Source of the DNA: Tepidibacillus decaturensis
GTDB lineage: Bacteria; Bacillota; Bacilli; Tepidibacillales; Tepidibacillaceae
Direction of reading: 5' to 3'
DNA: 37,465 nt
Assembly: GCF_001561915.1 (NCBI RefSeq)
Contig: NZ_LSKU01000001.1
Coordinates: 1,761,074-1,798,538 of the forward strand
The translations under genes were made by a program, and so were the position numbers. The stretch's first letter is position 1, and each line of letters starts with the position of its first letter. The notes beneath the pieces are model-generated. The model ran no database searches. It saw only the letters and a list, made by a program, of their open reading frames with translations, and had not been told where the DNA came from. Shown here piece by piece: positions 1 to 37,465 of the stretch.

Positions 1-10
1 ACCATGAAAA

Positions 11-45
11 GAACCTGACAAACGAATTGTCAGGTTCTTGTTTTT
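11..45 (+). terminator. Rho-independent terminator of an upstream gene
   Basis: A perfect 10-bp stem (GAACCTGACA at 11-20 with its complement at 28-37) closes a 7-nt loop and is followed by TTGTTTTT. It would end a plus-strand transcript that begins outside the window. The A-run before the stem means it might also work weakly on the other strand. Confidence 0.85.
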
Positions 46-140
46 ATATAGGATTTTCATCTATTTTAAAGAATATTTTTCTAGTATCTTTGAAAAAATA
101 GTATCGTGCTTCAACTAAGAATGAAGGATGTGTTTTAAAC

Positions 141-1391
141 TTGTCCTCCCAAAAACCAACTGGAATGACCGTTTTAGCCATTGGGTCCATTCCTCTTATT
201 ATGACATTAGGCAATTCTATGTTAATTCCCATATTACCGAAAATGAAATCAGAATTGGACTTATCCCAATTTCAAGTCAGCTTGACAATTACCGTTTTTT
301 CTATAGCGGCAGCGATTACAATACCCATCTTAGGTTATCTATCTGACCGACTTTCTAAAAAAACAATTATCTTACCGGCTTTATTTCTTTATGGATTGGG
401 TGGATTTTTAGCTGGAGCTGCGGCAGCTTGGTTTACTAAGCCATTTTTTTGGATAGTAATGGGACGCGCTTTACAAGGCATTGGTGCAGCTGGAACGGCT
501 CCAATTGCCATGGCATTAACAGGTGATTTGTTTAAAGGTGGGGCACAGAGCAAAGTACTTGGCCTTGTAGAAGCTTCCAATGGATTTGGAAAGGTTCTAT
601 CCCCTATTGTCGGTTCCTTATTAGCTTTAATTTCCTGGTATGCCGTTTTTTGGGCTTTCCCGGCATTTTGCTCTGTTTCTATTCTATTAACCTGGATTTT
701 CATTAGAGAAAATCCCAAAAAACAACCTCCTCCTTTAGGACAGTATGTAAAAGGATTATTTTCTGTCTTTAAACATGAAGGAAGATGGCTATTTGTTACC
801 TACCTAGCAGGTGCTACAGGTCTTTTCACATTGTTTGGAATCCTTTTTTATTTATCGGACACTTTGGAAAAAAAATATCATATTGATGGGGTTATTAAAG
901 GTCTCATTCTTGCAATCCCCTTATTATTTATGATGACGACAGCATATATCACAGGTAGCAAAATTAAGAAAAAATTTTATCTGATGAAATCTTTAATTGT
1001 TATCGGATTAATTTTAATGACGATTTCTTTTGCTACGCTTATCTTTTTCACAAAACTCATCCCTTTTATTGCTGTATTAGTGATCAGCAGCGTTGGTACC
1101 GGAATGGTTCTCCCCTGTTTAAATAGCTTTATTACAGGTTCTGTGGAAAAAACAAGAAGAGGGTTCGTTACCTCTTTATATGGATCAGTTCGCTTCTTAG
1201 GAGTTGCTTTTGGCCCTCCAGTTTTTGGTTGGTTGATGGAATGGTCAAGAACAGGGATGTTTTTAAGTACAGCAGGTTTAACATTCATCGTTGCTATTTT
1301 ATCTTTGGCCATGATTCATGTAAAACCACAATCCCCTTCATCAGAAGAGATTGAAAGCTTGTTTCAAAAATTAAAAATTCATTTTGAATAA
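141..1391 (+). CDS. MFS transporter, drug-efflux-like (DHA1 type)
   Basis: The 416-aa protein consists almost wholly of hydrophobic segments, about twelve, as expected of a major facilitator superfamily carrier in the cytoplasmic membrane. The loop after segment 2 carries the MFS signature [10 protein letters not shown] at residues 65-74. A glycine/alanine-rich stretch with an R-x-x-Q-G-x-G-A-A motif follows in segment 4, as in proton-coupled drug exporters. The start is TTG: the frame is closed by a stop at 99-101, there is no earlier start codon, and AAGGATG lies about 10 nt upstream. Family resemblance is to Bacillus YfmO/Bcr-like exporters; the substrate cannot be read from sequence. It is followed 92 nt later by a small unrecognised gene on the same strand, with a half-copy of a dispersed palindrome between them. 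Confidence 0.85.
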
Positions 1392-1413
1392 AAAATAAGG
1401 TAAGAAATACACT

Positions 1414-1445
1414 ACCAAAAGTCGCTGCTTATGGAATATACAAAC
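1414..1445 (+). repeat. Half copy of dispersed palindromic repeat
   Basis: The right arm GGAATATACAAAC (1433-1445) is identical to the right arm of the full palindrome at 4968-5009. The central part (CCAAAAG..GC..CTTAT) is also recognisable, but the left arm has been lost. It sits between the MFS gene and the 90-aa gene. Confidence 0.65.
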
Positions 1446-1483
1446 TCCCAATAAACTTGCAATAGAAAAAGGAGGAAAATATT

Positions 1484-1756
1484 TTGCAAATCTATTTCTC
1501 CCCAGAATTGATTGCACAAGATACCCAAATTTTAAATATCGTAGACCAAAACCAAAAAGCGGTGGGATTTGTAACCATCATTTTCAACCAAAACAAAATT
1601 TACGTTCATGGAAACCTTGAAGAAGGTGGGGTTGAAGGAGATTTTAAGGATCTGATTAAGCCTTACTTAGGAGGATTTAAAAAAGTAAAGTCAGAGGCTG
1701 ATATTTATGCCTATTTATCGGTAGGAGGGAAAAAAATCCAATTGGAAGAAAATTAA
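1484..1756 (+). CDS. Hypothetical 90-aa protein
   Basis: I do not recognise this 90-residue protein. It is a plausible real gene because it has an excellent ribosome site (AAAGGAGGAAA) about 6 nt before a TTG start and does not overlap its neighbours. It has no signal peptide or membrane segment. Residues 1-60 alternate hydrophobic and polar residues (for example FVTIIF, KIYVHG), suggesting a small beta-rich fold; the rest is lysine- and glutamate-rich. It lies between the MFS gene and the tripartite transporter permease, all on the plus strand, but no shared role can be inferred. Confidence 0.6.
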   Translation: MQIYFSPELIAQDTQILNIVDQNQKAVGFVTIIFNQNKIYVHGNLEEGGVEGDFKDLIKPYLGGFKKVKSEADIYAYLSVGGKKIQLEEN

Positions 1757-1837
1757 AAAACACTTCCCAAAAAATAGGCACACTCCTGCTTTTCTAGGTG
1801 AATATCCTATCCCTGAACAGTATATGGGGGTGTAACA

Positions 1838-3835
1838 ATGGATATTTTTCTACAACTTTTTGAACCAGTAAATCTTTTTGTCATGGCAATCGGTGTTTTG
1901 CTTGGCATCATTATTGGTGCTCTACCAGGGCTTACTCCAACAATGGGTGTGGCGATGGCGATTCCCTTTACATTCTCTTTGCCTGCTGAATATGGGCTGC
2001 TTTTATTAGGTGGCATATACAGTGGTGCCGTGTATGGTGGTTCTATTCCTGCCATCTTGTTTAATATTCCCGGTGCTCCTGCTTCTGTTGCCACAACCTT
2101 TGAAGGATACCCAATGGCACAAAAAGGTGAAGCGAAAAAAGCACTAGAGCTTTCTACAATTTCCTCGACAATAGGTGGAATACTGGGAATGCTCCTTTTA
2201 TTGTATTTCGCACCTGTTTTCTCTGATTTTTCCTTACGTTTTGGAGCCACTGAAAATTTTTGGATCGCCATTTTTGGAATTACCATCATTGCAGTGATTT
2301 CTGATGGTTCAAGTATTAAAAATATGATCGGCGGTGCGGTTGGGATTCTCATTTCTATGATTGGGATTCATTCAATGACTGGAATGCCTCGTTTTACGTT
2401 TGGCATGAGTTCTTTTGTAGGAGGATTAAATGTCGTTTCCATTTTGATTGGACTCTTCGCCTTTCCTCAAGCATTGCGCTTAATTGAAAACTTGAGAAAT
2501 CATCAACAAGGAAGCCAAATTTATCGATATTCTAGTTCAAAAAAAACTTCGCTTCTTTCTTCTTTTGCCGATGTCTTTAAAAACCTTAAAGCATTGTCAC
2601 TAGGAAGCATTGTAGGGCTGATTGTTGGCGTTGCTCCAGGTGCAGGTGGAAATGTTGCAAGCATTATGGCTTATAATGAACTAAAGCGATTCTCGAAAAA
2701 TAAAGAAGCCTTTGGCAAAGGAAATAAAGAAGGCATTATCGCATCGGAAAGTGCCAATAACGCTGAAGTTGGCGGTGCACTGATCCCCTTATTGACATTA
2801 GGGATTCCCGGATCACCCACATCAGCCATTTTTTTAGGTGGATTAATGATCCATGGAATTTGGCCTGGTCGGGATTTATTCGTCCAACATGCAGAGGTTG
2901 CTAATCTATTCCTTTATGGCATGTTAGTGATTCAAATTCTTCTCTTGTTGATTGGGTTGATTGCAATTCGTTACTTGAGTAAGTTGGTGAACGTCCCCAA
3001 TTATTTTATGGCCCCGGTGATTATCTCTTTCTCCATCATTGGCGCCTACACAACTCAAAATAACACCTTCGATATTTATTCCATGGTGATCATTGGAATC
3101 TTCATGTATCTCTTTCAAAAATTCGATTTTTCCCCTGCTCCAGTTGCTTTAGGATTTATCTTGGGGCCTATTGCAGAAGAGGGACTTCTACAAGGCATAG
3201 CCTTAGGGGAATCCGATGGATCTATTTTTCACTATTTCACCACAGGAATTTATAATTGGATACTCATTTCCCTCACCATCTTAACCATATCCTATTCCTT
3301 ATGGCAATCTTTTAAGAAAAAAGATCGTATAAAGGAAAAAAGAGACATTTCCTTTTCACTGGATTCACTTCTTACCTGGCAAGGAATTTCATGGTTAATT
3401 TTTAGCGTACTCACATTAGTTGCTATTTACAATGTTAGGTCATTAGCTTTTGAAATGAAGCTCTTCCCACTGATTACACTATCTTTACTGCTTCTTTTTA
3501 ATATGATTCAGATTGTGAAATTGATCTTAAACTCTCATATCAAAAGGATAACCGATCATGAGCGAACCCCATTAAATACCATCTATTTTTTAACGTTTAT
3601 TTCTGTCATTAGCTTATTAACGGATATTTTAGGTTTCTATACTCAAGTCTTAATTTTAATGATTTCTGTTCCATTTTATGTATATTTACAAAGAAAAAGA
3701 ATTACCAATCTCTATCAGATTATGTTTATCTCTACTTCCTTTACTTTAATCATGTATCTGGTTTTTTCAGGTTTGATCAAAGTACCTCTCCCAAGTGGCT
3801 TGGCACTAAACTTATTAAACTTCTTTTTAAGGTAA
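1838..3835 (+). CDS. Tripartite tricarboxylate transporter permease, TctA-TctB fusion
   Basis: Residues 1-500 are a complete TctA large permease. The duplicated hallmark loops are visible: ALPGLTPTMG near residue 30 with YGGSIPAILFNIPG after it, and the second repeat VGVAPGAGGNVAS plus LTLGIPGSPTSA. Normal TctA proteins end near residue 500. This one continues for about 165 residues with four more hydrophobic segments, ending in LIKVPLPSG, the typical ending of the small TctB subunit. I therefore read it as both membrane subunits in one chain. The family uses a cation gradient with a periplasmic-type binding protein to import carboxylates. The ATG has GGGGGTG 5 nt upstream. The binding protein gene lies convergently just downstream. 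Confidence 0.88.
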   Translation: MDIFLQLFEPVNLFVMAIGVLLGIIIGALPGLTPTMGVAMAIPFTFSLPAEYGLLLLGGIYSGAVYGGSIPAILFNIPGAPASVATTFEGYPMAQKGEAKKALELSTISSTIGGILGMLLLLYFAPVFSDFSLRFGATENFWIAIFGITIIAVISDGSSIKNMIGGAVGILISMIGIHSMTGMPRFTFGMSSFVGGLNVVSILIGLFAFPQALRLIENLRNHQQGSQIYRYSSSKKTSLLSSFADVFKNLKALSLGSIVGLIVGVAPGAGGNVASIMAYNELKRFSKNKEAFGKGNKEGIIASESANNAEVGGALIPLLTLGIPGSPTSAIFLGGLMIHGIWPGRDLFVQHAEVANLFLYGMLVIQILLLLIGLIAIRYLSKLVNVPNYFMAPVIISFSIIGAYTTQNNTFDIYSMVIIGIFMYLFQKFDFSPAPVALGFILGPIAEEGLLQGIALGESDGSIFHYFTTGIYNWILISLTILTISYSLWQSFKKKDRIKEKRDISFSLDSLLTWQGISWLIFSVLTLVAIYNVRSLAFEMKLFPLITLSLLLLFNMIQIVKLILNSHIKRITDHERTPLNTIYFLTFISVISLLTDILGFYTQVLILMISVPFYVYLQRKRITNLYQIMFISTSFTLIMYLVFSGLIKVPLPSGLALNLLNFFLR

Positions 3836-3918
3836 GTGAAAACCCACAAAAGCAATGACTTCCTTCGAACATATTTCGATTATTTTTGTGGAATCTCATA
3901 AATAATGAAAGAAAATTT

Positions 3919-3956
3919 AAGAGGAAAGCAATAGTTGATCTTTCCTCTTTTTATTT
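3919..3956. terminator. Bidirectional terminator between convergent TctAB and TctC genes
   Basis: AAGAGGAAAG (3919-3928) pairs with CTTTCCTCTT (3940-3949) around an 11-nt loop. A T-rich tract follows on the plus strand and A-rich sequence precedes it, so both convergent transcripts could stop here. A weaker imperfect repeat (CCACAAAA at 3844 with TTTTGTGG at 3884) lies just upstream. Confidence 0.75.
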
Positions 3957-3960
3957 CTTA

Positions 3961-4935
3961 CTACTCATTGATATTAACGCTTTTGATTAATTTTTCATAA
4001 AGGCCTTTTCTCATTTCAAATTCTTTCTTCACTTCTTCATGGTTTAAAATCAATAAATCAGCGCCGGCCTTTTTCATATCCTCTAAGAAATTAGGGTCTT
4101 TCATGATTTGCAAAAATCCTTCTTCTAGTTTTTTAATGATCTCTTCTGGTGTACCTTTTCGTGCAGCAATCCCTCTGTCTGTACTTATGATCACTTCTGG
4201 ATAACCTAATTCAGTAAAAGTAGGAACATTGGAAACTAATGGATGCCGTTCTTTTGTTGCAATCGCTAAAATTCGTACTTGATCCCCTAGACGATACATA
4301 TCCGATAAGTTGCCAGATACTAAATCCGTTTGTTTTCCTAGTAACGCTGCAATCGATTCCGAAGCACCTTTATAGGGAATATCTTTTAAATCAATGGATG
4401 CAGATTTTTCTAATAATAACATTCCCATATGTTGCCCTACAAATTTTCCCGCCGTTCCTACTGTAAGAACCCCTGGAGATTTTTGTGCTTTTTCGATCAG
4501 ATCTTTAAGATCCTTGATTGGACTATCTGGCGTTACGACAAAAACCGTTGGATCTTGGCCCCAGTTAATAATTGGCTCAAAATCATCTACTGAAAAAGCC
4601 GTTTGACCAACAAGAGGTTGAGTAATGATATGGGGTAAATTATAGGCTGTTAAGGTATATCCATCTGGTGAAACGGTTGAGAAGGAATTCCAACCGACAG
4701 ATCCTCCACCTCCCGGTTTATTTACGATCACTAATTCTTGCCCTAAATATTTACTTGCATATTTGGAAATGATTCTCGCTTGAGTATCTGTTGCAGCACC
4801 AGGTGTGAAAGAAACAATCAATTGAATCGGCTTATTTGGAAAATTATCTACGGTACCATTTGAATTAGAGCATCCACTAACGATTGTAAGGACCAGTATC
4901 AAAACAATAGAAATCATAAACAGTTTGAACTTCAC
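3961..4935 (-). CDS. Tripartite tricarboxylate transporter substrate-binding lipoprotein (TctC/BugT family)
   Basis: The 324-aa protein starts with a lipoprotein signal: a KFK-charged n-region, a hydrophobic core, and the lipobox VSGC with Cys22 as lipidation site. The mature part has the Bug/TctC pattern: PNKPIQLIVSFTPGAATD in the first strand-helix, NKPGGGGSVGWN, an ITQP loop and a DIPYKGASE segment. Its role is to capture a carboxylate outside the membrane and hand it to TctA/TctB. The start has AGAGGTG about 7 nt upstream. It is convergent with the fused permease rather than co-directional, so the two halves of the system must be transcribed separately. The substrate is unknown. Confidence 0.9.
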   Translation of the reverse strand: MKFKLFMISIVLILVLTIVSGCSNSNGTVDNFPNKPIQLIVSFTPGAATDTQARIISKYASKYLGQELVIVNKPGGGGSVGWNSFSTVSPDGYTLTAYNLPHIITQPLVGQTAFSVDDFEPIINWGQDPTVFVVTPDSPIKDLKDLIEKAQKSPGVLTVGTAGKFVGQHMGMLLLEKSASIDLKDIPYKGASESIAALLGKQTDLVSGNLSDMYRLGDQVRILAIATKERHPLVSNVPTFTELGYPEVIISTDRGIAARKGTPEEIIKKLEEGFLQIMKDPNFLEDMKKAGADLLILNHEEVKKEFEMRKGLYEKLIKSVNINE

Positions 4936-4967
4936 ATATCAACACCTCTTCTTTAATGTGTCAAATG

Positions 4968-5009
4968 GTTTGTATATTCCAAAAGCAGTGGCTTTAGGAA
5001 TATACAAAC
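4968..5009. repeat. Full 42-bp palindromic repeat
   Basis: GTTTGTATATTCC (4968-4980) is exactly complementary to GGAATATACAAAC (4997-5009). Between them AAAGC and GCTTT also pair, leaving an AGTG loop, so the unit could fold almost end to end. It has no T-tract, so it is not a standard terminator. Related copies occur at 1414-1445 and 15408-15444, both intergenic. Confidence 0.8.
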
Positions 5010-5049
5010 TTATTACATCCTATGATATGTATCCGCCCATTTTTTGGTG

Positions 5050-5661
5050 TTATTTCTTACGAATATTTATAGATTGAATCACTACAACATTAGGATGAAG
5101 GGTGAAATGATAAATAAAATCAACGATTTTCCCTACAATCCATTGGGAAAGAATCGCCTGAATAATGATTTGCCAAGCAATAATGGATGCGGTAAGAAGA
5201 AAGATCGATCCATTGATCCAAAAAAGCGGTTTTCCTGGCGTTGTGTTCCTATATTTTGCGATAATTAAAGCAAGAACACCTACACCACCATTAGAAACTC
5301 CTTGTCTTAACAAAATCCCTACACCAAACCCTAAGATGATGGATCCAATGAAAAGATCACCCCAAACATTGGTATATTCCCTTAACCATGGTGCATCAAA
5401 TAGATGAATGGTTAAAGATGCTACTGAAATGCTGTATATGGTACCAATCGCACTAGAACTCCCTAACCATTTTATCCCTGCAAGGAGCATTGAAAAATTA
5501 ACAAACCATAAAGCAAATCCTACAGGAACTTGAAACAAATAATTGAGTAGAACTGCTAACCCCCCTGCCCCTCCGGATGGAATGTTATTTGGAAATAGAA
5601 AAACATCCATCGCGATTCCTTGGATGATCGCGCCAATCGTTATTATAGTATAAGTTTTCAT
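5050..5661 (-). CDS. YitT-family membrane protein, short form
   Basis: The 203-aa protein has about five hydrophobic segments and the YitT_membrane (DUF161) signatures: FLFPNNIPSGGAGGLAVLL near the N-terminus and the second half-repeat GILLRQGVSNGGVGVLALII. The usual YitT proteins are about 280 aa because a soluble DUF2179 domain follows; here the chain ends after the membrane part with a short basic tail (INIRKK). The function of the family is not established. GAGG lies 8 nt before the ATG. It follows the ilv-leu terminator and precedes the TctC gene by 114 nt on the same strand, with the palindromic repeat between them. Confidence 0.75.
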   Translation of the reverse strand: MKTYTIITIGAIIQGIAMDVFLFPNNIPSGGAGGLAVLLNYLFQVPVGFALWFVNFSMLLAGIKWLGSSSAIGTIYSISVASLTIHLFDAPWLREYTNVWGDLFIGSIILGFGVGILLRQGVSNGGVGVLALIIAKYRNTTPGKPLFWINGSIFLLTASIIAWQIIIQAILSQWIVGKIVDFIYHFTLHPNVVVIQSINIRKK

Positions 5662-5756
5662 AGCTTTTTCCTCATTTTCTTTTAATGGTAAAGAAAGTCC
5701 TTTGGTTCAATATCCATTCTATGTAGACAAGGGGACTACCATAACCTTTAGCGTTT

Positions 5757-5784
5757 AAAAAAAATACCCTAAGAAGTTAGGGTA
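5757..5784 (-). terminator. Rho-independent terminator of the ilv-leu operon
   Basis: On the minus strand TACCCTAA and TTAGGGTA form an 8-bp stem with a 4-nt loop (5765-5784), followed by eight T residues (complement of 5757-5764). It lies 47 nt after the leuB stop codon. Confidence 0.9.
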
Positions 5785-5831
5785 AAAAGATTCTATAATT
5801 ATTTTTACAATGGACTCAATAAACTCAGAAA

Positions 5832-6923
5832 TTAAGAGATAAACTCCCCTTTTAGCACTTGAACTACTAAATCCCCCATTTCTTTTGTCCCTGTAAGTTT
5901 AGTGGATTCTATTTTATTTGTAGCTAAGTCTTTTGTACGATAACCTGCTTGCAAAACATGATCCACGGCTTGCTCAATTTGTGTAGCGGCTTCATTCATA
6001 TGAAAGGAGTATTTTAACATCATGGCTAATGACAAGATTGTGGCTAAGGGATTAGCAATGCCAAGTCCCGCAATATCTGGAGCAGAACCATGAATCGGTT
6101 CATACATGGCCACTTTTTCAGTTCCGATGCTAGCAGAAGGAAGCATACCGATCGAGCCAGTTAACATTGCTGCTTCATCACTTAATATATCACCAAACAT
6201 ATTTTCAGTCACAATCACATCAAATTGTTTAGGATTACGAATCAGTTGCATGGCACAATTATCTACCAACACATGCTGCACCTCTACTTCGGGATATTCT
6301 TTAGCCATGGTATTGACGATCTTTCGCCATACTCTTGAGGACTCTAGAATATTTGCTTTGTCAACAGAGGCTAGCTTTTTGTTCCTTTTCATCGCTGTTT
6401 CAAAACCAAGGCGAATAATTCGCTCCATTTCTTCTTCGGTGTAAGTGAGCGTATCTGACACTTTGATTCCTTTTTCAGTCATTACTTTTGTTCGCTCACC
6501 GAAATAAATTCCTCCCGTTAATTCTCGGATTACTAGTAAATCTACTCCTTGAATCACTTCAGGTTTAATCGTTGATGCTTCAACCAGAGGGTCATATACT
6601 TTCACTGGACGAAGGTTGCTAAATAGCTTTAATTCCTTTCTTAAACCAAGTAATGCTTTTTCGGGTCTACTTTCACCAGGTAGATCATCCCATTTTGGGC
6701 CACCAACAGCTCCTAATAAAACAGCGTCGCTTTGTAAACAATGTTCAAGAGTAGTATCTGGTAATGGCTCTCCAAAGTGATCAATCGCATAACCACCAAC
6801 AGGATATTCATTCACCTCAAAGAGCATATGATATTGTTCCCCAATTACTTTTAATACTTTTAGCGCTTCTACCATAATCTCTGGTCCGATTCCATCTCCA
6901 GGCAATACTGCGATTTTAGGCAT
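5832..6923 (-). CDS. leuB: 3-isopropylmalate dehydrogenase
   Basis: This enzyme oxidises and decarboxylates 3-isopropylmalate with NAD+ to 2-oxoisocaproate, the third reaction of leucine synthesis. The 363-aa length is normal. Visible hallmarks are LPGDGIGPE at the N-terminus, [11 protein letters not shown] near residue 75, the arginine-rich substrate region ([21 protein letters not shown]), the KANIL and DNCAMQL segments, and the metal/NAD region [13 protein letters not shown] followed by [12 protein letters not shown]. The ATG lies inside the end of leuD (8-nt overlap) with GGAGG about 7 nt before it, consistent with translational coupling. It is the last gene of the operon. Confidence 0.97.
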
Positions 6924-7413
6924 TCATAATCCTCCTTTTCACGTAGGAAATCAATCCACCAGCATTGATTAATTCTTGCATAAATTCAGGAAAAGGTGTA
7001 GAAGAATAGCTTTTTCCCTTTGTTACATTTTGAATCAGTCCTGTCTCAACCTCAATTACAAACTGATCCCCTTCTTCTGCTTCTTTGGCTGCTTCAGGTG
7101 ACTCTAATATAGGTAAGCCTATATTGATCGCATTGCGATAAAAGATTCGTGCAAAGGATTCTGCAACCACACAGGAAATTCCTGCAGCTTTAATTGAAAT
7201 CGGAGCATGTTCTCTAGAACTACCGCAACCAAAGTTTTTGCCAGCCACAAGAATATCCCCTTGTTTTACTTTTTGCGAAAAGGCGGCATCTGCATCCTCC
7301 ATACAATGAAGAGCTAGCTCTTCAGGTGAAGTTGAATTTAAATATCTAGCAGGGATAATGACATCAGTATCTACATCATCTCCGAATTTCCACACGTTTC
7401 CTTCCAATCGCAT
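6916..7413 (-). CDS. leuD: 3-isopropylmalate dehydratase small subunit (short type)
   Basis: LeuD supplies the swivelling domain that completes the isomerase active site with LeuC, converting 2- to 3-isopropylmalate. At 165 aa it is clearly shorter than the roughly 199-aa LeuD of Bacillus subtilis. It has the pattern of the archaeal/clostridial small subunit: [20 protein letters not shown] at the start and the active-site loop [14 protein letters not shown]. It starts immediately after the leuC stop and overlaps leuB by 8 nt. The large subunit next door belongs to the matching short class, so the pair appears to have a common origin. Confidence 0.95.
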
Positions 7414-8694
7414 TTAGGCCACCTCCCCTGGTTTTATAACTTCTTCTGGACTAGCAATTCTTCCTTTCACTGCCGAAGCTGCTGCCACATAAGGACTTGC
7501 TAAATATACCTCAGATTCAGGATGTCCCATCCTTCCGACAAAGTTCCGATTTGTTGTAGAGATCGCTCGCTCCCCTTTTGCTAGAATTCCCATGTGACCA
7601 CCTAAACAGGGTCCACAGGTTGGGGTGCTAACAGCAGCACCAGCAGTAATAAAGATTTCAATTAATCCTTCTTTCATCGCTTGAAGGTAAATATTTTGGC
7701 TTCCAGGGAAGACGATTAAACGTACATTTGGGTTCACCTTTTGTCCTTTTAGTACCTGTGCAGCAGCACGTAAATCTTCTAATCTACCATTTGTACAAGA
7801 ACCAATCACCACTTGATCCACCCAGATTTCCCCTACTTCACTAATCGGATGAGTATTTTCTGGTAAATGTGGGAAGGCAATCGTTGGTTCGATTTTAGAT
7901 ACATCGAAATCGTACTCTTCAATATATTTTGCATCGACATCACTATAGAACAATTTGAATGGTCGTTTAGCTCGATCTCTTACATAATGAAGAGTCACCT
8001 CGTCAGGTTCAATCAATCCTACTTTTGCCCCTGCTTCAATCGCCATATTTGACATGGTAAAGCGATTATCCATCGAAAGCTTTCGAATGGTCTCCCCTAC
8101 AAATTCCATTGCTTGATATCTAGCACCATCTACGCCTATTTTTCCTATGGTGTGTAAAATTAAATCCTTTCCTCCAACAAATGGATTAAGTTTTCCATGG
8201 TAATGGAATTTGATCGTTTCAGGAACTTTGAACCATGTTTCCCCTGTGGCCATAGCTGCAGCCATATCTGTACTTCCTACACCAGTGGCAAAAGCACCTA
8301 ATGCCCCGTATGTACAGGTATGGGAGTCAGCCCCAATTACAATGTCCCCAGGAAGGACGAGACCTTTTTCAGGTAAAATAACATGTTCAATCCCCATTTC
8401 ACCAATCTCGAAATAGTTCTTAATTTGTTTATCATAAGCAAAATCGCGCATTTGCTTAGATAATTCTGCTGATTTTATATCTTTGGCTGGAACAAAATGA
8501 TCGGGTACAAGCACCACTTTCTCCTTATCAAAGACTTCGTTTACACCTAATTTATTAAATTCCTGAATAGCTACAGGTGCTGTGACATCATTTCCTAATA
8601 CAACATCTGTTTTTACTTTGATGAGTTGCCCTGGTTCTACTTCTTTCAAGCCAGCTCCATTTGCCAATAACTTTTCTGCTAATGTCATCCCCAT
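7414..8694 (-). CDS. leuC: 3-isopropylmalate dehydratase large subunit (short type)
   Basis: This is the aconitase-type subunit that carries the 4Fe-4S cluster of isopropylmalate isomerase. At 426 aa it matches the archaeal/clostridial (homoaconitase-like) class rather than the roughly 470-aa bacterial LeuC. The three cluster cysteines are visible in [10 protein letters not shown] and in [12 protein letters not shown]. The [20 protein letters not shown] segment is the conserved substrate region. The ATG has GGAGAG 6 nt upstream and lies 26 nt after leuA. The enzyme needs an intact iron-sulfur cluster and acts in the cytoplasm with LeuD. Confidence 0.96.
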
Positions 8695-8720
8695 CTTTAT
8701 CTCTCCTATCCATAGTATTT

Positions 8721-10277
8721 TTATCCGATTTCTCTTTGAGCAACATTTAGATAGTCCAATCGACCTTTTTTGTGAATGGCACGATTCATGGCATCAATAT
8801 ATGCTTTAGCACTTGCCTCCACGATATTGGTTGACATGCCTCGACCAGAAAAAAGTTCACCTTGATATTCTACTTTGATATGAACACTTCCAACTGCATC
8901 TCTTCCGTAGCCCACAGACTTAATTTGATAATCTTTTAAATGAATGGTAAGTTCAGATACACGATCAATAGCGTTATAGACTGCATCGATAAGTCCATCT
9001 CCGCGAGCTGCTTCCTCCTTATATTCGCCATTAGGTAGCTTAACACGCACCATTGCTGTAGAAACGGCAGTATCGCCTGCAATGTGAAGATAATCTAACT
9101 GATACTCTTCCTCTTTTTTGCTTTCTTTTAATTGTTGTTCATCGATAATCATCATTAAATCATCATCGATAATCTCTTTCTTTTTCATCGTGAGCTCCTT
9201 AAATTTTTGAAAAGCTACATTTACTTGCTCATCCGTTAAAGTAAAACCAAGCGCAACCAATCTTTCTCTAAAAGCATGACGGCCAGAATGTTTTCCTAAA
9301 ACGAGTTTATTACTTGGAAATCCAACAACCTCTGGTCGAATAATTTCATAGGTTAATCTTTCTTTTAGTATCCCATCTTGGTGAATTCCAGATTCATGTG
9401 CAAAGGCATTTGCACCAACAATCGCTTTGTTTCCTGGAACGATCATCCCTGTAAGTTTACTTACTAATTTACTAGAACGTGCAATTTGTTCTAATTGCAT
9501 ATTGGTGGTTGCGTTAAAATAATCCTTCCTAGTGTATAAAGCAGTAGCCACTTCTTCTAGTGCGGCATTTCCTGCCCTTTCACCAATTCCATTGATCGTT
9601 CCTTCGATTTGATCAGCTCCATTTTCAATTGCTGCTAGGGTATTGGCAACAGCTAGCCCTAAATCATCATGACAATGGGCACTAAACCATACTCGATCAC
9701 TGTTAGGAACCTTTTCCTTAAGATATTTGAACATGGCTCCATATTCATTTGGCATCATGTATCCTACTGTATCAGGAATATTGACAATCGTTACCCCTGC
9801 ATCAATAATGGCTTTAGTAAATCTAGCCAAAAACTCTAATTCACTTCTTCCAGCATCTTCAGCAGAAAATTGCACATTTTGGAAATATCGCTTTGCGTAT
9901 TTCACCATCTCAACAGCTGTCTCTAATACCTCATCAGGAGATTTACGCAATTTATATTGCATATGGATAGGCGAGGTGGCAATAAACATATGAATTCTCG
10001 CATCTTCTGCATGTTTAATTGCCTCATAAACAGAGTCAATATCTGTCTTTGTCGCCCTTGCAAAACCAACAATCGTTGCTCCTTTAACCTCATCTGCGAT
10101 TTTTTTTACAGCTTGAAAATCTCCTGGTGATGCAATAGGAAACCCTGCCTCTATTGCATCAACCCCTAATCGAACCAACTGTTTGGCAATCTCCTTTTTC
10201 TCACTTTCATTCAAATTAACACCTGCTGATTGCTCTCCATCCCTTAATGTTGTATCAAGCACCTTAACCTTTCGCAT
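8721..10277 (-). CDS. leuA: 2-isopropylmalate synthase
   Basis: LeuA condenses acetyl-CoA with 2-oxoisovalerate, the committed step to leucine. The TIM-barrel begins with [14 protein letters not shown], has the metal-binding [14 protein letters not shown] segment and the [14 protein letters not shown] loop. The C-terminal 130 residues form the LeuA allosteric domain, with [14 protein letters not shown] and a final [10 protein letters not shown]-type helix, so feedback by leucine is expected. The frame is open for seven further codons upstream, but I place the start at the internal ATG because GGGGGA lies 6 nt before it, and the resulting 518 aa matches Bacillus LeuA. It follows ilvC closely. 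Confidence 0.95.
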
Positions 10278-10299
10278 TTGAGGTCCCCCATTTCCCATT

Positions 10300-11292
10300 T
10301 TATTTTTTCACCTTGACAAAAGGCATCATTTCTCGTAGCTTTGTTCCTACCTGTTCAATCATATGTTCCTGTTCCTTGCGATTGATCGCATTAAAAACTG
10401 GTCTTCCCACCTGATTTTCCAAAATCCAACTCTTTGCAAACTCCCCATTTTGGATTTCGCTTAATACCTTTTTCATTTCTTTTCTAGTCTCTTCAGTAAT
10501 AATCCGTTTTCCTGTCATGAAATCTCCATATTGTGCTGTATCGCTAATGGAATAACGCATATAGCTAAGTCCGCCTTCATACATCAAATCAACAATCAGC
10601 TTTAATTCATGCAAACATTCAAAATAGGCAATTTCTGGCTGGTATCCTGCATCTGTTAAGGTATCAAAACCTGCTTTGACTAATTCAGTAACTCCACCAC
10701 ATAATACCGCTTGTTCTCCAAAAAGGTCTGTTTCTGTTTCTTCTTTAAACGTGGTTTCAATTACTCCTGCTCTGGTACAACCAATTCCTTTGGCATAAGC
10801 TAAAGCAACTTCCTTCGCTTGCCCTGAGGCATCTTGATAAACAGCTAGTAATCCAGGAACTCCAGCGCCTTGTTCATAGGTTCGACGTACCAGATGGCCT
10901 GGGCTTTTTGGTGCCACCATAATAACATCATGTTCTGAAGATGGCACAATTTGGCCGTAATGAATATTAAACCCGTGGGAAAAAACCAAAGTTGCGCCTG
11001 GTTTCAAGTTAGGCTCTACCTCTTCTTTGTACACGAAAGCTTGACGTTCATCTGGAAGCAGAATCTGGACAAGATCTGCTAAGGCTACCGCATCACTAAC
11101 CGTATAAACTTCAAATCCATCTTTCTCTGCCTGTGTCCATGATTTACCTTTCCTTAAACCAATCACAACGTGAAATCCACTATCCCGTAAATTTTGTGCT
11201 TGTGCATGACCTTGACTACCATAGCCAATCACCGCAATTGTTTTCCCTTGTAAAACTTCCAAATTAGCATCTTGATCATAGTACATTTTCAT
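10300..11292 (-). CDS. ilvC: Ketol-acid reductoisomerase (class I)
   Basis: IlvC rearranges and reduces acetolactate or acetohydroxybutyrate with NAD(P)H and Mg2+, on the path to valine, leucine and isoleucine. The 330-aa length is that of the class I enzyme. The Rossmann motif [17 protein letters not shown] lies near residue 22. The cofactor loop LRKGKSW carries a lysine and a serine that suit the NADPH phosphate. The C-terminal knotted domain has the metal-binding [12 protein letters not shown] and [17 protein letters not shown] segments. GGAGGAG lies before the ATG. An 88-nt AT-rich spacer separates it from ilvN with no clear terminator. Confidence 0.96.
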
Positions 11293-11380
11293 CGTTTTTT
11301 CTCCTCCTAGGTATTTAATATTTTTAATATTCAGATAATGTAAATTGTAAGTATATATCTTTCATATGGATATTTTCCTT

Positions 11381-11854
11381 TTAACCTCTTTGAATTGCAG
11401 CAAATCCTGTACGTACCAAATCTTTAATTCCATACGGACGAAGCAATTCAATCATGGCGTTCAATTTATCTTCATCCCCTGTTGCCTGAATGGTAATCGT
11501 ATTATGAGATACGTCTACAACTGTTGTTCGAAATGGCTCAACTAAATTGGTGATTTCCGGCAATGAAGCAGGATTTGCTCTCACTTTTACCATGACCAAT
11601 TCCCTTGTCACAATCGGTTCATTCGTAATATCCATCACCTTATGAACATCAATTTGCTTATGCAACTGTTTCTTCACTTGTTCAACCAATGATTGATCGC
11701 CATGGACTACAATCGTCATTCGGGATAAGCCTATTCCTTCTGTCCTTCCAACAGTAATCGAATCGATATTAAACCCCCTTCGGTTAAACATCCCTGCAAT
11801 TCTTGTTAACACACCAGCTTGATCATTGACGATAATCGATAAAGTATGCTTCAT
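11381..11854 (-). CDS. ilvN: Acetolactate synthase small (regulatory) subunit
   Basis: The 157-aa regulatory subunit carries an N-terminal ACT domain, with LSIIVNDQAGVLTRIAGMF then RRGFNIDSITVGRTE, the site where valine normally binds for feedback inhibition. The C-terminal half is the second ACT-like domain of the ALS small subunit family. Its ATG overlaps the ilvB stop by one base (TAATG), so the two subunits should be made in a coupled way. In B. subtilis the equivalent gene is called ilvH. Confidence 0.95.
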   Translation of the reverse strand: MKHTLSIIVNDQAGVLTRIAGMFNRRGFNIDSITVGRTEGIGLSRMTIVVHGDQSLVEQVKKQLHKQIDVHKVMDITNEPIVTRELVMVKVRANPASLPEITNLVEPFRTTVVDVSHNTITIQATGDEDKLNAMIELLRPYGIKDLVRTGFAAIQRG

Positions 11855-13584
11855 TAGAAATCATCCCCTTCCATCGCTTCATCCAAAGAAGCTCCAGCAG
11901 GAACAAATGGAAAAACATTTTCTTCATTTTCAACTATAAAATTCATCACAACAGGTCCAGGATGGTTGAATGCTTTTTCAATCACTTCAGTTACTTCTTC
12001 TTTCTTCGTTGCCTTCAATCCGAGAATCCCATAAGCATCTGCAAGTTTAACAAAATCTGGATTCGTAATGGTTGTAGAAGAATAACGTCGTTCATTAAAT
12101 AGCTCTTGCCATTGCCGTACCATGCCTAAAAAAGAATTATTCATAATCGCTAACTTAATCGGGATATTTTCTTGTGCAACTGTCGCCAACTCTTGAATAT
12201 TCATTTGAATGCTTCCATCACCTGAAATACAAATCACTTGTTTATCTGGATGAGCTAACTGGGCACCGATTGCTGCAGGTAAGCCAAACCCCATCGTTCC
12301 AAGACCACCTGAAGTTAATAGGGTTCTAGGTTTTTCGAATTTAAAAAATTGTGCCGTCCACATTTGATGTTGCCCAACATCGGTAGAAACGATTGCATCC
12401 TGACTCGCAAAATCGGATAATCGTTCAATGACATATTGAGTTTTTATTCGTTCTTTAGAATCCCTGTATCTTACTGGTTTTTCCTTTTTTAATTGTTGTA
12501 GATGTTCGATCCAATCGCTATGATGAAGGTGTTTTGTTTCTTTGACCAATTTTTGTAGTACACGTTTCACATCACCAACTAGTGGTAAATGTGCAGTAAC
12601 CACTTTGCCAACTTCTGCTGGATCAATATCGACATGAATCAGTTTTGCTTTTGGTGCAAATCTTTCAATTTTTCCTGTCACACGATCGCTAAATCTCATA
12701 CCAAAAGCAATGAGTAAATCCGCATTTTGAATCGCATGATTGGCAGTTACGGTTCCATGCATTCCAGGCATCCCTAACCATAGAGGATGGCTTGCAGGAA
12801 ACCCTCCTATTCCCATCAGTGTGGTGGTTACAGGAATCTGTAATTTTTCCGCAAATTGAAGCAGTTCCTTAGAAGCATTGGAAAGAATGACTCCCCCACC
12901 AGCTAGGATAAGTGGCCTTTTCGCTTGTTGAATCGTTTTGATTACTTTCGTCACTTGACTAGGATTTGGATCAACTGTGGGTTGGTAGCTAGGAATATGA
13001 ACCGTTTCTGGATAAACAAATGGTGCTGACTGAACCGAAATATCTTTTGGGATGTCGATTAAAACAGGACCTGGACGACCTGTCCTAGCAATGTAAAAAG
13101 CTTCTTTTAAGATTTTCGGTAAATCTTCTATTCTTTGTACTAAGTAGTTGTGCTTGGTTATTGGCATCGTAATCCCTGTAATGTCTGCTTCTTGAAAAGC
13201 ATCTGTTCCAATGTATGAGGTTGGAACCTGACCAGTTATTACGACAAGTGGAATAGAATCCATAAATGCGTTTGTAATTCCTGTTACTAAATTAGTGGCA
13301 CCAGGGCCAGAGGTGGCTATACAAACCCCAACTTTTCCCGTTGCCCTCGCATAACCATCGGCTGCATGGATCGCACCTTGTTCATGCCGGGAAAGGACAT
13401 GCTTTAAACCAGAATCATACAATGCATCATAAATGGGAATAACCGCCCCACCAGGATAGCCAAACAGGACATCAACTCCTTCTTGTTTTAAACACTCAAC
13501 CACCATCTCCGCACCCGTTTTCATCACGATTACCGGTTCCTCTACCAATTGCTCCTCTACATGCTGATAGGCTTCTGCTCGCAT
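11854..13584 (-). CDS. ilvB: Acetolactate synthase large (catalytic) subunit
   Basis: IlvB is the ThDP-, FAD- and Mg2+-dependent enzyme that joins pyruvate with pyruvate or 2-oxobutyrate. Visible hallmarks are VLFGYPGGAVIPIYDAL, the catalytic-glutamate segment RHEQGAIHAADGYARATG, and the ThDP-binding GDGSIQMNIQELATV ending in NNSFLGMVRQWQ. The open frame runs 45 codons further upstream and touches ilvD. I start at the internal ATG at 13584 because AAAGGTGG lies just before it, and 576 aa then matches the family and begins MRAEAYQHVEEQ. This leaves a 122-nt spacer after ilvD that contains a small hairpin. Confidence 0.95.
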   Translation of the reverse strand: MRAEAYQHVEEQLVEEPVIVMKTGAEMVVECLKQEGVDVLFGYPGGAVIPIYDALYDSGLKHVLSRHEQGAIHAADGYARATGKVGVCIATSGPGATNLVTGITNAFMDSIPLVVITGQVPTSYIGTDAFQEADITGITMPITKHNYLVQRIEDLPKILKEAFYIARTGRPGPVLIDIPKDISVQSAPFVYPETVHIPSYQPTVDPNPSQVTKVIKTIQQAKRPLILAGGGVILSNASKELLQFAEKLQIPVTTTLMGIGGFPASHPLWLGMPGMHGTVTANHAIQNADLLIAFGMRFSDRVTGKIERFAPKAKLIHVDIDPAEVGKVVTAHLPLVGDVKRVLQKLVKETKHLHHSDWIEHLQQLKKEKPVRYRDSKERIKTQYVIERLSDFASQDAIVSTDVGQHQMWTAQFFKFEKPRTLLTSGGLGTMGFGLPAAIGAQLAHPDKQVICISGDGSIQMNIQELATVAQENIPIKLAIMNNSFLGMVRQWQELFNERRYSSTTITNPDFVKLADAYGILGLKATKKEEVTEVIEKAFNHPGPVVMNFIVENEENVFPFVPAGASLDEAMEGDDF

Positions 13585-13663
13585 TTTCTCTCCACCTTTC
13601 TCTCCATTTTTAATAAAGAAACTAAACCTCTCTTTCCCATATTCCTGGCCCCCGCAAAAGTAA

Positions 13664-13679
13664 TCGGAGTTCGCTCCGA
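13664..13679. other. Intercistronic hairpin between ilvD and ilvB
   Basis: TCGGAG and CTCCGA form a 6-bp stem with a 4-nt loop that reads CGAA on the transcribed minus strand. No T-tract follows, so it is not a terminator. It may stabilise or mark a processing site in the message; this is inference only. Confidence 0.45.
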
Positions 13680-13706
13680 AGATAGTTGTCACTTTTATGG
13701 GAAATT

Positions 13707-15374
13707 TTAATACTTCCAAACTGCCCCTGTATTTGCTGATGTGACGTATTGTGCGTAGCGTTTTAAATATCCTTTTAAGTCCTTCTTGACATATGGGTTT
13801 TCTTTTAAACGATTCAATCGACTTTCCATTTCTTCTTCGCTTAATTCAACTTCAATTTTTCGGGCTGGAATGTCGACGGAAATGATGTCTCCTTCTTCAA
13901 CTGCTGCAATTGGACCAAAGGCAGCTGCTTCCGGTGAAACATGGCCAATCGATGCACCGCGTGTTGCTCCTGAAAACCGTCCATCCGTAATCAAGGCGAC
14001 ACTTGAATCTAATCCCATACCTGCCAAGGCAGAAGTAGGAGTTAACATTTCTCTCATGCCTGGACCCCCTTTTGGCCCTTCGTAACGGATGACAACGACA
14101 TCCCCTGAATGGATTCTTCCACCCATAATTGCTTCTACTGCTTCTTCTTCCCCGTTAAATACTCTTGCTGGGCCTTGATGAACTAACATTTCTGGTGCAA
14201 CAGCTCCTTGTTTTACAACTGCCCCATTTGGAGCTAGATTACCAAAAAGAAGGGCCAATCCTCCTGTTTGTGAATAAGGATCTTCTACAGATCGGATGAC
14301 ATCTTTATTTTTTACCTCCATCTTCGAAATCGTTTCTTCTAAGGTTTTTCCTGATACAGTAAGCACTTCTTTATTTAAATACCCATGATCCATCAATTCT
14401 TTCATCACTGCAGATACCCCACCAGCCCGGTCTAAGACTTCCACATGATTAGAACCAGCAGGACTTAATTTGCAAAGTTGCGGGGTTTCAGCAGAAATTT
14501 GGTTAATTTCTTCTAAGGTGAGCTTTACTCCCATTTCATGGGCAATCGCTAACACATGAAGAACTGTATTGGATGACCCTCCCAAAGCCATATCTACTTT
14601 TAATGCATTTTCAAATGCTGCTTTGGTCATTATCTGACTTGGACGAATGTCTTTTTCTACTAATTCCATGATTTTCATCCCAGCGTATTTGGCTAACCGA
14701 TCTCTTGCTGCCATCACAGCAGGAATCGTTCCATTTCCAGGTAACGCCATTCCAAGGGCTTCTGTTAAACAATTCATTGAATTTGCTGTAAACATTCCTG
14801 AACAGCTACCACCACCTGGGCAAGCACTTTCTTCTAAAATCTGTAATTCTTCTTCTGACATTTTACCTGCTTTTACTGCGCCAACCGCTTCAAAAACAGT
14901 AGATAAGTCTACATATTGTTCTCCAACTTGGCCAGCTAACATCGCGCCACCGCTTAAAATGATGGAAGGAAGGTTTAATCTTGCTGCAGCCATTAACATA
15001 CCTGGAACCACTTTATCACAGTTTGGCATTAAAACTAGACCATCGAATTGATGTGCAGACACTACTGTTTCAACACTATCTGTAATCAATTCACGACTGG
15101 CTAAAGAATACTGCATTCCCGTATGGTTCATCGCAATCCCATCACATACGGCAATCGTATTCACTTCAAATGGAGTACCGCCCGCCATTCTAATTCCTGC
15201 TTTCACTTCTTCAGCTAACCGACGTAAATGTTTGTGACCGGGCACGATCTCACTAAAGGAATTCACTACACCAATCAGTGGTTGTTGTAGCTCTTCATCG
15301 GTAATCCCCATTGCTTTAAACAAAGCTCTGTGTGGTGCTCTTTCAATTCCTTTTGTTACTTTATGTGAATTCAT
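13707..15374 (-). CDS. ilvD: Dihydroxy-acid dehydratase
   Basis: IlvD dehydrates dihydroxy-isovalerate and dihydroxy-methylvalerate to the 2-oxo acids that precede valine, leucine and isoleucine. The 555-aa protein shows the iron-sulfur and Mg2+ segments of the IlvD/Edd family: [13 protein letters not shown], then [18 protein letters not shown], and near the C-terminus [31 protein letters not shown] lies before the ATG. It is the promoter-proximal gene, directly behind the T-box leader. In B. subtilis ilvD is not part of the ilv-leu operon, so the arrangement here is more compact. Confidence 0.96.
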
Positions 15375-15407
15375 CTGTTTTCTTCCTCCCTCGCTTTAGT
15401 TTGTTTA

Positions 15408-15444
15408 GCTTGTATATTCCATCATTGCTTTTGGAATATACAAA
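15408..15444. repeat. Palindromic repeat copy in the ilvD 5' untranslated region
   Basis: TTGTATATTCC (15410-15420) and GGAATATACAA (15433-15443) are exact inverted repeats around a 12-nt centre. The copy directly abuts the T-tract of the T-box terminator and lies before the ilvD ribosome site. It is the same family as the full copy at 4968-5009. Confidence 0.7.
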
Positions 15445-15777
15445 AAAGACTCCATTCCAAATGACATGAATTTTCACATCATTTGGGACGAAGTCTTCGT
15501 GGTACCACCCATCTTCGCTTTCCTTTTCACAAAGGAAAACCTCGATACGTGCAGTAAAAGATTGCACGTCATGGCGTAACGGCCAAGGCCGAACTTTATT
15601 ACTGTGATCTATATCGATCAGTTCACAAAGTTGATTCAAAGGTGAGTTCGCAAAGGGGTTACGGCTAAGATCTCAGCTTTCCTTAGCTCTCTGAACATAA
15701 CGGTTTCCTTTGTTACTTGTCCTTATCATCATCTTTTTACGTATTGCTTAACAACTGCTTTAATTTTTTAAAGTGTT
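15442..15777 (-). promoter_or_regulatory. T-box leader, probable leucine (CUC) specifier
   Basis: Read on the minus strand, the leader contains the AGAGAGCT box and GCTGAGA of stem I. A specifier region follows with GAACTCACCTTTGAA, in which CTC (15644-15646) is in the usual specifier position. The near-invariant T-box sequence GGGTGGTACCACG is at 15498-15510. A terminator stem (CCAAATGA with TCATTTGG, extended by flanking pairs) ends in six T residues at 15442-15447. Uncharged leucyl-tRNA should pair with the specifier and the T-box and favour the antiterminator, turning on all eight genes. A 92-codon open frame inside the leader is a by-product of this structure. Confidence 0.93.
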
Positions 15778-15783
15778 ATTGGA

Positions 15784-15812
15784 ATTATAATGCCGTATAA
15801 TTTACATGTCAA
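15784..15812 (-). promoter_or_regulatory. Sigma-A promoter of the ilv-leu operon
   Basis: On the minus strand a perfect -35 TTGACA (complement of 15807-15812) and a perfect -10 TATAAT (complement of 15784-15789) are separated by exactly 17 nt. Transcription should begin near 15777, at the head of the T-box leader. A T-rich tract lies upstream. Confidence 0.92.
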
Positions 15813-15848
15813 TTGCTTTTTTTCTGAATTTTCGTTCTTGTAAATTTT

Positions 15849-15862
15849 TGAAAACGCTTAAC
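15849..15862. promoter_or_regulatory. cre-like box 1 upstream of the ilv promoter
   Basis: TGAAAACGCTTAAC matches the catabolite-responsive consensus TGNAANCGNWNNCA except near its end. Its centre lies about 79 nt upstream of the predicted ilv start. An upstream position fits activation; B. subtilis CcpA is known to activate its ilv-leu operon from an upstream cre. Confidence 0.5.
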
Positions 15863-15934
15863 CAATTGCCATTGTTGGACTTTTTGGTTTAAAAATTTTT
15901 TTTTAATTTTTATCTGAATTTCGTTTAAGAACAT

Positions 15935-15948
15935 TGAAAACGCTTTAT
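15935..15948. promoter_or_regulatory. cre-like box 2 upstream of the ilv promoter
   Basis: TGAAAACGCTTTAT shares eleven consecutive bases (TGAAAACGCTT) with box 1, 86 nt away and in the same orientation. It is weaker at its right end than a full cre. The centre is about 165 nt before the predicted start. Confidence 0.4.
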
Positions 15949-15978
15949 TTTAGCCTGTTTTACGTTATGCCAAATCAA

Positions 15979-16008
15979 AATGCTCCTACCTAGGTAGGAG
16001 CATTTTTT
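15979..16008. terminator. Terminator after the RluA-family gene
   Basis: AATGCTCCTAC and GTAGGAGCATT form an 11-bp stem closed by CTAG. On the minus strand it lies 33 nt after the pseudouridine synthase stop and is followed by TTTTGATTT. The plus-strand reading has an even better T-run, so it also insulates the ilv promoter region. Confidence 0.8.
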
Positions 16009-16036
16009 CCCTTTTTATTTATTTTTTTAATCTTAT

Positions 16037-16954
16037 CTAATTTTCATTTTTAAGTTCTCGAATCAGATTTTTTATATCTTCAGGTATAGGGGCTTCAATC
16101 TCAATTTTTTCGTGAAGAAATGGATGATTAAAGCTTAACTTTACTCCATGTAAAGCTTGGCGATTGATTCCCTTTTTCAACCCCCCATAAAGAGTATCCC
16201 CAAACAATGGGTGGCCAATATACTCAAGATGAACACGAATTTGATGAGTTCTTCCTGTATCTAGTTGAAGTTTAACCATTGATGCATGTTCAAAGGTTTC
16301 GATCACCTGGTAATGAGTGATTGCAGTGTCACCACCCGTTGATACTCTGCGACGTGTAGGATGATGACGATCTCTCCCTATAGGCAGATCAATGGTTCCT
16401 TTAGGAGGATTAGGAATTCCTGAGATAATGGCTAAGTACTCCCTCTTAATTTTACGTTCCCTTAAGTCTTCATCTAAAATCGCTTGAGCTAAAGCATGCT
16501 TCGCCACTAAGATTGCTCCTGTCGTATCCTTGTCCAAACGATGAATATGCCTTACTTTGGTTTGCAAACCTTGCGTTTGGTAATAAAAAGCAATTGCATG
16601 AGCCAATGTTCCTTTTTGGCTTGGATCTGTTGGATGAACAGAAATTCCACTTTGTTTGTTCACAACTAAAACATGATCGTCTTCGTAGAGAATGTCGATT
16701 GGAATTGGCTCTGGTTCTAGCCCGTAATTCTCTCGTTCAAAAACTTTTATCTGAAGCCGATCCCCTGGTTTTAGTCTGTAAGCTAGAAAGCTCTTTTTTC
16801 CGTTCAGCTGAATACCATTTCGATGTGTTAATTTTTGAACCATTCTTCCAGAGATTTGTAAGTTGGTTTTACACACTTCTTCGATCGTTTTCCCATGCTC
16901 TTGATTAGAAACGCGAAATTCCAACCATTCGCCTTTTCGTTGAATTGCCGACAT
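16037..16954 (-). CDS. RluA/RluD-family rRNA or tRNA pseudouridine synthase
   Basis: The 305-aa enzyme has an N-terminal S4-like RNA-binding region (residues about 15-80, with SGRMVQKLTHRNGIQLNGK and GDRLQIKV) and a catalytic domain. The catalytic aspartate lies in the signature RHIHRLDKDTTGAILVAK. Further family blocks are REYLAIISG, the RVST..G..A.THY segment and LDTGRTHQIRVHLEYIGHPLFGD. It isomerises uridine in structured RNA; which RNA is not evident from sequence. Bacillus has several paralogues (YlyB, YjbO, YhcT), so no symbol is given. Only 19 nt separate it from gnd on the same strand, so the two may be co-transcribed. Confidence 0.9.
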   Translation of the reverse strand: MSAIQRKGEWLEFRVSNQEHGKTIEEVCKTNLQISGRMVQKLTHRNGIQLNGKKSFLAYRLKPGDRLQIKVFERENYGLEPEPIPIDILYEDDHVLVVNKQSGISVHPTDPSQKGTLAHAIAFYYQTQGLQTKVRHIHRLDKDTTGAILVAKHALAQAILDEDLRERKIKREYLAIISGIPNPPKGTIDLPIGRDRHHPTRRRVSTGGDTAITHYQVIETFEHASMVKLQLDTGRTHQIRVHLEYIGHPLFGDTLYGGLKKGINRQALHGVKLSFNHPFLHEKIEIEAPIPEDIKNLIRELKNEN

Positions 16955-16973
16955 TCTATAACAACATCCTCAT

Positions 16974-18386
16974 CTATTTTTCTAACCATTCTGTATGGAA
17001 GGTACCCTCTTTATCGATTCGTTGATAGGTATGAGCTCCAAAATAATCCCTTTGGGCTTGAATTAAATTAGCTGGTAGTCTCTCAGTTCTGTAGCTGTCA
17101 TAATAAGCGATTGCGCTCGCAAAACCTGGTGCGGGAATTCCATTTAATACAGCAATCGATACCACTTTTCTTAAAGAATCTTGATAACTCTCAAGGATCT
17201 TTTGAAAATAAGGAGCCAATAATAAATTTTCTAATTGTGGATTCTGATCAAATGCATCTTTTATATTCTGTAAGAATTTCGCCCGAATAATGCAACCACC
17301 GCGCCAGCCCATAGCGATTTCTCCAAATTTTAAATTCCAATCATATTCTTTAGACGCGGCTTTTAATTGGGCAAAACCTTGTGCGTAAGAAATAATTTTG
17401 CTTGCATATAAAGCTCTTCTAATGTCTTCAATCCATTGCGTTTTATCTTCTGATAACGGTTCTCTCTTTGGACCATTTAAAATTTTACTAGCCTTGATAC
17501 GTTCATCTTTAAGTGCTGAAATAAAACGAGCAAATACAGACTCTGTAATGACTGGAAGGGGAACTCCTAAATCAAGAGCACCTTGACTTGTCCATTTCCC
17601 TGTTCCTTTTTGTCCTGCTGCATCCATAATCATATCTACTAGGGGTTTACCTGTTTCTTCGTCGATTTTGGTGAAAATATCTGCTGTGATTTCAATCAGA
17701 TAACTATCTAACTCTCCTTGCTTCCACTCAGAAAATACTTGATGCAGTTCGTTTGCATCTAATTGTAAAAGTTCTTTTAATAAATGATAAGATTCACTAA
17801 TCAGTTGCATATCACCATATTCAATTCCATTATGCACCATTTTTACATAATGACCTGCACCATTAGGGCCAATATAGGAACAACAAGGTTGGCCATCCAC
17901 TTCTGCAGCGATGCTTGTTAACATAGGCTCTACTAATTTATAGGCATCTTCTTGCCCCCCTGGCATAATTGCAGGGCCTTTTAATGCCCCTTCTTCTCCA
18001 CCGGAAATACCTGCGCCAATAAAGCGTATTCCTGCTGCTTCTAACTCTTTATTTCGTCTAATGGTGTCCATAAAATAGGCATTTCCACCGTCAATCAGAA
18101 TGTCCCCTTTTTCTAGATGGGGCTTTAGTTGATTGATCGTTGCATCAGTTGGTTCTCCTGCCTTGACCATAATAATAATTTTTCTTGGTTTTTCTAAGGA
18201 TTCAATAAATTCTTCAATACTATATGTACCAATAAGGTTCTTTCCTTTTGCCTCTTTTACTAATTCATCTGTTTTTTCACGAGAACGATTATATACAGAT
18301 ACGGAAAATCCTTTGCTCTCAATATTTAAGGCTAGATTCTTGCCCATAACGGCAAGACCTACCACACCAATTTGCTGTTTTGCCAT
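16974..18386 (-). CDS. gnd: 6-phosphogluconate dehydrogenase, decarboxylating
   Basis: Gnd oxidises 6-phosphogluconate to ribulose 5-phosphate and CO2 in the pentose phosphate pathway. The nucleotide-binding start is [20 protein letters not shown] with the cofactor loop [11 protein letters not shown], whose Asn-Arg-Ser pattern suits NADP+. The substrate site shows [19 protein letters not shown] and [22 protein letters not shown], and the tail has [20 protein letters not shown]. The frame can also begin at a GTG four codons earlier, but that GTG is inside the ribosome site AAAGGTGAG. The ATG at 18386 gives 470 aa, the normal length. Confidence 0.95.
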
Positions 18387-18533
18387 TTGCTTGCTCACCT
18401 TTCTTTATCAACTTTTTCCTATTTTGTAGGCTACCCTTCAACATGAAATGTATTCCATTTTTATAAACCCTATTTTATACTATCTCTTTTCATCCTTGGT
18501 TTCAATTGGGCAAGTATTCAATCTAACCAAAAG

Positions 18534-18577
18534 AAAAAAGGATGGCTCCAATCAGCTAAAGTAGGTAGCACATCCTT
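18534..18577 (-). terminator. Terminator ending the candidate RNA
   Basis: A 7-bp stem (18538-18544 with 18571-18577) is extended by three pairs beyond a single bulge (18545-18547 with 18567-18569). T6 on the minus strand corresponds to 18534-18539. It would also stop read-through from the gal operon before gnd. Confidence 0.75.
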
Positions 18578-18615
18578 CCGGGAGGGGCAACCTGTCCTTG
18601 TCCCTTCCCTTCTCT
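18534..18615 (-). ncRNA. Candidate small structured RNA upstream of gnd
   Basis: On the minus strand a perfect TATAAT (complement of 18622-18627) is followed about 7 nt later by an 82-nt segment with two strong elements. The first is a purine-rich 8-bp stem with one mismatch, GGGAAGGG (18602-18609) with CCCCTCCC (18580-18587), capping a 14-nt loop. The second is a terminator: AAGGATG plus GCU pair with AGC plus CATCCTT, with one bulged base, followed by six T residues. It lies 147 nt before the gnd start, so it is either a free small RNA or a leader attenuator. I do not recognise it as a known riboswitch or housekeeping RNA. No convincing -35 is visible, which lowers confidence. It also disposes of a 63-codon open frame here. 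Confidence 0.5.
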
Positions 18616-18686
18616 ATTCATATTATACAATATTAAAATTATGCATAAAAGTTTTTGAAGAAAAGATTTCAAAAACGGCTCAAAAC

Positions 18687-18724
18687 AAAAAAAGAAACCC
18701 TCTTTATGAATAGAACGGATAAAG
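18687..18724 (-). terminator. Weak possible terminator after galM
   Basis: CTTTAT and ATAAAG (18702-18707 with 18719-18724) could pair, but the run of seven T residues on the minus strand begins 8 nt beyond the stem. It is a poor terminator on its own; the stronger one downstream at 18534-18577 may do the work. The rest of 18628-18772 is AT-rich, with a short CAGCATGCTG palindrome and nothing else I can name. Confidence 0.3.
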
Positions 18725-18772
18725 CAGCATGCTGATAAGTGTGCCACTTTATGTGACGAAAATTAAATCCAA

Positions 18773-19819
18773 CTAGTTTGTCTTAAATTTGTATTTTGTA
18801 ACAGATCGATATATTTCATCTTTCTCAACTATTGTTGATGGAAAATTGGGATGATGAATAGCATCTGGTAGACCTTGTGTTTCAAGACATAAACCAAGAT
18901 AACGTTGTGCTATTACATCTCGTATCGTAAAATCTTCTGATAATTGATTACCAGTATAAAGGACAACCCCCGGTTGATCTGTTTCAATGATTAAAGCCCT
19001 ACCACTTTCAGTATCCTGTAAATATATTTCACCATTATTATTTTCTGATAATAGGAATGGATGGTCATAACCATTTCCAGCTAATACATTTTGCTGATCT
19101 TTTGATACAACTCCATCCCGTATTTTTCGTCCTGTTCTAAAATCAAAAACTGTATTTTCTACAGGGAGTATCTCTCCAGTAGGTAGCAACTGTTCATCCA
19201 ATTCAACAAATCGATCACTCTTCAATGTTAATATATGATCAAGAATGTTTCTTTTTAGATTCCCGCTTAAATTAAAGTAAGAGTGATTCGTAACATTGAT
19301 TACCGTTCTTTGATCACTTATTCCTTCATATGCAATGACTAACTCATTACTATTATTTAGTGTATATATCACTTTCATTTGCAAGTTCCCTGGATAGCCT
19401 TCTTCTCCGTCCTTGCTGATATATTGAAATACTAGACTGACATCATCTTTATTTTCTTTTACCTCTACATGCCATATTACTTTGTCAAATCCTTGTAACC
19501 CACCATGAAGATGGTTACCATTATCGTTCTTTGCTAAATGATAGATCCTACCATCTAATTCAAATTCCGCATTTTTAATTCTACCAGCATGTCTACCCAC
19601 GATTGCACCAAAATAAGGGGAATGCTGTACGTATTCGTCAAGTGTATCAAAACCTAAAACAACATTTTCAATTGTACCAAAGCGGTCAGGTATCATAATA
19701 CGAGTAATGATACATCCATAATCAATACTGGTTACTTCCATACCATGATCATTGATTAGTGTAAAAGACCTAACGATCTGCCCGTCCAACTCTGCAAATT
19801 TCTCATGTACTACCTTCAT
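18773..19819 (-). CDS. galM: Aldose 1-epimerase (galactose mutarotase)
   Basis: GalM interconverts alpha and beta anomers of galactose so that galactokinase receives its alpha substrate. The family residues are visible: the histidine in HLHGGLQGFDK, the second in NVTNHSYFNLSG, and the catalytic glutamate in LCLETQGLPDAIHHPNFPS near the C-terminus. At 348 aa the length is normal. The frame also has a TTG two codons earlier, but GGAG lies 8 nt before the ATG at 19819. It is the last gene of the galR-galK-galE-galT-galM group and follows galT by 18 nt. Confidence 0.93.
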   Translation of the reverse strand: MKVVHEKFAELDGQIVRSFTLINDHGMEVTSIDYGCIITRIMIPDRFGTIENVVLGFDTLDEYVQHSPYFGAIVGRHAGRIKNAEFELDGRIYHLAKNDNGNHLHGGLQGFDKVIWHVEVKENKDDVSLVFQYISKDGEEGYPGNLQMKVIYTLNNSNELVIAYEGISDQRTVINVTNHSYFNLSGNLKRNILDHILTLKSDRFVELDEQLLPTGEILPVENTVFDFRTGRKIRDGVVSKDQQNVLAGNGYDHPFLLSENNNGEIYLQDTESGRALIIETDQPGVVLYTGNQLSEDFTIRDVIAQRYLGLCLETQGLPDAIHHPNFPSTIVEKDEIYRSVTKYKFKTN

Positions 19820-19837
19820 GCTCAATACTCCAATCGA

Positions 19838-21328
19838 TTATAATTGTTCAATAAACCGTTTGAAAGCTTTTTGCCCCACTTCATCTCGTTTAAATACTCC
19901 TGCATCTTCCAGACACTTTAGAAACTTAAATCCAACCTCTTTTTTCAATATATCCTTTACTGTGTCACTAGTAATTGATGCAGCATATTGTTCTTTAATC
20001 TCCTTAGCCCATTGCATATGATAGTCTTTCACCTGATGTGGTATTCCCAATAAGAACTTTTCTATTTCAACTAACTCTGTTGCTAAACGTGCAGGTAAAA
20101 CAGCTAAGCCCATGACCTCAATCAAACCGATGTTTTCTTTTTTAATATGGTGTACATCTTGGTGTGGGTGAAATATACCAAGCGGATATTCCTCACTTGT
20201 ACGATTATTTCGTAAAACAAGATCAACCTCGTATTGACCATTACGTTTGCGGGCAATCGGTGTAATGGTATTGTGCCTTGTTTCGTTTGTATAAGCGATG
20301 ATATTTACTTCTGGATCACTATAATTTACCCATTTTTCCAAAATCACGTTGGAGGCATCAACAAGCTCTTCCTTATCTTTTCCCCTTAAACGAATTACTG
20401 ACATTGGCCATTTAATGACAGAAGCTTGAATAGATGGATAATTACTTAACGAAAATGTATAATCATCAACCGCCTTTGCCATTGCAAATTCATAATTTCC
20501 AGCTTGATAATGATCATGAGATAAGATTGAACCACCCACAATCGGTAAATCTGCATTTGAACCAATAAAATAATGAGGAAATTTTTCGACAAACTCCAAT
20601 AGTCTTTGAAATGTCCCTCTATCTATCTTCATATCCCTATGTTCACCAGATAGAATAATACTATGTTCATTGTAATAAACATATGGGGAATATTGGAAAA
20701 ACCAAGGTTCCTCTGATAATTCAATTGGTATGATTCTGTGATTTGAACGAGCAGGATGGTTAATCCTCCCTACGTAGCCTTCATTTTCAATACAAAGCAA
20801 ACATTTCGGATATTTAGTAGAAGGGATTTTCAGTTCCCGTTCTCGTACGATCTGTCTTGGGTCTTTCTCTGGCTTAGATAAATTAATCGTAATATCTAGT
20901 TCTCCAAAGGGTGTTTCTGTAACATAATTTATATTTTTTGCTATACTCTTTGTTTGAATATAGTTGCTATTTCTGCTTAACTTGTAAAAATAATTTGTTG
21001 CTTCAGCAGGATCTTTACTGTATTTTCCGTAAAATTCCTTATTTACGTCTGAAGGTCTTGGCAAAAATACATTCATGATCTTCGCAGACAAGATTTCTTT
21101 TTCTGCTTGCAAATCATCAACTATACCTTTCTTTACTGCAAAATTAACGATCACATCCAATAAACCAGGGATATCTAGATCAATATCCAGTTTTACTTCC
21201 TCTGGAAAGTCATTCAATGCAAGTAAAGATAAAATTTGGTTTCGTGCATAGATTTCATCTTCTATATTTATTAATTGAACAGAGAGAGCCTGTGTGACAA
21301 GTGCCTGTATAGCTGAATATATTTCCAT
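19838..21328 (-). CDS. galT: UDP-glucose--hexose-1-phosphate uridylyltransferase (class II)
   Basis: This is the Firmicute-type GalT, larger than and divergent from the E. coli-type enzyme. It exchanges galactose 1-phosphate for glucose 1-phosphate on UDP-glucose. Family blocks include MNVFLPRPSDVNKEFYGKY, LLCIENEGYVGR, ILSHDHYQAG and EVMGLAVLPARL. The frame is open for 57 codons more, overlapping galE. The start is set at 21328 because AGGAGG lies about 9 nt before this ATG and the protein then begins MEIYSAIQALV, like its relatives; length 496 aa. It lies 13 nt after galE. Confidence 0.93.
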   Translation of the reverse strand: MEIYSAIQALVTQALSVQLINIEDEIYARNQILSLLALNDFPEEVKLDIDLDIPGLLDVIVNFAVKKGIVDDLQAEKEILSAKIMNVFLPRPSDVNKEFYGKYSKDPAEATNYFYKLSRNSNYIQTKSIAKNINYVTETPFGELDITINLSKPEKDPRQIVRERELKIPSTKYPKCLLCIENEGYVGRINHPARSNHRIIPIELSEEPWFFQYSPYVYYNEHSIILSGEHRDMKIDRGTFQRLLEFVEKFPHYFIGSNADLPIVGGSILSHDHYQAGNYEFAMAKAVDDYTFSLSNYPSIQASVIKWPMSVIRLRGKDKEELVDASNVILEKWVNYSDPEVNIIAYTNETRHNTITPIARKRNGQYEVDLVLRNNRTSEEYPLGIFHPHQDVHHIKKENIGLIEVMGLAVLPARLATELVEIEKFLLGIPHQVKDYHMQWAKEIKEQYAASITSDTVKDILKKEVGFKFLKCLEDAGVFKRDEVGQKAFKRFIEQL

Positions 21329-21341
21329 ATAACATCCCCTC

Positions 21342-22331
21342 CTAATCATTAAAACCGTTAGGATGTGATTGATGCCAATTCCATGCGTCTTCAATGATTT
21401 GATGAATCGATGTTCTTTGGGGATTCCAACCAAGAATTTTTTTAACCTTGTCAGACGAAGCAATAAGTCTGCTAGGATCGCCAGCCCTTCTTGGTGCAAC
21501 TTTTGCTGGAATTGGATGTTGAGTTACGGTACGAACGGCTTCAATGATCTCTTTTACTGAAAACCCTTTACTACTTCCAAGATTGAAAATATCGCTTTTC
21601 CCTCCATTTTGTAGGTAATGAAGAGCAAGGATATGTGCATCGATTAAATCCTCAACATGAATATAATCACGGATTCCTGTTCCATCGTCTGTATCATAAT
21701 CATCACCAAAAATAGAGATATATTCACGTTTGCCTAAAGCAACTTGTAGAATCACTGGAATAAGATGTGTTTCCGGATGATGGTCTTCGCCAATCTCACC
21801 TGTTGGTCTAGCGCCTGCTACGTTAAAATAACGTAAGGATACATATTTTACTCCATGTGCAGCATCACACCATTTGAACATTTTCTCCATCGTTAATTTC
21901 GTTTCCCCATAGGCATTTGTGGGAACGGCTAGAGTATCTTCTGTAATAGGCATCACCTCTTGTTCCCCATAGGTAGCAGCACTCGATGAAAAGACAATAT
22001 TCTTAACACCATATTCCACCATTACTTCTAATAATACTTGTGTGCCATATACATTATTGTCAAAATACTTCAATGGTTTTTCCATTGATTCTCCAACGAG
22101 TGAATTTGCAGCAAAATGGATAACACCATCGATCTTTTCATTTTCAAATACATGGCGTAAAAATTCTTTGTCGCGAATATCCCCTTGATAAAATTTAGCT
22201 TTTGGATGAATCGCTTGTCGATGTCCTGTTTGTAAATTATCTACAACCACAACTTCAACATTTTGGTCAATTAACTTATAAACGGCATGGGAACCGATAT
22301 ATCCAGCACCACCAAGTACTAAAATACTCAT
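21342..22331 (-). CDS. galE: UDP-glucose 4-epimerase
   Basis: GalE interconverts UDP-galactose and UDP-glucose using tightly bound NAD+. It is an extended short-chain dehydrogenase with the N-terminal motif [16 protein letters not shown], the catalytic YGETK (Tyr-x-x-x-Lys) and substrate blocks [25 protein letters not shown] and PRRAGDP. At 329 aa it has the usual length. Its ATG overlaps the galK stop (ATGA), with GGAGG about 7 nt upstream, so translation is probably coupled. Confidence 0.96.
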
Positions 22332-23518
22332 AGTCCAACCTCCATGGTAATTTCTTTTGTACCATCGCCAATACTTGCTACATAAAATGTGGCCTCATAA
22401 CCAATTTTTTCTTTATATTTTTTTCCTACTTCTTGAATAAATGTTTCGATTTCATCATTTTCAACAATCGCAATTGCACAACCTCCAAATCCTGCGCCTG
22501 TCATCCTTGCCCCTAATACTCCTTTTTGTTGCCATGCCGCTTCTACTAATGTATCCAGTTCAACCCCCGTTACTTCATAATCTTCTTTTAACGATTGATG
22601 AGATGCATTCATTAATTGGCCAAAGCTCTCAATATTTCTATTTTTCAATTCATGAAGGGCCTTTATCGTTCGTTGATTTTCATAAACTGCGTGCTTAGCT
22701 CTTCGTCTTAGAACGTCATCTTCAATTAACTCTTTGTGTTGCTCAAATTCCTCTTCTGATAAATCACCTAATGTTTGTATCGAAAGTTCTTTTTGAAGCT
22801 GAGAAAGTGCTAGTTCACATTCACTGCGACGATCATTGTATTTCGAATCCGATAATTCTCTTCTTTTATTTGTGTTCATGATGATAATTTGATGATTTGT
22901 CAGATTTATTGGTGCGTATTCAAAGTGTAGGGTATTCGTATCTAGGAAGATTCCATTGTTCTTTTTACCCATTCCAATTGCAAACTGATCCATAATACCA
23001 CTATTTACACCAATAAATTCATTCTCCACTTTTTTCCCGAGTTTTACTAAATTGATTTGCTCAATATTAAAAGCAAACATCTCATTGACCATGACTCCAA
23101 TTAACATCTCAAGAGAGGCAGATGAAGAAAGACCAGCACCATTTGGAATGTTTCCATAAACAAGAACATCAAGTCCCGTTGAAAGTGTCCAGCCTGATTC
23201 TTGAATATAGCGAATCATCCCTTTTGGGTAATTGGCCCAACCATGATCTTTTTTATAATCTAAATCATCCAGATTAAATTTGATGACTCCTGTTTCTGAG
23301 AAATTCATAGAATAAAGATGTATAGACTGATCATTACGTTTTCTAGCTATTCCGTATGTGCCATAGGTGATCGCACAAGGAAAAACATGGCCACCATTGT
23401 AATCGGTATGCTCACCAATTAAATTAATTCGGCCTGGTGAGAAGAAAGCGCGGATTTCCTCGCTTTCTCCTTTTAGAAATATTTCATAAAATTTATTAAC
23501 TAGTAATTGAATATCCAT
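22328..23518 (-). CDS. galK: Galactokinase
   Basis: GalK phosphorylates alpha-galactose at C1 with ATP. It is a GHMP-family kinase with all three signatures: the galactose-binding [18 protein letters not shown] (residues about 26-43), the ATP-binding [14 protein letters not shown] (about 125-138) and the C-terminal [15 protein letters not shown]. The length of 396 aa is typical. GAGGGGAAG lies 8 nt before the ATG. The gene follows the LacI-type regulator by 35 nt and overlaps galE by 4 nt, in one minus-strand unit. Confidence 0.97.
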
Positions 23519-23553
23519 AAAAACAACTTCCCCTCAATTATCTTGATGGTATC

Positions 23554-24561
<1,008 letters not shown>

Positions 24562-24587
24562 TTATATTCCGATTTTCTATTAAAAAT

Positions 24588-24593
24588 ATTATA
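24588..24593 (-). promoter_or_regulatory. -10 box of the galR-gal operon
   Basis: TATAAT on the minus strand lies 48 nt before the galR ATG. The -35 region is AT-rich without a clear TTGACA and is covered by the palindrome at 24600-24631, which suits direct repression. Confidence 0.65.
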
Positions 24594-24599
24594 CCATTA

Positions 24600-24631
24600 T
24601 TTAATAAAATTTTACTAAAAATTTTATTAAA
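24600..24631. promoter_or_regulatory. Palindromic operator candidate at the galR promoter
   Basis: The core TTTTACTAAAA (24610-24620) is symmetric around its central base. It sits inside a longer inverted repeat with arms TTTAATAAAATTT and AAATTTTATTAAA on the minus strand. The core recurs exactly at 31883-31893 before msmE. A second partial copy (CTTTACTAA) lies at 24634-24642. Confidence 0.55.
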
Positions 24632-24638
24632 TTCTTTA

Positions 24639-24980
24639 CTAATTTTTTACGATAATACTAGCAAACGGAGGTAATTTTTTACCACTAATAGTCTTTGTTT
24701 CTGAGGAATGATTTAGTACAAATAAATAAGTACTTCCTTGACTTTCTCTTTTATAAACCTCAACATCTTTATCCGAATGGATATAGTCAATACCATGGCA
24801 ATCAATGATTTCCTTATAAGCCAAAGAAAAATCAAATTTCCCTTCTTCACTTTCCATCATGTGCTACGCAAATTCCCCAATACGAACAATATTAGCTCCT
24901 AATTCTTTAATTCCTTTTATATCTTCATCTAACATCTCTATTGGCCAGTATTCAGGATAATAATCTACACCCAAATACAT
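24639..24980 (-). pseudogene. Beta-galactosidase (GH42) remnant: amber stop plus internal deletion
   Basis: An ATG at 24980 preceded by TTGGAGGACC opens a frame that begins MYLGVDYYPEYWP and reaches NIVRIGEFA, the standard N-terminus of GH42 beta-galactosidases. The next codon is TAG where the family has tryptophan (TGG). The same frame then continues HMMESEEGKFDFSLA, still GH42 N-terminus. It jumps after a few residues to DVEVYKRESQGSTYLFVLNH and PPFASIIVKN, the family's C-terminus. About 550-570 residues of the barrel, including both catalytic glutamates, are missing, and the join is in frame. Even if the amber codon were read through, only about 113 residues would result, so it cannot be active. 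It follows sacA in the raffinose operon. Confidence 0.88.
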
Positions 24981-25017
24981 AGATGGTCCTCCAAGTTAAT
25001 GACATAAATAACTTTTA

Positions 25018-26508
25018 CTAATTCCATATATTATCCAACGTCCACGAATCCAATGTTATAAGCTTAACCTCTCCACCTTCGCTAAATACTTCAAAAAACT
25101 TACTTTCAGGATCAGGATAAATCCGTGACGTCATTACAATTTCACCATTATTCACAAATAACTCTATTGATGAACGATCAATAAAAAAATGCATCTTAAT
25201 TTTATTATCATCTATACGGTTCAATTTGGCTTTTCTAATACCACCTTCACCTTGACCAGAATAATTTCGATCCAAGATCATCTTATTTTCTTCCACATCA
25301 AAATATATCAATGTTTTTTCACTTCCATCTTCTGAACAGCGAACATTCAATCCGAACCGATTGGCTGTTCTTTTCTCATTTAAGTCAAATTCAGCTACAA
25401 TCTCTAAACTGTCACCCTTTATATTCTCTAATCTTTTAATACCTTTAATCGTAGAATAGGATATAGAAACTCGATCTTTTCTTAATTTCTGTAATTCTTC
25501 AATCGGTTCCATTGTTAAGAAACCCTCTGAGTTAACCTTTAATTCCCGAGGAATCGTCAATGCACCAGCCCAACCATCTTCTTGCTCAGGCATTTTCGAC
25601 TCCCACATGTTCATCCATCCTATCACAATCCTTCTTCCTTTATCATCTAAAAAGGATTGAGCGGCATAAAAATCAAACCCTTTATCTAGTTCTATAAATT
25701 CCCCATGATGAAACTGTTTTGTTTCGTAATCGAATTCACCTGTTAAATATCCATTTTGATAGAGATTCTGATAGAGATCCCCTTCAGGTTTTATCCCTTG
25801 AGGTGAAAATAACAAAACGAATTTCCCATCTAATTCAAAGAAATCAGGACATTCAAACATGTATCCAAGTTTCCCATCACTTTGGGCTAATACTCCTTGA
25901 TACCGCCAATTCTTCAAATCCTCTGAATTGTAAAGGATGACACGTCCTAAACCATTAGTCTGATTCCCTAAGACCATGTACCATTTATCCCGAAATCGCC
26001 AAACCTTTGGATCTCTAAAGTGGGGTGAACTATCTTCTGGTGATACTGAAATGATCGGATTATGCTCCCATTTTGAAAAATGAATGCCATCCTGACTTTC
26101 TGCTAGACACTGTACTTTCTTAAATGTATCTGCAACCTCATCAAGAACATTATGCCCTGTATAGATGAGGGTCAATCTTCCATCATGGTCAACAGCACTA
26201 CCAGAGAAGCAACCATTTTTATCAAATTCATCCCCAGGGGCTAACGCAATGGGAAGGTGTTCCCAATAAACCAAGTCCTTACTCTTCACATGCCCCCAAT
26301 GAATCGGCCCACCTTTTGAATCATACGGATGATGTTGATAAAATACGTGATATTCGCCTTTCCATTGAATTAGACCATTTGGATCATTAATCCAATTTGC
26401 TGGTGCCATAATGTGATAGTTTAATCGATATCGATCTTTTACTTGTTCCCTTGCCTTTTCCAGAGCAGACTGAGCCTCTTTTAAGCGTTCCTTATGGTTT
26501 TTAACCAT
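25018..26508 (-). CDS. sacA: Beta-fructofuranosidase / sucrose-6-phosphate hydrolase (GH32)
   Basis: This 496-aa GH32 hydrolase splits the glucose-fructose bond. The catalytic triad blocks are visible: WINDPNG with nucleophile Asp42, FRDPKVW with the transition-state aspartate, and ECPDFF with the acid/base glutamate. A C-terminal beta-sandwich ends in FIDRSSIELFVNNGE. No PTS gene is nearby, and it follows alpha-galactosidase in an ABC-transporter operon. Free sucrose released from raffinose is therefore a more likely substrate than sucrose 6-phosphate. The frame extends 9 codons upstream into agaA. I use the ATG at 26508, which has GAGGGG 6 nt before it and lies 16 nt after agaA. Confidence 0.92.
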   Translation of the reverse strand: MVKNHKERLKEAQSALEKAREQVKDRYRLNYHIMAPANWINDPNGLIQWKGEYHVFYQHHPYDSKGGPIHWGHVKSKDLVYWEHLPIALAPGDEFDKNGCFSGSAVDHDGRLTLIYTGHNVLDEVADTFKKVQCLAESQDGIHFSKWEHNPIISVSPEDSSPHFRDPKVWRFRDKWYMVLGNQTNGLGRVILYNSEDLKNWRYQGVLAQSDGKLGYMFECPDFFELDGKFVLLFSPQGIKPEGDLYQNLYQNGYLTGEFDYETKQFHHGEFIELDKGFDFYAAQSFLDDKGRRIVIGWMNMWESKMPEQEDGWAGALTIPRELKVNSEGFLTMEPIEELQKLRKDRVSISYSTIKGIKRLENIKGDSLEIVAEFDLNEKRTANRFGLNVRCSEDGSEKTLIYFDVEENKMILDRNYSGQGEGGIRKAKLNRIDDNKIKMHFFIDRSSIELFVNNGEIVMTSRIYPDPESKFFEVFSEGGEVKLITLDSWTLDNIWN

Positions 26509-26524
26509 ATCTAACCCCTCACTT

Positions 26525-28714
26525 TTAAACCTCATTAAATTCCCATGTATAACTTTGGAAGTCTCCTTTTAAATTTGCAGGTATGCTTAATCCAACATAA
26601 CAGAGTTCATCTCCACCATAAACCTTTTCTGTTCCAACTAAACGATATTTCTTAGAAACATCAATCCCCTTCAGTTTCAAAACAGATAATGGTGCTGCAG
26701 GTTCTGTAAGTATAGAGTAATAGAAAACTATTACCCTTGATTTCTCCGAGTTGGTGAATAACCATGCCGTGTCATTTCCCTCGAATGGGCTTTTTAAACG
26801 ATAAAAATCACCAAATTGGATTAAACTTCGTATCCTTTTATATTTTTCAACTTGACGCTTCACAATTTCTTTTTCACCCTCAGATAACTTCGTCAAATCT
26901 AACTCATATCCAAAATTTCCTGACATCGCAACGTCCCCACGCATATCTAACGACGTGACTCGATTCACTTGGTGATTTGGGACAGCGGAAACGTGAGCAC
27001 CCATCGTAATAATCGGGTATACAAGACTTGTTCCATACTGTATTTTTAAACGTGAAACGGCATCTGTATTGTCACTTGTCCATGTTTGCGGCATATAATA
27101 AAGCATTCCGGGATCAAATCGCCCACCTCCACCAGAGCAGCTTTCAAAAAGAATATCAGGGAAAGCAGTTGTTATTTTCTCTAAAATTTTATATAGCCCT
27201 AACATGTATCGATGAGCCGTTTCCCTTTGTCGATCTGGTGGTAGTGTTGCTGAGCCAATTTCTGTCATATGCCGATTCATATCCCATTTTACATAAGCGA
27301 TTGGGGCACTTTTTAAAATTGTGGATATTCGATTCACTATTTCATCCTGGACATCTTCTCTTGTTAAATCAAGTACGAGTTGATTTCGACTTTCTGAACG
27401 TTCTCTTCCATCAACATGAAGACACCAATCCGGATGTTCACTGTACAAATCACTATCGACGGAAATCATTTCCGGTTCTACCCACAAGCCAAATTGCATT
27501 CCATTTTTGTTAATCCGACTGGCCAGATCATCTAAGCCATTTGGTAGTTTATCCCGATTGACATACCAATCCCCTAATGAAGACTTATCATCATCTCTTT
27601 TCCCAAACCACCCATCATCGAGTACAAACAATTCAATACTCAGTTCACGACCTACTTTTGCAATTTCTAATATTTTCTCAGCAGTAAAGTTGAAATAAGT
27701 GGCTTCCCAGTTATTCACTAAAATTGGACGTTCTTGATCTCGATATTTTCCTCTAACGAGACGGTTTCGGTATAAGTGGTGGAAAGTTTGCGACATACCG
27801 TTTAACCCATCCGCAGAATAGACCATCACGACCTCTGGGGTCTGAAAGGATTCTCCTGGTTCCAGTTTCCAACTAAAATCAAATGGATTGATTCCTATTG
27901 AAACCCTAGTATTCCGAAATTGATCGACTTCGGCCTGGGCTAAAAAATTGCCACTATAAACAAAGTTAAACGCATAGACTTCACCAAAATCTTCTGTTGT
28001 ATCTCTTTTTAATAATGCGATAAAAGGATTATGTTGGTGACTACTTGCCCCTCTTGTACTTTCAATTGACTGAATTCCTACTTGAAGCGGTTTTCTTTCA
28101 ATGTATCTTTCACGAATATGAGCACCATGCAAATGTAAAAAATAAAAATCCGCATCATGGAAATCAATTGACATACTTAAAGCACGTAAAATTTTCAGAT
28201 TGGATTTTCCATGATTAACAAATCGAACAGATCGAGTGATTACATTATACTGTTCAAACACCGTATAACTTAAAATGACTTGAAGTCCAATTAAAGCATC
28301 TTCCATCACAATTTCAAGTGTTTCCGCTTCATCTTCATTCTCCACATAGGTAGCTGGCAGACCTTCTAATGATTTTTTCCCTTTATAGATGGAATGAGAC
28401 ACATACCTTAGATCGGTTACAGTTGATCCATTTACCAATTGAATCTGGTATGCTGGTTTCCGATAGTCGGTATTGCCATACTGAGGGTACTCTTGTGGCA
28501 ACGTATCTAACGAGAAAGTTCGGTCATCTTTGTATGGATTACCAGAAAACCCTCGGTCTAAAAATTGAAGAAAGTTTGACTCGTTATACTCCCTGATTTT
28601 CTTCCCCCAGTAAAGATGGACTAAATATCCAGCACGAAAAACTTGCATAATATAGCTCGTACCTTTTGCCTTCAAATGAAACGTTTTATTTTTTGAATAA
28701 AATTCAATCCCCAT
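26525..28714 (-). CDS. agaA: Alpha-galactosidase (GH36)
   Basis: This enzyme removes alpha-1,6-linked galactose from raffinose, melibiose or stachyose. With the ATG at 28714 (GGAGTG 9 nt upstream; a GTG four codons earlier is possible) it has 729 aa, the length of Geobacillus AgaA/AgaN. The catalytic residues then fall at the expected numbers: nucleophile Asp478 in YVKWDMNRHMTE and acid/base Asp548 in TWTSDNTDA. ESCSGGGGRFDPGML and FVLDDGWFG are further GH36 blocks. There is no signal peptide, so it acts inside the cell on imported sugar. It lies 24 nt after msmG and 16 nt before sacA. Confidence 0.95.
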   Translation of the reverse strand: MGIEFYSKNKTFHLKAKGTSYIMQVFRAGYLVHLYWGKKIREYNESNFLQFLDRGFSGNPYKDDRTFSLDTLPQEYPQYGNTDYRKPAYQIQLVNGSTVTDLRYVSHSIYKGKKSLEGLPATYVENEDEAETLEIVMEDALIGLQVILSYTVFEQYNVITRSVRFVNHGKSNLKILRALSMSIDFHDADFYFLHLHGAHIRERYIERKPLQVGIQSIESTRGASSHQHNPFIALLKRDTTEDFGEVYAFNFVYSGNFLAQAEVDQFRNTRVSIGINPFDFSWKLEPGESFQTPEVVMVYSADGLNGMSQTFHHLYRNRLVRGKYRDQERPILVNNWEATYFNFTAEKILEIAKVGRELSIELFVLDDGWFGKRDDDKSSLGDWYVNRDKLPNGLDDLASRINKNGMQFGLWVEPEMISVDSDLYSEHPDWCLHVDGRERSESRNQLVLDLTREDVQDEIVNRISTILKSAPIAYVKWDMNRHMTEIGSATLPPDRQRETAHRYMLGLYKILEKITTAFPDILFESCSGGGGRFDPGMLYYMPQTWTSDNTDAVSRLKIQYGTSLVYPIITMGAHVSAVPNHQVNRVTSLDMRGDVAMSGNFGYELDLTKLSEGEKEIVKRQVEKYKRIRSLIQFGDFYRLKSPFEGNDTAWLFTNSEKSRVIVFYYSILTEPAAPLSVLKLKGIDVSKKYRLVGTEKVYGGDELCYVGLSIPANLKGDFQSYTWEFNEV

Positions 28715-28738
28715 TACGCATGTCACTCCTATGTTATT

Positions 28739-29557
28739 TTATTTGATTGCTCCTTTAGTAACTCCTCCTATAATCCATCGTTGTGCGAATATATATACAA
28801 GAACCATTGGAGTAAGCGCTAATAAATAGGATGCAAATGCTAGATTATAATCAGTTCCAAACTCTGTTTGAAAAACGTATTGAACTAATGGCAATGTATG
28901 ATCAGCAGAATCACTTAACACAATTAGTGGGAGTAGGAAGTCATTCCAAGTCCATAATGCTGTTAATATCCCGATCGTCGCATTAATTGGTGCCATCAAA
29001 GGAAATATAATCCGCCAAAAAACACCCCATGTACTTGATCCATCAATAATAGCCGCTTCTTCCAGTTCTTTGGGGATGGAGCGAATATACCCAACATAGA
29101 TGAATATATTCATAGCCATTCCATAAACCACATAAAGCAGAATCAACCCAAATTTGTTATTCATTCCTAATGCTGACGTTTCTTTCACGATCGGAAGCAT
29201 AATAATAGGAAACGGAATAAATAAAGCACTAACAAAGTAATAATATAAGGTTTTGAAAAATCTACGATGCATATTTCTAGCAATTGCATAGGCAACCATT
29301 GAATTCGTTAAAATGGTGAAAACGACCGTAATAACGGTGATAATTAGACTGTTTGAAAGAGCGTGAAAGAAATTCGTGGCCTCAATTGCCCGAGTAAAAT
29401 TTTTAATATGAAAACCCACCGGAAACGAAAGGACTGATTTTGCCATCTCATCTGGTGTCTTAAATGCAATGGATACCGTCATATATAACGGAAATAGGAT
29501 GATTAATGAGCCTAGCGCTATCAAAAGAGTTAGTGACCAATTGACTCGCTGTTTCAT
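28739..29557 (-). CDS. msmG: Sugar ABC transporter permease (MalG/MsmG type)
   Basis: The 272-aa membrane protein has about six hydrophobic segments and the EAA loop of the binding-protein-dependent permeases, EEAAIIDGSSTWGVFWRIIFPLM, which docks onto the ATPase. The family C-terminus FIFAQRWIIGGVTKGAIK is present. Its ATG overlaps the msmF stop by one base (TAATG). Together with MsmE and MsmF it forms an importer for raffinose-type oligosaccharides, judged by the enzymes encoded downstream. No ATPase gene is in the window. Confidence 0.92.
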   Translation of the reverse strand: MKQRVNWSLTLLIALGSLIILFPLYMTVSIAFKTPDEMAKSVLSFPVGFHIKNFTRAIEATNFFHALSNSLIITVITVVFTILTNSMVAYAIARNMHRRFFKTLYYYFVSALFIPFPIIMLPIVKETSALGMNNKFGLILLYVVYGMAMNIFIYVGYIRSIPKELEEAAIIDGSSTWGVFWRIIFPLMAPINATIGILTALWTWNDFLLPLIVLSDSADHTLPLVQYVFQTEFGTDYNLAFASYLLALTPMVLVYIFAQRWIIGGVTKGAIK

Positions 29558-30497
29558 TACATATCCATCTCCCTTCGTTGAAGAACTTTAATTTGGAAAA
29601 TTGAAACGACCATGATGACGATAAAATAAATGACCGCATTGGCAGATTGAAATGCGAACTCCCCTCCAGCAAATCCACCATTATAAATTAAAAGGGAAAT
29701 GGATTCTGTCGCATGTCCAGGTCCCCCATTTGTTGTTGCAACAATCTGATCAAATACCATCAAAAAGTTCTTCATCGATAAGACCATGTTGATCGTGAAG
29801 AAAGGGGCAATTATCGGAAATGTAACCTTCCAAAACTGCTGCCATTTTGTTGCACCATCCAAGCTTGAAGCCTCGTACAGCTCTTGGGGAACTGTTTGAA
29901 GACCTGATAAATATAAAATGATATTAAATGCACTAGCCTGCCAAATAACCACGATTAAGATCCCGATCCATGCATATTTCTCGCTACCTAGAATATTCGT
30001 TGATAAAAAATCAATGTGCAGTTTATCGCCAACCTCTGGTAAAATATTCGTAAAAAAGAAATTAAATATAAATCCAACAATTAAAACTCCTAATACATTA
30101 GGTAAGAAATAAATGGCTCTAAAAAAATTCCTACCTTTGATCTTTGCATTTAAACCTACTGCAACACTCAGACTAATAATATTTACGAGAATCGTTGCAA
30201 CAACTGCAAATTTAAATGTAAAGAAATAAGAATTTTTTACAACTTCATCTTGAAATAGGTTTACATAGTTTTTAAAACCCACAAAATCATAAGTTAAACT
30301 AATTCCATTCCAATTTGTAAATGAATAGTAAATTCCCTGTATTGCTGGCAAAGTATGGAATGTTGCAAAAAGGAGAACTGCAGGGATTACCATTAAATAA
30401 AATACTACATTTTTTTCTTCATTGATTTAAACCTCCCTTTCACAGGAAAAGCGAAAGAACGAATAGGTTTATTAAGAGCAAGATTTTCCTTTTCCAT
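29557..30497 (-). CDS. msmF: Sugar ABC transporter permease (MalF/MsmF type), frameshifted near the start
   Basis: The long frame begins only at the ATG at 30393, in the middle of the first membrane segment and without a ribosome site. A proper start exists at 30497: AAGGAG 10 nt upstream, then MEKENLALNKP and on to KSMKKK. That frame stops after an A7 tract (minus strand; 30410-30416). With one extra A it would continue as KKKNVVFYLMVIPAVLL into the permease frame, giving 313 aa, the usual MsmF length. So the gene has a one-base deletion in a homopolymer. This may be a true mutation, a switchable tract, a slippage site, or a sequencing error. The rest of the protein is intact, with the EAA loop QELYEASSLDGATKWQQFWKV. 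Confidence 0.85.
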
Positions 30498-30516
30498 CTT
30501 TGTCCCACTCCTTATT

Positions 30517-30551
30517 AAAAGATGGAGAAATTGGTTCCCCAATTTCTCCAT
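30517..30551 (-). terminator. Intercistronic hairpin after msmE (leaky terminator or stabiliser)
   Basis: ATGGAGAAATTGG (30522-30534) pairs with its 13-nt complement (30539-30551) across a 4-nt loop. On the minus strand only CTTTTAATAA follows, so termination should be partial. Such a stem between binding-protein and permease genes commonly leaves more message for the binding protein. Confidence 0.7.
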
Positions 30552-30557
30552 ATTCTA

Positions 30558-31793
30558 CTATTTACGATTTTCAACTTTTTCCCAATCCGTTTGAATCGTG
30601 TTTAAGAATTTATTCACGTCTTTCGTTTGGGCTAAGGTTTGTAAAGCCTTATCTACACTTACACCAACAGGAATGTAATGATCAGGGAAGTCAACAACCG
30701 CTCCCTTATCAAAGCTTGATTTTAAACCTGCTAGAACAGGATCTTCTTGAACGATTCCCTTAAGTGTAGAAAAAGCATTTTGTTCCGTAATATATTGTTT
30801 TGCATTTTCTTCTTTTAATAGAAACTCAATAAACTTTCTAGCCTCTTCAGGATGTTTAGAAGAAGCAGCTAGGCTGAATTGTAAATCTACTCCAGATACG
30901 ACTTTACTACTGTTTGGTGTATTACTTACTGGATATGGAAATACACCTAGATCAATATTCGGATTTGCCTTTTTAATTTCAGGAATCGCCCAGATCCCTT
31001 GAAGATACATTGCTGCCTTTCCATTAGCAAAGGCGGTATTTCCATCATTATAACCAACACCTTGCTGATCCTTATGCCCGTAATTCAACAATTGAACAAA
31101 CTTCTCGGCAGCTTCTTTATATCTTTCTCCTGCTAAAATTTTCCCTTTATTCAGTTCCGTATAGAAGTCATCACCTTGAGTATTTGCTGCTAAAACGTTA
31201 AATACTGGTAGAGTCGTCCAGGCATCTTTTAATGTAAAATAGAATGGAATTTTACCAGCTGCTTTTACCTTCTCTGCAACCTGAATAAATTCATCCCATG
31301 TCTTCGGAACTTGAAGTCCTAGTTCAGAGAAAATTTTCTTATTATAAATCACTGCATCGGCGTTTGCAGCGAATGGAATGGCATAGATTTCATTTAATCC
31401 AGATACATTTTTTAACATTTGTAGATAAGCAGGTTGTACTAATTCTAAATTTTTATCCTTTGACAAGTCGACAAAAACCCCTGCTTTTGATAATTCCTTG
31501 TAGTTATTATTTGCACCTATTCCGATGATGTCCGGAATATCATTTTTCGCTACTCGTGTTTTTAATACAACTTCTGCTTCAGGTGGGCTAACTTGTTCCA
31601 CTTTTATATTTGGATTTTCGCTTTCAAACTTCTTAATCAATTTATCAAATGTATCTATTGCTTCTCTTTTATAATGAAAAAACTCTATTTTTACTACTAC
31701 ATCATCTGAACCAGATGATGCATTTGAACAACCAGTAATTACGATAGATAAAGACAACATAATAATTAAAAAGATTGAAATCAACTTCTTCAC
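30558..31793 (-). CDS. msmE: Sugar-binding lipoprotein of ABC transporter (MsmE type)
   Basis: The 411-aa protein starts with a lipoprotein signal ending in the lipobox VITGC (Cys22), followed by the family-1 extracellular solute-binding fold: VKIEFFHYKREA, ENPNIKVEQV, PFAANADAVIYNKKIF and TWDEFIQVAEKVKAAGKIPF. The GTG start has GAGGAGG 7 nt upstream. It is the first gene of the transporter-agaA-sacA operon. By context it captures raffinose, melibiose or stachyose; sequence alone does not fix the sugar. A cre and a LacI-type operator candidate lie before it. Confidence 0.92.
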   Translation of the reverse strand: MKKLISIFLIIMLSLSIVITGCSNASSGSDDVVVKIEFFHYKREAIDTFDKLIKKFESENPNIKVEQVSPPEAEVVLKTRVAKNDIPDIIGIGANNNYKELSKAGVFVDLSKDKNLELVQPAYLQMLKNVSGLNEIYAIPFAANADAVIYNKKIFSELGLQVPKTWDEFIQVAEKVKAAGKIPFYFTLKDAWTTLPVFNVLAANTQGDDFYTELNKGKILAGERYKEAAEKFVQLLNYGHKDQQGVGYNDGNTAFANGKAAMYLQGIWAIPEIKKANPNIDLGVFPYPVSNTPNSSKVVSGVDLQFSLAASSKHPEEARKFIEFLLKEENAKQYITEQNAFSTLKGIVQEDPVLAGLKSSFDKGAVVDFPDHYIPVGVSVDKALQTLAQTKDVNKFLNTIQTDWEKVENRK

Positions 31794-31828
31794 TTTAAAT
31801 CCTCCTCGTTAATGATAGTTTTAATTAC

Positions 31829-31842
31829 TGAAAGCGCCTTCA
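31829..31842. promoter_or_regulatory. cre site in the msmE leader
   Basis: TGAAAGCGCCTTCA is nearly palindromic and fits the catabolite-responsive consensus with one mismatch. It lies just downstream of the predicted promoter and 36 nt before the msmE start, the position expected for CcpA repression in the presence of glucose. Confidence 0.7.
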
Positions 31843-31847
31843 ATTAA

Positions 31848-31876
31848 ATGATATTATATTTATTTTTTTCAGTCAA
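31848..31876 (-). promoter_or_regulatory. Probable msmE operon promoter
   Basis: On the minus strand TTGACT (complement of 31871-31876) is followed after 17 nt by TATCAT (complement of 31848-31853). An overlapping TATAAT (complement of 31853-31858) would give too short a spacer. Alternative TATAAT-like boxes occur near 31915-31928. Confidence 0.55.
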
Positions 31877-31880
31877 TTAA

Positions 31881-31900
31881 ATTTTTACTAAAATTTTAAC
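31881..31900. promoter_or_regulatory. Operator candidate at the msmE promoter
   Basis: TTTTACTAAAA (31883-31893) is identical to the core palindrome before galR and lies directly upstream of the -35 box. A partial copy (TTTTAGTATTA) occurs at 31907-31917. It probably puts the transporter operon under the same regulator as the gal genes. Confidence 0.55.
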
Positions 31901-31933
31901 TTAATTTTTTAGTATTATAATTATAATAGTATG

Positions 31934-31957
31934 CTTCTACACTTCTACACTTCTACA
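31934..31957. repeat. Three tandem copies of CTTCTACA
   Basis: The 8-bp unit CTTCTACA is repeated three times without interruption, upstream of the msmE promoter and at the edge of the mobile-element relics. Confidence 0.85.
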
Positions 31958-31963
31958 ATATCA

Positions 31964-32022
31964 AATCGAGTAAGAGCTGAATAATTATTTTATTCAGCGT
32001 CTTCTCACACCACACGTGAGTC
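31964..32022 (-). mobile_element. Possible group II intron 3'-end remnant
   Basis: On the minus strand the segment reads CGTGTGGTGTGAGAAGACG, then a 9-bp stem (GCTGAATAA with TTATTCAGC, 31976-31998), then CTCTTACTCGATTTG. This order of a GGTGTGAGAGGACG-like piece, a variable stem and a CTCCTACTCGAT-like end resembles the tail of bacterial group II introns as I remember it. No reverse transcriptase or other intron part is present. It might instead be part of the neighbouring insertion sequence. Confidence 0.35.
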
Positions 32023-32032
32023 TGTCTAACTA

Positions 32033-32880
32033 TTAGTTTGTATTATCACTTAATTCCATAAACAGGAAGTTTTTTTGAAATTTTTTGTGAAAAGTGAAAA
32101 ATATACATAATCTTGAGGCTATACTCTCTCTGAACCTCCGCACTAACTCCTTAACTCCCATGATGTTAATCAATCTTTTCAAATTATAAGCAAGGCAAAT
32201 AAAGCCTCCCTCAGTATTTACTGAATCAAGTCCTCTTGTTAAAAAATATGTATAACCTAAGTGTCTTTTTATAGTTCCAAAAGGATGCAATCGAGCCCCT
32301 TTTTTTGTAAATATCATTTTTTGCTATGGTGTTCTCATCTCTATGATCTCTTCCTCTTTAAGCCTTGTTACAGCTCTTTCACCTTTAGATGAAGTGCAAG
32401 AATCTTTTTTTCCACAATCCATATAGTTATCACATGTATAGCGCTTATAATCTTTTCCATTTTGCTTGCCGTTCCACTTAAATTCTAATCTATAGCCCAT
32501 TGCGCATATATAAACATCATCTGTTTTATCGTATTGGAAATTTTTTTATCAAAACCATTTTGAATTTTTTCTTGTTTTCCTTTTTGGCTTTTTATCAATA
32601 TTTCTGTACTATCATCTACTGCGTTAATTATTTCAGACATATTGAAATATCCCGTATCTGCTACTGCTGTAATTTTTTCTTCCGCAAATACTTGCTTAGC
32701 ATTGTTTACCATATTAGATAATTGATTCTGATCATTAACGTCATTCACTACTTCAAAAGCTACTATTGATTTATGTTTACTATCCACTGCAGTTTGCATG
32801 TTAAAACAAACTTCAAATTTACCATTATTCTTCATAGATTTTGCATCTGGATCAGTTAAACACACATTTTGTTCATATAG
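32033..32880 (-). pseudogene. Decayed IS1182-family transposase
   Basis: Pieces of one transposase occur in order on the minus strand. The first (32485-32865) holds the DDE core: LTDPDAKSMKNNGK, FNMQTAVDSKHK and AVADTGYFNMSE. A frame change near 32520 leads to a cysteine-rich stretch (RYTCDNYMDCGKKDSC) that ends at a stop near 32335. Another change leads to the last piece (32033-32317), with HPFGTIKRHLGYTYFLTRGL and LAYNLKRLINIMG, the family's C-terminus. The N-terminal third is missing; a stop lies just before the first piece. With at least two frame breaks and a truncation it cannot make an active enzyme. Confidence 0.88.
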
Positions 32881-32899
32881 CAGTATATATACAATTTAA

Positions 32900-33052
32900 G
32901 TAAATCTTTTCTTTTATGATATTTTTCAATTATTAGCAGAAGCTGAGGTTTCTTTAAACATGGACATGTTTAAAAATCAAATGAATAAATCGTTGGCTAC
33001 TATACCTAGTTATATCAAGCAATGTCTGGACATTTCTGTGTACGAAAGTTGA
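32900..33052 (+). pseudogene. Possible C-terminal remnant of a second transposase
   Basis: A 50-codon plus-strand frame directly after a stop reads FFYDIFQLLAEAEVSLNMD and ends IPSYIKQCLDISVYES. The pattern, a helical stretch followed by a I-P-x-Y-I-K-x-x-L ending, resembles C-terminal tails of some IS4-like transposases, but it is short and I cannot confirm this. There is no ribosome site at the front, so it is not a gene by itself. Confidence 0.3.
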
Positions 33053-33235
33053 GTTATAAATAATTCTGTATAAATTTTTACAAACTAGCATGAAGTTTGT
33101 TGAGTCCAACATCGACTCTTTCACAAATAATTCAACAAATCTAATTGAAGGATTCTATACTACCATTATGTTTACTTAAGATGTGTCATCTATCATTTTA
33201 TCTTATCGGCAAGTACCTAATATTTTTACATTGTA
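33053..33235. other. AT-rich non-coding stretch with two hairpins
   Basis: No gene is visible. ACAAACT and AGTTTGT (33080-33100) and GAGTC and GACTC (33102-33118) form two adjacent small inverted repeats, possibly worn ends of the insertion sequences to the left. The rest holds nothing I can name. Confidence 0.4.
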
Positions 33236-33270
33236 TTAAAAAAGCAGCATTCCATTAGGCGTGCCGCTTT
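33236..33270 (-). terminator. Terminator overlapping the end of glpC
   Basis: On the minus strand GCGGCA (complement of 33262-33267) pairs with TGCTGC (complement of 33244-33249) with one G-T pair, flanked by A- and T-runs; T6 follows at 33238-33243. The glpC stop codon lies inside the loop. Confidence 0.75.
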
Positions 33271-34478
33271 TTTGTATTGTTTGCATTATTATAAGATTCA
33301 GATAGAATTTGCATCGGATGTAATACTTTTTTATCTGTAAGCTGATCTAGTTGATTTTTGCACATGCCGCATTCTGTTACTGTATAATCTGCATTTAATT
33401 CTTCCACTGCTTCCTTCATCTGAATTCCTATTTTTAGCGACAGGTCAAATTTCTCTTCTTTAAATCCAAAAGTTCCACATTGGCCACAACAACCAGCAGC
33501 TAAATCCTGAATTTGATAATTAGGGATCAGTTCAAGAACATCCATGGCTGGGTTGCCAATTCCTTGGGATTTCATGTGACAAGGAGCATAGTATCCTGCT
33601 TTCACATTCATTGGAGCCAAATTCGTATTCATTTCCCCTTGCTCATGCAACATTCTTAAGTATTCATCAGCATCATATACATGTTCTGCTAATTCCTCAG
33701 CTCCAGGTATATTTAAAATAGAAACATACTCTTTTTTCAAAGCTAAAGTACAACTAGTACAAGTGAGTACCACATCGTATCCTTGACGTGTATATTCAAG
33801 CAGGCTATTCACATTAAATGTTGCATTTTTCATCATTTGATCCATTTGGCCGTTAGCTAACATAGGAATGCCACAACAATGTTGATCAGGATTTGCTACT
33901 TCAATTCCGTTGTAAGCCATGACTTCCACAAAAGCCTCAGCTACTTCAGGGGCATTATATGTAGCATAGCAACCGACAAAATAGGCCACTTTTCGTTTCG
34001 TTTTTGCCGTTTTCTTTTTATAACGACGGTTGAAATTATTGAAGGTGTACTTAGGAAATTTTCGCTCAGCATGAATTCCCATTATCCTTTGCATTATTTT
34101 ACGCACGGGTTTGATCTCCATCACTGTATTTGTAATTGGTGCAAAAGTTGAAGCCACTTTTCCTACAAGTTCTGCTCGACTTAAGATTTTATCGCGAAAC
34201 TTAGTACCTAACATCTCCGCGTGAATAGCTTTGACTTGTGCTGTTAATGTAGTGACATGCACATTTTCTGGGCAAGAGATATCACAGTTTCCACATAGCG
34301 TACATAGCTCAATACGTGGATCATCAATGAGTTCTTGATTCTCCATCAATCGTTTCAGCTCAGGTCCTAAATGTTTTGGTCCACCAAAATCTAGTGTTGC
34401 ATTGGAAACAGGACAACTGACTACACAAGCATTACATTTGAGACATTGATCATAACTGGTTTCGAGTAAGTTTATCAT
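33255..34478 (-). CDS. glpC: Anaerobic glycerol-3-phosphate dehydrogenase subunit C
   Basis: GlpC is the iron-sulfur membrane-anchor subunit that passes electrons from the GlpAB dimer towards menaquinone. The N-terminus has two 4Fe-4S ferredoxin-type clusters, CLKCNACVVSCPVSN (about residues 13-27) and CTLCGNCDISCPENV (about 60-74). The rest holds two cysteine-rich CCG domains, with CCGIPMLANGQ and CCGQCGTFGFK. The 407-aa length is close to the E. coli subunit. GGAGGAG lies before the ATG. It overlaps the end of glpB by 29 nt, unusually long for a coupled pair, and is the last gene of the operon. Confidence 0.92.
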   Translation of the reverse strand: MINLLETSYDQCLKCNACVVSCPVSNATLDFGGPKHLGPELKRLMENQELIDDPRIELCTLCGNCDISCPENVHVTTLTAQVKAIHAEMLGTKFRDKILSRAELVGKVASTFAPITNTVMEIKPVRKIMQRIMGIHAERKFPKYTFNNFNRRYKKKTAKTKRKVAYFVGCYATYNAPEVAEAFVEVMAYNGIEVANPDQHCCGIPMLANGQMDQMMKNATFNVNSLLEYTRQGYDVVLTCTSCTLALKKEYVSILNIPGAEELAEHVYDADEYLRMLHEQGEMNTNLAPMNVKAGYYAPCHMKSQGIGNPAMDVLELIPNYQIQDLAAGCCGQCGTFGFKEEKFDLSLKIGIQMKEAVEELNADYTVTECGMCKNQLDQLTDKKVLHPMQILSESYNNANNTKKRHA

Positions 34479-35622
34479 GTTGTTCTCCTCCTACTTGTAA
34501 ACGATAGCTATTCTTGATCACCGACTCATAACTGGATAGAATCGAAAAAATTCCACCTGTAATGCCGTATTTTGTGACACCTATACCTTGTGCAGCTCCT
34601 ACGAGAAAAAGATTCTTGTATGGATTCACAAGATTGCCTTGCTCATCCACTTCTAATCCTAGAGCTGTTTCTGTCACACCACTCAGCAATTGCTCTAGTC
34701 CTCCACCCAGGATTCCACCTGTGGCTAAAACAAATGATTTGCCCTTTACTTCGATCGTGTTATGGGTATTCCGTGCCATCACGGATTCAATCCATTGATT
34801 CACTCGATGACTATCCACTACCTTGGAATTGGCATACTGCCGTACACCCAAACGAATCATTTCTTTTTGCAATTGTTCTTGCAAACGAATGGCTGTTGCA
34901 TTCGGTGGCATACCCACCGCTTCAGTAATGATTGTGTCCAATTCTGTCTTAAAATCGCTCCAAACAGTTTTCCAATTCATCACGCCTAATACAGAAGGCA
35001 GAATAATCAAATCTGGCTTACGAATCAATAACTCTTTCATCTTCGCTTTTATTTTGGAAATGACTTGTTTTCGAACTACCTCTTGTTCCAATAATCTAGC
35101 GGCATCAAGCTGTGTCATGGTTCGAAGCGAACGCTGACCTAATGAAATCGAGAAATGGTCAATGGTCAATTCAGAACGTTCACTTGCTAAATTTTCTGCA
35201 ACATATGTGTGTTGAAAATCCGTAATTTCTTGGAATCCAACCACAACCACATGACCTCTATGAGGAATAGGAGCAACTGTTATCGGGTATAAGGCGGTTG
35301 ATTTTAGAAAACCTGAACCCGTTACGATCTCTACGGGTTGCTCAATCTTGCCTTGATAGGGATTTCCTAATCGACTCATTAACTCCTTAAAACGGTCGAT
35401 TCCACTCTCAACAAGTAATGGATTCCAGTCTTTGATCTGGTATTCTCGAATCAGCTCGCTCATTCCAGCATCTGATCCCGGAAAAATATCCATCACCCCT
35501 GTTGATTGAATGATCTTTCCTGTTCCTTGGCTCACAAGTGCAACTGAAGCTCCTTCTTCCTTAGCCCAGATTGCTGACAACATTCCAGTTAAGCCTTGAC
35601 CGATTACAACCACATTATACAT
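34450..35622 (-). CDS. glpB: Anaerobic glycerol-3-phosphate dehydrogenase subunit B
   Basis: GlpB is the second flavin subunit, working with GlpA. The N-terminus MYNVVVIGQGLTGMLSAIWA is a dinucleotide-binding fold (G-x-G-x-x-G), and the C-terminal FVLATGGILGGGLEQLL and NLFLVGAAQGIGVTKYGITGG segments complete the flavin site. I place the start at 35622, where GGGGGAG lies 7 nt upstream. The frame is open for 13 more codons inside glpA, but those look like a by-product. Length 390 aa. It overlaps glpA by 8 nt and glpC by 29 nt. Confidence 0.88.
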   Translation of the reverse strand: MYNVVVIGQGLTGMLSAIWAKEEGASVALVSQGTGKIIQSTGVMDIFPGSDAGMSELIREYQIKDWNPLLVESGIDRFKELMSRLGNPYQGKIEQPVEIVTGSGFLKSTALYPITVAPIPHRGHVVVVGFQEITDFQHTYVAENLASERSELTIDHFSISLGQRSLRTMTQLDAARLLEQEVVRKQVISKIKAKMKELLIRKPDLIILPSVLGVMNWKTVWSDFKTELDTIITEAVGMPPNATAIRLQEQLQKEMIRLGVRQYANSKVVDSHRVNQWIESVMARNTHNTIEVKGKSFVLATGGILGGGLEQLLSGVTETALGLEVDEQGNLVNPYKNLFLVGAAQGIGVTKYGITGGIFSILSSYESVIKNSYRLQVGGEQHDKLTRNQL

Positions 35623-37234
35623 GAGCTTTCTCCCCCTTTTTTCCCATTCCCAAAGAAACATGATAAATGGTGTTCATCAAATCTAACTGCTTGGCTGTTT
35701 CTCCTGTCGCTACGACTTTCATCCCTTTTTGTCTCTCTGCTACCGCATCAAGTAGTGCTTTATTTGCTTCTTCTGATGTTGTGATGCCTCTTTCCACAGC
35801 TATTGCTGCTGTACGAAAATTACAGAATGTCCCCTGACATGTTCCCATTCCTAAACGTGTTCTCCTACGAATATCTCCTAAATGGAATTTTTCATCTGGT
35901 AAGACCGATTCGATTTCACCTAGGGTTACTTGTTCGCATTCGCAGACAACGATATTTAAAAGATCATTTTTTTGTAAGCCTTCTTCAATTTTTTTCGCAC
36001 GATTACCTGCCCAATGAACTAACTTTTGTTTCACCGCCGGAGCCATATTCACTTGTTTAAAAAATTCCTTTGCTTCACGGTGTGGAACAATCTCTTCTGC
36101 CGTAGTACATTTAGTGGAAACACCTAACTTTTGACAAACTAAATCGACTGTTTTTTCTGCCATGTAACGGAAAGTTGTAAATTTACCGCCAGTAATAGTA
36201 ATAATTCCCTCTATACCATCACGAGTTTTGTGATCAAGTAGTGCCATTCCTCGACTCACATTCCGCCCACTGTCTCCGATAGCACCTTTTTCTTGGTAAA
36301 GAGGTCTTACCCCCGCAAACGCGCGAATAATTCGCATCTGCTCAACATCAGAGATCATTGCCTTACCATCTCGAAGCATCTTGTCTACTTCTTCTCGGGA
36401 TAGCGAAAAATCGTCAGGTTCAAGGACATTTACTCCAGTCGTTCCAAAGATAGTAACGTTATGCGCAGGCACAAATATATCAGCATCTCCTGGCTTACGT
36501 AAACGGTTAATTACTTTTTTATTAAAACGGTGATGAAACACCACTAACATTCCACGGTTATTGATCATATGAACTTCGCTACCAGCGAAAGCAGCAATTC
36601 TAGCAGCCCAAGGACCTGTCGCATTGACGACCATGTTGGCATGAATCTCAATTTGTTCACCCGTATTGACGTTACGAACAATGACACCAACCACACGGTT
36701 ATCTCGCATGATCATCTGTTCTACCTGATGATATGTCAGTACTTTACTTCCTCTACGTACTGCATCTGCTGTCACATCAACAACTAATGTAAAACCATCT
36801 ACTGCACCATCTGGTACATGATAAGCGGCTTGAATATTCTTCGATAAAGAAGGTTCTTCTAAAAAGACTTGCTCTAGTGGAACCTCTTTTACCGGAATCC
36901 CAGCTTTCTTACATCCTTCAAGCCATTTTTGAACAAAGGCATCGTCATCTTGAGGAACCTTTACAAAAAGGCCACCTGTATCTTCGACCGAACCCGGCAC
37001 AGTCCGTTTCACAATTAAATTTTCTTCATAGCTTTCACGCGCGGTCTCTGCATCCCCAACCGCATATCTCGCACCTGAATGGAGTAGTCCATGATAGCGA
37101 GAGGAAGTACCATGAACTAAATCCTGTTGTTCAACAAGAATCGCTTTGATGCCACGAAGTGCCAAGTCTCTCAATACGCCAGCACCTGTCGCCCCTCCAC
37201 CAATCACTACAACTTCAGTTTCCAGTTTTCTCAT
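35615..37234 (-). CDS. glpA: Anaerobic glycerol-3-phosphate dehydrogenase subunit A
   Basis: GlpA oxidises sn-glycerol 3-phosphate to dihydroxyacetone phosphate. The FAD-binding DAO domain starts VVVIGGGATGAGVLRDLALRG and has GTSSRYHGLLHSGARYA and ITGGKFTTFRYMAEKTVDLVC. The C-terminal domain is the BFD-like iron-sulfur type, with C-x-C in VVCECEQVT and the pair in GTCQGTFC. This C-terminal part and the following GlpB and GlpC distinguish it from the aerobic GlpD. Three starts are possible: TTG 37249, ATG 37240 and ATG 37234. I choose the last because GGGGG lies 8 nt before it, giving 539 aa. Confidence 0.92.
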   Translation of the reverse strand: MRKLETEVVVIGGGATGAGVLRDLALRGIKAILVEQQDLVHGTSSRYHGLLHSGARYAVGDAETARESYEENLIVKRTVPGSVEDTGGLFVKVPQDDDAFVQKWLEGCKKAGIPVKEVPLEQVFLEEPSLSKNIQAAYHVPDGAVDGFTLVVDVTADAVRRGSKVLTYHQVEQMIMRDNRVVGVIVRNVNTGEQIEIHANMVVNATGPWAARIAAFAGSEVHMINNRGMLVVFHHRFNKKVINRLRKPGDADIFVPAHNVTIFGTTGVNVLEPDDFSLSREEVDKMLRDGKAMISDVEQMRIIRAFAGVRPLYQEKGAIGDSGRNVSRGMALLDHKTRDGIEGIITITGGKFTTFRYMAEKTVDLVCQKLGVSTKCTTAEEIVPHREAKEFFKQVNMAPAVKQKLVHWAGNRAKKIEEGLQKNDLLNIVVCECEQVTLGEIESVLPDEKFHLGDIRRRTRLGMGTCQGTFCNFRTAAIAVERGITTSEEANKALLDAVAERQKGMKVVATGETAKQLDLMNTIYHVSLGMGKKGEKAHV

Positions 37235-37267
37235 CGCCATTTCCCCCAAAAGATCTTATATATACAG

Positions 37268-37330
37268 AAAGAGACCAGCACAAATCATCCTTTGCACTAG
37301 TTTGTCAAAGGCTTGATTTGTTTGGTCTCT
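37268..37330 (-). promoter_or_regulatory. Long leader hairpin before glpA, possible antitermination site
   Basis: Three nested pairings stack into one long stem: AGAGACCA with TGGTCTCT (37270-37277 and 37323-37330), CAAATCA with TGATTTG (37281-37287 and 37314-37320), and CCTTTG with CAAAGG (37289-37294 and 37306-37311). On the minus strand TTTCTG and AT-rich sequence follow. Bacillus glp genes are known to have leader inverted repeats controlled by the GlpP antiterminator, so this is a candidate for the same mode. The weak T-tract leaves room for a role in mRNA stability instead. Confidence 0.6.
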
Positions 37331-37372
37331 CCGAATCTCCAACCAAAATAACCGATAAAATTGTCTATATAA

Positions 37373-37401
37373 ATTATAACACGCTTTCATTCAGGGTTAA
37401 A
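37373..37401 (-). promoter_or_regulatory. Probable glp promoter with cre-like half-site
   Basis: TATAAT on the minus strand (complement of 37373-37378) has a weak -35, TTTAAC, 17 nt upstream. Between them ATGAAAGCG (complement of 37382-37390) matches the strong half of a cre box, which would place CcpA repression on top of the promoter. The right half of the cre is poor. Confidence 0.5.
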
Positions 37402-37423
37402 GTAGTAATCTAAAAAACATAAG

Positions 37424-37446
37424 AAGGGTGGAGATCATCCACCCTT
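37424..37446. terminator. Terminator near the window edge
   Basis: AAGGGTGGA and TCCACCCTT form a 9-bp stem with a 5-nt loop. On the minus strand CTTATGTTTTTT follows, so it probably ends a minus-strand gene beyond the window. The plus strand has only a short T-run after it. Confidence 0.7.
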
Positions 37447-37465
37447 TAAATTAATTCTTACTCCC

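Follow-up and report, generated by a model that had tools for sequence, protein, structure and literature searches.

A candidate small-RNA gene of a rare and patchy family between galM and gnd of Tepidibacillus decaturensis

The galM-gnd intergenic region and its RNA unit

The stretch of Tepidibacillus decaturensis DNA analyzed here (37,465 nucleotides, hereafter the window) carries galM (aldose 1-epimerase; 18773-19825), the last gene of a gal operon, upstream of gnd (6-phosphogluconate dehydrogenase; 16974-18398), both genes lying on the minus strand. The intergenic region between the end of galM at 18773 and the start of gnd at 18398 contains, on the same strand at ~18650-18528, a putative small-RNA unit. 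Its −35-like box, TTTTAT (18645-18650), recognized from the sequence and an alignment of promoter regions, is weak in the window copy, and a simple consensus promoter scan did not include the unit's promoter among those listed. A 17-nt spacer separates this box from the −10 box TATAAT (18622-18627), which is located 12 nt before the first hairpin. The −35 box is overlapped by a 10-bp palindrome, TTATGCATAA (18639-18648), a possible operator, the GCATAA of which recurs in Paenibacillus mellifer, P. timonensis and G311, a genome of the P. mellifer family.

Given a 5′ end placed from the −10 box and a 3′ end at a run of six T residues, the predicted small RNA would be ~82 nt in length (18534-18615, minus strand). 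The first hairpin, H1 (18580-18609), has a purine-rich 5′ arm, GGGAAGGG (18609-18602), opposite a C-rich 3′ arm, CCCCTCCC (18587-18580), with a 14-nt loop between them; the predicted fold lengthens this stem by CAA/UUG within the loop. The second, H2 (18538-18577), is an intrinsic terminator stem with arms AAGGATG (18577-18571) and CATCCTT (18544-18538), extended by GC/GC and running into T6 (18539-18534) and a conserved tail, TTTTTTCTTTTG (18528-18539), seen in the sequence and the promoter-region alignment. Read along the minus strand, the order is TTTTATGCATAATTTTAATATTG-TATAAT-ATGAATAGAGAA-GGGAAGGGACAAGGACAGGUUGCCCCUCCC (H1)-GGAAGGATG...CATCCTTTTTT (H2 and T6)-CTTTTG. A preliminary description of this DNA had listed a TATAAT box, a purine-rich stem, a 14-nt loop and a T6 terminator, and all of these parts are present, on the minus strand. 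The 8-bp stem that it reported is also there, but in that register seven of its pairs are Watson-Crick and the eighth is an A-C mismatch.

The predicted 82-nt RNA has a folding energy of −29.4 kcal/mol. When the 81-89-nt unit was compared with shuffled sequences, the minus strand gave z-scores of −1.8 to −2.1, with 5-10 of 200 shuffles folding as well, and a separate shuffle test gave 8 of 300. The opposite strand, in the same test, performed better relative to its shuffles than the RNA strand did (z −3.9; 0 of 300). The single sequence is therefore only mildly unusual and alone proves little; it is the set of homologues that places the unit beyond chance.

The view that the unit matches no recognized riboswitch class was borne out by Rfam 15, which at gathering cut-offs left the unit unmatched across the whole window. 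The only family found was a T-box leader (RF00230, 122.9 bits) at 15481-15738 on the minus strand, upstream of an ilvD-ilvB-ilvN-ilvC-leuACDB cluster. A scan of 18400-18780 at E ≤ 10 returned six sub-threshold matches, none above chance; the best was CyaR, at 19.1 bits against a cut-off of 47, and a match to ctRNA_p42d (E 5.4; 13.7 bits against a cut-off of 50) was at chance level. Elsewhere in the window, a short ORF resembling a transposase fragment by eye lies at 32485-32865 on the minus strand, between a sugar operon and glp genes.

Homologues and conserved structure

DNA searches of related genomes revealed a paralogue within T. decaturensis itself (G000:C1:1622974-1623060; 82% over 87 nt) and two adjacent copies in Vulcanibacillus modesticaldus (G004). 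The second T. decaturensis copy has no TATAAT, begins 7 nt past a stop codon and may be just a terminator. The ORF that ends 7 nt ahead of it (L031, 3056-3280, minus strand) is short and acidic and resembles, by eye, a stand-alone sigma-70 region 1.1. In V. modesticaldus (L032, 3418-3563, minus strand) the arrangement is a nested duplication, the second copy lying within H2 of the first, and the outer GGATGA still pairs with TCATCC across the inserted copy.

A covariance model built from these four copies only was searched against 300 genomes of the class and 297 genomes of one Paenibacillus-containing family. The class search added P. mellifer (64.6 bits, E 2.4e-14) as its single clear match, and the family search yielded P. 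mellifer together with P. fonticola (60.5 bits), P. timonensis (51.8 bits) and G311 (50.4 bits). A fifth copy outside the starting set was found by a DNA search of one genus in G344, also a genome of the P. mellifer family; it has no clear promoter and may be decayed. A pattern scan of ~85,000 species genomes recovered P. timonensis, P. fonticola, P. mellifer and V. modesticaldus; its one other match, a partial one in Bacteroidales (L062), was due to chance. No further convincing copy was obtained with a refined model in 396 genomes of the Paenibacillus-containing family and 398 of the phylum, nor was anything convincing detected in the viral contigs, phages and plasmids searched. Several weaker matches were set aside: one from the family search (L055) reads as an ordinary terminator, as do most of the other Paenibacillaceae matches when inspected singly, and in G583 (36.5 bits) the H2 part falls inside a small opposite-strand ORF, and the relatives recovered alongside G583 match in coding sequence only. 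The RNA family is thus real, rare and patchy, occurring in a small number of heat-loving bacilli and of Paenibacillus species.

Alignment of eight copies revealed six pairs that had changed on both sides, five of them in H1, so compensatory changes are present in that hairpin. The covariation score of 0.199, obtained from an alignment that was fitted to the covariance model and hence leans towards structure, compares with 0.109 ± 0.018 for shuffles, none of 500 reaching it, and was lost when the register was slid. RNAalifold, making its own structure prediction from the same alignment, recovered H1 with four pairs changed on both sides. Six copies (window, P. mellifer, P. timonensis, P. fonticola, G311 and V. 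modesticaldus) have a TTG-like −35 box, which is TTGTAT in three Paenibacillus-type copies, followed at 16-17 nt by TATAAT or TACAAT and then by a gap of 12-13 nt to H1. A T6 run follows H2 in all eight copies. The conserved promoter boxes and T-tract assign transcription to the minus strand.

Among the best conserved stretches is the C-rich arm, UUnGCCCCUCCCGGAA, which is paired within H1 in the predicted fold. By reading, no continuous ORF common to the copies was seen; a small peptide product was rejected, as start and frame differ among copies. A CsrA sponge, suggested by GGA motifs, was likewise rejected, as the GGA of the H1 loop becomes GGC in Paenibacillus. A kissing pair linking GGCA/GGAC in the H1 loop to UGCC/GUCC at the start of H2 is a lead only: it fits several Paenibacillus copies, the same-genome paralogue and the copy T2, but not the window copy, and it clashes with H2.

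The single fold is marginal, and it is this comparative evidence that decides: the unit probably represents a gene for a small RNA, belonging to a patchy family not described before. For that family a set of copies is now defined, with a covarying hairpin and, as described below, a consistent gene neighborhood.

Gene neighborhoods and the strand of H1

Outside the window genome, five copies are intact (P. mellifer, P. timonensis, G311, P. fonticola and V. modesticaldus), and each has as its upstream neighbor a divergent gene heading a secreted-protein operon. The first protein of the operon contains Cu_amine_oxidN1 in four of the five loci, that of P. fonticola having no Pfam match but being S-layer-like by eye. 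The second gene encodes a protein of ~1,100-1,700 residues in four loci and of 317 residues in G311. DUF5704 is present in the large protein of P. mellifer, P. timonensis and P. fonticola and CARDB in that of V. modesticaldus; in G311 the DUF5704 gene sits in an adjoining operon. The next gene downstream of the RNA in these relatives is convergent or hundreds of bases away, which argues that the RNA is not a leader. Four other species of the genus keep the operon at the orthologous locus without the RNA, indicating that the RNA was gained or lost as a discrete stretch, and no copy lay in front of other DUF5704 genes of the genus (40 upstream regions). No paper on the DUF5704 domain was found in the collection of papers searched, and this neighborhood offers an initial way into how DUF5704 surface-protein operons are regulated.

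Three further features were observed around these loci. All six Paenibacillus-type species aligned carry a second well-conserved unit with TATAAT, hairpin and T-run, TATAATAAGTGGCAGGTGAAGCACACCTTGACATCA...GATGGCGAGGTGTGTTTTTT, ahead of the Cu_amine_oxidN1/S-layer operon (L085 ~6190-6260, plus strand, with L087, L109, L110, L111 and L115). This unit has no Rfam match and is a candidate attenuator, small RNA or gene terminator, in which AGGTG/CACCT could be an antiterminator. A CRISPR array with RF01352 repeats (L082, 8799-9288, minus strand) directly adjoins the G311 secreted-protein operon and RNA, and a RAGATH-18 RNA (L088, 1056-1126, plus strand) lies ~7 kb from the nested V. modesticaldus copies.

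The preliminary description had allowed that the unit might simply be the gal operon terminator. On this reading H1 would be incidental and the similar copies would be terminators spread by recombination. H2 with T6 is indeed a good intrinsic terminator downstream of galM and may also stop galM read-through. The promoterless paralogue in the same genome comes immediately after a stop codon, and the terminator contributes a large share of the model score, generic terminators having given weak matches. However, H1 and the promoter are conserved across families at loci where, because the upstream neighbor is divergent, the unit has nothing to terminate. A terminator is therefore insufficient, the unit recurring elsewhere with its promoter; this reading may hold for the window copy but leaves the family unexplained and is considered unlikely overall.

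The pairing in H1 bears on the strand. In the gap-free 11-pair register, the 88 cells comprise on the RNA strand 69 Watson-Crick pairs, 17 A-C combinations, 2 others and no G-U. The same 17 cells, spread over six of the eleven positions, are all G-U on the plus strand, where 86 of 88 cells pair when G-U is counted and H1 forms a stem of 11-13 bp with a 7-nt loop in most copies; allowing a bulge regains minus-strand pairs in some copies, and the cells cannot be counted as independent. The fold z-score is lower on the opposite strand in seven of the eight copies. These data suggest selection on the opposite-strand hairpin or on both strands, a lead rather than a proof. That the wobbles of H1 are G-U solely on the opposite strand poses a concrete question, namely whether the functional molecule is a sense leader or an antisense RNA.

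In its fullest form, the sense alternative holds that the functional RNA is a two-hairpin leader or attenuator reading towards the Cu_amine_oxidN1/S-layer operon, the minus-strand unit being secondary. Besides the plus-strand pairing of H1, the constant relative orientation of element and operon at five loci is consistent with such a leader. By contrast, that side has no conserved promoter, the minus strand carrying the conserved boxes and T-tract; it is also the minus strand that the three varying G-U cells of H2 favor; and neither copy in the window genome has a downstream plus-strand gene. A leader of this kind as the main functional RNA is distinctly unlikely.

A small mobile or repeat element (REP- or MITE-like) carrying promoter- and terminator-like sequence by chance would account for the dispersed copies, the nested V. 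modesticaldus duplication and the presence or absence of the RNA at orthologous Paenibacillus loci. It is nevertheless very improbable, as there are only one or two copies per genome, no target-site duplication or transposase was identified, and the promoter and RNA features are conserved as a unit. An attenuator or riboswitch controlling gnd, proposed earlier as a sensor of a sugar-phosphate signal from the position of the unit upstream of gnd on the same strand, is extremely improbable: V. modesticaldus has the RNA without a gnd-like protein at E ≤ 1e-20, so that the RNA is not tied to gnd, and the other examined copies are not upstream of gnd either.

Proposed role and comparison with known systems

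From these comparisons, the unit is assigned to a putative new small-RNA family of a known kind, and its reading as a gnd attenuator is rejected. We hold with moderate confidence that it is a free-standing minus-strand small-RNA gene of this rare, unmatched family, acting by antisense-type base pairing in cis in the relatives and in trans, or as an orphan, in T. decaturensis. An RNA of ~82 nt would start near 18615, fold into H1 and the terminator H2 and end at T6; we infer its mode of pairing and its targets. In Vulcanibacillus and Paenibacillus the RNA would be transcribed away from the secreted-protein operon, and its complement would lie within the 5′ leader of that operon if the leader starts upstream. 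Pairing with the leader through complementary hairpins could then control the operon in cis, which is the simplest reading, for the relatives, of the synteny and the two-strand pairing.

At the window copy, the lack of an adjoining plus-strand gene counts against cis action. That copy may have lost, or never had, the secreted-protein neighbor, and it might act in trans, for example through the C-rich arm on Shine-Dalgarno sequences, or be an orphan. The earlier suggestion of a trans-acting RNA with a C-rich target site is possible: the C-rich arm is conserved, but it is paired in the stem and gnd is not favored as a target. The gnd ribosome-binding region was no better a partner than shuffled sequences (z −0.35), and a target prediction over 27 gene starts of the window, in which ganP and leuA ranked best, carries no weight, the genes being too few and accessibility being left out of the scoring. 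A more specific proposal, possible but tentative, is a portable antisense module, a single short piece of DNA in which the minus-strand small RNA, made from its own promoter, and a matching leader hairpin of the Cu_amine_oxidN1/DUF5704 secreted-protein operon on the other strand are both under selection for structure, the window copy having left the operon and become trans-acting.

The putative RNA resembles the small RNAs of Bacillales with C-rich regions (RoxS/RsaE, FsrA and CsfG), in that it is short and free-standing, combines a hairpin with an intrinsic terminator, has a conserved C-rich stretch and occurs in Bacillota; in RoxS and FsrA of B. subtilis the C-rich regions bind mRNAs (PMC8216469). 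It differs from them in having no Rfam match at E up to 10, in the pairing of its C-rich stretch within H1, and in its neighbors and distribution. T-box and other leader attenuators likewise place a hairpin and then a terminator upstream of a gene, but the unit has no T-box match and no single downstream gene linked to it across relatives.

Countertranscribed antisense RNAs with two stem-loops, such as plasmid copy-control RNAs, form a third group. Unlike the plasmid RNAs, the family is found in a chromosomal-type context beside a secreted-protein operon rather than rep, the leader here is presumed, and there is no target gene opposite the window copy. In common with countertranscribed RNAs, it is short, has its own promoter and terminator, can form the same hairpins on both strands and, in relatives, diverges from a gene whose leader could be complementary. 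The H1 pattern fits a hairpin that would matter on both strands, as in antisense RNA/leader pairs.
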